NCBI RefSeq assembly: GCF_018128285.1
Contig: NZ_CP072380.1
Coordinates: 1,922,001-1,986,000, forward strand
Reading direction: 5' to 3'
From: Atopobium sp. oral taxon 416
GTDB taxonomy: Bacteria > Actinomycetota > Coriobacteriia > Coriobacteriales > Atopobiaceae
Length of the DNA: 64,000 nucleotides
Shown here: piece by piece, positions 1 through 64,000 of the stretch
How the letters are laid out: every line of letters begins with the position of its first letter
Position numbering within the stretch: position 1 is the stretch's first letter
Position numbers and translations under genes: made by a program
Notes under the pieces: generated by a model
Seen by the model: only the letters and a program-made list of their open reading frames with translations
Database searches by the model: none
Told to the model about the DNA's origin: nothing

Positions 1-60
1 TGACTAGGATTTTCTTTTAGGTATTTGAATAGGTCAAGTAGCGCAACAAAAGAGGGTCGC

Positions 61-1674
61 ATGGTTGCTTATACTACGGAAGCACACGCATCTGATCACG
101 CCCACAATGCTCTGCTCGAGAAGATCTGGACCACCGCCACCACCCATCCTGAGGCGCCCGCATTCACGATGCTGGGGCAAGAGCCACTCACCTATGCCGG
201 GCTCTGGAATCTGTCAGGACGGATTGCGAACAAGCTGCACAAACTGAGAACCGGAGAGAAACCGGTTCCCGTCATCGTAATCGGTGACAAGTCGAATCTG
301 ATGATTGCGACGCTGATCGGTTGTTTGCGCGCCGGCCACGCCTATGTTCCGGTGACCGTGTCGATGCCCTCCACGCGCGTCGAATCCATGCGTGAACAGC
401 TCAAGGCTGCCTTCGAATGTGATCCGACAGTGCTTGTCACACTCGACCATGAGCATGCCGACGTCCACAGTGAAAGCGACTACGTCTTTCTGCCTGAGGT
501 CCTGAAAGACAATCAAACAGATAGGACCGTTGAACAGCTTCCTTTTGAACCTGAGTGTTGGGTGACCGGTGAGGAGACCCAGTACATCATCTTCACATCC
601 GGCTCCACTGGGAAGCCGAAGGGCATCGAAGTCACTGAAAACGATGTCGCGAACTTTATGGATTGGCTCAACACCTTCCCGACGATCCGTGAGGGCAGCA
701 AGGTCTTTATGGACCAGGCGCCCTACTCCTTTGACCTCTCCGAGTTTGAGGTTATCGGTGCCCTCAGCACCGGCGGCTGCCTCTACGGAATCACCCCAGA
801 TGCCGCAACCGATATGCGCCATCTCTTTGAAGAACTCAAAAACTCAAACATGGACGTATGGGTCTCCACCCCACCCTTTGCCGATATGTGCCTGGCAGAT
901 CCGGGCTTCAACCGTGAGCTCTTACCCAAGGTCTCACTCTTCCTCTTCTGCGGTGACTACCTCACCCATCGGGTTGCCCGTGCGCTGAAGCAGCGTTTCC
1001 CGGAGGCAGTGGTTGCCAACACCTATGGCCCTACGGAGTCCACCGTCGCAGTGACCTACTGTGAGATCACCGATGAGATGCTCAAAGACAATCGGCCGCT
1101 GCCGGTCGGCTATCCCCGTCCCCGCACCGAGCTTGTAATCCGCAAGGTCAAGGAGGCTGGCGGCCCTCTGGGTGAGGTCTGCAAACCCGGTGAGAGCGGT
1201 GAGGTCGTAATCGTGGGTGACACGGTCGCTAAGGATTACCTCGGACAGCCGGAGAAGACCACCCAGGCCTTCAGCGAAGCGAAGCTGGGCGACGGCACCC
1301 CAGTCAGAGCCTTCCGCACCGGCGACCTGGCACACTTAGACGAGCAGGGGCTTCTCCACTACGAAGGGCGCATGGGTACCCTGATCAAGCTCAACGGCTT
1401 CAGGATCGAGCTCGGGGATATTGAAAACCACCTGCGCGGGATCGACGGGGTCGATAAGGCCTGCGTCATCCCGATGCGCCGCCAAGGCCGCATCAGTGCC
1501 CTCAAAGCCTTCGTTGTGCTGGACGACAAACACAAGGGAAAGATCACCCCGCGCGCGATCAAGCAGACCTTGAGCAAGAGCGTTCCGGCCTACATGGTGC
1601 CTCGCTTGGTCAAGATCCTCGATGCGCTGCCACTCACCAACAACGGGAAAATCGACCGTAAAGACCTCAAATAG
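61..1674 (+). CDS. dltA: D-alanine--poly(phosphoribitol) ligase subunit 1, DltA
   Basis: Adenylates D-alanine with ATP and loads it onto the phosphopantetheine arm of DltC in the cytoplasm, the first step of D-alanylation of teichoic acids. Seen: an ANL-family adenylation domain with the P-loop TSGSTGKPKG near residues 178-187, the NTYGPTE motif near 320, the hinge and C-terminal subdomain (YEGRMGTLIKLNGFRIE), and the catalytic lysine in NNGKIDRK at the C-terminus. Length of 537 residues is slightly above the usual ~505-510. The frame stays open upstream to a TTG at 25, but the ATG at 61 sits behind AGAGGGTCGC, a better ribosome site. It leads a tight operon with dltB, dltC, dltD and a small fifth gene. 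Confidence 0.96.
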   Translation: MVAYTTEAHASDHAHNALLEKIWTTATTHPEAPAFTMLGQEPLTYAGLWNLSGRIANKLHKLRTGEKPVPVIVIGDKSNLMIATLIGCLRAGHAYVPVTVSMPSTRVESMREQLKAAFECDPTVLVTLDHEHADVHSESDYVFLPEVLKDNQTDRTVEQLPFEPECWVTGEETQYIIFTSGSTGKPKGIEVTENDVANFMDWLNTFPTIREGSKVFMDQAPYSFDLSEFEVIGALSTGGCLYGITPDAATDMRHLFEELKNSNMDVWVSTPPFADMCLADPGFNRELLPKVSLFLFCGDYLTHRVARALKQRFPEAVVANTYGPTESTVAVTYCEITDEMLKDNRPLPVGYPRPRTELVIRKVKEAGGPLGEVCKPGESGEVVIVGDTVAKDYLGQPEKTTQAFSEAKLGDGTPVRAFRTGDLAHLDEQGLLHYEGRMGTLIKLNGFRIELGDIENHLRGIDGVDKACVIPMRRQGRISALKAFVVLDDKHKGKITPRAIKQTLSKSVPAYMVPRLVKILDALPLTNNGKIDRKDLK

Positions 1675-1691
1675 TCGGAAGTCCATAACGT

Positions 1692-2867
1692 ATGAATTTC
1701 TTTGCTGACACAAGCTTCTTCGTCTTCCTGACGATCATCATGTGTATCGCCGCCTGGTTGGGCATCCACGAGAAGCCGCTCAAGCGCTTCGGGCTCGGCG
1801 CCTCGGTCTTCATGCTCTTCTGGCTCTTCTTCCGCACCCCCATCGAGGGCATCTACGCGGCGGCCTACGTCGTGCTTTCGGCCCTCATGACCCAATGGGT
1901 GTGGCAGAAACCCAAGTCCAAGATACGCCTGCAGATAGCTTTGGTGTGCGCACTGGTACCGCTCGTGGTTTCCAAGATCACCCAGACCTACGCGACCAAT
2001 ATCCTGGGCTTTATGGGAATCTCCTATGTGACCTTCCGTGTGGTGCAGGTGCTGATCGAGACCAAGGATGGCCTCACCACCGCTATGGACCTTGCTGACT
2101 ACGTCTACTTCTTGATCTTCTTCCCGACCTTTACCTCAGGGCCGATCGATCGCTCTCGGCGCTTTCAGGAGGATCTGGACAGAACGCTTCCCAAAGGTGA
2201 GTACGAAGGAATGCTCGCCAAAGGCATCCTCCTCATTATGATCGGTATGGTTTACAACATCGTCTTCGCTACGATCGCGCGGACCTACTGGGTGCCGGAG
2301 ACCTGGGCACAGTATGGGGAGGACTTCTGGCTTGCGCTGTGGCGCCAGATCAGAAACGCTTACGCATATGGCCTCTATCTCTTCTTCGATTTCGCAGGCT
2401 ATTCGATGATGGCAATGGGGACAGGCTACGCCTTAGGGATCAAGGTTCCCCGCAACTTCAAGGCACCCTTTGTTGCTACAAGCATCACCGACTTCTGGAA
2501 CCGCTGGCACATCACGCTTTCCACCTGGCTGCGTGACTTCGTCTTCATGCGTCTCGCGCGCTGGATGATCGAGCATAAGACCTTCAGCGGGAAGAACAGA
2601 CGGTTACATACTGCGCAGGCAGCCCTGATTATTGATATGGTGGTTATGGGCTTCTGGCACGGGCCGACCGTTGAGTACGTGTGCTACGGCCTCTACCACG
2701 GCATCTTATTAGCCCTCGAACAAAGTTGGGAAAAGACGAAGTTCTACAAGAAGCACCGCCATGGAACCGCATATCGGATTATCTCCTGGTTCATCGTGAT
2801 ACAGCTCGTCTTCTTCGGCTTTGCGATCTTCAACGGTCAGATTTCACTGCTTCTGGGAGGAGCATAA
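1692..2867 (+). CDS. dltB: D-alanyl transfer protein DltB (MBOAT family)
   Basis: Membrane-bound O-acyltransferase that moves D-alanine from DltC on the inside to acceptors outside the membrane. Seen: 391 residues, about ten hydrophobic segments, the conserved segment GPIDRSRRF, the FWNRWHITLSTWLRDF block and the MBOAT active-site histidine in GFWHG (His323). Length agrees with the family (~390-415). It begins 17 bases after dltA and ends three bases before dltC, so the three are almost certainly co-transcribed. No irregularities were seen. Confidence 0.96.
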   Translation: MNFFADTSFFVFLTIIMCIAAWLGIHEKPLKRFGLGASVFMLFWLFFRTPIEGIYAAAYVVLSALMTQWVWQKPKSKIRLQIALVCALVPLVVSKITQTYATNILGFMGISYVTFRVVQVLIETKDGLTTAMDLADYVYFLIFFPTFTSGPIDRSRRFQEDLDRTLPKGEYEGMLAKGILLIMIGMVYNIVFATIARTYWVPETWAQYGEDFWLALWRQIRNAYAYGLYLFFDFAGYSMMAMGTGYALGIKVPRNFKAPFVATSITDFWNRWHITLSTWLRDFVFMRLARWMIEHKTFSGKNRRLHTAQAALIIDMVVMGFWHGPTVEYVCYGLYHGILLALEQSWEKTKFYKKHRHGTAYRIISWFIVIQLVFFGFAIFNGQISLLLGGA

Positions 2868-2870
2868 AGT

Positions 2871-3125
2871 ATGGCTATGACACATAATCAGCTCGTAGAA
2901 AAGATTAAGGACATGATCGTCGATGTCGCCGGCGATGACGATGCCACCTCCGATATGGATGGTGACCTCTTCGAGGAAGGCTACCTCGACTCGATGGGCG
3001 CAATCGAGCTACTCGTCACAATCCAAGATGAGCTCGGCGTCTCGATCGCCCCGACCGAGGTCCAGCGCTCCGAAATGAACACCCCCAACCTCATTATCAA
3101 ACAGGTTGAAAAACGCCTAAAGTGA
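2871..3125 (+). CDS. dltC: D-alanyl carrier protein DltC
   Basis: Small acyl-carrier-like protein that accepts activated D-alanine from DltA on a 4'-phosphopantetheine arm and presents it to DltB. Seen: 84 residues, acidic, with the modification motif GYLDSMGAIELL; the serine that would carry the arm is residue 41. The ATG at 2871 lies behind GGGAGGAGCATAAAGT, an excellent ribosome site that overlaps the end of dltB; a second ATG six bases on would remove two residues. Length is that of the family (~78-81) plus a few N-terminal residues. Confidence 0.96.
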   Translation: MAMTHNQLVEKIKDMIVDVAGDDDATSDMDGDLFEEGYLDSMGAIELLVTIQDELGVSIAPTEVQRSEMNTPNLIIKQVEKRLK

Positions 3126-3132
3126 TACGCCT

Positions 3133-4371
3133 ATGATTACCAGAAGGACCCTTCTCAAGACAACTGCGGGGAGCTTGGCAGCACTGGGTGCCAGCCTTGT
3201 CGGCGCCGATCGGCTGATGTTTCCCAAATTGGAGAATAAAGCCGACGGCTCGCGCGTCTACGACTACGTCTACGGTATGCCCAAGTCCGAAGCTATCGAG
3301 TTTGTCCTCACCAACATGAGCGAGAACGGACGCTTCTGCTTCGGTACCTCTGAGTTCTACTTCTCCAAGGATTTGATCCCGGAAGTTCCACAGGCGGTCT
3401 TCGGAGAGCACAACACCGGGGTCGATATGACCGTTATCGGCCAGCCCTACGACCAGAGCCTGTGGCAGGCGATCGCCTGCGGAGCCTATATGGGCCGTGC
3501 CAAGAACCACGAGTGTGTGCTCTTCGTGAGCCCCCAATGGTTCTTCAAGGGCAACGGCTCACGCTCCAACTTCACTGGCCTCTTCAACTACGAGCTCTAC
3601 CGAGCTTTCTGCCAGAACACGATGATCTCAGGTGAGCTCAAGGCCACGATCAGACAGCACGTGCTCAATCTGGGAATCGATGCGGGGACGGTCGCAGCCG
3701 CCAACCAGGATACCCCGGCGGATGCTTTGAACGACCTGCAGAAACACGAGCAGAATACGCTGCGTATCAGATCAGAGCTGGAGAAGATGGTCACAGGCGC
3801 ACCGAGCAAGAGCCGGGAGCGCGCGATCAACTACTACACTAGTGAGCCTGACTGGGAGACCCTCTTGGCGCAGGCAAGCGATGAGGGGGCAAACCGCTGC
3901 ACGAACAACGATTTTGGGATCTACAACTCCTACTGGACCCGGAACTCCCACTTCTCTCCTGAACAGAACCAAACCTTCGATCAGGCAGAGGATGAATGGG
4001 GTGAGCTCAACCTCTTCTTCCAGGTAGCCCAGGAGTGCGGAGCTTCCACGCTCGTCGTGATGCTGCCGATGCACGGGCCCTGGTACGATCGGGTAGGCGT
4101 GCCGCAAGAGACCAGAGACGGCTACTACCAACGGTTGCGTGATGCCACAGATACCGCCGGGGTCACCTATGCGGACTTCTCCCCCTTCGAGTATGAGCGC
4201 TATTTTTTTGCGGATACAGTCCACCCCGGCTGGCGTGGCTGGGTTCACATCGAGCGCGCGATCTACCACTTCATTATGGGCCAGGACGACGACTGCCTCG
4301 GTGGCTGGGGCTACGGCACCGCAACCGCTGAAGGCTTGGACGATATGAGGGGAGCCAAGGGGGACGTATGA
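3133..4371 (+). CDS. dltD: D-alanine transfer protein DltD
   Basis: Extracytoplasmic, membrane-anchored SGNH-like hydrolase needed to place D-alanine on lipoteichoic acid. Seen: 412 residues; the nucleophile block FGTSE (Ser73), and the Asp/His pair in ADTVHPGW near residues 356-362, which is the usual DltD C-terminal triad arrangement. The N-terminus reads MITRRTLLKTTAGSLAALGA, which looks like a twin-arginine signal/anchor rather than the plain transmembrane anchor usual for DltD. It follows dltC by seven bases, and its end overlaps the next small gene by four bases (ATGA), so translation of that gene is probably coupled. Confidence 0.94.
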   Translation: MITRRTLLKTTAGSLAALGASLVGADRLMFPKLENKADGSRVYDYVYGMPKSEAIEFVLTNMSENGRFCFGTSEFYFSKDLIPEVPQAVFGEHNTGVDMTVIGQPYDQSLWQAIACGAYMGRAKNHECVLFVSPQWFFKGNGSRSNFTGLFNYELYRAFCQNTMISGELKATIRQHVLNLGIDAGTVAAANQDTPADALNDLQKHEQNTLRIRSELEKMVTGAPSKSRERAINYYTSEPDWETLLAQASDEGANRCTNNDFGIYNSYWTRNSHFSPEQNQTFDQAEDEWGELNLFFQVAQECGASTLVVMLPMHGPWYDRVGVPQETRDGYYQRLRDATDTAGVTYADFSPFEYERYFFADTVHPGWRGWVHIERAIYHFIMGQDDDCLGGWGYGTATAEGLDDMRGAKGDV

Positions 4372-4562
4372 GCGCAAAGAAGAGAGAGTTCACACCGGTC
4401 GCCGACACGAAGAAGACAATCATCGCCTATGCGAATGACCATCCCGTGCTGGTCTATGTCCTTTCCGCAGTCTCGGTCGTCGCAATGGGCATCCTGCTCT
4501 TCTGGTTCGTCAATTTCTCAGGCTACACCGCGCCCGCAACCTTCGTTTACGCCGGCTTCTAG
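4368..4562 (+). CDS. small membrane protein, DltX-like
   Basis: A 64-residue protein with a charged N-terminus, one hydrophobic span (about residues 27-48) and a C-terminus ending FVYAGF. Known DltX proteins are short single-pass proteins of dlt operons ending in an F-x-Y-x-x-F pattern, whose tyrosine is reported to act in D-alanine hand-over between DltB and DltD; Tyr61 here would be that residue. In Firmicutes dltX usually precedes dltA, whereas this gene is last in the operon, overlapping dltD by four bases. The assignment rests on size, topology, operon membership and the C-terminal pattern, not on broad sequence similarity. Confidence 0.7.
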   Translation: MSAKKREFTPVADTKKTIIAYANDHPVLVYVLSAVSVVAMGILLFWFVNFSGYTAPATFVYAGF

Positions 4563-4588
4563 CGCTCTCCCACAACAGACGTGATACT

Positions 4589-4626
4589 AACGGCAGCACC
4601 TCAGTACATCTGAGAGGTTGCCGTTT
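4589..4626 (+). terminator. hairpin at the end of the dlt operon
   Basis: Inverted repeat with arms AACGGCAGCACCTCAG and CTGAGAGGTTGCCGTT (one bulge/mismatch) around a four-base loop, followed by TTCTG. It lies between two convergent genes (dlt operon and serine hydrolase) and may act in both directions. Confidence 0.7.
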
Positions 4627-4629
4627 CTG

Positions 4630-6009
4630 CTACCGCTTAACAACTGCCTTGCTACTACCTGAGGAGCGGACCAGTACGACCGCTTTAGCGATGCCGCAGG
4701 CAACGCTCACGACGATACAGCCGATGCAGACAATACTGAAGTCAGGCATAAAGGTCAGGGTGTCCCGCCAGGTATAGTTTTGCCAGATGGGCAGGAAATA
4801 CACCGTAAGCGGGAACAGCACCTGCAGCGTGATCAGACGCCAGACAAGCTGCGTGTGAGGCTGGGTCTTCACATCCTGCTTCCACTTACCGAAACACACA
4901 ATCGGGATCACGGCGATCGCAATAAGGATGAAGTAGAAAAAGTCCATCCCCAGGTGATGCTGGATACGGAGCATCGGAGAGACATCGTCAGGTTCTGCGC
5001 CCATCACGCAGGCAACCACCCCGCCTGCCATCGCATAGAAGGCGTCATTGCCGCCGAAGGCATCCGCGGCATCCCCGAGGACTGCCAGGGCAATCCCCCG
5101 CTGTGGCAGGATCATCATTCTCGCCACACCGTTTTCCACGTCTCCGTCGTGTGAGAGGATGAGCTCCCCGGAATCTGTATAGAAGGAGCTCCACCCCATC
5201 CCATAGAAGGAATCAGAGGTGGGATCCAGCACTCTGTTCAAGAACATCGCGCGCACTGAAGCAGGCTGCAGGATCTGAGCGCCACCGGTGGGCGTTGCGC
5301 TGCCCTGATTGAGATACATCTGCAAATATTTGGCGAAGTCCGCGGGGCTCGTGCACATGTAGCCGGAGGAGGCACTTCCCCAAGCGTCGTCGCTGTCGCC
5401 GCGGGCAAAGCCATCCGCCACGGACCATCCAAAATAGTTGCGGTGACCATGCACCGCCTCACGGTCCTCAAGGGTTGCCCCGGAATCGTCCATCCCCAAT
5501 GGGATTAACACATGCTCCTCAACGTATTGGGTGTAGGGCTCGCCGGAGACCGCATCGACGATGTGCCCCAAGAGGTCGTAGTTCGCATTCGAGTAGGAGA
5601 ACCTGCCCTTCATCGGCCCTGAGTGCGCCTCTGAGAGCGACTCATAGTAGCCAAAGCCACTGGTTTGGTTCAGCAGACTTCTGACCGTCACATCCCAATC
5701 GGTGCCATAGGATGGTACATATTGGGATACTGGGGTATCCAGATCAAGCGCACCCTCCTGTGCCAGCTGCAGGACGGAGATCGCGCAGAAGGATTTGGTG
5801 AGTGACCCGATCAGCATCGTGTCATGTTCTGAGGTGATATCCCCCAGCAGCTTCTGATATTGGGTACCGCTCGCGTTCACGACGATCACCGCCACCCCCG
5901 GCAGACCAGTTCTGGGGAAGTTCCGATCGAGATAGTCATCGAGCTCACAGCGCAGAGACATTGAGCGCGGCTGCGAGTCGGAACCGGTATCCCCCTCAGG
6001 AAACGTCAT
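4630..6009 (-). CDS. membrane-anchored serine beta-lactamase-like hydrolase
   Basis: Penicillin-recognising serine hydrolase of the class C beta-lactamase/esterase superfamily, probably acting outside the membrane on peptidoglycan peptides, D-amino-acid esters or small esters. Seen: the SxxK motif in IGSLTKSF, the YxN motif as YSNANYD, a late HDG block (LSHDGDVENG) in the place of KTG, and at the C-terminus three hydrophobic spans, so the protein is membrane-bound. The ATG at 6009 gives 459 residues, but the open frame continues upstream to a TAG at 6301-6303 through an acidic linker and a typical signal-anchor (see next entry), so the true start is probably farther upstream at a non-standard codon. 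The exact substrate cannot be told. Confidence 0.85.
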   Translation of the reverse strand: MTFPEGDTGSDSQPRSMSLRCELDDYLDRNFPRTGLPGVAVIVVNASGTQYQKLLGDITSEHDTMLIGSLTKSFCAISVLQLAQEGALDLDTPVSQYVPSYGTDWDVTVRSLLNQTSGFGYYESLSEAHSGPMKGRFSYSNANYDLLGHIVDAVSGEPYTQYVEEHVLIPLGMDDSGATLEDREAVHGHRNYFGWSVADGFARGDSDDAWGSASSGYMCTSPADFAKYLQMYLNQGSATPTGGAQILQPASVRAMFLNRVLDPTSDSFYGMGWSSFYTDSGELILSHDGDVENGVARMMILPQRGIALAVLGDAADAFGGNDAFYAMAGGVVACVMGAEPDDVSPMLRIQHHLGMDFFYFILIAIAVIPIVCFGKWKQDVKTQPHTQLVWRLITLQVLFPLTVYFLPIWQNYTWRDTLTFMPDFSIVCIGCIVVSVACGIAKAVVLVRSSGSSKAVVKR

Positions 6010-6276
6010 GGTACCGTTATCGCTCAGCCGTGTCCCGTCATAGTATGAATCCTGAGGAAAGAGCCCATAGACGTTCTGCGGGGTATCAGAGCCCTCTGCG
6101 GGGCCTCCGATCCCCTGCTCCTGTTGCTCTTCCTGCGCGGTCTCAGTCCGGTCTTCGGGGACCGGCTGGGTCTGCTCCCATCCGTGCCCCGCATAGGTGG
6201 CGAGGACGAGAAAGAGCGCCGTGGAGATACCCGCGATCCATTTGACTATCAGGTTCTTCTGGTTGCGTTGCGTAAT
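6010..6276 (-). other. in-frame N-terminal extension of the serine hydrolase, signal-anchor without ATG/GTG/TTG
   Basis: Reading the frame of the serine hydrolase upstream of its first ATG gives about 89 more codons without a stop: a basic stretch (ITQRNQKNLIVKW), a hydrophobic span (IAGISTALFLVLATYAG), then a Pro/Glu/Gln-rich linker. That is the expected N-terminus of an exported enzyme. No ATG, GTG or TTG lies between the in-frame TAG at 6301-6303 and the ATG at 6009. The best candidate is an ATT at 6274-6276 preceded by GGAAGGTAGGTTTT; a CTG at 6250-6252 is another. Alternatives are a small base-call error or true loss of the start. Confidence 0.6.
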
Positions 6277-6368
6277 AAAACCTACCTTCCGCGTCTTACT
6301 CTACGCAAAACGCAGACGGTTGTGCACAGATTGGGCGTATCGCAGCAAAGTCGCACAAATATAAAAGA

Positions 6369-7274
6369 TTAACGGGAAGCGCGCTCGAGCGCCCACTTGA
6401 ACCAATCGACAAATTCGTCGCGGTTGACCGCCGTCGCCATCTTCACATTTGGATGGTCTCCTGGGATTGCGACATCCAGTTTCCCGTCTTTCCCGATGGT
6501 GAGCGTGGCAGGTTTGATCGTAAAGAAATTGGGGTGGATCGCCAACGCCACTGCCACGGGATCGGCGATCTCTTTACCCCTTCCATCCAAGCTCTCTGCC
6601 CCAGAGAGCATTGTGTAGACGGCATTCCCAATACGGCCGCTGAGCGCGATATCGGTCATATCAAGCTCGCTCAGGGGGACCTGTACAGCCACCTCAAGCG
6701 GTACGAAGTTCACATTGAGTCCGGAATTCACGACAACACGGGCAGCATCCGGGTCGGCAGCCACATTGCGGCCTGCCTGCTGCAGCGTATCCTTGTCCTC
6801 AAGCGTTGTACCCATACAGTACACTCCGCCGATCATCGGCTTGACCTCCGGATGTTTGATAAGGAGCGATGCCAGGTTCGAAAGCGGAGCCAAACAGATA
6901 ATGTAGATCTTCTTGCCTTCGGAATCGACCTGTTTGATCGTCTGGTACATCGCCTCATCGGCGGGTAGGTTGGCAAGCAGATCCTCTGCCTCGTCGGCGA
7001 AGACCCAGTTACCGAGGCCTGACGGGCCAAGCTTGGGCTCCATGTAGTGACGTTTTTCGGAATTCGGGAGATCGATGCCGGTGGAAACCCAGATACGGCT
7101 TCCTAAAAAAGCCTCCAGCTTCAGGGCATTCGCGGTGGCCTGATGGACGTCGATGGATCCTCCCGCCGTCGTAATCAGCCGCGTATCGAGTCTTGAACAG
7201 GTGAGCGCAATGAAGAGAGCCGCTGCATCATCGATACCAGGATCAATATCAATTATGGTAGGAATACGACTCAT
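6369..7274 (-). CDS. inosine-uridine preferring nucleoside hydrolase family protein
   Basis: Cleaves the N-glycosidic bond of ribonucleosides to free base and ribose, in the cytoplasm, for salvage. Seen: the calcium-binding N-terminal motif DIDPGIDD at residues 9-16, the family pattern around IICLAPLSNLA, an FVPLEVAVQVPL block, and the later Asp in DPVAVALAIHP. Length of 301 residues is normal for the family (~310). It stands alone on the minus strand with no transporter next to it. The base preference cannot be read from the sequence. Confidence 0.93.
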   Translation of the reverse strand: MSRIPTIIDIDPGIDDAAALFIALTCSRLDTRLITTAGGSIDVHQATANALKLEAFLGSRIWVSTGIDLPNSEKRHYMEPKLGPSGLGNWVFADEAEDLLANLPADEAMYQTIKQVDSEGKKIYIICLAPLSNLASLLIKHPEVKPMIGGVYCMGTTLEDKDTLQQAGRNVAADPDAARVVVNSGLNVNFVPLEVAVQVPLSELDMTDIALSGRIGNAVYTMLSGAESLDGRGKEIADPVAVALAIHPNFFTIKPATLTIGKDGKLDVAIPGDHPNVKMATAVNRDEFVDWFKWALERASR

Positions 7275-7446
7275 GGTATGCTTCTTTCACCCGTTAATGT
7301 TCTACTTTAGCGCGACCTGAAAGGCGCTGGTAGACGTCGACTTTTCAGACGGTGATCCTCCACCGCACGCACACACCAACACCCTATTTTCGTCTAAATA
7401 GATTATTAATATCAAGCGGCATCAGAAAAGGGAATCAGAGCATAAA

Positions 7447-7480
7447 AAGAAAGCGCCAAGTAATCTGCTTGACGCTTATA
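7447..7480 (-). terminator. terminator of the asp23 operon
   Basis: On the minus strand AAGCGTCAAG, a seven-base loop, CTTGGCGCTT (one G-U pair) and then TCTTTTT. It lies about 30 bases after the stop codon of the Asp23 gene. Confidence 0.75.
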
Positions 7481-7506
7481 GGATACACGATTTTTTATGG
7501 GGGACG

Positions 7507-8109
7507 CTAGTCCGCAGTAGCCTCTATCTTCTGATCCACTAGCTGCTCTTCCGTCTTTTCGGACTTGTCAGCCTCTGCCGACTCCGCGCTGTCCTGCTGC
7601 TCCAGCCTGTCGGCATCGGCCTTCCTACGCTTGACCTCTTCGGGGGTGAGCACATCCTCGATGCGCAGGTTTACACCGGCCACCTGCAGCCCCGTCATGC
7701 CCATAACCTGCTTCACGACAGCTTTCTTCACGTCCTCAAAGATCTGCGGGGCATAGGCGCCGTACTCAATCAAAACTGAGATGTTGACTCTGACGGAAGC
7801 GTCCGGAGTGACTTCGACCGTGACGCCCTTTCTCGGACTCGTGGCGCCGAAGGCGTCCTGAACGCGGCTGACCCAGCCGCCTTTCATACCGACAACACCG
7901 GGGACGTCACGCACGGCCAAAGCGACGATCTTTTCGATCACACCATTTGAGAAGGTCAGCGAATCCTCAGAGTTGTCGTCATCCTCCGCCGCTTCGATAT
8001 CCTCGTTGTTGCTCATCGACTTCGGTTTGCCGGTCACTTTGATGTCTTGGGCATCATTCTCGCTAGCCTGCGCAGTCGTCTTTGTCTTCTCATCAGTATC
8101 TTGTGCCAT
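7507..8109 (-). CDS. Asp23/Gls24 family envelope stress protein
   Basis: Member of the Asp23 (DUF322) family, abundant membrane-associated proteins of Gram-positive bacteria linked to envelope and alkaline stress. Seen: 200 residues with a low-complexity acidic N-terminus, a central domain with the typical pattern FSNGVIEKIVALAVRDVPGV followed by GMKGGW, conserved RVNISVLIEYG and a charged C-terminal tail. It is the last gene of a three-gene minus-strand operon with a DUF2273 protein and AmaP, the membrane anchor of Asp23 in Staphylococcus, which supports the family call. Its exact role is unknown. Confidence 0.92.
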   Translation of the reverse strand: MAQDTDEKTKTTAQASENDAQDIKVTGKPKSMSNNEDIEAAEDDDNSEDSLTFSNGVIEKIVALAVRDVPGVVGMKGGWVSRVQDAFGATSPRKGVTVEVTPDASVRVNISVLIEYGAYAPQIFEDVKKAVVKQVMGMTGLQVAGVNLRIEDVLTPEEVKRRKADADRLEQQDSAESAEADKSEKTEEQLVDQKIEATAD

Positions 8110-8127
8110 CGTACACTCCTTGTATCA

Positions 8128-8505
8128 TTACCTCTCATCACGGGAACGGAATAGGTTGTGGAAAAAGGTGAAGATCTTCGGGTCCCCATCGAACTTCTGC
8201 CCGATTGCGACGCCGAGCGTCACGAGGATCACCACGAGCAAAGTCCGCCAAAAGCCGATCAAAAAGAGCAGAATTGCAGTGATCAGCCCAAGGAAACCGA
8301 AGGACACCGCGTATTCGTGACCCGGGAAGTTGTGTTTGAGCCACCAGTCGATGTGCGCGATGGGGCCCGCGCCTTTGTCCGCTTTCTGCTTGGAAGCATC
8401 TTCGGCAGCAGCTGTAGCAGCGCTGGGCTGCTCTTCGCGGCCATCTTTCTCAGCGTTGTCGCTGCTGTCGATATTCACCTGGAGTTTCTCCCACTTATTG
8501 CTCAT
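8128..8505 (-). CDS. DUF2273 family small integral membrane protein
   Basis: A 125-residue protein with a hydrophilic, charged N-terminal half and a C-terminal pair of hydrophobic spans containing FGFLGLITAILLFLIGFW and a VTLGVAIGQKFDGDPK block, the signature of DUF2273 proteins that accompany Asp23 and AmaP. The start at ATG 8505 was chosen because AGGAGG lies just before it; the frame stays open nine codons farther. It overlaps the end of amaP by 11 bases, so the pair is translationally coupled. The N-terminal extension is longer than in most DUF2273 proteins, which are about 60-80 residues. Confidence 0.85.
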   Translation of the reverse strand: MSNKWEKLQVNIDSSDNAEKDGREEQPSAATAAAEDASKQKADKGAGPIAHIDWWLKHNFPGHEYAVSFGFLGLITAILLFLIGFWRTLLVVILVTLGVAIGQKFDGDPKIFTFFHNLFRSRDER

Positions 8506-9256
8506 GAGATTCCTCCTGCGACTTCTTTGCACGGTTCAGCGCAATCGTCACACCGTCGCCATCTGAGGCGGGTTGATACGTGATCGTCCCACCGTTGTCC
8601 TCATCCTCGTCGCTGTCGTCGCCGCTCCTGTTCTCCTCATCAGTTGTATCTGAGGATTCCGGCGCGCTCTCAGACTCGGTTGTCGTGCCCGCGGTGATCT
8701 CGCCTTTGATTGCGTCTGAAGTGTCATCCTCTTTGATCTGGTCAGGCTCCTCCGGAGCTAAGAACTCGATGTTGAGGAGGCCGATCTTGTCGCCGCAGAG
8801 CTGCATGAGGCCTTCCTTCAGCTTCTCCTGTAGCTCCGGACCCCTCGTGACGACTGAGAGCGAATAGTGCGGGCGCAGGGTGATAGAGACATTCACATCT
8901 CCCTGTTTGCCTTCGGTCACGGTCACGCGAGTCGCCTCACAGGAGCCATCCTCCTCGGTGAGGTAGCGGGCCTGGGAGGCGATTGCGTCGCGGGTGACAG
9001 TGAGGGTACCCTCATCCTCGTCGATCACGAGTGCGTTGGGGCCTTTCCGTTTTGCCAGGGCGCTAATCCACATGACCAGAGCGCCGATCAGTGAAATCGC
9101 CAGGCAGATCTGCACCGCGTAGCTATAGTACGTATTGGCGAAAAGCCGCCGTGCTTGGATAACGTAGGGGCCATATAAGGTCAGGCCCAGCGCCGCTGCC
9201 GCAAAGACGGTTGCCAAAAACCACAGGGTCATGCAGAGCTTTTTGAGAAAACTCAT
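8495..9256 (-). CDS. amaP: alkaline shock response membrane anchor protein AmaP
   Basis: Membrane protein that anchors Asp23-type proteins to the inner face of the cytoplasmic membrane. Seen: two N-terminal hydrophobic spans (about residues 4-30 and 40-62), then an Asp23-like soluble domain containing DVNVSITLRPHYSLS, and a long acidic Ser/Asp/Glu-rich tail of about 80 residues before the stop. ATG 9256 is preceded by GGAGG at a good distance; the frame upstream of it (MLTPARV...) is probably untranslated. First gene of the amaP-DUF2273-asp23 operon. Confidence 0.85.
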   Translation of the reverse strand: MSFLKKLCMTLWFLATVFAAAALGLTLYGPYVIQARRLFANTYYSYAVQICLAISLIGALVMWISALAKRKGPNALVIDEDEGTLTVTRDAIASQARYLTEEDGSCEATRVTVTEGKQGDVNVSITLRPHYSLSVVTRGPELQEKLKEGLMQLCGDKIGLLNIEFLAPEEPDQIKEDDTSDAIKGEITAGTTTESESAPESSDTTDEENRSGDDSDEDEDNGGTITYQPASDGDGVTIALNRAKKSQEESHEQ

Positions 9257-9480
9257 TGCGATTAGCCTCCAAAACCAGCTGCAGACACGCGCAGGTGTCA
9301 GCATGTATCACATAGTTTCAGGATACCCTAATTGAGCCTTTAATAGAGTTGGCGAAACCAATTTTCGCAGTGGGATACCATAGGAACCAACACCTCAAGG
9401 CAGGAAGTACAGAAAGTTTCAACTGATTGAAATAGTTGGGCTCTATCATAGGGGACATTGCCCATCAGAAAGGGAGAGTC

Positions 9481-10350
9481 ATGAGGATCGACACTATTCT
9501 CGCGCGCAAACAGACCTATTCCTACGAGATCTTCCCTCCCCGGGGTGAGCTGCCCTTGCAGCAGGCTAAGGAGATCGCAGGTGAGCTGGCCCAAGACCAT
9601 CCTGATTGGATCTCCACCACCTTCTCCGCTGGTGGTCACGGCAACTCACAGAATGTCGCCGCGATCTGTGCACAGACCCAAAATGAGCTCGGCGTCACCG
9701 CTCTGGCACACCTCACCTGCATGGGGTCCACCAAGGAGGACGTTGACTACTACCTGGATACCCTCGAGCATGACGGGATCCAGAACGTCCTTGCACTGCG
9801 CGGAGACAAGACTGCGGGCAAAGAGCCTAAGGACTTCCGCTACGCTTCAGACCTGATCGCCTACATTAAGGAGCACCACCCCAGCCTATGCTGTGGGGCC
9901 GCCTGTTATCCGGAGGGCCACATCGAGACCAAGAATATAAAGGAGTCGATGGAGGTCATGAAGTACAAGCAGGATGCCGGGGCGGATTTCTTTGTGACCC
10001 AGCTCTTCTTCGACAATGAGTACTTCTACCGATTCCGCGAGAGCTGCGCCAGAAGCCGCATCAAGCGCCCGATCGTCGTCGGGATCATGCCGTTCACCTC
10101 ACAGAAGCAGATCCAACGCATAGCGTTCACCTGCGGGGCTTCGATCCCCTCGGCGGTGATCAAGCGCATCATTGCGGCCGGAGACGATAGAGACAAACAG
10201 GCGCAGGCCGGCCTGGAATATGCAATCGAGCAGCTCCAGGACCTCGCCCAAAACGGGGTCGATGGGCTACATATCTATACCATGAACAAACTGCAGGTGG
10301 CACACCAGATCCATTCAGCACTAAAGGAGTGTGGTTACCTTGCCGCATGA
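9481..10350 (+). CDS. metF: methylenetetrahydrofolate reductase
   Basis: Reduces 5,10-methylene-tetrahydrofolate to 5-methyl-tetrahydrofolate, the methyl donor of methionine synthase; a flavoprotein TIM barrel. Seen: 289 residues, SYEIFPPRG at the N-terminus with the catalytic glutamate, NVLALRGDK, a CYPEGHIE block and QLFFDNEYFY. The ATG at 9481 follows AAAGGGAGAGTC; the ORF is open 15 codons upstream but without a better site. It heads an overlapping three-gene cluster with the two parts of MetH, so enzyme and methyl donor are made together. Confidence 0.95.
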   Translation: MRIDTILARKQTYSYEIFPPRGELPLQQAKEIAGELAQDHPDWISTTFSAGGHGNSQNVAAICAQTQNELGVTALAHLTCMGSTKEDVDYYLDTLEHDGIQNVLALRGDKTAGKEPKDFRYASDLIAYIKEHHPSLCCGAACYPEGHIETKNIKESMEVMKYKQDAGADFFVTQLFFDNEYFYRFRESCARSRIKRPIVVGIMPFTSQKQIQRIAFTCGASIPSAVIKRIIAAGDDRDKQAQAGLEYAIEQLQDLAQNGVDGLHIYTMNKLQVAHQIHSALKECGYLAA

Positions 10351-11059
10351 GCACGCCGTCTTACATTTTGAAAGCCCTACGATTGAGCGCTCAGAGGTTC
10401 TGCGCTATATGGGCTATCACGGACAGAAATACAGCGACGAAATCAGCCAGGACCTCGAGACACAGATACAGGCTGCCAGAGATATCTCGAAGCCTGCCGC
10501 GGTTGCCGACATCTTCGATGTGGGCACAATCACTGAGGATCCCAACCCTCAGGTCACCCTTAAAGACACCTCACTGGTTCTTAAGGGCAAAGGCATTGTC
10601 AAACATCTGAAAGACGCCAAACAGGTCGGTGTCTTCGCCGCGACCCTGGGCATGACTGACGAGCGAGAACTGAGGCGGTTGGCGCTTACGAACAAACTCG
10701 GACAGATCTTCTTCGACGCAGCTTCAACCGCCCTGATCGAGCGGGTATGTGACGAGGTGGAAGCCCACTATGTGAGCTATGGCGCTGAGCACCACCTTTA
10801 CACCAATTGGCGCTTCTCGCCGGGCTACGGGGATCTACCCCTCGCAACGCAGCCGACGCTGCTGGCGGCCTTGAACGCCCAGAGCCGTATCGGTATCAGC
10901 CTCTCGCCGTCGCTCTTGATGACCCCGACCAAGAGTGTGACCGCGATCATCGGCTTCTTCACCGAGCCGCAGCGCTCCTCACATCTCACCTGTGCAGGCT
11001 GCGTCTGCCGTGACTTCTGCAGCCTGAGAGAGCGTGGGGTGACCTGCTATGGGAGGTAA
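10331..11059 (+). CDS. vitamin B12-dependent methionine synthase, activation domain as a separate protein
   Basis: Corresponds to the C-terminal AdoMet-binding domain of MetH, which lets the oxidised cob(II)alamin cofactor be reductively re-methylated. Seen: 242 residues with the block RFSPGYGDLPL, followed by IGISLSPSLLMTPTKSVTAIIGF, both typical of this domain, and a cysteine-rich end CAGCVCRDFCSLRERGVTC. It starts inside metF (GTG 10331, or TTG 10340 at a better distance from AAAGGAG) and its end overlaps metH by 11 bases. The split arrangement, with the activation domain apart from the catalytic part, is known in several anaerobic lineages. Confidence 0.9.
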   Translation: MVTLPHEHAVLHFESPTIERSEVLRYMGYHGQKYSDEISQDLETQIQAARDISKPAAVADIFDVGTITEDPNPQVTLKDTSLVLKGKGIVKHLKDAKQVGVFAATLGMTDERELRRLALTNKLGQIFFDAASTALIERVCDEVEAHYVSYGAEHHLYTNWRFSPGYGDLPLATQPTLLAALNAQSRIGISLSPSLLMTPTKSVTAIIGFFTEPQRSSHLTCAGCVCRDFCSLRERGVTCYGR

Positions 11060-13520
11060 GACTGTAGAGACGCTCTACCCAGTAGGCGTGAAACGTCCCT
11101 TAAAGATCAAAGATTCGAATCTCCAAGAAGTGCTCGAAGGCAAGCGTTTTCTGCTCGTCGACGGCGCAATGGGTACCTCCTTGCAAGCCCACGGAATGCC
11201 TGCCGGCGCCATCCCAGAACTCTTCAACCTCACCGATCCCGATACGATCACATCCATTCACACAAGCTTTGTAGAAGCCGGTGCAGAGGTGATCACCACT
11301 AACACTTTTGGAGCTAACGCCCAAAAACTTGCCGGGCGGGCAAGCGTTCGGGAAGTCTTCCAGGCTGCAGTAGCCTGCGCCCAAAAAAGCGGGGCACACT
11401 ACATCGCCGCGGATATCGGCCCAATCGGTTCCCTGTTAGAGCCAATGGGAGCGATGAAATTCGAGGAGGCCTACGACCTCTTCACAGAGGAAGTCCGAGC
11501 TGCAACCGACGCAGGTGCAAACCTTATCCTGATTGAGACCATGGCTGATTTGAAGGAAGCCAAATCAGCGCTTTTGGCTGCCAAAGAGAACTCTGACCTG
11601 CCTGTGTTGGTGACCATGACGTTCGAAGAGGACGGCAGAACCTTCCTGGGAACCACCCCGGAAGTCGCTGCTGTAACCCTGCAGGCCCTCGGCGCCAATG
11701 CGGTCGGCATCAACTGCTCGCTCGGACCCGCGAAGACCGCAGGGCTTTTGGATCAAATGATCCCCTATCTCGACGCACCGGTCATGGTGCAACCCAACGC
11801 TGGCCTGCCCACGGTCAAAGATGGTAAGACCACCTACGATGTGGATGCGGCTACCTTTGCCCACGATATGGAGCAGATGGTCAAACACGGCGCCTCGATC
11901 ATCGGCGCTTGCTGCGGCTCCACCCCGGCATACACCGCGAAGGAGAGAGAGCTGCTCGAGCGCTACAAGAGCCCTCAACCTCATGAGCACAACCACGATC
12001 TGACGCTCGCGAGCGCCCAAACCCTGTTCTCTTTGCCGGAAGGCCATATCGGCGTGATCGGTGAGCGCATCAACCCCACCGGCAAGAAGAAGGTCAAGGC
12101 TGCCCTTCGGGACAACGAGCTCGACTATCTGCTCACCTTAGCGATCCAACAGGAGAAGGATGGGGCGCAGGTGCTCGATATCAACGTTGGGCTCCCCGAA
12201 GTCGACGAAGTGAAAACCCTCAAGTGTACCGTCGACGCGATAGGCACGGTCTCCTCGCTTCCAGTGCAGGTCGATTCCTCCAATTCTAAAGCGGTAGAGA
12301 CGGTGGTCCGCAGCTATGCGGGCAAGCCTCTGATCAACTCGACCAATGGCCGCAGGGACATTATGGATCAGGTAATCCCGATCGCCGCCCACTACGGCTG
12401 CGCATTGGTGTGCCTGACACTGGACGAAAATGGTATCCCCAACACCGTTGAGGGACGTTTAGCAATTGTCAATAAGATCTACAGGAGGGCCCAGGAGTAC
12501 CACATCCCGCCACAGGATCTCATGTTTGACTGCTTAGCTCTGGCCGCCTCGACCGACCAGAGCGCCCCCAGGACTATTCTGGACTCAATCCGCGCGATCA
12601 AGCAGGAGCTGCCAGGTGTGCGCACCGTGTTAGGTGTCTCCAACATCAGCTTCGGCCTTCCCTATCGTTCACTCATCAATGCTACCTTCCTGTCTGCCGC
12701 CTTTGCCGCAGGGCTCGACTTGGCAATCGTGAACCCGGGACAGCAGCGGATCCACGACGCAATCGACGCTTGGAGAGTCCTTTCCGGCGAAGATAGAGCG
12801 GCACAGCACTATTGCACAGTCAACGCTACGAGAACCGATGCAAAGCCACAGGCACAGACTGCTGCTTCCTCCCAAGAGAGCGCGGATATCGATGAGAGCG
12901 ATCCAGAGAAGGCTATCTACCAGTTGGTCCTGCAGGGCCGTGAAGGACCGATCCCGGAGCTGACCAAGAAATTGATCCAAGAGCATGACCCGCTCTATCC
13001 GATCGACCATGTCCTGATCCCCGCACTCAACGACGTAGGCGATCGCTTCGAGAGAGGCACGTTCTTCCTGCCACAGCTTATGGCATCCGCGCAGGCCGCC
13101 AAGGCGGGTTTCAACACAATCCGGGATTTCCAGCCCTCAAATAAGGCGCCCCTCAAGGGCAAAATCGTGCTCTGCACCGTCAAAGGCGACATCCACGATA
13201 TGGGCAAGAATATCCTGAAGATGCTGATGGAAAACTATGGCTACCAGGTGATCGATCTGGGACGTGATGTCGAACCGGAACAGGTTGTGGAGGCTGTCAA
13301 GAAAGACCACGTACAGCTCTGCGGGTTGTCGGCGCTCATGACGACAACGCTGCCAGCAATGAAAGAGACCATTGAGTTGCTCCACAAAGAGACGCCCTGG
13401 TGCAAGATTGTCGTCGGCGGTGCGGTGCTCAACGCTGAATATGCTAAGATGGTCGGTGCCGATTACTACGCCAAAGACGCGAACCAAGGAGTCAAGATCG
13501 CCGAGCAGGTGTTGGGATAG
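11049..13520 (+). CDS. metH: cobalamin-dependent methionine synthase, catalytic part (no activation domain)
   Basis: Transfers the methyl group of methyl-tetrahydrofolate through cobalamin to homocysteine. Seen in order: homocysteine S-methyltransferase domain (about 1-300; zinc ligands in GINCS and in GACCGSTP), pterin-binding domain (about 325-590; GERINPTGKK), the cobalamin cap helix region (about 620-710) and the Rossmann B12 domain (about 715-823) with DIHDMGKNIL, where the histidine is the lower axial ligand of cobalt. At 823 residues it lacks only the activation domain, which the overlapping upstream gene encodes. B12 is needed, fitting the cobalamin-riboswitch operon near 27 kb. Confidence 0.96.
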   Translation: MGGKTVETLYPVGVKRPLKIKDSNLQEVLEGKRFLLVDGAMGTSLQAHGMPAGAIPELFNLTDPDTITSIHTSFVEAGAEVITTNTFGANAQKLAGRASVREVFQAAVACAQKSGAHYIAADIGPIGSLLEPMGAMKFEEAYDLFTEEVRAATDAGANLILIETMADLKEAKSALLAAKENSDLPVLVTMTFEEDGRTFLGTTPEVAAVTLQALGANAVGINCSLGPAKTAGLLDQMIPYLDAPVMVQPNAGLPTVKDGKTTYDVDAATFAHDMEQMVKHGASIIGACCGSTPAYTAKERELLERYKSPQPHEHNHDLTLASAQTLFSLPEGHIGVIGERINPTGKKKVKAALRDNELDYLLTLAIQQEKDGAQVLDINVGLPEVDEVKTLKCTVDAIGTVSSLPVQVDSSNSKAVETVVRSYAGKPLINSTNGRRDIMDQVIPIAAHYGCALVCLTLDENGIPNTVEGRLAIVNKIYRRAQEYHIPPQDLMFDCLALAASTDQSAPRTILDSIRAIKQELPGVRTVLGVSNISFGLPYRSLINATFLSAAFAAGLDLAIVNPGQQRIHDAIDAWRVLSGEDRAAQHYCTVNATRTDAKPQAQTAASSQESADIDESDPEKAIYQLVLQGREGPIPELTKKLIQEHDPLYPIDHVLIPALNDVGDRFERGTFFLPQLMASAQAAKAGFNTIRDFQPSNKAPLKGKIVLCTVKGDIHDMGKNILKMLMENYGYQVIDLGRDVEPEQVVEAVKKDHVQLCGLSALMTTTLPAMKETIELLHKETPWCKIVVGGAVLNAEYAKMVGADYYAKDANQGVKIAEQVLG

Positions 13521-13628
13521 AGCAAACACTCACGTGACTACTCAGTGTGATCTACACACAAACGACTTCAGTAAAACCAATGCAGCCCCCTTCCTTTAAT
13601 GGGCGAGAGCTACATTCTCTTATACGTC

Positions 13629-14566
13629 TTACTGTTGGGCCTTTTCTTTCCCATCCGCAACCTGTCCCACCTGGTTCAGCCACACGTAGGTTACAAAACT
13701 GCTAACCTCGTCGACCAGGCCCCCTTTGCGGTACGCTATATACAGGTTGCGCTCACCGGGAGCTCCTTTGATCTCAAAGGAGCAGAACCTTCTTTTTTTC
13801 CACGGTCGGCTACCACACGCTCGAACACGATCATGATCCCATACCCACATTCAACCAGGTTCTCGGTCGTCTCCTGATCGTTGATCCAGGCACCGACGCG
13901 TAACTTCCGTTCGTCTATGTTAAGGGCATCCAAGATCCGACCCACTATCATCCTGCTGGCACTGCTTTCGCGACGCAGCACGAGGTTTCATGCAAGAGCA
14001 GCGAGCGTACTTCTTCGATCGTCAGTTCCTTTTCGGGATACTGCTCACTCACAGGTATCACTGGCACGAGCCGATCCCGGCCAAAGGGAATGCATTCCAA
14101 GCTCTCCTCGTCGGCGTTCATACCGATCAAACCGACATCGTAGATCCCCTCGGTGAGGCCAGTGATAGAGACCGGTGATAATATCACGGAAGCCACTCTG
14201 TGAGATCATGAATTCGGTTTCAAGATGCTCCTGGGTGAAGCTTTTCAAGATGTCCGGCAACAGATACGCAGAAAGGATTGCGGAAGCCCCGAGATAGATC
14301 GTGTTGTTCTTTCGTGTTCGGCTTGTCTCAACGAGGCGATCACACCTCGAGAGGATATGCTCGGCTTACTCAAACACCTTCGGTCCGACCGACGTCGTCT
14401 CAACACGCCTTGAGGTGCGCAGGACCAACGGGACTCTCAGCTCCTCCTAAAGGGTACGGCCATGGGTCGACACACTCAGCTGTGAGATACCGAACTTATC
14501 TGCGGCGCAGATGGAGCTCTCACACCGAATGACCGCCACAAATGGCTGGAGCTGTTTGAAATCCAT
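13629..14566 (-). pseudogene. LysR-family transcriptional regulator, broken
   Basis: On the minus strand the reading begins ATG 14566 with MDFKQLQPFVAV, then SQLSVSTHGRTL, a typical LysR winged helix-turn-helix start, and ends in an open frame finishing YVWLNQVGQVADGKEKAQQ at 13629. Between them pieces of the effector-binding domain (for example IYDVGLIGMNADEES and VGAWINDQETTENLVE) lie in different frames, with several shifts and an in-frame stop after the first helix. It faces metH tail to tail and may once have regulated methionine or sulfur genes, but that is a guess from position only. Confidence 0.75.
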
Positions 14567-14659
14567 AGATCCCTCTCTCTGTACCTACCTGCTGTATATC
14601 AAATCTTGGCATTCCCATAAACTACAGTTTACGGGATTTTGGCGTGACCCATACCTCAA

Positions 14660-15810
14660 TCGACGTGAATTTGCTGAGGTGTTGCCAAAACACACAGTTG
14701 CCGCTCTGCTGGCTTTTGCTTGTGTGCAATGTTTACGGCAGCGTTGATGTCTACGCTCACCAAGATGCTATCTTTGAGTTCGCTATAGGCCGCCTGTAAT
14801 GTGCTTGTCTAAGAAAAGGTGTGCTTACTTGTCAGCGGGCTTGTATTCGATCCCCACCCATACAGGATGCTTTGGACGTGTAGGTCTCTTTCTGCTGTAT
14901 GTATCGGTATGTAAGCTAGCGTTTGGACAACCTACAGGGAATCTGTATGAACACTTGATCATTCTTTCTGCCGTGGCTGCTTCCTGCTTGCATCCCATGG
15001 TGGATCCAACAATCAGTGTGTCTGTGTTCTTTCTGTATGCACAAGTTGGTGAGGGTGCATGGCGCTTTGAGCATGCAGTCTTGCACACGCCGACCCCCTT
15101 TGTCGGCTACCTGTCGGAACTTGCCTGTGTCTAGTCGGCTTTTCAGATACGCCAAGTGCCTGTTGCAATAGTGGTTGGCTGACTTGAGCTATCGCCTGCC
15201 AACCAAGCGCCCATGCTCTGAGGTGAGCCGTACGGCGAGATTGTTAGCTTCTATATCCACTCCCATAACACAGCACTCATTCAAGCTAAGGGGTTGTTGG
15301 GCTTTAAGCACATATTGGATTTTGAAAGCAGCTGTTGGTTGTTTAGAGAGGATACCCTTGATACACTGCCCCATCCAAACATCCGACATGGCCCGGATAG
15401 GTCTGTGTGAGCTGCCTGTGAGCGGGCAGTCTCTACAACCCGTTCGTGGGAAGTATCAGCAAGAACACACTACCTTTTGTCCTGTAGTGTGAGATCAACA
15501 CTTGAGGATAGCTGTAGTCGCCACTCTTGTATCTTCTCAATAGTATAGGGGAAGCTTTCAAGCTATAGGCGACACCCTTTATCGTGTGTGTGGCTACTTC
15601 AGCTTGCAACATCTTGTAGGTATCGTTGGTTTTGCACAGATGATAGTTGGTCTTTCAGCTGAAAAGCCCGCCTGCAATGAAGAGATGCTGCCTTGTTTGA
15701 TACAAAGCCTTGCTGTAGAGGTTGTTCGCATATAGGCAAAGACATTTCAACTTGCGATAGTGGTTGGCGCTGAGATGGCAGCTGTAGTTGGTTTGCACTC
15801 CATACTGCAT
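14660..15810 (-). pseudogene. TnpB-type RNA-guided nuclease of IS605, broken
   Basis: Minus-strand translation in shifting frames gives, in order, a start MQYGVQTNYSC at 15810, the RuvC-I piece GVDIEANNLAVRLTSEHG (near 15215-15270), a helical stretch, the piece KNDQVFIQIPCRLSKR, KETYTSKASCMGGDRIQAR, and the RuvC-III piece VSVDINAAVNIA (near 14725-14760). Order and spacing are those of TnpB, ancestor family of Cas12. Several in-frame stops and frame changes separate the pieces. It cannot make a working protein as read. Confidence 0.75.
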
Positions 15811-15959
15811 GCTTGTCTTACCTGCCTAAATATCGATAGCTTGCTGTATGCAATATATTCACTGACACCTAAGAGCAAGAAGCGCCACCTTGAACAATCA
15901 CTGTGAGCACAAAAACCCTTCGAGATACCTGCTTTGCTGCCACCTCATCTTTTCCACCA

Positions 15960-16300
15960 ACTATCAAAGGAAGACACTCATCACTTAGGTGATGATCACA
16001 GATATCACTTAGCTCTCACTAAAAAATCGCTCTGCAGCACACCATCCAAATACTCCACATGCAAACCGACAAAGACCATATCCACTACATGATCCAAACA
16101 CTCGTGCGTGCTTTGTATGCACTCACCGCCTTTCACATATGGGAGGCCCATGCATCATAGTTGTGCCATGTCTGCTGGCATGAACATATGTTCTGGTCAA
16201 GTGGATACTTCATTGCCACCACAGGTGAAGTCAGCACCGAAACCCTCAAACACTTGAAAGCTAAGGCAGACATGATTGGACGGCATCTCATCCTGCAAGC
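15960..16300 (+). pseudogene. IS200/IS605 Y1 transposase TnpA, broken
   Basis: Plus-strand pieces include MQTDKDHIHYMIQTLVRAL, where the HIH is the HUH metal-binding motif of Y1 transposases, then FHIWEAHAS, and EHMFWSSGYFIATTGEVST, where the tyrosine of GYF is at the position of the catalytic tyrosine. At least one in-frame stop and one shift interrupt it, and the N-terminal third is not readable. It lies divergent to the tnpB remnant. Confidence 0.7.
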
Positions 16301-16539
16301 TGAAGTTCCACAGGTTTCACGCCACAAATCTTCTATAAAGCACTGACTACTTGTACTGGTCTGTCTTCTCTACTTGCCTACGCAGAGAGCACTCTCACCG
16401 AAATCATTCCTTTACTAAAAGTCAGATTAAGCTAATATATTTTCATAAGTTAGCTCTAGCTTACTTATTGATAGTTCTCCTCCCTTCAACAGCAGAAGAT
16501 CTGAACAGGCAAGACAAATAATGGGAAAGGACGGTACAC

Positions 16540-17745
16540 GTGAAACCATTGAGAACACGATTGCTGGCGCTTGGGCTGACAGGCGCTCTGGCGCTCTCCC
16601 CTGCACTGGTGGGTTGTGGCCAGCCTACTCAATCACAGCAGGAGTCAACTCAGACTATAGAAAGCGACAGCCAACGACAGACGATTGAGATCAGCAGCAA
16701 GGATGACTTCAATAAGATCTACGACGATCTGAGTGGCTCCTATATCCTCACCGCAGATACCGACTTCGGTGGTGACACGATCGACTCGATCGGCGTCTTT
16801 GAGCCGAAGTCCGACGCAGAGGAGGATGCCGAAACGCCTAATCCTGATCGCGCCTTTACCGGCACCTTTGACGGCAACGGCCACACCCTATCAAACTTCA
16901 CGATCGATGCCGCAGACCAAAACGGTGTGGGCCTGTTTGGTTGTGTGACCGGTGAGAATTCTGGCGTACAGAATCTGCACGTAGAGAATATCACTGTAAC
17001 CGGTGGCAACTGCACCGGCGGCGTGATCGGCTATGCAGACTACGGCGCTCAAGTCGACAGTATCACCCTCGACGGGGACAATTCCGTACACGGCATCTCC
17101 CTGATCGGCGGGGTTGTCGGAGCTTCACACGCGGACATTACAAACTGCACGGCGACCGCAAACGTCACGCTCGCGCAGGCTGAGAAGCAAGGAGCAGGCG
17201 TGATCGTCGGCGGACAGGAAGATGGGAATCTGGAAAACTGTATCGCACACGGAACCGTTACCGCCCCTGATGGCTGCTACAGTATCGGCGGTCTGGCAGG
17301 CTGCTTCCACAACAGCCAGTATGCGAGAAACTGCACTGCGGAAGATATCACGATTGAGACCGGTGACAACTGCTGGCTGCTCGGCGGTCTGGCAGGCCAT
17401 TCCGGCACTTTTGAGGGTGACCCGACGTTGGTTGAGAACGGAAAAGTACAGAACGTATCGATCACCACCGGCGAAAACTCAGAGCGTATCGGTGGAATTA
17501 CCGGTGGCGGCTTCTATGCTTCTGCCTTTAAACAGTACTATCCGGAGCCTTCAAAATCTGAGATCAAGGATTGCAGCGTTTCCAACTTCACGGTCTCAAA
17601 CGGCAAATACGTCGGAGCCGCGGTGGGCTACACCTACGGTACAACCACCATTGATGGATTTGAGGGAACGATGACCTGGAATGGCTCAGAGAGCACTGAG
17701 GCAATCGGCGCAGACCAGAGCGTCAGCTTGGATGAGTTGATCTAA
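16540..17745 (+). CDS. GLUG-repeat surface lipoprotein
   Basis: Predicted lipoprotein: a basic start, a hydrophobic stretch and the lipobox LVGC (Cys at residue 26), so it would be lipidated by Lgt. The mature part has a beta-helix-like series of GLUG-type units, each about 35-45 residues with a GG[VL]xG core: GLFGCVTGEN, GGVIGYADYG, GGVVGASHAD, GAGVIVGGQEDG, GGLAGCFHN, GGLAGHSGT, GGITGGGFYA and GAAVGYTYG. Such repeats occur in surface proteins of gut and oral bacteria, often with adhesive or glycan-binding roles. The start is a GTG behind AAAGGACGG. A terminator follows. The function is not known. Confidence 0.8.
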   Translation: MKPLRTRLLALGLTGALALSPALVGCGQPTQSQQESTQTIESDSQRQTIEISSKDDFNKIYDDLSGSYILTADTDFGGDTIDSIGVFEPKSDAEEDAETPNPDRAFTGTFDGNGHTLSNFTIDAADQNGVGLFGCVTGENSGVQNLHVENITVTGGNCTGGVIGYADYGAQVDSITLDGDNSVHGISLIGGVVGASHADITNCTATANVTLAQAEKQGAGVIVGGQEDGNLENCIAHGTVTAPDGCYSIGGLAGCFHNSQYARNCTAEDITIETGDNCWLLGGLAGHSGTFEGDPTLVENGKVQNVSITTGENSERIGGITGGGFYASAFKQYYPEPSKSEIKDCSVSNFTVSNGKYVGAAVGYTYGTTTIDGFEGTMTWNGSESTEAIGADQSVSLDELI

Positions 17746-17815
17746 CAGCAGCTATGGAGCGTTCCACGCTCGATGAGATCCCTCCTATATGAAATGAGAC
17801 CTTTCTCTTTTCGTG

Positions 17816-17860
17816 GGCCGGACTGCGTGCGGTGTATTCCGTAGGTAGTCCGGTTTTCAT
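17816..17860 (+). terminator. terminator after the GLUG lipoprotein
   Basis: GCCGGACT and AGTCCGGT form an eight-pair stem around a 22-base loop that contains a weak inner pairing, followed by TTTTC. It lies about 70 bases after the lipoprotein stop codon. Confidence 0.6.
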
Positions 17861-18005
17861 AGAGGGATAAAAACAGAGGGAGGGCTACAGTTTCCAACAT
17901 AGGACGCTTTAAATCGCCTAGCACTAAAGTTGATGATGTAACGGCATTGCGAGAGGTGAGGCCATAGATGGGAGGAGCAAAATACACGCCCAAGAGCGGG
18001 CTCTT

Positions 18006-18637
18006 ATGGTCACCTCATTTATCGACGCTGCGCGCAGCATTATAGACAGTGATGGCATTGACGGCGTTTCGATCCGTAAGGTCGCCAGCAAAGTGGGCTG
18101 CAGCAGCGCTGCACTCTACCTTTACTTTTGGGATCTCAACGGGCTACTTGCGCTTTCGACCATCACCTATCTCGAGGATGCTGCAAGGACTTAGCGGCTA
18201 TCGACCGCACCAGTATGAGCGACAAGGAATACTACTACACCTACTGGACAACCTTCTGCCACAGCACCTTTGCGTGCCCAAGGATCTTTGAATATTTCTT
18301 CTTCGAGAGTGAGCCTGAGCGGGTGAACAAAACCTCCAAGCGCTACTACTCTATCTATCCGCAAGAGCTCGCCACGATCAGCGACACGATGCTGGACCAG
18401 ATGATGCCCGGGGATCCCTTCCGCCGCAATTACCGCGTACTGGAAGCCTGTGCCCACTCACTCGGGTATACCCCAAAGGAAACCAAAATCTTAAACGACA
18501 TCACTGTCAGCTTCTACCACGCGATTCTAAGACGTGTGGAAAACCTTAAGACTATCTCACTGGAATCCCTGTGTAATCAGTTCATCAGTGCAGTGACATT
18601 TATCACTGAACCATGTGACCTCGATCTACACTCATAG
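18006..18637 (+). pseudogene. TetR-family regulator with a frameshift
   Basis: The N-terminal helix-turn-helix is clear: DAARSIIDSDGIDGVSIRKVASKVGCSSAALYLYF spans the usual TetR DNA-binding domain. After EDAA the frame ends at a TAG (18192-18194), and the ligand-binding part continues in the next frame as DLAAIDRTSMSDKEYYYTYW to 18637. A single missing base near 18185 explains the break. Joined, the protein would be about 210 residues, a normal TetR size. It follows the GLUG lipoprotein gene and may have controlled it. A base-call error is a fair alternative to real loss. Confidence 0.8.
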
Positions 18638-18657
18638 AGAAAAACAGGGATCATTCT

Positions 18658-18897
18658 TTAGATCTTCAGCACGTAGACGCCTGCATACTTAATGCCAGCC
18701 TCATCGAGCGCTTTCACGATCCTGTCCTTATCCTCAGGCTCTGCTTTCCAGGAGAGTCCGCAGCCTGCCGAAATCTGCTCCGGGATCGGAATGATGCGTC
18801 CCGGTAGGCCGCGCGCAGGCAGATAGCTCTCTGCCTCCATCGCCGCTGTCGCCGAATCAAATACAATCACACAGGCAAGCTTTTTAACCAGTGGCAC
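18658..18897 (-). CDS. DUF3343 family protein (putative Se/S carrier-like)
   Basis: A 79-residue protein matching the small DUF3343 family: an N-terminal beta-strand (ACVIVFDSATAAMEAE), a central RGLPGRIIPIPEQISAGCGLSWK block with the conserved cysteine of the family, and a C-terminal strand YAGVYVLKI. Members are often described as putative selenium or sulfur carriers and are found near cysteine desulfurase or selenium-related genes; none is adjacent here. It faces the TetR remnant tail to tail. The biochemical role is not established. Confidence 0.82.
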   Translation of the reverse strand: MPLVKKLACVIVFDSATAAMEAESYLPARGLPGRIIPIPEQISAGCGLSWKAEPEDKDRIVKALDEAGIKYAGVYVLKI

Positions 18898-19065
18898 TAC
18901 ATGCCCTTCCCATCGTTTGGGATCTGTTCCTCAAAACCAATCAAAGAGTAGTATAGCCAAACTGTTTGTTATCACAGCTCATATCATTTCAACTCATACG
19001 TCGCATGAAGATGGCTCCTGACACCAGTCAAGAGCCTTCTTCAAACCAAATTTGTTTATACAGGG

Positions 19066-19869
19066 CTAGTCATCATCCTCTGCGAGCTGCGCTGCAACCT
19101 CGTCGGAGACCTTCATGGTGGAGTAGACGTTCTGGACATCTTCGAGGTCCTCAAGACGGTCGACCAGGCGCTGTACCTTACGGGCGTCTGCCAAGTCGAG
19201 CTTGACCGGGGTCTTCGGAATCATCGTGAGCTCGCTGCCCTTGACCTGAATACCCTGGTCCTCAAGACCCTTCTGGACATCTTGCATCTGATCGTACGGG
19301 GTGTAGACGATCCACTGATCGCCGTCGTCCTCGTAATCCTCGCCACCGGCCTCTGCGACTGCAAGCATGAACTCGTCCTCGTCGGTTGCGTTGTTTTTAT
19401 CGGGCACCTTCTTATCGTCGGAGTGGATAACCTTCTCCACGGCGATGGAGCCCTTACGAGTGAACTGGAAGGAAACGGAACCTGCCGTACCAAGGTTGCC
19501 GCCTGCATGGGTGAAGGCAGAACGGACGTCAGCTGCGGTGCGGTTCAGGTTATCGGTCAGGCACTCGACGTACAGGGCGACACCTGCGGGGCCGTAGCCC
19601 TCATAGTCGACGTTCTTGTAGACGACAGAGTCTGCACCGGAACCAAACGCCTTATCGATTGCGGCCTTGATTCTCGCGTTCGGCATAGAGACCATGCGGG
19701 CACGCGCGATAGCTGCCGCCAGCGAGGCGTTGTTGTCAGGATTCGGATCGCCGCCGTTTCTCGCCGCAACGGTGATGTTACGGGAGTGCTTTGAGAACAG
19801 CGCAGAACGCTTTGCGTCGATAGCAGCTTTTTTATGTTTAGTAGTCGCCCATTTAGAATGCCCGGACAT
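19066..19869 (-). CDS. yebC: YebC/PmpR family DNA-binding protein
   Basis: Cytoplasmic protein of the TACO1/YebC family; members have been described as transcriptional regulators and as translation factors at difficult sequences. Seen: the signature start MSGHSKWATTKHKKAAIDAKR, the RNITVAARNGGDPNPDNNASL block, and NLNRTAADVRSAFTHAGGNLG, all typical; length (267 residues) is slightly above the usual ~245, with the extra residues in an acidic insertion before DEFMLAVAEAGGEDYEDD. ATG 19869 was chosen over ATG 19875 because AAGGAG is six bases before the former and abuts the latter. It is a single gene. Confidence 0.94.
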   Translation of the reverse strand: MSGHSKWATTKHKKAAIDAKRSALFSKHSRNITVAARNGGDPNPDNNASLAAAIARARMVSMPNARIKAAIDKAFGSGADSVVYKNVDYEGYGPAGVALYVECLTDNLNRTAADVRSAFTHAGGNLGTAGSVSFQFTRKGSIAVEKVIHSDDKKVPDKNNATDEDEFMLAVAEAGGEDYEDDGDQWIVYTPYDQMQDVQKGLEDQGIQVKGSELTMIPKTPVKLDLADARKVQRLVDRLEDLEDVQNVYSTMKVSDEVAAQLAEDDD

Positions 19870-19978
19870 GCACATCTCCTTTTTCTCAAGAAACGATCAA
19901 ATAATACTAAGAAATAGACCTCATTGCAAATAGGCAGCTCAGACACCTGCCACTTTGTGGAAGGCCTATAGAAGCCCG

Positions 19979-20662
19979 CTAGAACCGCACGAGTACCCTT
20001 CTTAACGAGCGTCCCCAGGGGATCCAGATCAGAAGCAGAAACCCCGCAGTCGCAATCCCATGCACAATATCGAACGGGATCCCCGCCGCGAAGGCAATTC
20101 CTGCGGTGGCCCAAGTCAGCGGCCGCACATACCCCAGTATGTACCACCCGTTGAGGATGAGCCCAAAGAGCAATCCGGAGAGAAAGCCCGCTATCGCCAA
20201 CTGCCAGCGCTTGTCCAGCAGATGGTGTGCAGCTAATACCCCTGCTATATACCCGATTAAGCCCCAGGCATACATCTGTAGCGGCGTCCATGCTCCCTGT
20301 CCGAAGAACATGTTTGAGACCAAAGCGGCGAGCGCTCCGGTCACAAAGCCATAGCAAGGGCCCAAGCAGGCTCCGGCGAGAATAGCGATAGCGGAGACAG
20401 GCTTCACATCGGGGATCGCTGCAAAGAGGATCCTCCCTGCCGCGGCAAGTGCCCCCAGGCAGACCGTCGGCATAATCTGCCGCAGGGTAGGCCGCTCTCG
20501 CTCCACTTCCTCAAAGAGGAAGCCGCAGCAGACGAGCGCCGCAAGCAGGGTGAGCCCACCCGTGAAGTCGCTTGAGGAGAGCGCTGATATTGCCATCACA
20601 ATCGGAACCAGCAAGAGGATCGGCAGTTCGAGGTGATGGAGGATACGCTGCGCTTTCGTCAC
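19979..20662 (-). CDS. ECF transporter S component, probably for a corrinoid
   Basis: Membrane substrate-binding subunit of an energy-coupling-factor transporter. Seen: 227 residues with about six hydrophobic spans, including the ECF-S-like stretch KPVSAIAILAGACLGPCYGF and the block ALVSNMFFGQGAWTP. The start is a GTG at 20662 behind GGAGG, overlapping the stop of the ATPase gene by four bases (GTGA); an upstream TTG is less likely. It is the last gene of the operon whose leader holds a cobalamin riboswitch, so cobalamin or a precursor is the likely cargo; the sequence alone does not prove the substrate. Confidence 0.85.
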   Translation of the reverse strand: MTKAQRILHHLELPILLLVPIVMAISALSSSDFTGGLTLLAALVCCGFLFEEVERERPTLRQIMPTVCLGALAAAGRILFAAIPDVKPVSAIAILAGACLGPCYGFVTGALAALVSNMFFGQGAWTPLQMYAWGLIGYIAGVLAAHHLLDKRWQLAIAGFLSGLLFGLILNGWYILGYVRPLTWATAGIAFAAGIPFDIVHGIATAGFLLLIWIPWGRSLRRVLVRF

Positions 20663-22113
20663 GATGTCTGCCTCCAAACCCAACTGTGCGCCAAGAACTC
20701 TTTAGTGGGTTGCGTCACCGTAATCCCCTTGTCAAAGACTAAGGATACCGAAGTGGCGAGTACCGCGACCAGCCCCACATCGTGGGTGGCCACCACAATC
20801 GTCGCGCCACCTAACTGCGCATGGTGCAGCGCTTCCATCACCGCAAAGCGCGCCTGTCGGTCCAATCCTTTGGTCGGCTCATCGAGCAGCACGAGTGCGG
20901 GTTGGGTCAGCAGCAGCTTCGCCAATCCCAAGAGTTCCTGCTGCCCACCTGATAGGTCAAAGGGGTGACGGGCAAGGAATGCGGGACCACTGGGCAGCCT
21001 GAGTTGCTTCAACATTGTGATCGCATCGTCCTTCTCATACCCGACAGTCTGAGCCCACTCCATCAGCTCTTCCTCCACACTCTCATGGGTGAAGAGTGCC
21101 TGAGGATTCTGTGGGAGAAGTACCTGCGAGCCTGAACAGGCATTGCTGATTTTGCCCCGCTGCCCTTTCTCCATTCCCGCGATCAGTTTCAGGAGTGTGG
21201 ACTTACCGGATCCGTTACCACCGACTAATGCACGGATCTCCTGCTTTGACACCTCAAGGCTTGCGTCTCTGATCACCCAGGGAGCAGTGCGGGAATAACG
21301 GAAGGAGAGATCTTTCACGGTCACAACTGGCTCATCCGATACCGGAGCGGGCTTATAGGGTTGGGGTTGCGGCAGCTGACTCAGATAGGTTTGCTCTTCC
21401 GCTTTACTGAGCTCACGCACACCTGCGACACGCCGATCGTTTTGCTCGAGCATAAAGAAGGTATCCGCATAGGGCACAAAGGGCTCCGGATCGTGGGTTG
21501 CCACAACCACGGTGATCCCCAACTCCTGGTTCATGCGATAGAGTAGGGAGATAAAGGTCTGCCGTGCCAGCGGATCAAGCGCGCTTGTCGCCTCATCCAA
21601 CAGCAGCAGCTTCGGATGCATCACCATGAGCGCCGCCAAAGTCAGGATCTGTTTCTGTCCTCCGGAAAGTTCACTCGTCTTCTTGTGGAACCAGGGCTCA
21701 ATTCCAAAGAAATAGCAGGCCTCAGCGATACGCTGGTGCATCTGCGTCTGTTCGAGCCCTAAGTTCTCAAGCCCAAAGGCAAGCTCGTGCCACACCGTGT
21801 CACACACGATCTGATTCTCGGGATTTTGGAAGACGTAGCCGACGAGCTGCACACTTTCCCGTTCGGTGATCGTCGACTGTTCCTGCCCAAACAGGGTGAT
21901 GGTACCCTGCTGGATCCCCTTCGGTTTGAGTTCTGGTTTTATCAACCTCAGAAGGGTTGTCTTACCTGACCCTGTTGAGCCCTGAAGCACACAGAAGGCT
22001 CCAGTCTCTACACTAAACAAAACGCGATCCAAGACCGGCTGGGTGGGTCTATCCTCGTCGATCGCGGGATAGGAAAACGATAGATTGTCTACGCGGAGTG
22101 CTTCGTCATGCAT
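20659..22113 (-). CDS. ECF transporter ATPase, two ABC domains fused (EcfA1-EcfA2 in one chain)
   Basis: ATP-hydrolysing subunit that powers the ECF transporter at the cytoplasmic face. Seen: two complete ABC domains in 484 residues. First: Walker A GSTGSGKT (45-52), signature LSGGQ (149-153), Walker B LLLLDEATS. Second: Walker A GGNGSGKS (298-305), signature LSGGQ (387-391), Walker B LVLLDEPTKGLD. Most ECF systems use two separate ATPases; here both are one polypeptide. ATG 22113 lies nine bases after GGAGAG and overlaps the ecfT end by eight bases. Confidence 0.93.
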   Translation of the reverse strand: MHDEALRVDNLSFSYPAIDEDRPTQPVLDRVLFSVETGAFCVLQGSTGSGKTTLLRLIKPELKPKGIQQGTITLFGQEQSTITERESVQLVGYVFQNPENQIVCDTVWHELAFGLENLGLEQTQMHQRIAEACYFFGIEPWFHKKTSELSGGQKQILTLAALMVMHPKLLLLDEATSALDPLARQTFISLLYRMNQELGITVVVATHDPEPFVPYADTFFMLEQNDRRVAGVRELSKAEEQTYLSQLPQPQPYKPAPVSDEPVVTVKDLSFRYSRTAPWVIRDASLEVSKQEIRALVGGNGSGKSTLLKLIAGMEKGQRGKISNACSGSQVLLPQNPQALFTHESVEEELMEWAQTVGYEKDDAITMLKQLRLPSGPAFLARHPFDLSGGQQELLGLAKLLLTQPALVLLDEPTKGLDRQARFAVMEALHHAQLGGATIVVATHDVGLVAVLATSVSLVFDKGITVTQPTKEFLAHSWVWRQTS

Positions 22114-22990
22114 TGCGTACATCTCTCCAAGCGTATGCATCAATGGCAACCGGTATCAAAGGGAATAAGCATAGAATCAGGTACGGCACATACCCCCACC
22201 ACAGGCGCAGCTGTGGCATCACCGGATAGAACTCCCATGGACCCACTGCGGCAACCGCGCAGATCGCATTGAGAATCCCAAAGATGATCACCACAGCTAT
22301 GCAGGCCGCATCCCGATCCGTGAAGCGCCAATTGTGGTAGCTGCTTCTGGTATCAGCGATACCCCAGCCCCGAGCGCGCATCGCATCGGAGCGCTCGAGG
22401 GAATCTTCCAGCGACCAGCTCAAGAGAATACCACCAGCGAGCACCTGGGCCCGCTTTCGGGAAGGATGGTGGGCATGGGAGGCGCTGCAGGCATCAGAGA
22501 GCCCGACCGCCAGACGGAACCGACGGCAGAGCTGGGGAACCAGCTGCAAGACAACTGTAAGCATCGTCGTGAGGGTCGGAAATCGTTTGCCAAAGACCTC
22601 CATCAGAGCATCTTCACGCACCAGCGTAGCTCCGATCTCAAGCCAGAGCATCACGGCGACCAGCGCACACCCCATCGTAATCCCGTAGCACAAGCTCTCA
22701 AGAGTGATACGTATCGGTCCAGCACTCACCAGAACAGTGGTCCCCAACTGTGTGATCAGCGCATTGAACAGCGCAATTATACAGATGAGGGGGATCTGCC
22801 AGGACAGCCGGGCCCCGGTTCTCCTGAATCCCTTAAGCGTGCCATGAACGATGCAGCCGCTCGCCAGCGAGATCGCCACATAGACCGGCTGCATCACGAA
22901 CATCGTGAAGCAAAGCATCACGACCGTATAGAGGAGCAACACGGTGGGGTGAATTGTCTCAAGACTCTGTTGGACACCGTTCGATTCCAT
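22106..22990 (-). CDS. ecfT: ECF transporter transmembrane T component (CbiQ/EcfT family)
   Basis: Integral membrane scaffold linking the S component and the ATPases. Seen: 294 residues, five to seven hydrophobic spans, and near the C-terminal third a cytoplasmic stretch with EDSLERSDAMRARGWG, which contains the conserved A-R-G coupling motif of EcfT (AMRARGWG). The ATG at 22990 follows the upstream stop by 23 bases; a GTG at 23041 would overlap that gene and add 17 residues that do not look like EcfT. It is coupled to the ATPase gene by overlap. Confidence 0.9.
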   Translation of the reverse strand: MESNGVQQSLETIHPTVLLLYTVVMLCFTMFVMQPVYVAISLASGCIVHGTLKGFRRTGARLSWQIPLICIIALFNALITQLGTTVLVSAGPIRITLESLCYGITMGCALVAVMLWLEIGATLVREDALMEVFGKRFPTLTTMLTVVLQLVPQLCRRFRLAVGLSDACSASHAHHPSRKRAQVLAGGILLSWSLEDSLERSDAMRARGWGIADTRSSYHNWRFTDRDAACIAVVIIFGILNAICAVAAVGPWEFYPVMPQLRLWWGYVPYLILCLFPLIPVAIDAYAWRDVRNA

Positions 22991-23013
22991 ACGTATCTGC
23001 TGAATTCCCCCCC

Positions 23014-24240
23014 CTACTGATACGCTTCCACAAAGGTCCACACGACTTGATCGCCGTCGTGCAGAGTATAGCCGCCGGAGCCTACATCCGGCTCAATCCC
23101 GTTCACACTGTAGACCCAACCGGTATGCTTACCGGCAGAGACACCGTTGATACCGGTAACATAGATCCCCATAGAGGTCATCTGGGACTGTACAGAGTTC
23201 CCACTCGCCTGCAGGGCATCCCACACGGTTGAACCCTCCGGGATTCGTACCGTGCGGCTCGTCGTACCTCCCCCACCGTATGAACCATCAACCTGGACAC
23301 TCACTGAAATGGTCCCGTCATTTTCTCCTGAGGAGGCATTTCCTCCATTATTTGAAGACCCTCCATTATTTGAAGAAGATGTCGTGCTTTGTGATTGCTG
23401 CGCCGAAGAGCCTCCGGTAAGCAGACTACCCCGCTCTGAGCTCTGAGAGCCGGTGCCAAAGGCATCTTGACTCCCTTGGCTCTGTCCGTTCTCAGAGGAG
23501 GTCCCATTTGTCTGTGCTTCGCTCTGCTGTGCCTCCGTCGTCTCGGCTTCTAAGTCTTCCTCATCCACGTCCGTGGTAACCGGAATTTCGGAGCCATCAG
23601 GCAGCGTGATCGTATGGCCTTTTTGCTGCGCGATTGAATCGTCGCTGAGCTCCTTATAAGTTGCCCCTGAGAAGGTATAGCTATCGCAAACATCAAGGAT
23701 ATCGTGCAGGTTGTCGGCAATCGTGTCAGCAAAAGTACCCTGCTCGATTGCAAAGCGGACCGTACCCTCAGCATTCTCCGCAATCCAGACCGCAGAGACC
23801 TGTCCACCTGCGCTGTCACTCAAAGCATTTGCGAGGCTCTGGGTACGTTGCGCAGTGAGGAGGGCCATCTTCTTGGCTTCATCCTCTTCATTCTGCTCAA
23901 TCCAGACTTTATTGTTGTCTATCGCAATCGTGACGCTGTCCGGATCAACTGAGACATCCTGTCCATTGACTGATAAATTCTGCAGCGCTGAGCGTACCTG
24001 ATCTTCAGTAACGCTCACCTGTTGTTGCTGCCCTGCCTGGGTAGGTTCAGTCGTCTCGAGTGAGGCACCGCCTTGACCTCGGGAGGCAAAGATGAAACCC
24101 ACCACTGAGGCTGCGATGATCACAATCGCCAGAATGATCAGTCCACGTTTGGGATGCGGATTTTGTTGGGGCTGCTTGTCAACCTTGTCGACGTCTTCAG
24201 GTTCCTGATTCGTGTTGTGAACTATATAGTCATTACTCAC
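23014..24240 (-). CDS. membrane-anchored DUF4430 (transcobalamin-like C-terminal domain) protein
   Basis: A 408-residue cell-surface protein. Seen: a cytoplasmic N-terminus, one transmembrane span (about 33-52), a first extracellular domain (about 75-210), a long Ser/Gln/Asn/Gly-rich linker (about 230-305) and a C-terminal DUF4430 domain (about 308-408) with VDGSYGGGGTTSRTVRIPEG, VTGINGVSAGKHTGWVY and GDQVVWTFV. DUF4430 is related to the C-terminal domain of eukaryotic transcobalamin and intrinsic factor, which helps hold B12. Starts with GTG overlapping the upstream stop by four bases (GTGA). Placed between another DUF4430 protein and an ECF transporter under a cobalamin riboswitch, it is probably a corrinoid-capture protein; that role is inferred. 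Confidence 0.85.
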   Translation of the reverse strand: MSNDYIVHNTNQEPEDVDKVDKQPQQNPHPKRGLIILAIVIIAASVVGFIFASRGQGGASLETTEPTQAGQQQQVSVTEDQVRSALQNLSVNGQDVSVDPDSVTIAIDNNKVWIEQNEEDEAKKMALLTAQRTQSLANALSDSAGGQVSAVWIAENAEGTVRFAIEQGTFADTIADNLHDILDVCDSYTFSGATYKELSDDSIAQQKGHTITLPDGSEIPVTTDVDEEDLEAETTEAQQSEAQTNGTSSENGQSQGSQDAFGTGSQSSERGSLLTGGSSAQQSQSTTSSSNNGGSSNNGGNASSGENDGTISVSVQVDGSYGGGGTTSRTVRIPEGSTVWDALQASGNSVQSQMTSMGIYVTGINGVSAGKHTGWVYSVNGIEPDVGSGGYTLHDGDQVVWTFVEAYQ

Positions 24241-26996
24241 GCATGAGTCCTTTTCTTATTTGAATTGTGGAATGCAGCAATCAGAATAATAACGCCTGCG
24301 ATAATCCCGATGATCGGGATCACAAAGCCCGGCAGAGACGAATTCTCGGAGCTGCTCACATCGCTGCCAGCGTTGTTACTCTCGCTATGGCCGTCAGCCT
24401 GTTGGCTGTTGCTAGTATTCCCATGCTGGCCGAGCAGGCTTCCGGAGGTTCCAGCGGAATCTTCTTTCTGATCGCTTGCCTGCTGTGTCTGCACAGGAGC
24501 TGCACTGGAAGAAGTCACGTTGGCATTACTGGCAGGAGATCCGATTGCAGCGGATGGAGCGCCAAAGAACACTCCACCTCCAAAGCCTCTGGGATTCTTC
24601 TGTACTAGGATGAAACCGTTACCCATAGGTGCCTGGCCATCATCTTGGTTCTCAGATCCACCAGCATTGTTGTTATTTCCACCCGGTTGTGAGTCGGTTG
24701 AGGAACCCGAATCAGTTGCATTCTGCTTCCACTGCGCATACAGCGTGGCACCGGAGGCAGGTAAGCTCTGTCCGAGCGGCGACTTACCCTCTTTATCAAA
24801 CGACCAACCAGTAAAGGTATATCCTTCACGGTGTGGAACGGGCAGATTTGCAATACAGTGGAGTTTTACACGGGCAATTGAGTCTATAGAGCTTCCATCC
24901 TGTGCGTCAAAGAAGACCAGCCCACTCGTTCCTCGCTTCAAGGCAAAGAGATAACCTGAATCATTTGTGTAATAGAGCGTGCCATCCTTACCCAACACTG
25001 GGGAAGCGGTACACCAATTCTGATAGATTTTGTCCTGAGGGACATAGAGCGTGGAGGAAGGACCGAGCATTCCCTCACGGTAATGGACAACATAGATACC
25101 TCCTGGGCGATAGTTGAGCGTCACATAGATGGAAAGATCTGAGCCGCTCTGTACCACGAGCGGAGTCGATTGGACCTCACCCTTCCCCACGTCGATCACC
25201 CGCACTGCGGAGGAAGCGTCTGCGGCATCGATAGCAGCTACAACGCCAGTTTGACCTCTAAGACCTCCCACAAAGACAACCGTCCCTGCAGCAACCGGAG
25301 AAGATGTGGACTTGTTCGCAAAGTGGACTGAGCGGACCTCAGAAAGTTTCCCCTTTTGTAGCTTGAGGATATGCAAGGTACCAGCAGTATCTGAGACCGC
25401 AAACGTATCATCGGAAACCTTGCCTATAGTGGAGTTGATTGAAGTACCTAAGGAGACCCGAGAAAGCTCCTTCCCGTCCTTCCCATCGAGCAGATACACA
25501 TTCCCAAGTTGGTCACCGATTATGAAGGTATCGTCGACATGTACGGCGCCGCACCAGTAGAACCGGTCGCGAGCGATCACTTTGTGCCAGCGATTTTCAC
25601 CGTTAAGGTCAGTGCTTACGAGAATGCCGGTCTCATCCTCACGACTTGAATAATCGATATCGCTGAAGGCTGTCAGAATACGTTTATTCCCAACGCTCAC
25701 AGAGCTCAGAGCTTGCAAGTTCTCGAAGCCATTCGGGCTCAATGTCCCTTTCGTATCAAGCCTCGGTGTACACCACGCAAGTTTTAAATCGTTAGCAGTA
25801 TAGGCACGAAGGCTGCCATCATCGAACGGAATTACGATAGATCCATCGACGTAGGCAGGACGGCAGAAATAGGAGTAGTGGTTCGCAATCTTGACGGATT
25901 GCTGCAGCTTTCCAGTCTTCTCATCAATTTTCATGAGGTTGCCATCCCCCACCATATAGATAGAGCCACCGGCAATGATCGGATCAGATGCGCCCATTCC
26001 TACATGGAAAGGCTTATCCCAAGCAGGTTTCACATCATCCGCGTCAGGAGCTGAATCCTCGACCACCGCTTGGCTGCTGCCGCCGTTCGCAAAGCCTCCC
26101 CAATCTGCTTTGACTGAAGAATCAGGCTTGGCTGTTGGGTCAACCTTGACCGGATTGTCTCCAAGGCTTCTGGCATCTGGTGTGCTCTCAACGCCGAAGG
26201 TAGAGTAGTACCAGACAATGGTGGTACCTTGCGAGAGATCTATTGAGGACATTCCCTCCTGGGATGGTTTCCCATCAAAGAAGAGCTGCCAATATTTGCC
26301 AGAATCATTGTCAAATTGGTATACCTTCCCGTCGAAGGGAGAAGTGATTGACTTGAGGAACGCCCCATAGGTACTGCTTTCTTGGATATCGGCAGTAAGC
26401 CCAGCTTTACCAAAGGTGATCTTGGTCAACTCTTCAGCAGTATGCGTCTTCCCATCGCTATATTCAACGCTCTGCGTCTGTAGCCAGTCCGTATCGTTTC
26501 CCACGGCGTCAGGACCGATCACTTCGATCGTGGCCGTGATTGGGTCTGTATCAGGGATATCTGCTGCGCTTTTTGGTGTTTCGGGTACCGTAGCTTGCTC
26601 AGGCGAGGTGTCCTGCGCCGTGCCAGTACCATTAGTTACTGCCTGTGCTTGTGAATCTGCTTGTACGGGATCACGTCGCACTTGCTCTGAAGATTCGACG
26701 TTTGAATCCTGTGCACTTGGCTGTGCAGTGTTCTTCGAACTGTCAGCGGCGTCGGCCTCAGTATGGCTCGGTTCAACTGTTGTCACATCCGAAGCTGCTT
26801 GGGACTTCGACGGCTTCGCAATGGAGCGCGATACGGGTTCGGTTGTTGCCACATCCGAAGCTGCTTGGGACTTCTGTGTATCTGTCTCAGCCAAAGCTGG
26901 TAATGGCACCATACTCAGACAAAGCGCTACGCTGACAATCCATGCAGTAACAGCCTGTCCCCGTCCCGGACGCCTGCTACCTACCCCCCGTTTCAT
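24237..26996 (-). CDS. large cell-surface protein: DUF4430, beta-propeller and InlB-type repeat
   Basis: First gene of the cobalamin-riboswitch operon, 919 residues. Domains in order: basic N-terminus and signal peptide ending ALA (about 36); low-complexity region with two copies of SKSQAASDV-like units; DUF4430/transcobalamin-like domain (about 155-265; TYGAFLKSI, KYWQLFFDG, TIVWYYSTFG); PQQ-like beta-propeller (about 320-720; repeated blades such as VYLLDGKDGKEL, YLFALKRG, TAGTLHILKLQ); one InlB/Flg_new-type unit (about 735-775; HREGYTFTGWSFD, GATLYAQWK); Ser/Asn/Gly linker; C-terminal span LPGFVIPIIGIIAGVIILI with a basic tail. No LPxTG sortase motif. ATG 26996 follows GGAGAAGAAGAC. Likely a membrane-tethered corrinoid-binding or carrier-docking protein. 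Confidence 0.85.
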   Translation of the reverse strand: MKRGVGSRRPGRGQAVTAWIVSVALCLSMVPLPALAETDTQKSQAASDVATTEPVSRSIAKPSKSQAASDVTTVEPSHTEADAADSSKNTAQPSAQDSNVESSEQVRRDPVQADSQAQAVTNGTGTAQDTSPEQATVPETPKSAADIPDTDPITATIEVIGPDAVGNDTDWLQTQSVEYSDGKTHTAEELTKITFGKAGLTADIQESSTYGAFLKSITSPFDGKVYQFDNDSGKYWQLFFDGKPSQEGMSSIDLSQGTTIVWYYSTFGVESTPDARSLGDNPVKVDPTAKPDSSVKADWGGFANGGSSQAVVEDSAPDADDVKPAWDKPFHVGMGASDPIIAGGSIYMVGDGNLMKIDEKTGKLQQSVKIANHYSYFCRPAYVDGSIVIPFDDGSLRAYTANDLKLAWCTPRLDTKGTLSPNGFENLQALSSVSVGNKRILTAFSDIDYSSREDETGILVSTDLNGENRWHKVIARDRFYWCGAVHVDDTFIIGDQLGNVYLLDGKDGKELSRVSLGTSINSTIGKVSDDTFAVSDTAGTLHILKLQKGKLSEVRSVHFANKSTSSPVAAGTVVFVGGLRGQTGVVAAIDAADASSAVRVIDVGKGEVQSTPLVVQSGSDLSIYVTLNYRPGGIYVVHYREGMLGPSSTLYVPQDKIYQNWCTASPVLGKDGTLYYTNDSGYLFALKRGTSGLVFFDAQDGSSIDSIARVKLHCIANLPVPHREGYTFTGWSFDKEGKSPLGQSLPASGATLYAQWKQNATDSGSSTDSQPGGNNNNAGGSENQDDGQAPMGNGFILVQKNPRGFGGGVFFGAPSAAIGSPASNANVTSSSAAPVQTQQASDQKEDSAGTSGSLLGQHGNTSNSQQADGHSESNNAGSDVSSSENSSLPGFVIPIIGIIAGVIILIAAFHNSNKKRTHA

Positions 26997-27119
26997 GTCT
27001 TCTTCTCCTTTCCCATCAAAGGAGAGAGGCATCACAGATACCTGGATGGCACCACTGTGCCCATCCCGCTACTTCCTGTGATAAGTCTCCTTCCCCCATG
27101 CCCGGTCAGATACAACTTA

Positions 27120-27345
27120 CAAACGCTGAGGCAGGTCTCCTGACTTAACAAGTAGAACTGAAAGCTTCAGTCCCCTGTTCAGACCCCTTCTCAGGCAGAT
27201 GCCCAATGGGATTGCGTCTGAACATAGCTCGCATCACAGTAGTGGCGGCTGTGTCGGATTCGCACCGGCTTCCCTTTTAATCACGTGCAGCGAGTGCACG
27301 TGAACCACAACGTCTCACGGTTTTTAACCCTCCAGTATAGAACAC
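27120..27345 (-). promoter_or_regulatory. cobalamin riboswitch
   Basis: On the minus strand, about 125 bases upstream of the surface-protein gene: the block GGGAAGCCGGTGCGAATCC, then ACAGCCGCCACTACTGTGA, and farther on AAGTCAGGAGACCTGCC. These are the conserved core and the B12-box elements of the cobalamin (AdoCbl) riboswitch, in the right order and spacing. Binding of cobalamin normally lowers expression of uptake genes. It controls the five-gene DUF4430-ECF operon. Confidence 0.95.
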
Positions 27346-27387
27346 TGGATATTCTATTCAAGGGGTCTGTCTAGCGAGAATGTAAGA

Positions 27388-28221
27388 TCACTTGGTATGG
27401 TCTGCCAGATATCCCACCTGGGGCAGCTGCTCCTTGTGGGCAAAGACCAAGATCAGGATACCGATAATGAAGATTGGAATGGAGAGACATTGCCCCATCG
27501 TGAGCCAGTCAGTACCCAACAGATACCCCAGCTGCGCATCGGGAAGACGGACAAACTCAATCAGGAAGCGGAAGATTCCATAGAGCAACATAAACGTACC
27601 GATAAAGGTACCCCGTGAACGTGGAGGACGCTTTCTGCTCAGGGCAAAGAGGACAATAAAGATAACGAGACCTTCGAGGATCGCTTCATAGAGTTGGGAG
27701 GGATGCCGGTAGACGTGGCCACCATTCTCAAACATCACACCCCAGGGCAGATCAGTCGGCTTACCCCAGAGCTCGCCGTTGATAAAGTTGGCGATACGAC
27801 CAAAGAAGATGCCGATCGGAGCACCGCACACCGCTATGTCCGTCATGCTCATCGTTGAGATATGCAAATGGTGGCAGACGATACCGCCACCGATGAGTGC
27901 TCCGACGAACCCCCCATGGAAACTCATGCCACCCTCAGAGAAGGCAAAGATCGAGGCAGGATGCGCCAGGTAGTAGCCTGCGCCGTAGAAAATTACATAG
28001 AAGAGGCGGGCCCCCAAGATCACGCCGAGCGCCGCGCCGATCATTATGGAGAGCAGATCGTCGTCGGTGATATTGAGCTTCCAGCGTTTGTTGAGGGAGC
28101 GGATCACCAGGTAGGCACAGATAAAGCCTGCAAGGTAGGCGATCCCGTACCAGCGAATCGAGAGTGGTCCGATCTGGATTGCGACCGGATCGAGATGTTG
28201 GTAGATGTCATTGAGCCACAT
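27388..28221 (-). CDS. lgt: prolipoprotein diacylglyceryl transferase
   Basis: Integral membrane enzyme that adds diacylglycerol from phosphatidylglycerol to the lipobox cysteine of prolipoproteins. Seen: 277 residues, about seven spans, IRWYGIAYL near the N-terminus, the conserved GMSFHGGFVGALIGG, and the Lgt signature GRIANFINGELWGKPTDLPW, followed by RHPSQLYEAILEG. All expected conserved residues of the family are present. It would modify the GLUG lipoprotein of this window. It is separated from the cobalamin operon by the riboswitch leader. Confidence 0.96.
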   Translation of the reverse strand: MWLNDIYQHLDPVAIQIGPLSIRWYGIAYLAGFICAYLVIRSLNKRWKLNITDDDLLSIMIGAALGVILGARLFYVIFYGAGYYLAHPASIFAFSEGGMSFHGGFVGALIGGGIVCHHLHISTMSMTDIAVCGAPIGIFFGRIANFINGELWGKPTDLPWGVMFENGGHVYRHPSQLYEAILEGLVIFIVLFALSRKRPPRSRGTFIGTFMLLYGIFRFLIEFVRLPDAQLGYLLGTDWLTMGQCLSIPIFIIGILILVFAHKEQLPQVGYLADHTK

Positions 28222-28236
28222 GAGGTACCTTTTCTT

Positions 28237-28272
28237 TGCATAAAAAATCGGAGGCTCTCGGCCCCCGATTGA
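28237..28272 (-). terminator. terminator after the NifU-like gene
   Basis: On the minus strand AATCGGGGGC, loop CGAGA, GCCTCCGATT, then TTTT. One G-U or mismatch position in a ten-pair stem. It separates the NifU-like gene from lgt. Confidence 0.8.
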
Positions 28273-28292
28273 AGTGACGAGCGTATTTTAGT

Positions 28293-28526
28293 TTACATCA
28301 TTGCCTGCACGCGCGTGACACCGGGTACATGCTCCTTCAAAATGCGCTCGATTCCCATGGACATATCATAGGAAGAAAGCGGGCACCCCGCGCACGCCCC
28401 TTGCATCTCCAGGGAGACAACACCGTCTTTATCCACATCGACGAGCTCAATGTCACCGCCATCTGCCTGCAGACTCTGACGGATCACATCGATAGTCGAT
28501 GACAGCAATTTCTTATCGACAGCCAC
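28293..28526 (-). CDS. NifU C-terminal-like iron-sulfur scaffold protein
   Basis: A 77-residue protein equal to the NifU C-terminal/NfuA scaffold domain, which carries a labile Fe-S cluster for transfer to apoproteins. Seen: LQADGGDIELVDV, and the two cluster cysteines in GACAGCPLS (Cys45 and Cys48), followed by ERILKEHVPGV. Length is that of stand-alone NifU-C proteins. Preceded by GGAGAGAG and followed by a clear terminator, so it is a single transcription unit. Confidence 0.93.
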   Translation of the reverse strand: MAVDKKLLSSTIDVIRQSLQADGGDIELVDVDKDGVVSLEMQGACAGCPLSSYDMSMGIERILKEHVPGVTRVQAMM

Positions 28527-28683
28527 GAGAACTCTCTCCTCTCTTAACGACGCTCAATTCAACGCATCGTTTGGGGTAGCCACACTACCCTCACCTGTGT
28601 TTGAAAAGATAATACCCCTCTCTGGCTAGCAATTACAGAAAAGTTTGCCAGAGCGGGGCCGCATGGAATCTTTCCGTTTAAAA

Positions 28684-31185
28684 CTAGCCAATTCCGACGA
28701 AAAGATGACCTGAGTTGGCGCCCTGTTCGCGTAGTGCGACAGCTCTACCCGCCTGCGCAGCATGTACCGCGCGGACAACGCGCGCGACCGCAAACTTGGT
28801 TTCCTGTGGAGTCAGAAGCGTTGCATCCGCCATAAATCTTCTCATGCCAACCTGGTAGAGCTCCGGAATCTGTGGAGTAGCATCGAGCGGATTTGCCGCA
28901 TAGAGGTGACTTCTGCCCTGAAGGTTTGTCCTTACCGGCAGTTCCTGCCCGTCGATATCCTTGAGCGAGAGCCGCTCCTGCCGAAGCTTGCAGTGCGCAC
29001 AGTCGTGGATGCACTGGTCCGCTACCTGCAGAATGCAGTGTTCGCTCGTCATTGCCCTTGTCCTGCCTGAAACGACAAGCCCACAGGGAACCGAAGCCAG
29101 CTTAGTGAGGGCCTTGAGCTCCTCTAAGGTGAGCTCCGGCGAGAACCAGAACCCTTCTGCTCCCGCCTGCTCAAGTGCTACCAGGGCAGATTCATTGTGC
29201 ACCGGGATCAGCTGGCGTACTTCGGCGAGCGCACCGCGTTCCTGCGACAACGCAAGCTCAGAGACATTGCCGACAAGCACCCGCTTACCCGGCTGTATCG
29301 CCGGATCGATCCGTGTATGGTCCATCTCGCGACACACTTCATCTGCTATCGGGATTATGCCTTCGGGCCACTCCCCCTGTGTCAGATCATCAGTCCTGAC
29401 AAAGAGGACGTCTGCCCCCGCTTTAAGCGCGGCTTGAGCGCACTCAGGTGTAGCAACCGTAGCGGAGATTTCTGCCTCAATAGGGCCCACACTGAGGGGA
29501 TCTTGAATATCATGAGTACTCCGTACTTCACGCAACCGTTCCTGTATTCTCCAGGCATGAGGGACCAAAGCAGTGTGTTCTGCCCGGCTCGTATAGGGCT
29601 TCAAAATGTTGGCAATCAAAGCCTCACAAGCCTGTGCGCGCACCTTGTGCACTGCAGAGAAGCCCATACCGCAGCCAGGATCGAGCTCACAGCTCACTTT
29701 CGTAGGCTCAAAGGGAGTCTGTCCCATCCGACAGACATGCTCGATCAGCTCTTCTTTAGCCACCGCTTTAGTGCGTGCCTTTTCCACAACAAAACCTTCA
29801 GCAGTGGCAGTGATGCCGTCCTCCGTCGTGAGCGTCACGCGGAAGGGTTGCCCCAGGTGGGCGGAGATCTCCACAGAGACTGGGCGCTTACGGGTGATCT
29901 GTTCATGCAGCGCCTCCTGCGCTTTATCAAGTGCACTCTTGGAGCGGATCACTCGAACCAGCGACCCCTTCTCAATCACCCGTGTCGTCTTGACCTCAAT
30001 GTCGGTCCCTGCCGGCGCGTCGTTGCGCGCATAGGCAGTCAGGAACTGTGAGGGATTATCCTGGGGTCTGATCTCGAGCAAGTCACCCTGCTGGACCGGT
30101 TCATTCAGCTTAATGGTCACTGAGGCCTGGGAGAGATGTCGATTGCGGCGGCGTCCCCCATTGGAGCCACCCCTTCTCACGAGGGTATCCTCCAGGCGGT
30201 GGGAGTCTACAACCTCCCCTACGAGCTCGCCCCGGTTGTTGGAGCGAGCGTAGCTCATCATCGAATTATCGTGGATGCCTCTGAGGTAGCCGTCGGTAAA
30301 GCCCCGGTTGAAGGACCGTTTGAGGCGCCGCTTGCGCTGCGCTTCCTCCTCAGCAGTAGGCTTTCTGTTGCTATCGGCGTCATCCAGCTGTGCTCGGTAG
30401 GCACTCGTGACTGCATAGACATAGTCCGGGGCTTTCATACGTCCCTCGATCTTGAGCGAGGAGACTCCGGCCTTCTCCAGCTCCTTCAGGTCATCAAAGG
30501 TGCAGTAATCCTTCGGGCAAAGGGCACGGGTGTTGCCCTTGGGAGAACGGACCTTCCCGTCCTCATCCACCAAGGTATAGGGCAGCCGGCAGGGCTGCGC
30601 GCACATACCACGGTTGGCGGATCTGCCACCCGAGAGACTTGAAAGCATACAGAGGCCAGAATAGCAGAAGCACAGAGCACCGTGCCCAAAGACCTCAAGC
30701 GGCACGCCGACCCGCGCGATCGTCTTCATCTCTTTCAGGCTCAGCTCACGGGAAAGCGTCACCCGGGTGACGCCGAGTTTCCTGCACCACTCAACGCCCC
30801 GGGCGTCGTGCACATTGGCCTGCGTCGAGACATGGACCTCCATCTCGGGCCAGGTGCGCCTGACTTCGGCAATCAAGCCCCAGTCCTGAATGATGAAGGC
30901 ATCGGCACCGAGCAACCAGGCACGGCGGATGACTCCTAATACCTTGGGCATCTCTTCAGTTTTGATTACGACGTTGACGGTCACATAGACTTTGACGCCC
31001 ACGAGATGGGCAGCCCGGCAGGCAGCTTCGAAACTCTCGTCGTCGAAGTTGTCCGCATTGCGCCGGGCATTGAAATCGTTGCCGAAGCCACAGTAAATTG
31101 CATCGGCACCCGCAGCCAGGGCAGCTGCAAACGGCTCAGGGCCGCCTGCCGGGGCAAGCAGCTCTAATGGATGATTCTCAGCCAT
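28684..31185 (-). CDS. U32 family peptidase / RlhA-like RNA-hydroxylation protein with DUF3656
   Basis: Member of the peptidase U32 (collagenase-like) family; several members are now known to act in RNA hydroxylation (RlhA on 23S rRNA, TrhP on tRNA) rather than proteolysis. Seen: 833 residues; start LELLAPAGGPEPFAAALAAGADAIYCG, the block STQANVHDARGVEWCRKLGV, the signature EVFGHGALCFCYSGLCMLSS followed by NRGMCAQPCR, and a later piece similar to the duplicated C-terminal module. Four cysteines near 170-200 fit the Fe-S/prephenate-using type. It starts one base after the tyrS stop and is surely co-transcribed with tyrS. Target RNA is unknown. Confidence 0.9.
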   Translation of the reverse strand: MAENHPLELLAPAGGPEPFAAALAAGADAIYCGFGNDFNARRNADNFDDESFEAACRAAHLVGVKVYVTVNVVIKTEEMPKVLGVIRRAWLLGADAFIIQDWGLIAEVRRTWPEMEVHVSTQANVHDARGVEWCRKLGVTRVTLSRELSLKEMKTIARVGVPLEVFGHGALCFCYSGLCMLSSLSGGRSANRGMCAQPCRLPYTLVDEDGKVRSPKGNTRALCPKDYCTFDDLKELEKAGVSSLKIEGRMKAPDYVYAVTSAYRAQLDDADSNRKPTAEEEAQRKRRLKRSFNRGFTDGYLRGIHDNSMMSYARSNNRGELVGEVVDSHRLEDTLVRRGGSNGGRRRNRHLSQASVTIKLNEPVQQGDLLEIRPQDNPSQFLTAYARNDAPAGTDIEVKTTRVIEKGSLVRVIRSKSALDKAQEALHEQITRKRPVSVEISAHLGQPFRVTLTTEDGITATAEGFVVEKARTKAVAKEELIEHVCRMGQTPFEPTKVSCELDPGCGMGFSAVHKVRAQACEALIANILKPYTSRAEHTALVPHAWRIQERLREVRSTHDIQDPLSVGPIEAEISATVATPECAQAALKAGADVLFVRTDDLTQGEWPEGIIPIADEVCREMDHTRIDPAIQPGKRVLVGNVSELALSQERGALAEVRQLIPVHNESALVALEQAGAEGFWFSPELTLEELKALTKLASVPCGLVVSGRTRAMTSEHCILQVADQCIHDCAHCKLRQERLSLKDIDGQELPVRTNLQGRSHLYAANPLDATPQIPELYQVGMRRFMADATLLTPQETKFAVARVVRAVHAAQAGRAVALREQGANSGHLFVGIG

Positions 31186-32403
31186 TTAGACAAGCCTTGC
31201 CCAACGCTTTTTGCCGGACTGCAGGATGGTCTGACCCTGGAAGAGTGAGGGGTCGACGTTGTAGAACTTCGGAGCAATCTTCTTACCATCAATCTTGACG
31301 GAGCCTCCATCGATCAGGCGGCGGGCTTCACCGGTGGACTGGGCGATCTTCACATCGACTAGAAGCTTTGCCAGATACACCTCTCCCCTACCGTTGACAG
31401 CAGCCAAGCTCACCGGAAACTCCGGGATATCCTCAGGAACCTCATTGCGCTTGAACTGCGCGTCGAAGGCCTCCTCAGCTTTCTTGCCGGCACCGGAGCC
31501 GTGATAGAGGTCGCAGATGTTGCGTGCGAGCTCACGCTTGAGAGCATACGGATCAGCAGTGCCCTCTTTGAAGCTCTGATCGATCTCGTCGATGCAGTCG
31601 ATGGAGCAGGTAGAGCACAGTCTGAAGTAAGTCGGGACGAGCTCATCTTTGATGGACATGAGCTTACCGTACATATCGTCGGCAGGATCGGTGAGACCTA
31701 CATAGTTCTTATAGGACTTGGACATCTTCTTGACGCCGTCGAGGCCTACCAAGAGCGGCATGGTCAGCACCACCTGCGGCTCCATCCTCTCATCGCGCAT
31801 CAGGTCACGGCCTGCAAGCAGGTTGAAGATCTGGTCGTTGCCTCCCATCTCCACGTCAGCCTTGACCATCACGGAATCGTAAGCCTGAAGGACTGGGTAG
31901 ATGAACTCGTGCAGCGCAATCGGAAGCCCTGCCTCATAGCGCTTGTGGAAATCCTCACGCTCGAGGATGCGTGCGACGTTGAACTTGGATAGCAACCCCA
32001 AGAGCTGGTCCAGCTTCATCGGCTTGATCCAGTCCCCATTGTGCACGATCCTGGTCTTCTCCGGATTCAGGATCTTCATGGCCTGTGCCACGTAGGTCTT
32101 CGCATTTTCGTTGACCTGCTCCTCCGTCAGCGGCGGACGGGTAGAGTCACGGCCTGAAGGGTCACCGATCAGGGCGGTACCATCGCCGATGATCAACGTG
32201 ACGTGGTGCCCCAGATCCTGGAACTGACGCATCTTGCGCAGCGGCACTGCATGGCCGAGGTGCAGATCCGGACTCGTCGGGTCGACGCCCAACTTGATGT
32301 TCAGCGGCTTGCCCCGCTTGAGCTTCTCTTTCAGCTCATCCAACGGCACGATCTGCATGGTGCCCGAAGTGATAACTTTCAGCTGTTCGTCGACTGGCGG
32401 CAT
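31186..32403 (-). CDS. tyrS: tyrosyl-tRNA synthetase
   Basis: Class I aminoacyl-tRNA synthetase that charges tRNA-Tyr. Seen: HLGH at residues 48-51 in DPTSPDLHLGHAVPL, the KMSKS loop at 226-230 (VKKMSKSYKN), and a C-terminal S4-like RNA-binding domain with EARRLIDGGSVKIDGKK. Length (405) and the HLGH variant fit the TyrZ-like branch. AGGAGATACACT precedes ATG 32403. The downstream U32 gene begins one base after its stop. A 500-base upstream gap may hold a leader; see the separate entry. Confidence 0.96.
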   Translation of the reverse strand: MPPVDEQLKVITSGTMQIVPLDELKEKLKRGKPLNIKLGVDPTSPDLHLGHAVPLRKMRQFQDLGHHVTLIIGDGTALIGDPSGRDSTRPPLTEEQVNENAKTYVAQAMKILNPEKTRIVHNGDWIKPMKLDQLLGLLSKFNVARILEREDFHKRYEAGLPIALHEFIYPVLQAYDSVMVKADVEMGGNDQIFNLLAGRDLMRDERMEPQVVLTMPLLVGLDGVKKMSKSYKNYVGLTDPADDMYGKLMSIKDELVPTYFRLCSTCSIDCIDEIDQSFKEGTADPYALKRELARNICDLYHGSGAGKKAEEAFDAQFKRNEVPEDIPEFPVSLAAVNGRGEVYLAKLLVDVKIAQSTGEARRLIDGGSVKIDGKKIAPKFYNVDPSLFQGQTILQSGKKRWARLV

Positions 32404-32890
32404 AGTGTATCTCCTCTATGTATCGAAACCCCACGGCTATATAGGCTATATATTTTGCAGTGATCTAGCATACCGCAATTTCAGATCGTGCCAGTCTGAA
32501 GAGACCGCCACCGCTGAACTACATCTGATTTTGGGTTTTGTTTCAGCGATGTACACACCTTCAGCACTTTTCAGGCACACGGCACTAAACCTGATCAGTG
32601 AATCAAACGTGTGGATATATAGAGCTTGTTAAGGCCGGATCACCGCACCTAACACGTACCATTGTGCCTGGTGAGGCGTTCGGGTACCACGTAGGAGTGT
32701 CAGATCCGCCCGGTGCTAAATTGGGTCTCAACCATCGTTTACGCTTTTGATATAATTCTTTAGGGTAGCTTCCAAACAGATGTTCTAGGCTGGAATTTCC
32801 TTTGGGAGCCTCTCGTACAGAATACCTACAGAAAAGCACTATTTACGTGAAGTGACTGAGGTATGCCGACCCTCCCTTTTGGAGTCTTGT
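32404..32890. other. intergenic region, possible structured tyrS leader
   Basis: About 500 bases with no credible gene lie between the divergent tyrS and penicillin-binding protein genes. On the minus strand 32750-32830 contains nested pairings (GGTA/TACC, TTCT/AGAA, AGGCT/AGCCT), and about 60 bases on there is ACGTGGTACC, which resembles the T-box core TGGTACC. The UGGU would match the ACCA end of tRNA-Tyr. The rest of a T-box (terminator, stem I motifs) was not recognised, so this is only a suggestion. Confidence 0.25.
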
Positions 32891-32906
32891 GAACATTCCA
32901 TATAAT
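32879..32906 (+). promoter_or_regulatory. putative promoter of the penicillin-binding protein gene
   Basis: A perfect -10 hexamer TATAAT at 32901-32906 stands 30 bases upstream of the ATG; TTGGAG at 32879-32884 is a fair -35 at 16 bases spacing. The ribosome site AAGGGGA follows. Confidence 0.5.
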
Positions 32907-32935
32907 AGTTGGTATCTATATGGAAGGGGAACTTC

Positions 32936-35158
32936 ATGGGCATTCGCACACGGCGCGCTCGCAAACATTCTAAAACCCATGCCGTAGCTCTTAGCATTGC
33001 CGGCATCTTCGGTTTTATCGCGCTGCTTCTGATCGCGCTGGCGATCTCAGGTACACAGCTGGTCAACTCCTGGCTTCAGGACTTGCCAGACTACACCTCG
33101 GCTGGTGCGTACCTCTCATCTGAGCCGACTGAGATTTACGACGCAAACAACACCCTGATCGCTGAGTTCTATCAGCAGAATCGCAGAAACGTCGACGAGA
33201 ACCAGATCTCCCCCTACGTGCTCAAGGGCATCGTGGACACCGAAGACATCCGGTTCTATCAGCACAACGGCGTCGACCCCCAGGGCATTCTGCGTGCTGT
33301 AGCAGTCCAGCTCGGCGGCGGATCCGAAGGCGGCTCCACTATCACCCAGCAGCTGGTCAGAAACACGGTCCTCTCCGATGAGCAGTTCGACTACTCACTG
33401 CGCCGTAAGGTCCGTGAGGCCTATATCGCAATCCAGATGGAAAAGCAGTACACGAAGGATCAGATCCTCACGATGTATCTGAATACCGTGTATTTCGGCC
33501 ACTCCGCTTACGGTATCGAAGCAGCTTCCCTCACCTACTTCAATAAGCACGCCAGCGACCTGACCCTGTCTGAGGCAGCCACGCTCTGCGGCCTTCCACA
33601 GTCCCCTTCGACCTATGACCCTACCCAGAACTACGATGCGGCCCTTGACCGCAGAAACACTGTCCTGGACCATATGCTTACTGCAGGCGATATCTCCCAG
33701 GAGGAGCACGACGCCGCACAAGCTGAACCGATCACGATCAACGAGGGCTCAGTGGGTATGGACTCAAGCGGCACCTACCCCTATTGGACAGACTATATCC
33801 GCGACCAGCTCTCCCAGGACTTCGACCAGGACACCATCTACAAAGGTGGCCTGCGTGTCTACACGACGCTTGACCCGAACATGCAGCGGGCAGCCGAGAC
33901 CGCAGTCGCAAACCAGATCAGCTCGAGCGGTAACTCCCGCCTCGACTCTGCGCTGGTAGCGATCGACCCTCAGACCGGCTACATCAAGGCTATGGTCGGC
34001 GGCAAGGATTACAACTCCGACCAGTTCAATGTCGCAGCCTACGGTGAACGTCAGCCGGGTTCCTCATTCAAGACCATCACCTTAACGACGGCGATCAACC
34101 AGGGCATGAACCCCAATATCGTCCTGAACTGCAACTCCCCGCAGCAGGTCACCCCGACCTGGTGCGTTGAGAACTACCACAACAACCAGTACGGCATCAT
34201 CTCGCTCGCCCGTGCAACGGAGCTCTCCTCCAATACTGCCTATGCACAGGTGGCGGTCACGGTTGGTGCCGACAACATCGTGCAGACCGCAAAGGATCTC
34301 GGTATCGACGAGGACATCCCCGTCGTCCCCTCCATCACCCTGGGCGCGGCTGGCGTTCCGCCCCTGCAGATGGCTGAGGCCTATGCGACTCTCGCTTCCG
34401 GTGGCGTCCACAGAAACCCGGTCGCGATTACCAAGATCGAGGACAGAAACGGCAATTCCGTCTATGAGCACCAGGACGACGGTCAGCAGGTTGAGGACAC
34501 CTCAACCACCTGGGCAGTCACCCAGGTTCTCGAGGGTGTGGTCCAGAACGGCACCGCTGCGCAGCCGCTGAGAAGGCTCTCGATCAACCAACCGGTCGCC
34601 GGCAAGACGGGCACCTCTGAGAATGACCGTGACCTGTGGATGATCGGTTATACCCCAAAGCTCTCTGTGGCGGTGTGGTGCGGTTACAGAAACGATAACG
34701 GCGACATGGTCACCATCAACGGTGCTGAGGGTTGGCCAGGCGTCAGCTCGGTTCCTATCTTCGTCAACTTCCTGAACACTGCACTCGCCAACACCCCGCG
34801 GCAGGAATTTGCGACGGCAGCGGCGCCGAACTACAAGGACAACTCCAGCTGGAGCATCGCTGTGAGCGGCGGCAGCTCTTCGAGCAACTCCCGTTCAGGA
34901 AAGTCGAGACGGTCCAAGACCTCCACGACGACATCCAACAACCAGGATTCAAGTTCGACCACCGAGCAGACTTCTGCGAACGCGAACGCGACCGAGACAA
35001 CGGCGTCCTCGACGACCGAGCAGAATACTGACCGGACTACTACGACCGAGCAGAACACTGACCGGACTACTACGACCGAGCAGAACACCTCAACGGAAAA
35101 GACGACGTCCGATACGACGAATACGAACGATAACAACAGCGGAGCAGAAGGCGATTAG
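32936..35158 (+). CDS. class A penicillin-binding protein (glycosyltransferase-transpeptidase)
   Basis: Bifunctional peptidoglycan synthase: polymerises glycan strands from lipid II and cross-links peptides outside the membrane. Seen: cytoplasmic basic N-terminus, one span (about 18-45), GT51 domain with the catalytic Glu103 in DTEDIRFYQHNG, and QQLVRN; transpeptidase domain with SSFK (Ser376), SSNT as SxN motif, and KTGT at 557-560. The last ~110 residues are a Ser/Thr/Asn/Glu-rich extracellular tail with a tandem repeat. ATG 32936 follows AAGGGGA; the frame is open to a TTG nine codons upstream. 740 residues, normal plus tail. Confidence 0.95.
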   Translation: MGIRTRRARKHSKTHAVALSIAGIFGFIALLLIALAISGTQLVNSWLQDLPDYTSAGAYLSSEPTEIYDANNTLIAEFYQQNRRNVDENQISPYVLKGIVDTEDIRFYQHNGVDPQGILRAVAVQLGGGSEGGSTITQQLVRNTVLSDEQFDYSLRRKVREAYIAIQMEKQYTKDQILTMYLNTVYFGHSAYGIEAASLTYFNKHASDLTLSEAATLCGLPQSPSTYDPTQNYDAALDRRNTVLDHMLTAGDISQEEHDAAQAEPITINEGSVGMDSSGTYPYWTDYIRDQLSQDFDQDTIYKGGLRVYTTLDPNMQRAAETAVANQISSSGNSRLDSALVAIDPQTGYIKAMVGGKDYNSDQFNVAAYGERQPGSSFKTITLTTAINQGMNPNIVLNCNSPQQVTPTWCVENYHNNQYGIISLARATELSSNTAYAQVAVTVGADNIVQTAKDLGIDEDIPVVPSITLGAAGVPPLQMAEAYATLASGGVHRNPVAITKIEDRNGNSVYEHQDDGQQVEDTSTTWAVTQVLEGVVQNGTAAQPLRRLSINQPVAGKTGTSENDRDLWMIGYTPKLSVAVWCGYRNDNGDMVTINGAEGWPGVSSVPIFVNFLNTALANTPRQEFATAAAPNYKDNSSWSIAVSGGSSSSNSRSGKSRRSKTSTTTSNNQDSSSTTEQTSANANATETTASSTTEQNTDRTTTTEQNTDRTTTTEQNTSTEKTTSDTTNTNDNNSGAEGD
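35023..35091 (+). repeat. tandem repeat coding the PBP tail
   Basis: The unit GAGCAGAA(C/T)ACTGACCGG and its continuation ACTACTACGACC recur with a 30-base period, coding EQNTDRTTTT twice and then EQNTSTEK. It encodes part of the low-complexity extracellular tail and is a likely site of length change. Confidence 0.85.
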
Positions 35159-35176
35159 CTGCAAGCAACACCTGAT

Positions 35177-35222
35177 AGCAGTGGGTCCCCCATGTATTTG
35201 GGGGAGCCCACTGCTTATCGCC
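35177..35222 (+). terminator. strong hairpin terminator after the PBP gene
   Basis: AGCAGTGGGTCCCCCA and TGGGGGAGCCCACTGCT form a 15-pair stem with one mismatch and a six-base loop, followed by TATCGCC. The tail is poor in T, but the stem is very stable and lies 20 bases after the stop. Confidence 0.7.
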
Positions 35223-35234
35223 TATAGCGTAGTG

Positions 35235-35660
35235 CTAATCCTTCTCTCGGCGCGGTAAGCACAGCTTCTTGATGATCACCACAGAGCGCTTGGCGTCCTC
35301 AATGGTGGGGGCGACGACCAAGACCGTATCCGTTGCCTGCAACGGACCCCACCTCTTTGGGCAGCTGTGCCGCATCGACGGCAGCTGCGACGCCCGGAGC
35401 AGTACCGGGCTACGACTTGATCACGACCAGATTGTTTGCCCTGTGGATCTTTGTCACAAATTCGGGCACCATGCGCTGCAGATGCGGGCCTTCAGACAGG
35501 ACGCGGACGCTTTCTGACAAATTTCTCAGACCCATATCTGAACACACGGCTGCCTGAGTGCAATCAAAGCCCTCGTTTTGCAGCGCTTTTACTGACGCTC
35601 GCTGGGTACTGATGGATTGCGTCCTCTCAATCTACCTGACAGTATCTCATCGATCACTGT
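35235..35660 (-). pseudogene. arginine repressor ArgR, broken
   Basis: Minus-strand translation gives STQRASVKALQNEGFDCTQAAVCSDMGLRNL, matching the ArgR winged-helix (ISTQEELVEAL..EGFxVTQATVSRDI), then a C-terminal piece PGTAPGVAAAVDAAQLPKEVG and AGN, followed in another frame by DTVLVVAPTIEDAKRSVVIIKKL, matching the arginine-binding domain (GTxAGDDTxLVV). At least one in-frame stop (before PGTAP) and one frame shift break it. No intact argR is in the window. Start position is uncertain. Confidence 0.7.
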
Positions 35661-35974
35661 GTCTCTCAACTATGATGCCTCGCTGTCTCCGCAGATAGAA
35701 TACAAGAACGTGCACCAAATATTTACAATATACAGATCACTTTGCGCTTTTCTTTATTCTACCTGACTCATTCGCATGTATGAAAATTATCTATCGATAC
35801 ACGCGTGACGGTAGGCACAGAGCGTGGGCAGCGCCGATCACCCTCCCACATCGGTGCCTCAGCGTTGCGAAAACAGATGTTTAGGAGTGTATACCAAAAA
35901 AACAGACAGCACATGATTGTGCCAAACAAGCTCCCCGCTTGCGGTCAGAAAAAATCCTTTCGACTTGTCCAGTA
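35661..35974. other. intergenic stretch with no recognisable gene
   Basis: A-T-richer than its surroundings; nothing beyond the argR remnant on one side and the IS1595-like element end on the other could be identified. Confidence 0.5.
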
Positions 35975-37138
35975 ACTCGCTGCCAGACCATAATTGACCT
36001 GACGCCCCTGTCCTTCCAATAGCTCCAGAAGGGTTGCTCTATGTCTATGAGCACACGCCTGGTATAGACATACCTGCCTCCTGCAAGCTTGCCTGAGAGC
36101 GTATCCTTCTTCTTCCGCTCAGAATGCCTTACCTGCTCTATCCACAGAAAGCAGGCAAGACAAGTACCCCAGCCACTTCGTAGAAGACCCCATGGAAGAA
36201 AAGCAGGAACTCGCACAGCCTTCGCTGCATCGCATTGACGAGGTCGAGCGCATCGTGCACGGCCTTCTTCGCCACGCTCGCTGTGTGCTTGAAGACCCCA
36301 AGCGAGGAGAGCCACGCGCGCATATCCTGCATGGTCGTCAGTGGCGACCCATAAGCTGTCGACGATACCTGAAAGGGCATCTGTCAGCTTCCCGTCCTCG
36401 GGCCTGCCCCTGCCGCAGAGGATGGCATATTCGTCGCTTAAGTCATTTGCGCAGCACTCCACGCAGACCTTCTTGTTCTATATGCCACAGCAATGCACAA
36501 CATGGCCGTGCGTGTGCGCCTCCCTCAGCATCTGGATGTTCGACCTTATCCCTGTTGCCTGTAAGCGACTCGTCGAGATAGATCCCGATCTTTTGGCAGG
36601 ACACGGAAGGTCCATACCTGAAGGCGCCAAGAGCGGCCTGCATCACCTCGAAGAGCCTCATGCGCATGGAACCACGGTGTCCTTAAGGCTCACATGGCAG
36701 CTGTCGGCAAGCTCCCTTAAGGGACATGCCTGCAAGCGTGCCCTTTGCATATGCGGCCCATGTGGCGGCCGTGGGCTTGGACATGGCCAGGACAGATCTT
36801 GTCTTTACAAAGAAGGTCTTGCCTCACGAGCAACACTTCCATCTCTTAAGGACACACGCGTCGTGGCCCTTGCAGTAGAAGCTGAGCGATTTGCACCTCG
36901 GGCACCTCTTGGGTGTTCCCGCAAGTGCAGAGCCTACCATCTTCTTGGCTATGAGCGCCTTCAGTCTCTCCAGGAGCTTGCACTTCTCAGAGATCTCCAT
37001 CTTTTCGATCTGCTGCAGTATCATTGGATCCATCCGGGCCCTTCGATCCTCGATGTTTTTGTTTGACGACATACATTGTAGGCAAAGGCCCGGACACTTT
37101 TGGGCCCTTCTCAGGTCAATTATGGTCTAACAGCGAGT
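35975..37138 (-). mobile_element. IS1595-like insertion sequence, inactive
   Basis: Ends carry long inverted repeats sharing AGACCATAATTGACCTGA with an outer ACTCGCTG (35975-36002 and 37111-37138), about 26 of 28 positions identical. Between them on the minus strand lies a broken transposase. Length about 1164 bases. No convincing target duplication was found. The right end sits within the 3' part of the lysA-like pseudogene. Confidence 0.7.
35985..37072 (-). pseudogene. IS1595/ISXO2-like transposase, broken
   Basis: Pieces in order on the minus strand: N-terminal part ISEKCKLLERLKALIAKKMVG with a zinc ribbon CPRCKSLSFYCKGHDACVLKRWKC; then MRLFEVMQAALGAFRYGPS and IGIYLDESLTGN; CGRGRPEDGKLTDALSGIVD and VATDDHAGYARV; and the end EQVRHSERKKKDTLSGKLAGG. 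Shifts occur between 36824 and 36667 and near 36330. The family label rests on the zinc ribbon followed by a DDE-like domain and is less certain than the transposase call. Confidence 0.6.
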
Positions 37139-37757
37139 CTAGTGAAAAGAACTGCGTGGGCAAGATCGTCACGGCATATGCGCCCGCATTGGTGCAAATG
37201 ACCGCATCGCCGCATTCCAAATGCGGACACCGGATGTCCTCCGTTATATAATCAACTGTTGTGCACAGATTACCGATCAGCTTCACAAGCTCTGAGGGAC
37301 CGCCTTCCTGTAAAGTATAAAACCATTAAGTGTATTCTTCAGGATAAGGTAGGTTTTACCGTGCGATACTTTTCGATCCATCACCTCAGTTGCATAGTAT
37401 CCACTTTGGCGCACTGCATGCCTGCCCACCCCAATCATAGTTCTTGTATCAGGATGTGCCCTCCACTAGTGGTCAAGTGCCTGTTGAAATCCTCGTCCCA
37501 GCTCGATAAGTATCTAAGGACGTATCCTGCGCGGTATACGCGACGCCCATGCCAGACCCCATGTTAACGAAATCCAGTCCTCTGCAGACGCACTCAAATT
37601 TCTCCACAGGTCTAAACATCCGTTGGTAATGCGCAGCCAACACAGGCTCACGCAGCTCTTGGCTTTTCAGGTGCCTGGAATGCTGATCGCCTTGATATGT
37701 TCGCACGCATTGTCCTCAAGAAACGAAAGCGTCCAGTCTTCATCGATGCCAAATTTT
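37139..37757 (-). pseudogene. PLP-dependent decarboxylase (LysA-like), C-terminal half, interrupted by ISL3
   Basis: Continues the gene cut by the ISL3 element. On the minus strand from the insertion point: KFGIDEDWTLSFLEDNACEHIK, SQELREPVLAAHYQRMF, LDFVNMGSGMGVAY, GHILI, and at the far end VDYITEDIRCPHLECGDAV and NAGAYAVTILPTQFFS. These are the SKFG, GSG and CGD...NAGAY motifs of fold-type III diaminopimelate-type decarboxylases. Several frame shifts and stops are present, so the gene is dead even apart from the insertion. The end abuts the IS1595-like element. Confidence 0.75.
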
Positions 37758-39162
37758 GGCTCTTCGCTGTTTCTAGTGGGTAGCGTATGCCAGCTGCCTC
37801 TGGGCTGTGAAGTCCAGACGGCCTAGCCTGAGGAAGATCATCGTCCTGAAGTAGGCAATGCTCCTGAAGCCCCTGGCGATGCTGCGGACTGACTGGACCA
37901 CCGAGTTGAAGCCTTCCAGGAACGAGTTGGTAGATCCCCTCTTCCACCAGTTCAAGATCCCCTCCCGCTCCTTCCTGAGGGTCCTCGCCACGCTCTTCAT
38001 CTCGGCCACGGCAGAGTGCGCCATCCACGAGCAGAGGCGCTCTGGGGCCCTGGCCGCCGATTTTCTGTCTGCGCATGAATAGACGTCCTGCAGTGCCTTT
38101 GCCATCTGGCAGGCGCGTGCCTCCCTGAGATGGGTCTTCGCAGGGTCGAGCTCCTCCCTCTTGGCGAGCTGGCGCTTTGTGAGCGACTCCTTCTTCTTCA
38201 GCCACAGGTACTTCGTCTGGGCAAGCTGCCTTGTGCTTCTCCGCCGACTCGCGCCTCTCTTGGCACCTCACAGGGTCTGTCGCCCTCATCAGGAGCTGCA
38301 CCACATGGAAGCTGTCCACGCTCTGTGCGGCCTGGGGCATCTGCGCCGCCACGTCGAGCGAGTATGCCTCGGCCATATCGCGCGTGACCTCTAAGACCTT
38401 CGTGCGGTCCCCTCCCGTGCTCTTTAAGCTCGGCGCAGAGCCTGCCTAAGGCCCCCTTGTCTCTGCCTTGCGTGACGGCTATGGCACGCTGACAGTCGAG
38501 GTTGGCCATGATGCTGATGTAGCTTTGGTTGCGCTTGCGGGCGGTGTCGTCTATGCCTACGCGCACGACATCCGAGTAGTCGGCGGCATCCCTCGCCTCG
38601 TCGACGGCCTTGCCCAGCAGCCTCCATATGCGCGTGGGCTGTCTCGTGCACCAGATGCGCTATCGCGGAGACGCTCATTCCCGAGAGCGTCATCACGATC
38701 ACCTGCGCCTCGAAGAGCGCCGTGAAGTGCGTCTTCGGCCGCACCTTTCAGGGCATCCTTGTGGCATGCACGCCGTCTTTGGGACAGTCCGCCCTGGGCG
38801 GCGCGCAGTGCACGATCGTATCGCATTGCCAGATGCTAAGATGCCACAAGGTCCTCTCGCGCGTGTCACAGGTGCCGCACATCCTGTGGCATACGGGGCA
38901 CTCGAGCGCCTGGCCCTCCTGTGCGCGACCCTCACATGGAGCTCGTCTTGCGCTTCCTCGCGCTTCTTAAACCAGACGCCCGTGACCTCCCACTCGTCCT
39001 TAAGCCCCCTGGGACCTCTTAAAGAGCCTTGCTAGCATCCCTGCCTGAACATCCATATCGCACCTTAGGAACGCAGCCTCCTGTCGGGGAAAATCCTACC
39101 GTTTAAAGGCCACGCCCTCAAGGGGATGCAGAAGTGCTACCCACTAGAAACAGCGAAGAGCC
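37758..39162 (-). mobile_element. ISL3-family insertion sequence with perfect 8-bp target duplication
   Basis: Inverted ends GGCTCTTCGCTGTTTCTAGT at 37758 and its complement ending at 39162; the GGCTCTTCG start is typical for ISL3. Direct flanks are CAAATTTT at 37750-37757 and at 39163-39170, an eight-base target duplication, the size expected for ISL3. Element length 1405 bases. Removing it and one copy of the repeat restores GLPSKFGID in the interrupted decarboxylase gene. Confidence 0.93.
37773..39056 (-). pseudogene. ISL3-family transposase, frameshifted
   Basis: Minus-strand pieces in order: MLARLFKR, LKDEWEVTGVWFKKREEAQDELH, zinc-finger-like ECPVCHRMCGTC, CAPPRADCPKDGVHATRMP, a stop, KTHFTALFEAQVIVMTLSGMS, RVGIDDTARKRNQSYISIM (first catalytic Asp), DMAEAYSLDVAAQMPQAAQ and DSFHVVQLLM (second), and SWMAHS...FLEGFNSVVQSVRSIARGFRS with the closing Glu, ending QLAYATH. 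At least four frame changes and one stop separate them. With base-call errors removed the protein would be about 420 residues, the family size. Confidence 0.85.
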
Positions 39163-39340
39163 CAAATTTTGACGGCAGGCCCCCTTCTCTGAAAAGGAAA
39201 AATTCGGATTGATACACAGGCCAACCGGTATCGTCACCCCAACCTGCTCTGCAACTGTCTCAATTCTCTTGATCTCGTATCCTGCGCCTGACTCTGCATC
39301 TCCTGATCGAGCATAGGTGCGCATCACCGTTTAAGCCCCT
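39163..39340 (-). pseudogene. PLP-dependent decarboxylase (LysA-like), upstream fragment
   Basis: Minus-strand frame with IKRIETVAEQVGVTIPVGL, INPNFSFS and, across the insertion repeat, GLPSKFG, the middle of a fold-type III decarboxylase barrel. The N-terminal part of the gene with the PLP lysine was not recognised upstream; 39340-39450 shows no clear coding. The other half lies beyond the ISL3 element. A role in lysine, ornithine or polyamine metabolism would be possible; the exact substrate cannot be read. Confidence 0.75.
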
Positions 39341-39631
39341 GACCGTTGGCGATAGTACATACCCTTCATTCTGTCCTCTACCGCCCTCATTGTATCCAAT
39401 ACGGTCCTCACCCTTTGTTCTTGATCCCTCTGAATCCTCAAGGCTGAGCCAACCCCAGTGTGCTCTGTATTGACAGCGATGACAGAGATTGAGGGAATGA
39501 ATCGCGTGAGAGTGGTTCAGGTCCTTTCAGGGACCTCTACGGCGATGCATACAATCATGATATGCTTAATCAGACGGAAACAACCACAACCGCTTGTGTA
39601 TGTGGCACAACGACCTACAAGGGATTCAGGT

Positions 39632-40825
39632 ATGCCATACTCTGATCGAGACTATAACAGCTATCCGCAACATTACGACCGGTATCAGCCACAGCATGCC
39701 CAGCGAAATCGATCAGGCAATGGCTCTAGACGCCGCCGGCAGACCTCACAGACCCATCACCGCTCACACTCACAATATTCAGGGCATCGAGGTGGACACA
39801 ACAAGAGGCGCCGCCCACCACGGCGCGGGTACTACGATCCTCGGCACAATAACAACCATACGCTGCAGCTCATCATCATCGTCGCCCTCATTATTCTGCT
39901 TCTCTTCGCAATCGGCAGCTGCATGCGCTCGATAAACATGGCACAGACCCGCCAGGATCAGCAGCGACAACAGGAGGAGGAAGAGCAACCGAAAGAGAAC
40001 CCACAGGATTCCCGGGTAGCCTATGGGGCGGATGAGAACATCACCAACGAGCTCTCCCCCGTTCTCGACCGCAGCGAAAAGCTCCAACAGATCGCTCAGA
40101 ACGCTACGTCCTATCCTGATGACCGCATCATCGAGCTGGCAGTCAATGAACCTGCCGCAATCGACTTCGTCGCACAGTATCCCCGGGCAAACAAGGACAC
40201 TTCAGGCTACACCGGTACGGTCACCCAGGGCACCTATCCTGCGCTCTACGACTGGGATACGAGCTGGGGCAATATGGACTACGGAGACTTACCGCTCGGC
40301 GTTTCAGGCTCCGGCCCCACAGCCCTCTCAATCGCCTACATGGGACTTACAGGCAACTCAGATCAGACTCCGGCTACCATCGCTAACCTCGCCCTGCAGA
40401 ACAGCATGGCTACCGGGGATTCCGGCACCTCCGCTGACTTCTTCACGCAGGATATCGGGGATTTAGGCCTCACCTGTACCGGCATCGATGCAAACAAAGA
40501 AAGCATCACGAAGTACCTGGCTGCAAACACGCCGATCTTGGCTGAAGTGAAGGCTGATACCTTAACAACCACCGCACACTGGATCCTGGCGACCAACGCA
40601 GACAAGAATACCGGAGCGGTCACCGTATTTGACCCGACCTCCACCTCCGTCTCCTCACACGCCTGGGATCCGGGCACGATTGCGGCCTCCGCCGACATCG
40701 TCTTTATGGTCAAGCAGGCAAGCGCCGACCAGGCAACGCAGGGCCAAAGCGACCAAGCCGCTGCGACAAACCAACAGAGCACAACCACACAGGGACAGAG
40801 CGCCAAACAGGGCTCCACGCAGTAG
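39632..40825 (+). CDS. membrane-anchored C39-like peptidase-fold protein with Ser in place of the catalytic Cys
   Basis: Seen: 397 residues; a basic His/Arg/Tyr/Gln-rich cytoplasmic N-terminus (1-75), one span (about 78-96), a Gln/Glu-rich linker, then a C39_2-type papain-like domain (about 200-375) with YDWDTSWGNMDYG, VSGSGPTALSIAYMGLTG and a catalytic-type histidine in TTTAHWILATNAD (His316); a Gln-rich tail follows. In this family the helix start is normally GxGCGPT; here the cysteine position is Ser227, so peptidase activity is doubtful. ATG 39632 was preferred over upstream starts in a frame that runs through non-coding-looking sequence. Function unknown. Confidence 0.75.
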   Translation: MPYSDRDYNSYPQHYDRYQPQHAQRNRSGNGSRRRRQTSQTHHRSHSQYSGHRGGHNKRRRPPRRGYYDPRHNNNHTLQLIIIVALIILLLFAIGSCMRSINMAQTRQDQQRQQEEEEQPKENPQDSRVAYGADENITNELSPVLDRSEKLQQIAQNATSYPDDRIIELAVNEPAAIDFVAQYPRANKDTSGYTGTVTQGTYPALYDWDTSWGNMDYGDLPLGVSGSGPTALSIAYMGLTGNSDQTPATIANLALQNSMATGDSGTSADFFTQDIGDLGLTCTGIDANKESITKYLAANTPILAEVKADTLTTTAHWILATNADKNTGAVTVFDPTSTSVSSHAWDPGTIAASADIVFMVKQASADQATQGQSDQAAATNQQSTTTQGQSAKQGSTQ

Positions 40826-40874
40826 GCCCACTGCCTCGGTGCCTCGGGCACCAGAAAACGTATCCCTGGCTGCA

Positions 40875-40908
40875 CAATGCCTTTCCCCGAGTGGGAAGGC
40901 ATTTCTCA
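40875..40908 (+). terminator. terminator after the C39-like gene
   Basis: AATGCCTTTCCC and GGGAAGGCATT pair around CGAGT, with one bulged base, followed by TCTCATC. Lies about 50 bases after the stop. Confidence 0.6.
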
Positions 40909-40934
40909 TCTCCATCGGATTACAGCTGCGTTGC

Positions 40935-40980
40935 ACAAAAGGAGCCGCCTGAGTCTTGCAAGACCCAGACGGCCACCTCC
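40935..40980 (-). terminator. terminator of the phosphohexomutase gene
   Basis: On the minus strand GCCGTCTGGGTCTTG pairs with CAAGACTCAGGCGGC (two mismatches), followed by TCCTTTTG. About 30 bases after the stop of the mutase gene. Confidence 0.65.
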
Positions 40981-41004
40981 ATACACACTGTATAGTGTGA
41001 CGTG

Positions 41005-42732
41005 TTACTTCAGGATATTCTCTGCTGCACGCTGGAGCTTGGAGCGGATGGACTCTGCCTCAGTGCGGGCTGCACCCTTGCTGAACAGATATGCCTTGAC
41101 CTTCGGCTCGGTACCGGAAGGACGGAAGATAACCTTGTTGTCGCCCTCGAGTCTGAACTCGATAACGTTCGCAGGCGGCAGCTTCTGCGGAGCCTCTTTC
41201 TGCAACCCGGAGACGCGCGGCATCTCGACACCCTTAGCGAAGTCGGTGACGCCGGTGACCTTGTAGCCTGCGATCTCCGCCAGCGGATGCTCACGCAGGT
41301 TGTTCATGATCTGAGCCATACGTGCCGCACCGGACTCGCCCGGGAAGCCAGCGTTGACGGTACCGTTAAGGTAGTAGCCAAACTTCTTGTAGAGGGCCTC
41401 CATTGCCTCGTAGAGGTCCATGTCGCGGTCTGCATAGTAGGAGGCCATCTCAACGCACATCTCGACGGCGACAATTGCATCCTTGTCGCGTACGTGCGTA
41501 CCGACCAGATAACCGTAGGACTCCTCAAAGCCCATCAGGAAGCGGTCTTCTTCGCCCTCAGCCCTGAGCTGATCGATCTGGTCGCCGATGTACTTGAAGC
41601 CGGTGAGGACGCGGCGCATCTCAAAGCCATACTCACGGGCCAGAGCATCCGGCATCACTGAGGAGACGATCGTGGACACGGCGACCTTCTGCTTCGGATC
41701 CTCGCCGCGGTCCTTTGCCATCTTGCACAGCCAGTCCATCAGCAGAACGCCCATCTCGTTGCCGGTCAGGAGCTTGTACTCGCCGTCGTGCGGGATTGCG
41801 GTACCCATACGGTCGGCATCCGGGTCAGTTGCGACAACCAAGTTCGGCTTGACTTTCTCAGCCAGATCCAGCGCCAGCTGCAGCGCCTCACGGAACTCAG
41901 GATTCGGGTACTTGCAGGTCGGGAAGCGGCCATCCGGCTTTGCCTGCTCGGGGACCACCGTCACGTTCTCAACGCCGATCTCCTTGAGGATACGGCTCAC
42001 ACACTCCATACCGGTGCCATTGAGCGGCGTATAGACGATTGAATAGGACGGATCCGCCTTGAATCCGGGGATGGAGACCTTCTTGACGGCTGCGATAAAG
42101 GTATCGAGGACCTCTTCCGGTGTCCACTCGATCAGACCCTGCTTCAGGCCCTCATCGAAGTTCATCATCTTGACGGCGCCGAACATCGGGGTCTTAGCGA
42201 TGGAAGCGGAGATCTCGTCTGCAGCCTCATTGGCGATCTGTCCGCCGTTGTCGTTGTAGACCTTGTAGCCGTTGTACTGCGCCGGGTTGTGGGAGGCGGT
42301 CAGTACGATGCCGGCCGAGGTGTGGAGATAGCGGACCGCGAAGGACAGGGTCGGTACCGGCTCAATGCGCGGATAGACGTAGACGTGGATGCCGTTAGCA
42401 GCTAGGACACCTGCAGCGACCTTCTGGAAGTCCTCGCCCTTGAGGCGGGAGTCACGCGCGATTGCCAGCGACGGCTTGTCATAGTGGGCGTTCAGATAGT
42501 TTGCGACGCCCTGAGTCGCCTGTGCCACAACGTAGACATTCATGCGGTTGGTGCCAACGCCGAGCGTGCCGCGAAGGCCTGCGGTGCCAAACTCAAGATT
42601 GCGGTAGAATGCATCGTTGAGCTTATCGTCTTCTTTATCTGCGATAAGCTGATCGAGCTCTTCTTTCAGATCCGGCTCAGCGCAATTCTTCTGCCACTCT
42701 TCCACTCTCTTCTGAACTTCAGGTTCCAGCAT
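41005..42732 (-). CDS. phospho-sugar mutase (phosphoglucomutase/phosphomannomutase)
   Basis: Interconverts hexose 1- and 6-phosphates; supplies glucose-1-phosphate for envelope glycolipids and polysaccharides. Seen: 575 residues; active-site serine in TASHNPAQYNGYK (Ser147), the metal-binding DPDADRMG, the sugar-binding GFEESYGYL and the phosphate-binding RPSGTEPKVKAYL at the C-terminus. Length and the long insert are those of the PgcA-like bacterial branch. A start ATG at 42732 is preceded by GAGGAGTCCTG. It is a single gene convergent with the C39-like gene. Confidence 0.95.
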   Translation of the reverse strand: MLEPEVQKRVEEWQKNCAEPDLKEELDQLIADKEDDKLNDAFYRNLEFGTAGLRGTLGVGTNRMNVYVVAQATQGVANYLNAHYDKPSLAIARDSRLKGEDFQKVAAGVLAANGIHVYVYPRIEPVPTLSFAVRYLHTSAGIVLTASHNPAQYNGYKVYNDNGGQIANEAADEISASIAKTPMFGAVKMMNFDEGLKQGLIEWTPEEVLDTFIAAVKKVSIPGFKADPSYSIVYTPLNGTGMECVSRILKEIGVENVTVVPEQAKPDGRFPTCKYPNPEFREALQLALDLAEKVKPNLVVATDPDADRMGTAIPHDGEYKLLTGNEMGVLLMDWLCKMAKDRGEDPKQKVAVSTIVSSVMPDALAREYGFEMRRVLTGFKYIGDQIDQLRAEGEEDRFLMGFEESYGYLVGTHVRDKDAIVAVEMCVEMASYYADRDMDLYEAMEALYKKFGYYLNGTVNAGFPGESGAARMAQIMNNLREHPLAEIAGYKVTGVTDFAKGVEMPRVSGLQKEAPQKLPPANVIEFRLEGDNKVIFRPSGTEPKVKAYLFSKGAARTEAESIRSKLQRAAENILK

Positions 42733-43010
42733 CAGGACTCCTCCTCAATTCAGGGTTACAAGACTTGTCTCAGGCATAGGAAAATCGACGTGTCACTTCT
42801 ATACCTACCTGTTTTCCTTTATACAACTATAGAGGGGTCAATGGGGCTGGCGAATCAGCTACCATCGCTCAGCGGGCTAACCTGACGCATAAACGCAATC
42901 GACTGGGTAGCAATGCCCTCCCACACGCTCTGTTCGCATTCCTTGCTACAATACAGTGCAATGATTTTTCATGAGACCGGCATGATACGTGCGGGACAAT
43001 GAGGTGAGCA

Positions 43011-45266
43011 ATGGAATTTTATGCGACCTGCCCGGCAGGCTTTGAACAGCTTTTGGCCCAGGAACTGCGCTCCTGCGGTATACACACTGCACGGCCACTC
43101 CAGGGACAGGTAGCATTTACCGGGACCCTTGAGGACGGTTACCGCGCCTGCCTCTGGTCAGGGCTGGCCTCCCGTATTGTAGCGGTGATCGCCCGCGTCA
43201 AGGCTTCCACTGCAGACGAGCTGTACGAGAGTCTCTCTCAAATCCCCTGGGAAGAGCACATCCCCACAGACACCCGTCTTACAATCGAAGCGCATGGCAC
43301 CACCGCAGAGATCAGAAACACGCAGTATCTGGCATTAAGAACGAAAGATGCTCTGAGTGATCGGATCTTCTCCAAAACCGGCATCAAGATCCAAACCGAT
43401 ACAGCGCGCCCAACCCTGCGCGTAGCGATCCGCTTGCAGAAGACGCATGCCACGATCGGGATCGACCTCACCGGCGAAGCGCTCTTTAAGCGGGACTATC
43501 TGCCTAAGCGCTCCGCCCAGAACACCTTAGTGCCGCTGCGTCCCGACTATGCCCGGGCACTCCTCGACACCGCTGGGTGGTTCCACACGGTCCGCCACGA
43601 CAACCCAACGCTCTTTATCCTGTTCAGTGGCGCCGGCACGATCGCGGCAGAAGCCATCAGACAGGCACAGGACAGAGCCTCAGGGCTCGACCGCACCGCC
43701 TGGGGATTCACGGGTTGGCTCGGACACCAGGAGTCTGTCTGGAACGCACTTGTGAGAGAAGCCCAGGAACGCGCTGAAGCAGGAGCTGAACGTACCGTTA
43801 ACCTCATTGCCTTCGACACACGGCCGGAAGCAGGACTTGCGTTACAGCAGAGCCTGACACGGGAAAACCTGCAGGCAAAACCAATCTTCTTCAGACCACA
43901 GAGGGTAGCGCATGGGCTCGAGAAAGCGCTCACCTATGCCCACAACCTCAACTGTGTAGCAGACCTGTCCTGGCTCGATCCGAATGCGAAGGCATCTTGT
44001 GTGTCCACCTTGCTGCAGGCCAGACAGATATTCACCTACGTGCCCTCAGATACTGGCTGTGCCGTACTCTCCGCTGAAGCGGATCTCTCAAGCATCATGG
44101 GAAACAATCCTACCTCAGAGCAGGAACTGCTCCAGGGCAACCAGCACACAGAGCTCAGTGCCTATACCTTACACAACAAACCGGATACCAAAACAGTGCG
44201 CCTCAACGACGGCACGACCCTACCGGCCTTTCTCGATAACTCCCAGCAGTTCTCCAAGCGCTTGGAAAAAGTGTCAAAAGCACGCGCGAGGTGGGCTCAG
44301 CGGGAGGATGTGAGCTGCTATCGCGTCTACGATGCAGATCTGCCTGATTACTCCGCCTCAATCGAGCTCTATCAGGGACTGCAGAAGGGACGCTGGCTCC
44401 AGATCTCCGAATATGTCGCCCCGAAGGGCATCGATCAGGACCTGGCACAGCAGCGTCTCTGGGATATGGTGACGATCGCACCACGCGTCCTGCATGTCTC
44501 TCCGGAAAACACCTACCTGAAGCGCAGAAAACGCGCCAAGGGTGGCTCACAGTATGTGGATCAGGCAAAGAAGACGCCACAGCGCATCTATTACAGCCGG
44601 AAGAAGGGCATTTTGCTCCCCGAAGGCTCCCACTTGATCGATGAAGGAGGGCTCACCTTCGAGGTCAACTTCACCAACCACCTCGACTGCGGCATCTTTT
44701 TGGACCACCGCGATACCCGAGCGATGATCAGAGAGATGGCAAAGAAGACGAAGGGCTCAAAGCGCTTCCTGAACCTCTTTGCCTACACCGGTACCGCAAC
44801 CTGCTACGCCGCAGACGGCGACATGCACCACACCACCTCGGTGGATATGTCAAAACCCTCGCTTGCTTGGGCCAAGCGGAACATGGAGCGCAACGGGTTC
44901 ACCGGACCCGATCACCAATATATTCAGGCAGACATCTTACAGTGGATCCATGAGCAGCGCCGCACTAAAAACCGCTGGGATCTGATCTTCGCGGATGTCC
45001 CGACCTTCTCAAACTCCTCCCGGATGCACCACAGCTGGGATGTGCAGCGCGACCACGCGGAATTCCTGATCACCCTCTCCCGCCTGCTCACGCATGACGG
45101 AATCTGCGTCTTCTCCTGCAACCTCAGGAGCTTCAAGCCGAATGTCGCCGCGCTTGAGAAGGCGGATGTCTCAATTCACGATATAACCCCGGACACGATC
45201 CCCGACGATTTTGCCCGCAACCCCAGGATCCACCACTGCTACTTGGTCCGCCATATCAAGCGCTAA
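43011..45266 (+). CDS. rlmL: RlmKL-type bifunctional 23S rRNA methyltransferase, N-terminal active site degenerate
   Basis: In Enterobacteria RlmKL makes m2G2445 and m7G2069 of 23S rRNA. Seen: THUMP region (about 1-165), a first Rossmann methyltransferase domain (about 170-370) and a second one (about 540-751). The second is intact: FLNLFAYTGTATCYAA (near 590) and FADVPTFSNSSRM (Asp662). The first lacks the usual DPxCGSGT (it reads FILFSGAGT, 203-210) and no NPPY motif follows, so the m2G activity is probably lost or changed. ATG 43011 follows GAGGTGAGCA. 751 residues, slightly longer than E. coli RlmKL (702). Confidence 0.85.
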   Translation: MEFYATCPAGFEQLLAQELRSCGIHTARPLQGQVAFTGTLEDGYRACLWSGLASRIVAVIARVKASTADELYESLSQIPWEEHIPTDTRLTIEAHGTTAEIRNTQYLALRTKDALSDRIFSKTGIKIQTDTARPTLRVAIRLQKTHATIGIDLTGEALFKRDYLPKRSAQNTLVPLRPDYARALLDTAGWFHTVRHDNPTLFILFSGAGTIAAEAIRQAQDRASGLDRTAWGFTGWLGHQESVWNALVREAQERAEAGAERTVNLIAFDTRPEAGLALQQSLTRENLQAKPIFFRPQRVAHGLEKALTYAHNLNCVADLSWLDPNAKASCVSTLLQARQIFTYVPSDTGCAVLSAEADLSSIMGNNPTSEQELLQGNQHTELSAYTLHNKPDTKTVRLNDGTTLPAFLDNSQQFSKRLEKVSKARARWAQREDVSCYRVYDADLPDYSASIELYQGLQKGRWLQISEYVAPKGIDQDLAQQRLWDMVTIAPRVLHVSPENTYLKRRKRAKGGSQYVDQAKKTPQRIYYSRKKGILLPEGSHLIDEGGLTFEVNFTNHLDCGIFLDHRDTRAMIREMAKKTKGSKRFLNLFAYTGTATCYAADGDMHHTTSVDMSKPSLAWAKRNMERNGFTGPDHQYIQADILQWIHEQRRTKNRWDLIFADVPTFSNSSRMHHSWDVQRDHAEFLITLSRLLTHDGICVFSCNLRSFKPNVAALEKADVSIHDITPDTIPDDFARNPRIHHCYLVRHIKR

Positions 45267-45286
45267 CCTCGCACACCATACTTACG

Positions 45287-45336
45287 AGAGAACAGGCCCG
45301 GATACCCCACGTGAGGCATCCGGGCCTGCTTTGCTA
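45287..45336 (+). terminator. hairpin between rlmKL and the S10 peptidase gene
   Basis: CAGGCCCGGATACC and GGCATCCGGGCCTG form a strong stem around CCACGTGA, followed by CTTTGCT. Lies between two convergent genes and probably serves both. Confidence 0.7.
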
Positions 45337-45373
45337 TTTAGCGAGCTACTGCGTCATCTCAATTCTAACGGCA

Positions 45374-46879
45374 CTAGCGCTTCTGGTAGAACTTCTCCTC
45401 GTCCTTATAGATCTGCTTCAAGGTCGGGAGATCGATGTAGGCCATGTGGCCGCAGCCGTAACGGTGGAATTCGATGCGCTGCTTCAAGTCCTCAGGGAGA
45501 TAGAGGCATGACATATCGTGCACTGTATTCCAATAGGTGGTTGCCGCATCGTAGCGTCCGCCCAAGAAGGAGATCTTCATGGTCGGATTACGCTTCAAAG
45601 CGACGGCGATATCAAGCGAGACATTGGGTGTATCCGCCGGATACATCGTGCCCGGCTCCAGGTGCGTCCAGTTCCACTTGGTGCCTACACCCTCATAGTT
45701 GCTGCCCAGATAGACTGCCGGGTTCTTATAGCCCAACGTTGAGCGCAAGAAGTTCCTGAAGGCGCTGACCATGTTTGCGTCATTCGCGTCGTCGGCAGCG
45801 TCTTCTCCTGCAAACCAATCAGAGCTGTCCTGCGTGGCCAGCGGTGCTGCAGAGGTGAAGCGCATATCGAGACGACCGATGACTTTTCCCTCGTCACGCA
45901 AGAGATTCTTGCGGAAGCAGTCGAGCTTGATGCGCAGGTGGTTACGCATAATGAGGTCAGCGGGCAGGCCGATAAAGCCGCTCATTTCGTCTGCGACTCT
46001 CTGCTGCTGCTCTTGGCTGATGCGATCACCTTTCAATAGTGCCGGAGCATAGACATCCTCGTTCCAGGCCACTGCCTGATCGAACCACTCATCCTCTTCG
46101 ACGCTCTGTCCGGCTTTCTTGAAGTAGTGAGCCGTGGCGGCAAAGCTCGGCACCATACCCAGATAGTAAAGGTCCTCCCCTTCGTCTGCCTGAACGAAGT
46201 CAAAGATGGAGGAGAGCATCGTGACACCGGTGACCTTCACGCTCGCCTCGCCGAGCTTGCGCATCAGCACGGCGTTTCTGACGGTACCGTAGGACTCACC
46301 GAGCAGGTACACCGGGCTCCCCCAGCGGTCGTTCTCTTCAAGCCAGCGCATGATCGCGCGGCAGAAGGCATCCGCGTCCCCATCAACGCCGAAGATCTTC
46401 TTCGGGTCTACATCCTCAGCGACCGTCGAGAAGCCGGTTCCCGGCGCATCAAGGAATACCAAATCGGTAAACGGTAGGAAGGAATAGGGATTCTGCTCGA
46501 GCGGCGCATAGGCGTCGAGGTGGTGCATCCCGTTGCTCTTGACCTTCAGAGGCCCAAAGCCGCCGAAGTCGACTGGCACCGAGCAGCAGCCCGGGCCACC
46601 GTTGTAGGCAAAGGTCACCGGGCGCTGAGGATCCGGCTCCTGACCCTTCAGCCTTACAAAGCTGAGGGCAAACATCTGGCTTAGGGATTGTCCAGCGTTT
46701 GAGCGCACATCGAGGTGCCCTGCCCTGGCCTGATACTTAAATTCATTGCCTCCTGCTCTGTAGGCCAAGACCTTGCTCGCGGGCTCCGGGACGCTCAGGC
46801 GCTCCGGCGCGGGGTAGCTGATATAGAGCTCGGAAGGCCTCTTTTGGGCCTTCGACTCCGGTGCTGGTTCGTCTGCCAT
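45374..46879 (-). CDS. S10 family serine carboxypeptidase-like protein
   Basis: Alpha/beta-hydrolase of peptidase family S10, which removes C-terminal residues. Seen: 501 residues; oxyanion block YNGGPGCCSVPVDFGGFGP, nucleophile elbow GESYGTV (Ser196), catalytic Asp in LGGRYDAATTYWNTVHDM and His in YGCGHMAYID; these three plus the GGPG block are all in the family order. No signal peptide is seen, so it is likely cytosolic, unlike the eukaryotic lysosomal/vacuolar members. ATG 46879 was chosen because GAAAGGAG precedes it; the ORF is open six codons more. It stands alone; physiological substrate unknown. Confidence 0.88.
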   Translation of the reverse strand: MADEPAPESKAQKRPSELYISYPAPERLSVPEPASKVLAYRAGGNEFKYQARAGHLDVRSNAGQSLSQMFALSFVRLKGQEPDPQRPVTFAYNGGPGCCSVPVDFGGFGPLKVKSNGMHHLDAYAPLEQNPYSFLPFTDLVFLDAPGTGFSTVAEDVDPKKIFGVDGDADAFCRAIMRWLEENDRWGSPVYLLGESYGTVRNAVLMRKLGEASVKVTGVTMLSSIFDFVQADEGEDLYYLGMVPSFAATAHYFKKAGQSVEEDEWFDQAVAWNEDVYAPALLKGDRISQEQQQRVADEMSGFIGLPADLIMRNHLRIKLDCFRKNLLRDEGKVIGRLDMRFTSAAPLATQDSSDWFAGEDAADDANDANMVSAFRNFLRSTLGYKNPAVYLGSNYEGVGTKWNWTHLEPGTMYPADTPNVSLDIAVALKRNPTMKISFLGGRYDAATTYWNTVHDMSCLYLPEDLKQRIEFHRYGCGHMAYIDLPTLKQIYKDEEKFYQKR

Positions 46880-47111
46880 ACACGCAACTCCTTTCAAGAA
46901 TATTAACGTTTTGTATCTGACAGTATAGAGTCTTTAAGATCATTGCAGGTCCTCACGGTTATTTCTCAGTTTTTAAAGCAGCGAAAAGCAGGCGTTTGAT
47001 GTATCCTCTACAAAACATCCAAATGAGGAACTAAAATGAGATATTTGTGAAAAGGGATTGGGTATAACCTGATCTTTCCTATGTAACGTAAAAATTGAGT
47101 TTGGAGTGTAG

Positions 47112-49388
47112 ATGAGTCGTGCAGATCAAACGCTTTCACGTGGTCGCAGGACTAAACGAAGCGCAGGCGCAATCCCACTGAGCATGGGAATGATTCTGGT
47201 CACACTCGGTGTGGTCTACGGCGACATCGGTACATCACCGATGTACACGATGAAGGCCATCATCGCCGGCAACGGCGGCTTGGCTACCATCGATGAGGAT
47301 GTGATCTTAGGAGCGCTCTCCCTCATCATCTGGACCATCACCCTGATCACTACGGTCAAATACGTCCTGATCGCGATGAAGGCAGACAACCACAACGAGG
47401 GCGGTATCTTTGCCCTCTACTCGTTGGTGCGAAAATGCGCCAAATGGCTGATCATCCCCGCTATGATCGGCGGCGCCGCGCTGCTCGCAGACGGCATTTT
47501 GACCCCAGCTGTGACGATTACGACAGCGATCGAGGGCCTGCGTACCATCGATATCGGCCAAGCACTGATCGGTGACAATCAAAACATCGTGATCGGCATC
47601 ACGATCGTGATCATGTGCATTTTGTTCTTTATCCAGCGTGCCGGTACCTCGAGCATCGGCAAGGCTTTCGGCCCGATCATGACAGTATGGTTCTTCTTCT
47701 TAGGGATCGCCGGCCTGGTCAACATGGGCGGAAACCTCAGCATTCTGCGCGCCCTCGACCCCCTGCGCGCTATTATCTTCCTGTTCTCCGACAAGAACGC
47801 AGCCGGCATGATGGTCTTGGGCAACGTCTTTCTGTGCACCACCGGCGCTGAGGCTCTCTACTCCGATATGGGCCACGTCGGCAAGTCCAACATCTATGCC
47901 TCTTGGCCGTTCGTGAAGATCTGCCTGATCTTCAACTACCTGGGCCAGGGCGCCTGGGTTCTGGCAAACAAGAACAACGCCGCGCTGCAGGCGATCCCGG
48001 ACATGAACCCATTCTTTGAGATGCTCGCCGCAAACATGCGTCCGTTCGCTGTAGTCCTTTCAACGCTGGCGGCAATCATCGCCTCCCAGGCTCTGATCAC
48101 CGGCTCCTTCTCCATTGTCTCTGAGGCAATCCGCCTCGACTTGATGCCGCACATGAAGATCACCTATCCGTCCGAGACCAAAGGCCAGCTCTATATCCCG
48201 CTGGTCAATAACCTGATGTGGGTCTGCTGCATCATCGTCGTCCTGCTCTTCAGAACCTCTTCCCACATGGAAGCGGCCTACGGCCTGGCCATCACGCTGA
48301 CGATGCTGATGACAACGATCCTGCTGCACATCTACCTGTCGAGGATTCAACACCACAAGGTCGGCTCTTGGATTTTCCTCGTCTTTTTCGGCCTGATCGA
48401 GACCACCTTCTTCATCTCCAGCCTGACCAAGTTCACACATGGCGGCTACTTCACCGTCCTGCTTGCGGCGCTCATCTTTATGGTCATGTACGTCTGGCGC
48501 CGCGGCACCGCAATCGAGCGTACCCAGTCCGTCTATCTGCCCATCAAGGACTACATCGGACAGCTCGCTGAGCTGCGCGACGATAACTCCTACGAGTACG
48601 CCGCAGACAACCTGGTATTCTTGACCAACGACTCCTCGCCGGACAAGCTGGACCGCGATATTCTCTACTCCATCCTGGACAAGCGCCCGAAGCGCGCACA
48701 CGCCTATTGGTTCTTGAACGTGCTCGTCACCGATGAGCCGAAGACCTTGGAGTACTCAGTCAACAACTTCGGTACCGACTTTATCTTCAAGGTGCAGCTG
48801 AGGCTTGGCTTCAGAATCAACCAGCGTGTCAACGCCTACATCAGACAGATCGTCGGTGACCTGGTGAACAGCCACGAGCTGGCTCCGCAGGACCACCACT
48901 ATTCGATCTACCGTAAGCCGAGCTCCGTGGGCGACTTCCACTTCTGCCTGATCCGTAAGTCCCTGACCCCTGAGACCGCGCTTTCCGGTGGCGACTACAC
49001 AGTCATGAGCATGAAGTATGCGATCCGTCAGCTCTGCGGCTCCGCTGCACGCTGGTACGGCCTTGAGAATTCCAACATCATCTACGAGTTCGTGCCACTT
49101 TTCACCCGTGCCAAGGCCACCCCGATGCTGCGCCGCGTCGCTCCGCCTGACACTTCAGATACGATGCCGAAGCCGCACAACAAGGAGAATGCCGAGGACG
49201 AAGGCGATATCTTCTCCGACAGTGTAGCGGATACGACCCAGACGATGGCGAAAGTCACCGAGCAGGACCTCATCGGCGGTGACACCGCGTCATTCCGCCC
49301 AGTCAATGAGGAAGACCTCGAGGATGAGGGCGAGTCCCAGGGCGACAGCGATACGTCTTCAGAGGACTTTGACTACAACAGCAAGTAG
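47112..49388 (+). CDS. kup: KUP family potassium uptake protein
   Basis: Proton-coupled potassium importer of the cytoplasmic membrane. Seen: 758 residues, about twelve spans; the signature MGMILVTLGVVYGDIGTSPMYT, NHNEGGIFALYSL, GALSLIIWTIT, CTTGAEALYSDMGHVG, the ALITGSFSI motif, and a C-terminal cytoplasmic domain followed by an unusually long acidic tail (about 70 residues rich in Asp/Glu/Ser). ATG 47112 follows GGAGTG. No c-di-AMP riboswitch was recognised in the 230-base leader. A strong terminator follows. Confidence 0.95.
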   Translation: MSRADQTLSRGRRTKRSAGAIPLSMGMILVTLGVVYGDIGTSPMYTMKAIIAGNGGLATIDEDVILGALSLIIWTITLITTVKYVLIAMKADNHNEGGIFALYSLVRKCAKWLIIPAMIGGAALLADGILTPAVTITTAIEGLRTIDIGQALIGDNQNIVIGITIVIMCILFFIQRAGTSSIGKAFGPIMTVWFFFLGIAGLVNMGGNLSILRALDPLRAIIFLFSDKNAAGMMVLGNVFLCTTGAEALYSDMGHVGKSNIYASWPFVKICLIFNYLGQGAWVLANKNNAALQAIPDMNPFFEMLAANMRPFAVVLSTLAAIIASQALITGSFSIVSEAIRLDLMPHMKITYPSETKGQLYIPLVNNLMWVCCIIVVLLFRTSSHMEAAYGLAITLTMLMTTILLHIYLSRIQHHKVGSWIFLVFFGLIETTFFISSLTKFTHGGYFTVLLAALIFMVMYVWRRGTAIERTQSVYLPIKDYIGQLAELRDDNSYEYAADNLVFLTNDSSPDKLDRDILYSILDKRPKRAHAYWFLNVLVTDEPKTLEYSVNNFGTDFIFKVQLRLGFRINQRVNAYIRQIVGDLVNSHELAPQDHHYSIYRKPSSVGDFHFCLIRKSLTPETALSGGDYTVMSMKYAIRQLCGSAARWYGLENSNIIYEFVPLFTRAKATPMLRRVAPPDTSDTMPKPHNKENAEDEGDIFSDSVADTTQTMAKVTEQDLIGGDTASFRPVNEEDLEDEGESQGDSDTSSEDFDYNSK

Positions 49389-49409
49389 TCCCCAGCCGTT
49401 TCAGTAAGC

Positions 49410-49449
49410 ACAATCACCCTTGTGGGACAACTCCCATGAGGGTGATTTA
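49410..49449 (+). terminator. terminator after kup
   Basis: AATCACCCT(T)GTGGGA and TCCCAT(G)AGGGTGATT pair around a short CAAC loop, followed by TAGGCTC. Located 22 bases after the kup stop. Confidence 0.75.
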
Positions 49450-49454
49450 GGCTC

Positions 49455-50210
49455 AGTCTTAAAACCTGTGTGTGGCTCCATCATGCCGCAGCCCCGGAAG
49501 TCTTCGAGTAGCGCCTGTTGGCAATCGAATATCTTGAGGAAGAAGTACTCGTCGTTAGGGTATCCCTAGCCTGCCCTCTTGAGCGTCTCGATCATGCAAT
49601 TGGTCCCTTCGACCCTGCCGCTGCTGATATGGCGGCGGGCAGGGGCAACGATCCCTCCCCTGTGTCCCTCTGCGAGGCGGGCAACCCTGGCGGAATGCCT
49701 GTCTTTCGTGCAGCGGCACGTGTCCACGATCCTCTCCATGGCAGCGCACATGTCCTGCTCCTGCGTGCACGAGTAGGCCTGCACGAGCATCTCATCTACG
49801 ATGCCGCAGGCGCAGGGCAGCTCGTTTTTTGGATATGAGGTCCTCGTATCGCTTCCTGGCCCCTCCCTTCTACACAATCTCCTCCTTGCCGAAAAGGGCG
49901 CTTCCCCTGGAGACGAGCTTGCCCTCAAGGGCGTCGCGCTCTTCTCTGTCCCTGGTGTCCGTGCAAGACATAAGGATGTACTTGGAGTGCTTGAGCGCGC
50001 GGGCTTTGCCTGTAAGCTCCTCCTTCGAAAGCCTTGCCTGTCTATCCTTCCTGACCTTACAGATCACCTTCTCGTTGAAGTTCTTCGCGAGGTGGAAGTG
50101 CTCGTATACGATGTCTAGGTGCAAGCACCTCTTAAGGAAGGCGCACTCGAAGTCAGCGTTCATGTCACAGGCAACAGGGCAAAGCCGGATGTGCAGATGC
50201 CCCGAAGGCA
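49455..50210 (-). pseudogene. ISL3-family transposase remnant (different type from the 38-kb copy)
   Basis: Minus-strand pieces in order: ACDMNADFECAFLKRCLHL and YEHFHLAKNFNEKVICKVRKD, then QARLSKEELTGKARALKHSKYILM, VDEMLVQAYSCTQEQDMCAAMERIVD, and RVEGTNCMIETLKRAG followed after a stop by GYPNDEYFFLKIFD. These are the DDE core and C-terminus of ISL3 transposases. The first ~150 residues are missing: the copy is cut at about 50.2 kb by an IS1595-like fragment of opposite strand. Multiple shifts. Confidence 0.75.
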
Positions 50211-50229
50211 CACAGTCGCAGAGTGCTAA

Positions 50230-50690
50230 GCGAGCTGGGGAGCAAATATGCAACACTTCAGGGAGGCCCACCGAGTCGAAGCTAAAGGTTGCCCTTTCAG
50301 GCATCGCCGACAGCTCTCGGGTCGCAACAGACAACCATGCAAGATATAGCGCGCATCCTTTCCTTACTCGGCGTTGTTGAGTACACACCAAGCGTGGTAA
50401 AAGAGTCCAGGGACGGTGAGAAGCGGCCTTGTCAATGCGATGCAGCGAAGGCTCAGGCAAGTTCTTGCTTTCCCTTCTACGAGATGGCGGGGCAGTGGCT
50501 TGGCCACTGCCCCGCCATCCTGTGGACAAAGCAAGCGAAGTATTCGAAGCAGGACAGCAAGGAGATGCTCTCAAGACAGCTCACAGAAGCCAGCTGTGTG
50601 CACACGAGGCGCGCTTGTCGATATGCCCCAGCCTCTCTGGGACTGGTGGAAGGCAAGGGCCGAGGTCAATGATGGTCTTACAGAGAGATT
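50230..50690 (+). pseudogene. IS1595-like transposase 3' fragment and element end
   Basis: Plus-strand pieces SGRPTESKLKVALSGIADSSRVATDNHARYS and, in other frames, ILWTKQAKYSKQDSKEMLS align with GRGRPEDGKLTDALSGIVD and FLWIEQVRHSERKKKDTLS of the 36-kb copy. The right end GGTCAATGATGGTCTTACAG at 50665-50684 is the same inverted repeat as in that copy with a few changes. Only the last third of the element remains. Confidence 0.65.
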
Positions 50691-50725
50691 TTTATAGCGA
50701 TGGATGATTAGATGAATAGGCATGC

Positions 50726-50761
50726 AATCATCCCTGAAGGACGAATCCTTCAGGGATGATT
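50726..50761. terminator. perfect hairpin beside the HAD hydrolase gene
   Basis: A 16-pair perfect stem, AATCATCCCTGAAGGA and TCCTTCAGGGATGATT, around CGAA. On the plus side TCTTTG follows. It lies about 55 bases after the HAD hydrolase stop and probably terminates that minus-strand operon. Confidence 0.7.
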
Positions 50762-50817
50762 CTTTGTACCTATGTGATTGGTGGTCGGTTACAGCCGGAC
50801 AGGGCCGACGCTCAAAA

Positions 50818-51654
50818 TTAGTCTTTCAGAAGCTCCTGGAGCGTCTGAGCAACGCCCAGATCGTCGTTGGTAGCCACTACCTTATCGGCACTTCGCTTAG
50901 CCTCACGAACCGCATTGGCGACCGCTACCCCAAGCCCGGCAGCTTTGAGCATGTTCGCATCGTTAAGGCCATCCCCAAAGGCCACGGAGGAGGTTATCGG
51001 GATGTTGAGGTACCCACAGAGCCACTTCAATCCGTTGTCTTTGCCGGCATTGCGGTCCATCACCTCAATATCGTGGGGCACCGAACTTGTCCAGATGAGA
51101 GTCGGGTCAAGCTCGACTGCCGTGAGAATCGCGTCCCGCTCCTGATCATCGTGGTAGTACATCGTGAGCCGCTCGAGGTTGCCATGCTCCTCCTGCTTCC
51201 TCTGCAGAAACTCCGGAATAGAGCGATCAATCACTGTACGGGTCAATTTGGTGATGTAGCGCGTATTGGGTGGCAGGTCAATCTCATCGAGATAGGCAAA
51301 GCGATCCTTCTGGGCATAGACCACCCCATCGATAAAGCAGTCGAAGGTGATCCTGAAGCCCTTGAGCATCTCATAGAGCCGAGAGGTCCGTTCAAAGCCC
51401 AGAGAACTGCGGTGCAGGGCCTGCCCGTCGGAGATCTTCACTACAGCGGCACCGTTGGAGCACACCGCATAGTGGCAGGCCTCGAGGCCCAGAATATCTT
51501 GGGAAATCCCGCTCAAGGCTCTGCCGGAGCAAGGAACAAACTCGATGCCACGCACCCCGAGCGCACGCAGTGCCCGCCTTGTTTCAGGCGCCAGGTGCTT
51601 GTCGGTCGTCAACAGTGTGTCATCGAGATCTGAGAAAACAATCTTTACATCCAA
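50818..51654 (-). CDS. Cof-type HAD-superfamily phosphatase
   Basis: Cytoplasmic hydrolase of sugar phosphates, pyridoxal phosphate, flavin mononucleotide or similar small phosphates. Seen: motif I DLDDTLLT with Asp9 and Asp11, motif II SGR (CSGRALSG), and the C-terminal KDNGLKWL and motif IV GDGLNDANML, with the C2-type cap between. Length 278 residues is typical for the Cof branch. It starts 14 bases after the citrate synthase stop, so the two are probably one operon. Substrate cannot be predicted. Confidence 0.92.
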   Translation of the reverse strand: MDVKIVFSDLDDTLLTTDKHLAPETRRALRALGVRGIEFVPCSGRALSGISQDILGLEACHYAVCSNGAAVVKISDGQALHRSSLGFERTSRLYEMLKGFRITFDCFIDGVVYAQKDRFAYLDEIDLPPNTRYITKLTRTVIDRSIPEFLQRKQEEHGNLERLTMYYHDDQERDAILTAVELDPTLIWTSSVPHDIEVMDRNAGKDNGLKWLCGYLNIPITSSVAFGDGLNDANMLKAAGLGVAVANAVREAKRSADKVVATNDDLGVAQTLQELLKD

Positions 51655-51668
51655 ATGCGGGGACCTTT

Positions 51669-53180
51669 CTAACGGTCCTTGATATCGACATATTCGTTAT
51701 CAGGCATATAGGGGTTGTACGCTGGACGGATGATGCGGTTGGCACCGTAGAGTTCCTCCATACGGTGCGCGGCCCAACCAGCCATACGCGCGATCGCGAA
51801 GACCGGGGTGTACATATCCTCCGGAATACCGAGCATCGAGTACACAAAGCCAGTATAGAGGTCGATGTTGGCGCAGATCGGCTTCTTGGTACCCTTGACG
51901 TCGCGCATGACCTCAGGGCCAAGCTTTTCGATCTTCTCGATCAGGTTCAGGCGGTCTTCCTGCCCCTTGTCCTTTGCGAGCTTGCGAGCGTAGCGCTTCA
52001 CAAGCTGTGCGCGGGGGTCAGAGAGCGTATAGACCGCGTGGCCCAACCCGTAGATCAGACCGGAGTGATCAAAGGCCTTGCCCTGGACGATCTGGGTCAG
52101 ATAGGCAGCGATTTCGTCCTCATTGTCCCAGTCTTTTACGTGGTTCGCGATATCGTCGACCATATAGCCGACCTTGGTGTTGGCGCCACCGTGCCTCGGC
52201 CCCTTGAGCGAACCCATAGCCGCCGCATAGGCAGAATAGGCATCGGTGTTGGAGGAGGACAGCACACGGCAAGAGAAGGTGGAGTTGTTGCCGCCGCCGT
52301 GCTCCGCGTGCAGCATCAGCATTATGTCGAGCATCATGGCTTCCTCGTGCGTGAAGCCCTCATCGCCGCGCAGGACATCCAGGACAGACTCTGCCATCGA
52401 GTAGCCCTCACGGGGAGGCGGCACCAAAAGCTTGGTGTCGTCCTTCTTCGCCTGATAGAGCGCATGCGCGATCGTTGCGATCCGCGGCAGACGCGCCAGC
52501 ATGGAGATTGCGACATCGACCTCATGGGTCGGAGAGATATCATCCGGCGTCTTATCGAAGGCATAGAGCATGAGTGTCGAGCGGGCCATAATATTCATGA
52601 TCGAATGGGACTGGGTCTTTGGCGGAAAATGGTAGAAGAAGTCCTCCGGCAGCAACCGCCTCGAATCGATACGGGCGTTGAAGTCATCGAGCTGATCCTG
52701 CGTCGGTAGGGCGCCGGCGATCAGCAGGTAGGCAATCTCCTCGTACCCGAACCGATCCTCTTCCTGGGGATGACTCACCAGATCATCAATGTGGTAACCA
52801 CGGTAAATCAGGTCGCCCTTGTCAGGGACCAGTTTGCCGTTGACTTTGTTGTAGCCGTGCACGTTTGAGATCGTGGTGAGGCCAACCAACACACCGGAGC
52901 CGTCCGCGTTTCTCAGACCACGTTTGACATCGTATTTCTCAAAGAGCTCGTTGGGCACCTCGTCGATGGAACAGAATCCGACATAGAGTTGGTCAGAGAC
53001 GGGCGGGCGCCCAAGCTCAACGGAGGGTATCGGGTATGTATCAGGGGGATACTCTTGAGGAGAGAACTCAAAAGGAACAGTCGCCTTTTTCGGATTTTTT
53101 TCCCGCTTTGCATCACCCGGCGTATTCTCGGGCGATGTGCCCTTGTCCTGTTTGTCCTTATCAGGCTTACTCTGTGTCAC
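51669..53180 (-). CDS. gltA: citrate synthase
   Basis: Condenses oxaloacetate and acetyl-CoA (or propionyl-CoA in 2-methylcitrate synthases). Seen: 503 residues; LLHAEHGGGNNSTFSCR with the first catalytic-type His, GPRHGGANTKVGYM, GLGHAVYTLSDPRAQ with the second, and the Asp-containing NIDLYTGFVYSMLGIP. A hydrophilic Lys/Pro-rich N-terminal extension of about 40 residues precedes the core. GTG 53180 was chosen because AAGGGGG lies eight bases before it and it starts after the upstream stop; ATG 53201 would overlap the upstream gene. The isozyme type is not decidable from sequence alone. Confidence 0.92.
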   Translation of the reverse strand: MTQSKPDKDKQDKGTSPENTPGDAKREKNPKKATVPFEFSPQEYPPDTYPIPSVELGRPPVSDQLYVGFCSIDEVPNELFEKYDVKRGLRNADGSGVLVGLTTISNVHGYNKVNGKLVPDKGDLIYRGYHIDDLVSHPQEEDRFGYEEIAYLLIAGALPTQDQLDDFNARIDSRRLLPEDFFYHFPPKTQSHSIMNIMARSTLMLYAFDKTPDDISPTHEVDVAISMLARLPRIATIAHALYQAKKDDTKLLVPPPREGYSMAESVLDVLRGDEGFTHEEAMMLDIMLMLHAEHGGGNNSTFSCRVLSSSNTDAYSAYAAAMGSLKGPRHGGANTKVGYMVDDIANHVKDWDNEDEIAAYLTQIVQGKAFDHSGLIYGLGHAVYTLSDPRAQLVKRYARKLAKDKGQEDRLNLIEKIEKLGPEVMRDVKGTKKPICANIDLYTGFVYSMLGIPEDMYTPVFAIARMAGWAAHRMEELYGANRIIRPAYNPYMPDNEYVDIKDR

Positions 53181-53197
53181 GATTGACCCCCTTCTGA

Positions 53198-53515
53198 TCA
53201 TAGACGGTACATGTATCGAAAAACATCTTCGCGCTGGCACGTGATCTGTACCTTGATCTTCTGCGCGAGGTCTGCGAGTTCTGCCTGCAGCGCTTTAAAC
53301 GATACGTTCATCTCCGCCACATCCACGAGCATCGTCATCGAAAACGTCCCTTGCAGAATGGTCTGCGAGATGTCCAAAATATTGACCTCGTGCTCGGAAA
53401 GTATGCCCGTTACCGCGGCAACGATGCCCGGTCGGTCTTCCCCCAGAACCGTGATGATGGCGCGGTTCTCTGTGCCGCTATCTTCCGTATATCCCATATC
53501 ATTGTGCTTTCTCAT
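53198..53515 (-). CDS. ACT-domain protein (UPF0237 type)
   Basis: Small regulatory protein of the stand-alone ACT family. Seen: 105 residues with two ACT-like halves: RAIITVLGEDRPGIVAAVTGIL, where the GxDRPGI motif marks ligand binding, and LVDVAEMNVSFKALQAELADLA. Such proteins bind amino acids or nucleotides; formyltetrahydrofolate- and glycine-linked examples are known. The start is uncertain (53515, or 53497 at MGYTED). It is the first gene of a minus-strand group with citrate synthase and the HAD phosphatase. Confidence 0.85.
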   Translation of the reverse strand: MRKHNDMGYTEDSGTENRAIITVLGEDRPGIVAAVTGILSEHEVNILDISQTILQGTFSMTMLVDVAEMNVSFKALQAELADLAQKIKVQITCQREDVFRYMYRL

Positions 53516-54062
53516 GCGAATATCAAACGCCGTACTGAGCAATACTACCGTTCCGACCTAGAGGTCATTCCCTTGTACGGGTCAGTTAACAAGGGTTTAG
53601 TCTGAGGGAACGAAAATCTGTACACCCCTGCTCACCAGGTACAGTGCAGATTAGGTACCATTATGCCATAGCCCACTCCAAAATCCGACCATCTATTCGA
53701 AGAGCTGCTTTAAGGCACACGATGAAGATTTGTATCAAGCGGGACATTTTCACGATTCCCCCACAATCTGAATGGGATCTGAAGCCCCACTACCGAGGCG
53801 TCCCTCGGCGTTTGGGTGCTCACCTCGCCTGCCCACAGCCCCATCCTGAGAGTTATACGGTCGTTATACGGTCAGATGGGGCCTTGGACATCCTTGGTTG
53901 GCTGAGGGGGACTGAGGTATCGTGGCTCGCTAGTCATAAGGTTTGTGTATATCAGGTTCATTCCAGAAGGTATTAGATACGGTGTCGGGATCCCAGTATC
54001 GTGGTAGGTAAAACAGGGTACACATGTTAGTGTTTCTAAAAACACGCGGAAAGGATCGCGGT
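53516..54062. other. intergenic region with strong secondary structure, no gene
   Basis: About 500 bases between divergent genes. Seen: hairpin CCGAGGCGTCCCTCGG (near 53790), and a long-stem hairpin whose arms GCCCCATCCTGA and TCAGATGGGGC (near 53836-53882) enclose two copies of TTATACGGTC. It could be a leader of the alcohol dehydrogenase gene. No known riboswitch was recognised. Confidence 0.4.
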
Positions 54063-55241
54063 ATGGAAACCTATAACTTCTTTGATCCCGTCGATGTCCA
54101 TTTTGGCCCGGGTCAGCTCAAGAATCTGCACACCTTTGACCTTCCCGGCAAGAAGGCGATGATCGTCACCTCCAACGGCAAGTCCACGATCACCAACGGC
54201 TCTCTAGCTACCACCAAATCCGAGCTCGATAAGGCCGGCGTTGAGTATGCTGTCTTCAACAAGGTTTCTGCGAACCCGCTGAAGGAGACCGTCGAGGAAG
54301 GCGCACAGTTTGCCTGTGACAACAACTGCGACTTTGTGATCGCGCTCGGCGGCGGCTCCGTGATGGATGCAGCCAAGAACATGGCAATGCTCGCGCCACA
54401 GGACACCAACGATCTGTGGGACTTCGTCTTCACCGAGCATGGCAAAGGCCAGGTACCGCAGAAGCCGTCTCTGCCGTGGGTCGCCATCACCACCTCCGCG
54501 GGCACCGGCTCTGAGGTCGATACCGTAGGCGTTGTCACCAACACCAAGACCGACGAGAAGATCGGTGTCGGTGGCTTCCCCGATATGTGGGCGAAGTTTG
54601 CAATCGTCGACCCTGAGCTCATGACCACCGTACCGCCTAAGTTCACCGCCTATCAGGGCTTCGATGCGCTGTTCCACAGCCTTGAGGGCTATATCGCCAA
54701 CACCCACAACATTATGGGCGACATGGTCGAGCGTGCCGCGATTGAGAACATCGGCCGCTATCTGCCGCGTGCGATCAAAGATGGCAACAATATGGAAGCC
54801 AGAGCTGGCATGGCCTTCGCCAACACGATGTCCGGCTACTCCATGGTCGTTTCCTCCTGCACCTCTGAGCACTCGATGGAGCACGCGATGAGCGCCTACC
54901 ATACGCAGCTCCCCCATGGTGCCGGCCTGATCATGATCTCTGTGGCGTACTTCCAGTACTGGATCAACCGCGGTATCGAGCCTGACCGCTTCGTGGACAT
55001 GGCAAAGTTCCTGGGTAAGACCGACGCAACCAAGCCTCAGGACTTTATTGTCGCTCTCAAAGACCTCCAGAAGGCCTGTGGCGTTGATAACCTCAAGATG
55101 TCCGATTACGGTATCCAGAAGGACGAAGCCAGAAAGTTCGCGAAGAACGCAATGACCGCTATGGGTATGCTCTTCAAGGCAGACCCAGCAGAGATGTCTG
55201 AGGACGATTGCACCAAGATCTACAAAGAGGCTTACAAATAA
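54063..55241 (+). CDS. iron-containing alcohol dehydrogenase
   Basis: Group III (Fe/Zn-type) NAD(P)H-dependent alcohol dehydrogenase, for fermentation or aldehyde detoxification; butanol-dehydrogenase-like. Seen: 392 residues; GGGSVMDAAKNMA for dinucleotide binding, the TSAGTGSEV motif, and metal-ligand histidines in QGFDALFHSLEGY and SEHSMEHAMSAYHTQLPHGAG. ATG 54063 lies after AAGGATCGCGGT; the frame stays open to 54024. It is followed by a strong terminator, so it is a single-gene unit. Substrate not decidable. Confidence 0.94.
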   Translation: METYNFFDPVDVHFGPGQLKNLHTFDLPGKKAMIVTSNGKSTITNGSLATTKSELDKAGVEYAVFNKVSANPLKETVEEGAQFACDNNCDFVIALGGGSVMDAAKNMAMLAPQDTNDLWDFVFTEHGKGQVPQKPSLPWVAITTSAGTGSEVDTVGVVTNTKTDEKIGVGGFPDMWAKFAIVDPELMTTVPPKFTAYQGFDALFHSLEGYIANTHNIMGDMVERAAIENIGRYLPRAIKDGNNMEARAGMAFANTMSGYSMVVSSCTSEHSMEHAMSAYHTQLPHGAGLIMISVAYFQYWINRGIEPDRFVDMAKFLGKTDATKPQDFIVALKDLQKACGVDNLKMSDYGIQKDEARKFAKNAMTAMGMLFKADPAEMSEDDCTKIYKEAYK

Positions 55242-55276
55242 GCGTTGAGTCTCGCTAGACCCTAAGCATTGACGAT

Positions 55277-55312
55277 ATGCTTGCCTGATCATACGGTCAG
55301 GCAAGCATTTTT
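55277..55312 (+). terminator. terminator after the alcohol dehydrogenase gene
   Basis: TGCTTGCCTGA and TCAGGCAAGCA form an 11-pair perfect stem around TCATACGG, followed by TTTTTG: a textbook intrinsic terminator. Confidence 0.95.
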
Positions 55313-55354
55313 GTTAGCTCTATCAGTGTACGGAGAATGTATCCGGTTAGGCTC

Positions 55355-55925
55355 TTAGAGCGTCTCCTCTTGCTTCATGGTTACCCGCATCAGCGGCTCC
55401 CCTGCCTTTACAACGGAGTGTTCCTCATCGAGGATCTCAAAGTCCACCACATTCTCGATCACCTCAACCTCACTCCAGTTGGTCACAACCACAAGGGTCG
55501 TATCTTTATAGTCCTAGTCCACATCCAGGGCCTTATCGTCGTCGAAGATCACAAGCGGCTGGCCGGCTTTCACACGCTCCCCTGCCTTCACAGAGTGGGT
55601 GGACCCTTTACCTTCTATCTTGACCGTGTCGATCCCCATATGTATTAGGATCTCGGTCCCCTCGTCGGTCGTCGATACCGATCGCACAATTGGTCATCGT
55701 TGTGATTTCTACGAGCCCGTCACAGGGGACATAGACAAGCTCCGTGGCCGGTTTCAGTGCAAGGCCCTTACCCGTATAGAGCCCGAAGTCCTCTACGCTC
55801 TCTTTCAGGACCGCACCAAAGATCAGGGCGTAGATATAGGAGGGTCTGTAGGGATAGGTGAGGCTCGCCGGCACCGTAGCGCAGTATTTTGGGTGAGCGG
55901 TCAAGCAGCTGATGAGATTCATAGG
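55355..55925 (-). pseudogene. PTS glucose-type EIIA domain, broken
   Basis: Minus-strand pieces: GKGLALKPATELVYVPCDGLVEI, TNCAIGI, and in the next frame EILIHMGIDTVKIEGKGSTHSV, where the histidine is the phosphorylation site, then KAGERVKAGQPLVIFDDDKALDVD, a stop, and KDTTLVVVTNWSEVEVIENVV to the end. This is the full EIIA-Glc fold (crr type). At least one shift near 55640 and an in-frame TAG at about 55517 break it. Upstream of it nothing of an EIIBC permease is readable. Confidence 0.8.
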
Positions 55926-56020
55926 CTGATCCTTATCTCCCGTTTTGTTAGGCCTGCTTTTCAGTATGCTAAATAAGGATTCAGCCGCTCACCTGATCAG
56001 ACACCTGCACAGAAAGTGCC

Positions 56021-57250
56021 TTATTTCTTGGTCTTGACATTACTCTTTTTCGGCTTCAGCGTATTGGGGTTGATCGAGATGCCACCTGCAGAAGGTCTGC
56101 CAAACCGCGGCCTATAGTTACCGTTCTTCACTCTGCGCTTGAAGGCATTCCAGCGGTGGTTGATCGAGTCCGGGTTGTCCGATCTGAGCGTCATGAGTGG
56201 CATCGCTGCCAGGACCGGCAGGAAGTACTCCACCGCACGCCACACGACGTAGCCGGCGGCGACATTTGAATCCCCGAACATCGCACCGAAGAGCACCGCA
56301 AAGCCGCCCTCTGCGCCGCCGGTACCGCCCGGAAGTGGGATCGCGGAGGTCAGAAGCTCGAGGATGGAGCCTGCGGTGAGGCAAGTTAAGAGGTCCGCCT
56401 CCTGCCCGAAGGCGTGCAGAACGTACCAGGGAAGCGCATAGAGGCAGGAGAGCTGCAGTAGCGTGACCACCATGGTCAGCACCATCTCCCCCACATTGGA
56501 GGAGGCGCTCCTAAAACCGGTGGAAAAGCGGCCGACCTGGACCGTGACGATCTCGGTCCAGCGTTCGTCGTGCTCGGGTTTGAGCCACTTGCGTCTGCGC
56601 AGGAACCTTAAGATTGCAAGCCCTGCCTTGGTCACCACTTTGGGAAACATGCATACCAGGATCAGCACGGTACACTCGATCACCTTAAAGCCGAAGAGCA
56701 GCAGCGCCACCAACCAGGCCGCATCCGCATAGGTGTTCACAAACCACTGCCCGCGGAAGAGCAACATCAGCGCCGCGAAGACGCCTTCGCCCGCCTCATA
56801 GATCACAAAGCGGGTATACTGCACCGCGCCTGCGTCGCCCATGGAGAGCCCGGAGCGCATCAAACGGTAGATCTGCGCTGGGGCGCCACCTGCCCCGTTC
56901 GGGGTCAAGTTTGAGAAGAAGAGGCCGGTGGCCTCGACGCTCATCAGGTCCCGCACACCCAGCGGGCACTTGGGATCTTTGATAACAGAGATTACATAGG
57001 CGAGAACGCCGAAGATGTAGTAAACCACATAGGACATACAGGCCGCGATGACCCAGCTGGTATCAAGCGAGCCCATCGCGTCCACAAAGCTCTGGTATTG
57101 GCCTGAGAGGACGAGGTAGATGATGTAGACGATCGCAACGATAGCAAGAAAGACCGCTGAGCGCCTAACTGAGGATATACGCTCGCGATTGCTGTTTTCC
57201 GCTTCAGCTTGGGCAGAAAGCTTTTTCTTCTTGTTGGGATTGGTCGCCAC
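56021..57250 (-). CDS. lysylphosphatidylglycerol synthase flippase-like (YbhN/UPF0104) membrane protein
   Basis: Integral membrane protein of the LPG_synthase_TM (UPF0104) family, related to the flippase half of MprF but without the synthase domain; proposed lipid or glycolipid translocases. Seen: 409 residues, about eight spans, the family block VEATGLFFSNLTPNGAGGAPAQIYRLMRSG, and SAIPLPGGTGGAEGGFAVLFG late in the protein. Basic N- and C-termini. It could be linked with the glycosyltransferase 1.8 kb away, but a broken recQ lies between them. Cargo unknown. Confidence 0.87.
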   Translation of the reverse strand: MATNPNKKKKLSAQAEAENSNRERISSVRRSAVFLAIVAIVYIIYLVLSGQYQSFVDAMGSLDTSWVIAACMSYVVYYIFGVLAYVISVIKDPKCPLGVRDLMSVEATGLFFSNLTPNGAGGAPAQIYRLMRSGLSMGDAGAVQYTRFVIYEAGEGVFAALMLLFRGQWFVNTYADAAWLVALLLFGFKVIECTVLILVCMFPKVVTKAGLAILRFLRRRKWLKPEHDERWTEIVTVQVGRFSTGFRSASSNVGEMVLTMVVTLLQLSCLYALPWYVLHAFGQEADLLTCLTAGSILELLTSAIPLPGGTGGAEGGFAVLFGAMFGDSNVAAGYVVWRAVEYFLPVLAAMPLMTLRSDNPDSINHRWNAFKRRVKNGNYRPRFGRPSAGGISINPNTLKPKKSNVKTKK

Positions 57251-57305
57251 GTCACACTCCTCTCAGAAACTTTTCCCCTACACTACCTCTCTATTGTTGC
57301 GCAAC

Positions 57306-58909
57306 TTAACGCTGATGCATGTCCCAACGTGCCAGTTCCTTCAAGAATTCGTTGCCGTACCGAGCCGATTCGATATTGCCGGCGCCCGGGATGCCTAAAA
57401 ACCCACGCTTCGTGTGGACGCTGTCTGCATAACCTGCTGTGCGAGATGCGCCCGGGATGCCTAAAAACCCACGCTTCGTGTGGGGACGCTTCTTCACCAT
57501 CGCTCTCAAGATCGCATCGGAGAAGACTATGTAGGGTACCACGCCCTGCTTGCGCACCAACCGCATCCTCAGTACCCTGAGCGCCTCAAAGAGTTCCTCG
57601 CTGTCACGACCGACTCTTCTTGTGGTTTTCTTCGCACGCGTCTTCGGATTGACACGATGAGCGCGTGCCCGTGGGGTTGCCGCAAGCTTCGGAGCACAAG
57701 CAGCGGTGGTTGTTGCCGGTGAGGTCTGCCTGAGGATCCCCGAAATAGGCCAGAATCCGCTCACACAGGCAGAGCGTTGATTCAGTATAGTCGAGCATCG
57801 AATCTAAAAGCACGCGGCGATAGCGGAGGGGGTGAAAGTCAGCCGCTGAGACCTCCGGAGCCCGTTTAGTGTGGTCAATCATAAAGTTACAGGAGCTCAA
57901 GTCTTTTTCATTCCACAGGAAGATACAGTCGGAGCGTTTCCCATTGCGTCCCGCTCTCCCTGCTCCCTGATAGTAACTCCTCAAGCGAGAGGGGCAATCC
58001 GAGGTTGATCACATAGCGGACATCCGACTTATCGATTCCTATCCCAAAGGCGTTTGTGGCCACAATGACCTTCGCCTCATCGTTTCTAAAGGCACGCCGT
58101 GCGGCAGCACGGTCCTGCACCGGCATTCCGGCAGGTAGCTCACCGCTGAAGAGCCTGCTTCGATCAGCACCACCCCATCAGTTCTTCTCCGTATCCTCGT
58201 ATAGATAATTCCGCTCTCCTCCGCATAGGGGGGGCAATACGCCCGGATATAGTTCCCGGCCGCCTCTCGGCTCACTTTCTTCGAGATAAAGATCAGGTTC
58301 TCCCGGTCAAAGTCGGTCACCACCCGTTTGGGTCTGTGAGGCCCCAGGAGCTTTACGATGTCCCCCTGCACACCCGTGGGGTCGCCGTGGCGATCAACGC
58401 CACGCAGATCGGACGGTACGATAAAGTATCCACAAAGCCTTTATGTGGCGATAAGCGGGGCGGAAGTCCTGCTCCCACTGACTTTACGCAGTGCGCTTCA
58501 TCCACGGCCACAAGCGGCAGATTCAATTGCTGTGCGAGGCACACAAAGGTCGAATCATTGAACCGTTCCGGCGCGATGTACATGATGTCGTACCTACCGT
58601 CCAGGGCCCGCTGCATCACGATGCGCTGCTAGCGGGGATTCAAGGTACTGTCGAGGCGGGAGCCACGGATCCCGGCTTGCTTGAGGGAGTGCACCTGATC
58701 CGACGTCAGGGACAGAAGCGTGAGACCACAAGGCTGAGTCCCGGAAACATACAGGCTAGGATCTGATAGCAGAGCGACTTCACAGCTCCCGTAGGCATCA
58801 CTGCCGGCACATCCTTTCCTGCAAAGATCGCCCGGATGACCTGCTCCTGTCCCTTTCTGAAACTGAGGTAGCCAAGGTGGTCCTTCAGAATCTCCAGTGT
58901 TTGCTTCAT
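57306..58909 (-). pseudogene. ATP-dependent helicase RecQ, broken
   Basis: Minus-strand pieces give the complete RecQ order: start MKQTLEILKDHLGYLSFRKG at 58909, motif I degenerate (VMPTGAVKSLCYQ instead of TGxGKS), PERFNDSTFVCLAQQLNLPL with motif II VDEAHCVKSVGA, ATATP, FDRENLIF, ATNAFGIGIDKSDVRYV, YYQGAGRAGRNGKRSDC, zinc-binding cysteines, and a C-terminal HRDC part. At least four frame changes. The HRDC region has a 66-base in-frame partial duplication. DNA repair by RecQ is apparently lost here. Confidence 0.85.
57383..57483 (-). repeat. 34-base direct repeat with 66-base period in the recQ remnant
   Basis: CCGGGATGCCTAAAAACC and the following 16 bases occur at about 57385 and 57451, coding HTKRGFLGIPGA twice, 22 codons apart. 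A duplication of that length in a coding part kept in frame; it probably arose by slippage or unequal exchange. Confidence 0.8.
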
Positions 58910-59015
58910 AGAATCGGTGTCTGACACGTATGTCCCGCTTTCATACCGCAGATCAACGTATTTAGCACAGCAGTGTGTACAATACAAACCGTGAACCTTA
59001 CCCGGGAGATGCCCT

Positions 59016-60380
59016 ATGCCACAACCACATGTTTCCGTCATAGTCCCCGTCTACAACGCGCATAAGACTTTGATGCGCTGCGTCGACTCGATTCTCACAC
59101 AGGAATACCGTGACCTCGAACTCATACTCGTCGACGACGGCTCAACCGATGACTCAGGGGAGCTCTGCGACGCGGTCACGGAGCGCGATAAGCGCGTACA
59201 TGTGATCCACAAACCTAACTCCGGAGTCTCCGACTCCCGCAACAGAGGGATGAAGGCGGCAGCCGGTACCTACATCCAGTTCGTCGATGCAGATGACTGG
59301 ATCACGCCTGATGCCACCAAGCTCTTGGTGCGCAGCATCGAGGAATACCCAGTTGATATGGCGATCGCGGACTTCTACCGAGTCGTGAACACCCGGGTCG
59401 CACGGAAGAGCGACATCGATACCGATACCGTAATTACCCGTGAGCAGTACGCGGACCTGATGATGGAGAGCCCCTCGGATTTCTACTGGGGCGTGCTCTG
59501 GAACAAGCTCTACAAGCACTCGATCATCGAGCAGCACTCCATCCGTATGGACCCCTCGATCTCTTGGTGTGAGGACTTCATCTTCAACATGGAGTATGTC
59601 CTGCACACGAAGACCATCTATCCGCTGCATGTAGCGATCTACTACTACGAGAAGAGCAAGAGCTCACTCTCCTCCCAAGGCGTGAACCTCGCCAACACGA
59701 TCCGCATGAAACTCAACGTAATCGAATACTACAAGAACTTCTTCCAGCAGATCATGGGTGAGGAGGACTACGAAGCCCGCCGCCCTGATATCTATCGCTT
59801 CTACATTGACTCCGCAAGCGATGGCGGGGTACTCCCCCGGCCCCTAAGCGCCAAGCTCGGGACCGAACGGATCACGGTCGATGTAAACCCTAACCTCACG
59901 ATCAACGCGCAATCAGAACTCTTCTTGACCAATCGTTTGCTTGACCGCTACCTCGATACCACCGCGGAAGAACACGATCTGGATTTGATCGATGCGCGGG
60001 TTCTGCTCTATCTGAGGGACTGCCCCTACCCTAAGACCGTCCACGAGATCAGTGAGTACTGCGGCAAGACCACCGGTCAGGTGACGCGTTCCATCCAAAA
60101 GCTCAGAGTCAGAAATATGCTCAAGATTACCACGGAGAAGGAAAAGACCCTTAACAAGAAAGGCAAGAAAGTCACCCAGCGCCGCCAGCGCTTTACTTTG
60201 ACCGATGAGGCGCAACCAGTGATGCAGTCTATCGATCAAGCCTTGCAGGACTTCGACAGCGCACGGTTTGCCGATCTCACCCAAGAGCAGAGAAGCCAAG
60301 CCAAAACAATTGAACACCTGACGGATAGGGCCCTTAGACAGACCTTTCTCCCCCCAGCCGGGGCTTGCCGCATATGGTGA
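59016..60380 (+). CDS. glycosyltransferase family 2 fused to a MarR-like winged-helix domain
   Basis: Seen: 454 residues. N-terminal about 270: GT-A glycosyltransferase (GT2) with VSVIVPVYNAHKTLMRCVDS, DDGSTD (40-45), the NSGVSDSRNRGM block and the metal-binding DADD (91-94), EDFIFNMEY later. C-terminal about 130 (roughly 310-440): MarR-like winged helix, LDLIDARVLLYLRDCP, VHEISEYCGKTTGQVTRSIQKL, a basic wing with TEKEKTLNKKGKKVTQRR, and LTDEAQPVMQSI, finishing FADLTQEQ. No transmembrane span. A sugar transferase and a DNA-binding domain in one chain is unusual. ATG 59016 follows CCGGGAGATGCC. Function unknown. Confidence 0.85.
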   Translation: MPQPHVSVIVPVYNAHKTLMRCVDSILTQEYRDLELILVDDGSTDDSGELCDAVTERDKRVHVIHKPNSGVSDSRNRGMKAAAGTYIQFVDADDWITPDATKLLVRSIEEYPVDMAIADFYRVVNTRVARKSDIDTDTVITREQYADLMMESPSDFYWGVLWNKLYKHSIIEQHSIRMDPSISWCEDFIFNMEYVLHTKTIYPLHVAIYYYEKSKSSLSSQGVNLANTIRMKLNVIEYYKNFFQQIMGEEDYEARRPDIYRFYIDSASDGGVLPRPLSAKLGTERITVDVNPNLTINAQSELFLTNRLLDRYLDTTAEEHDLDLIDARVLLYLRDCPYPKTVHEISEYCGKTTGQVTRSIQKLRVRNMLKITTEKEKTLNKKGKKVTQRRQRFTLTDEAQPVMQSIDQALQDFDSARFADLTQEQRSQAKTIEHLTDRALRQTFLPPAGACRIW

Positions 60381-60477
60381 AAACAGACAGAAACGCTCCT
60401 TTCCGTCACAGCCAATAAGTATTGGGTATCATATCAGCACTTCGATCACGTGCATCCCTAAACCCTAGGACGGCGAC

Positions 60478-61404
60478 ATGGAACTCAGAATCGTGTGTGA
60501 CTCCTCCTCAAACACCTATGAGCTGGAAGGCGCGGACTACCGCTGCGTTCCCCTGACGGTCACGTTGAACGGAGAAGACTACGCAGATGTTGAGGATCTC
60601 AACCTCGATAATTTCTATGCCGCAATGTCACTCTGTAACGGTCCGAGCACCACGAGCTGTCCCAGCCCTTCGATCTGGCTCAAGGCCTACGAGGGGGCAG
60701 ACCGTGTCCTGGCAATCACCTTATCTTCGCGGCTTTCCGGCTCCTACAACACCGCACAGCTGGCGGCCAGCGAGTACACGGAACAGAACTCCGAAGCTGA
60801 GGTAGCGGTGCTTGATTCCCGCTCTGCGGGCGAAGAGCTGGTACTGTTGGCCCAGGAGGCCCAGCGTCTGGCAACCTCTGATGAGGGCTACTCCCTCTCA
60901 CAGATCATCGAGAGGCTCCATGAGTATCGGAAACACACCCATGTGCTCTTCACACTCTCAGACCTCTCCCACCTGGCCCGCAATGGACGCATCAATCCCG
61001 CCTTAGCCCGCTTTGCCCACACCTTGGATATCCACATCCTGGGCACCGGCAACACGGAAGGCATGATCGAGATCCTGAGAAAATGCCGGGGCCAAAAAAA
61101 GGCGCTCAGAGCTGGGATCCGTGAGATACAATTGCACCACTACACTGGCAAGAAGCTCTATATCTCCCACGTACAGAATGAGGCGGGTGCCTACACACTG
61201 GAGCACGCCCTGCGTGAAGTGTGGCCAGAGGCAGATATCACGATCCAGCCCTGCCACGCCTTGTGCTCCTACTACGCGAATCTAGGCGGTCTCATCGTAT
61301 CCTATGTGGACAGTAAGACTGCACCGAAGCACCCGATCGATCAGATGAGCCTCCCGAATCTCCCCATCAATCCGCTCCACTTGATGAAAGACGACAGCGA
61401 GTAG
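60478..61404 (+). CDS. DegV family fatty-acid-binding protein
   Basis: DegV proteins bind long-chain fatty acids and supply FakA kinase. Seen: 308 residues; start IVCDSSSNTYEL (the DSSSD/N motif), the block RVLAITLSSRLSGSYNTAQLA, and LSDLSHLARNGRI, the fatty-acid-binding GR motif. No fakA is nearby. It follows the glycosyltransferase gene by about 100 bases and may be in the same transcript. An intrinsic terminator follows. Confidence 0.9.
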   Translation: MELRIVCDSSSNTYELEGADYRCVPLTVTLNGEDYADVEDLNLDNFYAAMSLCNGPSTTSCPSPSIWLKAYEGADRVLAITLSSRLSGSYNTAQLAASEYTEQNSEAEVAVLDSRSAGEELVLLAQEAQRLATSDEGYSLSQIIERLHEYRKHTHVLFTLSDLSHLARNGRINPALARFAHTLDIHILGTGNTEGMIEILRKCRGQKKALRAGIREIQLHHYTGKKLYISHVQNEAGAYTLEHALREVWPEADITIQPCHALCSYYANLGGLIVSYVDSKTAPKHPIDQMSLPNLPINPLHLMKDDSE

Positions 61405-61439
61405 CTGCCTTTCTATGTGCGCTTCGCTCCTTTGATAAC

Positions 61440-61490
61440 ACGATGCTCCGTACGACGCTAAAACACGTTGTGCGGAGTATTTTCATATTG
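61440..61490 (+). terminator. terminator after degV
   Basis: GATGCTCCGTACGACG and CGTTGTGCGGAGTAT pair (one mismatch and G-U pairs) around CTAAAACA, followed by TTTTCAT. Confidence 0.7.
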
Positions 61491-62200
61491 TCTATGTACT
61501 GCTCGGTAAGGGACTACTGATTATTGCACTGAAATAAGCCCACTCTAACAGTCTAGATAATGAGTGATGGTGTACCTACGTCGAGCTGCGAAGGCTTGCA
61601 TCGGCCATCATCATAGAGTGAACCACTCCTGCAGTTTCAGGCCACCTATCACGGGCTTGGTTAACCCAAAAGAGCTAGATCTACCAGTTAAGGTAGCTTT
61701 TGCATGTTGGCCTTGGGTATGCCCGTGAAGCGCTAGATTCACCCGTTACCTGATATGTAGCTCTTCCTGTCAAGAGGCATGACAGCCCCATCCCAGATTT
61801 CTCCGGGCTGGGACTATCTTCTATATCGTCCTTCGGAAGCCCTGTGCCTTTATAGCGTATCTGATTCAACGCACGACTGCGACTCTGATATCCGCGCGTT
61901 GGGTAGCGCACTGTGATACTTTCGGCTGAGGAGTTCCGCGCATCTAGACGATATGACCCAAACCTATGAACAAGGGAGGGCTTGCCGCCTGAGTTGAAGC
62001 AGGGCCTCTCAAGGACCAGAATGATTGCTGCTGCAGCAACGAGAACCGGAAGGCCCCTATGGACAAGACTACCATCAGCACGGCAGGCATGGGGACGGCA
62101 TTTAGGATCGACAGCCATTCGAGGACGACGATGCTGTGCGCCCTCATCCTTAAGACGGGAGAGACTGCGCTCCTTCCGCAACAACCCGTAGTCTGACATC
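61491..62200. other. region without a recognisable gene
   Basis: About 700 bases between the degV terminator and the IS110-like remnant. Minus-strand pieces such as RFSLLQQQSFWSLRGPASTQ look coding-like but match no family that I can name; many stops interrupt every frame. Probably eroded coding DNA or mobile-element flank. Confidence 0.35.
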
Positions 62201-62995
62201 AGGGCATGGATGGCGCAGGAGTGCTTCTGAAAGCCTGCCATCGACGTCTTGCGAGGCAGGCTGCACGGGCTTTGTCCCTGCACGGATGCTCAACGACCAA
62301 GGATGTAAAGGTCGTGCCCATAGCGCCCTCAAGGATGTCCACCTGCTGGCCTACTCCCGCACGAGGAAAAACGACAGGAACGACTCCATGAGGTTCGCAA
62401 GGCATGGCAGATGCAGACAAGCTCCACAGGGTGTGGGTACCCACCAAGGAGATAGCAAGGCTAAAGGGACGCGGTGTGTGCCCTCGGTGACCTTAAGGCA
62501 GCAGAAGAAGGTACACCAGCGCGTGCCCGACCTGCTTGCCGCCACGGGATTGTCTGGGAGGAGAGGACGCCCGCAGACAGGCAAAAAGAAGCTTTAGGGA
62601 GTCGACTTCTGGGCATGGCTGCGTGCCTGCGCCCTTGTCAATCCAGGATCGCAAGCGACGCTTCTTGCCGACATTCGGGCTGCGAAGTCCACAGACGAGC
62701 AGTACGGCGCGATGATGGAGAGGGTGCATCCCCTTGCATCCACGTGCACGCTCGCCCCTGCCCGCGAGGCGCTCCTATGCCTTAAGGGCGTCGGCTTCAG
62801 GTGCGCCTTTACCTTCTGCGCAAAGATGTGTGACTTCTCCAGGCTCTGTTCGGGGAGGAGGGTCACATCCTGGCTGGGGCTCGCTCCCGTCGCAATCGTC
62901 AAGCGCCGACTCCCGCAAGCTGACTGGTATATCCAAGTGCGGCCCCAGGCTGCTAGGGAAACGATGATTAATTCGCCTCGATGAGACCAGTGGGG
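62200..62995 (+). pseudogene. IS110-family transposase, broken
   Basis: Plus-strand pieces: ALKDVHLLAYSRTRKNDRNDSMRFAR (DEDD-type core with DRND), RHGIVWEERTP, and the C-terminal LKGVGFRCAFTFCAKMCDFSRLCSGRRVTSWLGLAPV followed by RLPQADWYIQVRPQAARETM. These are the KDxxLLAYSRTRKNDRNDS and GVGFxTAxxF...GRxxxxxLGLxP patterns of IS110 DEDD transposases. Several shifts and stops. The first part is not readable. Confidence 0.75.
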
Positions 62996-63123
62996 CCGCA
63001 CGCTGTATGACATCGGCTCAAAATGTCTCGAACTATGCAGTGCCCATACCCACATAAATGCCTATCTGCCTGCGGATATGTTATAATTACAGCAACGTAT
63101 TCCAGCATATCCAAAAGGCAGAT

Positions 63124-64000
63124 ATGGACAGACAGATGAGCTTTTAGGACCTTAAATCCTAAGGTAAAAGGAGAAAGACCAGACGAGAGGCACACCTGGA
63201 GCGGATGGATGCGATCGTTGCGTGGGATAGCTGGATTGCACTGGTAGAACCCAGCTACCATTCTCAGGCGCGTGGCAGGCATGTGCGCGGTGCGGAGACG
63301 ATGCTTAGGATGTATCCTGCTTTAGGTCATGTTTGGGCTCTTAAGACGAGGGAACTTAAAGATGCTATCCTGGATTGCCACTCCTGGCAGCGCTTCTGTG
63401 CACTTGGACCTCATGTCTGAGCAGGTACCGGATGCAACGATAAGAGCGAAGATGCGCCATAGCCTCGAGCGGCAGGGACTCGGCAAAGCTATGCTTCACG
63501 ACCTGAATTCAGAACTCGAAAAGGCAGGGATCACGGCGCGGGGTGGCTCCATTGTGGATGCGACCTTCACCTGGGCCCTAAAGCTTAACGAAGAACCAAG
63601 ACCGTACGCGTAACCCTTAAAGCGCACCAGTCCAAGAAAGGGGGAGCCTGGCGTATCGGATACAAGGCACATATCGGTGTGGATGCCGCAGGCGGCCTTG
63701 TGCATGGTGTGGAGACGACCGCCTAGAATGTATCCGACATATCCTGTGGCACATACACTCATAAGGGAAGATGACAGGTTCTGCTATGCAGACTTTAGGC
63801 TATATAGGTATAGCGAAGCGCCCTTAAGGACGCATAAAGACCCACACCTCTCATCTATGCGCTGGAGTGTCGCAAGGAAACCTTCGACCATAAAGGGTCT
63901 TGCCTGTGCGCTTTCAGCCGAAAAAAGCATCGAGTCCAGGAAGGCATCCGTTCGCTCAAAGGCAGAAGCACCCTTCCTTATCGTGAAGCGGCGCTTCGGC
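63124..64000 (+). pseudogene. IS5-family transposase, broken, runs off the window
   Basis: Plus-strand pieces: MDRQMSF, GKRRKTRREAHLERMDAIV, PSYHSQARGRHVRGAETMLRMY, LMSEQVPDATIRAKMRHSLERQGLGKAMLHDLNSEL, GGSIVDATFT (first catalytic Asp), and farther on [20 protein letters not shown]. This is the IS5-group N-terminal domain and DDE core. In-frame stop after MSF and at least three frame changes. The element continues past 64000. A possible end repeat lies near 63070-63120. Confidence 0.8.

Follow-up and report, generated by a model that had tools for sequence, protein, structure and literature searches.

The window, a 64-kb stretch of DNA from an Olsenella-group bacterium, carries on its minus strand a cobalamin riboswitch followed in order by two surface proteins (P1 and P2), EcfT, a double EcfA ATPase and an S component. 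Throughout P1-P2-T-A-S each reading frame overlaps the next, the starts being mechanical first start codons. A tRNA scan of the window found no tRNA. The features, together with two plus-strand genes for methionine synthesis, are as follows.

27324-27113, minus strand: canonical cobalamin riboswitch aptamer; B12 box and P6 arm (peripheral) both present (RF00174, motifs)
26999..27030, minus strand: likely expression platform, hairpin CTCTCCTTT/AAAGGAG (sequence and minimum-energy fold)
24237-26996, minus strand (ORF 24237-27035): P1, secreted, with DUF4430, propeller and repeat (ORF, Pfam)
about 26202-26381, minus strand: DUF4430 of P1 (PF14478, 33.2 bits, cut-off 23.8)
about 24921-25946, minus strand: BamB/PQQ-type beta-propeller (PQQ_2) of P1 (Pfam, PDB matches)
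about 24732-24917, minus strand: List_Bact_rpt (InlB-type repeat) of P1 (Pfam)
23014-24240, minus strand: P2, with N-terminal anchor (by eye), linker and C-terminal DUF4430 (ORF, Pfam)
about 23029-23235, minus strand: DUF4430 of P2 (PF14478, 56.1 bits, cut-off 23.8)
22106-23041, minus strand: EcfT transmembrane component (profile against PDB)
20659-22149, minus strand: fused double EcfA ATPase (two ABC_tran stretches)
19979-20683, minus strand: S component, CbrT-like (cobalamin; PDB match 6fnp_A)
11049..13520, plus strand: MetH, cobalamin-dependent methionine synthase (S-methyl_trans, Pterin_bind, two B12-binding domains)
10331..11059, plus strand: separate Met_synt_B12 activation-domain protein (PF02965, 32.5 bits, cut-off 25)

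These results bear out what an earlier note on this DNA had described: a cobalamin riboswitch, tight overlaps between the genes, a surface protein made up of DUF4430, beta-propeller and InlB-type repeat, a second DUF4430 protein, and a complete ECF set, here recognised by the EcfT profile, the two ABC_tran stretches in EcfA and ECF_trnsprt in the S component. The leader matches RF00174 with 97 bits (gathering score 31.5, E 6e-23) over the full model, positions 1-189 of 189, and it is the only RF00174 match found in the 3,004,013-base genome. The B12 box, the 3' AGYCMGGAGACC element, is present in the window leader by motif test, and CCATTGG..GAGAAGG is a peripheral element distinct from it. 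For the L5-L13 kissing loop, a partly complementary downstream loop can be seen, by eye only. The likelier start of P1 is the ATG at 26996, with AAGGAG 8 nt upstream, rather than the start of the called ORF, which reaches 27035. In the minimum-energy fold the hairpin CTCTCCTTT/AAAGGAG masks the Shine-Dalgarno sequence of P1, and this hairpin would be the expression platform of the leader, on which switching presumably depends.

P1 has a signal peptide and a C-terminal membrane anchor, both read by eye. The DUF4430 domains of P1 and P2, each above the PF14478 cut-off in the search that the earlier note had proposed, are the only two found in the whole genome. The note had also claimed a kinship of DUF4430 with transcobalamin, and this is supported by the match of the DUF4430 profile to human transcobalamin-1 (E 2.1e-4), next to one to 3u7z (E 2e-5); taken by themselves, the values for transcobalamin-2 (0.054) and for intrinsic factor (0.77) fall short of significance. 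The likeness to animal transcobalamin, haptocorrin and intrinsic factor lies in the C-terminal SLBB domain. Unlike in these carriers, where an N-terminal alpha/alpha toroid forms part of the B12 site (as stated in the main text of PMC1796856), the Pfam scan detected no family of this toroid in the window's P1 or P2 or in P1 of five relatives, and P1 was for this reason rejected as a full transcobalamin. A second candidate, the propeller as a homologue of BtuG (3DSM), was rejected because 3DSM is not among the 58 PDB matches of the P1 propeller at E up to 0.01. BtuG of Bacteroides, described in the available text of PMC6143338 as a B12-capturing surface beta-propeller, is thus analogous in idea, whereas the P1 propeller is of BamB/PQQ type by sequence and the importer is ECF instead of BtuB/BtuCDF. 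Judged from domains, corrinoid capture by P1 and P2 is plausible.

The operon is not confined to the window. The locus survey listed 80 named loci among 506 confirmed ones, and in 70 of the 80 the sequence upstream of S is 3.5 kb or longer. T and A lie within the stretch in 67 of these 70, and a DUF4430 protein was detected with our own HMM in 55 and not in the other 15; a propeller protein was detected in 35 of the 61 listed loci with at least 7 kb upstream. Surface proteins are therefore not indispensable. In searches of the family and the class that scored few candidates per genome (16, 19 or 6, depending on the search), S is present in 83 of 140 family genomes, with a leader on the same strand at most 16 kb upstream in 59 of them (9 canonical, 50 variant). 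No upstream leader was seen in the other 24, where it is found elsewhere or on another contig in 14 and was not found in 10. Eight clostridial loci, picked as matches to our own model R1, all reach the RF00174 threshold upstream on the operon strand, so that, going by the names of the relatives, a cobalamin leader stands ahead of the operon in two classes.

The loci without a detected DUF4430 protein raise the question of whether the surface proteins bind corrinoid at all. The importer could carry corrinoid while the DUF4430 domains and the propeller have another task, in adhesion, in anchoring to the wall or in assembling the transporter; the scaffold nature of the BamB/PQQ fold, the missing BtuG match and the missing toroid would all suit such roles. 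This is nevertheless unlikely, given the profile match to transcobalamin-1 and the placement of the genome's only two detected DUF4430 domains in this operon. In addition, one relative (L199) has P1-P2 split from T-A-S, yet still keeps them behind a cobalamin riboswitch. Corrinoid capture is accordingly the preferred role for P1 and P2.

The importer itself is an ECF transporter with its own module, since S, T and two ATPases are encoded side by side. EcfT gave no match in the Pfam scan; its profile (A9) matches 5d3m_D (E 2e-12), 4hzu_T and 4huq_T in the PDB, with 6fnp also among the matched entries. EcfA reaches 272.9 bits against TIGR04520, under the equivalog cut-off of 315. Searched as a single sequence (phmmer against PDB), S has one match only, 6fnp_A (E 8.4e-9, about 165 residues), and as a profile it matches CbrT with E 2.1e-12, the sole other row being unrelated (E 2.1). 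In Pfam it scores 38.6 bits for ECF_trnsprt (cut-off 30.7) and 28.9 for ECF-ribofla_trS (cut-off 26.7), and in NCBIfam 25.6 bits for the folate-family TIGR04518, far under the cut-off of 60. A folate or riboflavin S component was rejected, CbrT being the only meaningful PDB match. 6FNP is ECF-CbrT of Lactobacillus delbrueckii, which according to the available text of PMC5997447 has been shown to transport cobalamin and also takes up cobinamide. The two systems share a homologous S and a related EcfT. They differ in that several S components use one ECF module in L. delbrueckii, as far as that text describes it, while the window has dedicated T, A and S as well as surface proteins. The assignment of S to the CbrT type, as a predicted cobalamin carrier, is well supported.

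The metabolism of the host agrees with that of a B12 auxotroph which imports the vitamin. MetH lies 6.5 kb from the operon, and no reactivation domain was detected within it; the activation domain is found in the separate protein listed above. CbiD was looked for in the genome and not found, so the cell is probably unable to make corrinoid, and neither of the two adenosyltransferase families searched in the genome was found either. The genome has three FecCD permeases, which leaves room for a second, BtuC-type importer. The claim of corrinoid import made in the earlier note is thus well supported by the riboswitch, the CbrT-like S, the nearby MetH and the lack of a detected CbiD. Cobinamide, another precursor or a lower-ligand base as cargo, in place of finished cobalamin, would agree with the cobinamide uptake of CbrT and with the adenosyltransferase result. 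This seems improbable, somewhat more so than non-binding surface proteins, as MetH requires a complete corrinoid and CbiD was not found (the later salvage genes cobU, cobS and cobT lying outside the search). An unrelated vitamin or metal importer that merely sits behind the riboswitch is very hard to credit: ECF S components are diverse, and the riboflavin-family score is just above its cut-off with a weak folate-family match beside it, but the latter falls well below threshold, no PDB match other than CbrT is meaningful, and the cobalamin leader heads the operon in two classes.

Taken together, the operon quite probably serves to acquire corrinoid (vitamin B12), with capture and handover by P1 and P2, and is controlled by feedback from B12. 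The riboswitch, an aptamer by homology, would sense intracellular corrinoid, and when this is plentiful the hairpin would form over the Shine-Dalgarno sequence and turn the operon off. P1 and P2 would sit on the outside of the membrane, where corrinoid may be bound by their SLBB (DUF4430) domains of transcobalamin type, perhaps together with the P1 propeller, and passed to the CbrT-like S component. By homology, the dedicated EcfT and double EcfA would power uptake by ATP hydrolysis, and the imported corrinoid would serve MetH.

The earlier note had presented this capture system as little studied, which is too strong. In their main text, Burroughs et al. 2007 (PMC1796856) predicted B12 scavenging for surface transcobalamin-like domains whose operons also hold CbiO-like and CbiQ-like genes; the set includes a fusion to a beta-propeller as well as a second paralogue, and key enzymes of B12 synthesis are usually missing from the hosts. 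The architecture of the window is therefore not new; it resembles the SLBB clade of that text in its transcobalamin-type domains, propeller fusion, paralogue, and ATPase and permease genes. The CbrT-like S, the riboswitch link (the word riboswitch does not occur in that main text), the spread through Coriobacteriia and the variant leader go beyond it. In the DUF4430 literature, judged by titles and abstract openings, no account of bacterial B12 uptake was found, and a search on DUF4430, cobalamin and ECF gave nothing except an unrelated proteome study.

The results suggest that the new part lies in the relatives, where the riboswitch leader has been remodelled. Covariance models detected a shortened RNA in 76 of 140 family genomes that is homologous to the riboswitch, unmatched by RF00174 and missed by a regular-expression riboswitch search; scans of nine loci up to E 10 found nothing from the cobalamin family. 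Whereas the window leader is a full RF00174 member, the B12 box AGYCMGGAGACC is absent from all 36 variant leaders examined. The peripheral P6 arm has gone almost entirely as well and so, judged by eye, has the L5 loop; helix P1, a short P5 and the L4 hairpin, whose loop resembles a T-loop, are retained, as is P3 on inspection by eye. The variant lies upstream of this same transporter in 50 genomes, and elsewhere CbiD-containing B12 synthesis stretches lie downstream in 12 of 14 loci fetched. The same leader ahead of the transporter or of B12 synthesis genes ties the transporter operon to the corrinoid regulon. At one locus (L072) the leader sits between the propeller gene and the DUF4430 gene and not beside lgt, which adjoins it in some other loci. 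Between the 3' strand of helix P1 and the downstream region, the longest helix comes to 6.78, against 5.54 when the downstream sequence is shuffled (at most 6.00 in 300); swapping leaders between loci, however, still gives 6.42, so this complementarity is weaker evidence than it appears. Of the 38 inner branches of the tree 13 are open, and it places two long branches together. We give about even chances to the reading that in Atopobiaceae (by the relatives' names) the cobalamin riboswitch was remodelled, perhaps repeatedly, into a new class that binds a different ligand or binds in a different way, the 3' strand of its helix P1 alternating between two partners, the 5' strand and the Shine-Dalgarno region. 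In the searchable literature, no description of such leaders losing a core piece of the B12-sensing RNA was found.

The window offers a compact test case for the 2007 prediction of transcobalamin-like B12 scavenging in bacteria, to which it adds a CbrT-like S component and direct control by a B12 riboswitch. This bears on the competition for B12 among gut Actinobacteria, and the variant leader could show a riboswitch changing its ligand or mechanism while its genes stay.

The operon had been proposed to consist of a cobalamin riboswitch followed by genes for two DUF4430 surface proteins, P1 and P2, the EcfT protein T, the double EcfA ATPase A and the S component, and the leader and all five genes are indeed found where they were placed, all on the minus strand. 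The aptamer scores 97 bits, covers the entire Rfam cobalamin model RF00174, and is the sole cobalamin riboswitch found in this 3.0 Mb single-contig genome, in which the only two DUF4430 domains found are one each in P1 and P2. The likely start of protein P1 is an ATG at 26996 with AAGGAG 8 nt upstream. In the computed leader fold, a hairpin 3' of the aptamer pairs this Shine-Dalgarno sequence with CTCTCCTTT, and binding of a corrinoid ligand would favour the hairpin that covers it.

Searched alone against the PDB, S matches one chain, 6fnp_A (E 8.4e-9); a profile of 19 sequences finds the same chain at E 2.1e-12, the sole other row being unrelated (E 2.1). 6FNP is ECF-CbrT, for which cobalamin uptake has been demonstrated (PMC5997447). 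EcfT is without any match in a Pfam scan; its profile matches solved EcfT chains in the PDB (E 2e-12 to 2.2e-11). A DUF4430 profile (17 sequences) matches 3u7z (E 2e-5), described as a 'putative metal binding protein', as well as human transcobalamin-1 (E 2.1e-4); transcobalamin-2 (E 0.054) and intrinsic factor (E 0.77) are below significance. The propeller of protein P1 is of the BamB/PQQ type, and the 58 PDB chains matched by the P1 profile do not include BtuG (3DSM). The toroid family was found neither in the two window proteins nor in P1 of five relatives scanned. These five carry one to three DUF4430 stretches per P1, and three of them atrophied Ig domains. Across the family loci L034-L073 the length of P1 varies, from 932 aa in the window (mechanical start) up to 2173 aa in L050. 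The earlier note called this capture system little studied; it counts as a known kind, since Burroughs et al. 2007 (PMC1796856) had already predicted both the protein architecture and a role in B12 scavenging. What is newly identified in the window is the S component and the riboswitch.

The S component is present in 83 of 140 Atopobiaceae genomes, and the order P1-P2-T-A-S recurs among 40 family loci fetched around it; in some of these P1 or P2 is missing or undetected, and others have extra genes between A and S. Named relatives among the matches listed include Olsenella and other Atopobiaceae, Collinsella, Gordonibacter, Slackia and Clostridia, the closest S there belonging to two uncultured genomes (67-68% identity), one of them named Olsenella. 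Among the matches listed (80 named loci kept of 506 confirmed), 70 extend at least 3.5 kb beyond S on its upstream side; 67 of these have T and A, and 55 have a DUF4430 protein by our own HMM. The propeller protein is found in 35 of the 61 with at least 7 kb. All eight clostridial loci submitted to Rfam, preselected by a match to R1, our RNA model from seven canonical leaders, are preceded by an RF00174 match on the strand of the operon; in L135 it stands about 6 kb ahead of the first operon gene detected. Six Collinsella loci (L101, L105, L108, L109, L119, L121) and one of Enorma (L110) have a CbrT-like S, T and A; the DUF4430 protein was undetected in all seven, and a propeller protein is detected in L105, L110, L119 and L121. 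In genome G028 (L199:1398-4876), P1 and P2 proteins lie behind a canonical riboswitch, with S more than 800 kb off on the same contig. Two relatives have guanidine-III riboswitches (L042:1118-1180 and L070:16174-16234) 7-8 kb from the operon.

RF00174 occurs in 22 of the 140 family genomes, in nine of them upstream of S. Of the 33 other family loci fetched, 17 are matched weakly by R1 (E up to 1), always on the same strand as the operon and either close to the first detected gene or inside its mechanical start. Further leaders were added by pattern search, and once aligned both sets are one conserved RNA, a shortened variant. A second model, R2, from 20 of the aligned leaders, picks out 84 places, spread over 83 of the 140 family genomes; seven are also matched by RF00174, leaving 77 variant-only places in 76 genomes. 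Fifty of these lie upstream of S, 18 in genomes without S, seven on another contig and two elsewhere. From the 27 not upstream of S, 14 were fetched, and 12 have CbiD downstream on the same strand; the other two, L186 and L188, lie on contigs of 3.8 and 7.9 kb. R2, built without any of these 14 sequences, matches every one of them with an E-value of 1.6e-12 or lower. Eight proteins behind the leader (five in L187, three in L195) comprise, by Pfam, CbiK, CbiD, CbiG, three tetrapyrrole methylases, a Peripla_BP_2 binding protein and FecCD with an ABC ATPase. In a class-wide sample (six candidates scored per genome), 68 of 396 genomes match the variant, all within the family. In genome G133 the variant leader (L072:7546-7713) sits within the operon, between the propeller gene and the DUF4430 gene. 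The literature searched, with few subscription papers in scope and including the available text of PMC11260477, PMC9600662 and PMC10653944, yielded no description of the variant. Examples among the 36 variants examined are:

L042:8177-8309, variant leader
L187:8443-8596, variant leader
L192:1411-1577, variant leader

The B12 box is absent from all 36 variants and present in 10/10 leaders classed canonical (nine RF00174 matches, plus L104, matched only by our own models). The variant L4 loop reads TTYNACY with at most one mismatch in 36/36, against one of the ten canonical leaders, and resembles a tRNA T-loop. Remnants of the peripheral arm were seen by pattern in three variants, both parts in L044 only; P3 retention and L5 loss were judged by eye. 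In nine variant loci (four uptake-type, five synthesis-type), Rfam does not report the cobalamin family up to E 10. The variant appears to be a remodelled cobalamin riboswitch, as the canonical riboswitch of L054 (same record as L116) has nearly the variants' helix P1 and P2 sequence. The consensus structure is supported: in an alignment that was fitted to it, 96.8% of cells are paired versus 36.5-50.8% in slid versions, 18 cells are changed on both sides (shuffled mean 7.0; 0/500 shuffles as high) and the covariation score is 0.142 versus 0.106 for shuffles (0/500 as high), with neither the four pairs changed on both sides (146/500) nor further pair types (488/500) above shuffles. Mapping the variant label onto the S tree takes seven changes, at least two of them forced by well-supported branches, and L054, which is canonical, falls together with two variants (97/90). 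Repeated origin of the variant, or its exchange, is therefore possible.

A Shine-Dalgarno sequence is recognised by a simple rule in 31 of the 36 variants and in none of the other five. In 25 of the 31, at least three of its bases pair with the 3' strand of helix P1 in the downstream-fragment fold; helix P1 and a sequestering hairpin would therefore be alternatives, an idea favoured by the shuffled control and only slightly by the leader-swap control.

A possible user of corrinoid and a neighbouring protein lie close to the operon:

11049-13520, strand opposite to the operon, MetH, 6.5 kb past the end of S
10331-11059, beside MetH, separate activation-domain protein

A domain scan detected no reactivation domain within this MetH. 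The genome has three B12-binding-domain matches, MetH included, and a search for CbiD found none. It also has three FecCD permeases, so a BtuC-type importer is possible as well. Large peripheral arms are usual for adenosylcobalamin-sensing riboswitches, and the window riboswitch has one; even so, its natural ligand may be another, because neither adenosyltransferase family searched in the genome (PF01923, PF02572) was found.

About 60 nt upstream of the window riboswitch is a gene (27388-28221) that we take to be lgt. A relative of it is found in the stretch of 19/40 family uptake-operon loci and in three of the 14 other loci (L192, L193, L194), each with CbiD. In genus g35, the distance from lgt to the leader downstream of it is about 1 kb in L046 (uptake) and in L194 (synthesis), and about 150 nt in the synthesis loci L192 and L193. 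The stretch of L048 (uptake) yielded no lgt, and in L072 (uptake) a propeller gene separates it from the leader. Within one genus, then, lgt and a similar variant leader are followed either by the uptake operon (L046) or by CbiD-containing synthesis genes (L192, L193, L194). This alternation between B12 uptake and B12 synthesis genes at one site is circumstantial evidence for a role of the window operon in supplying corrinoid.
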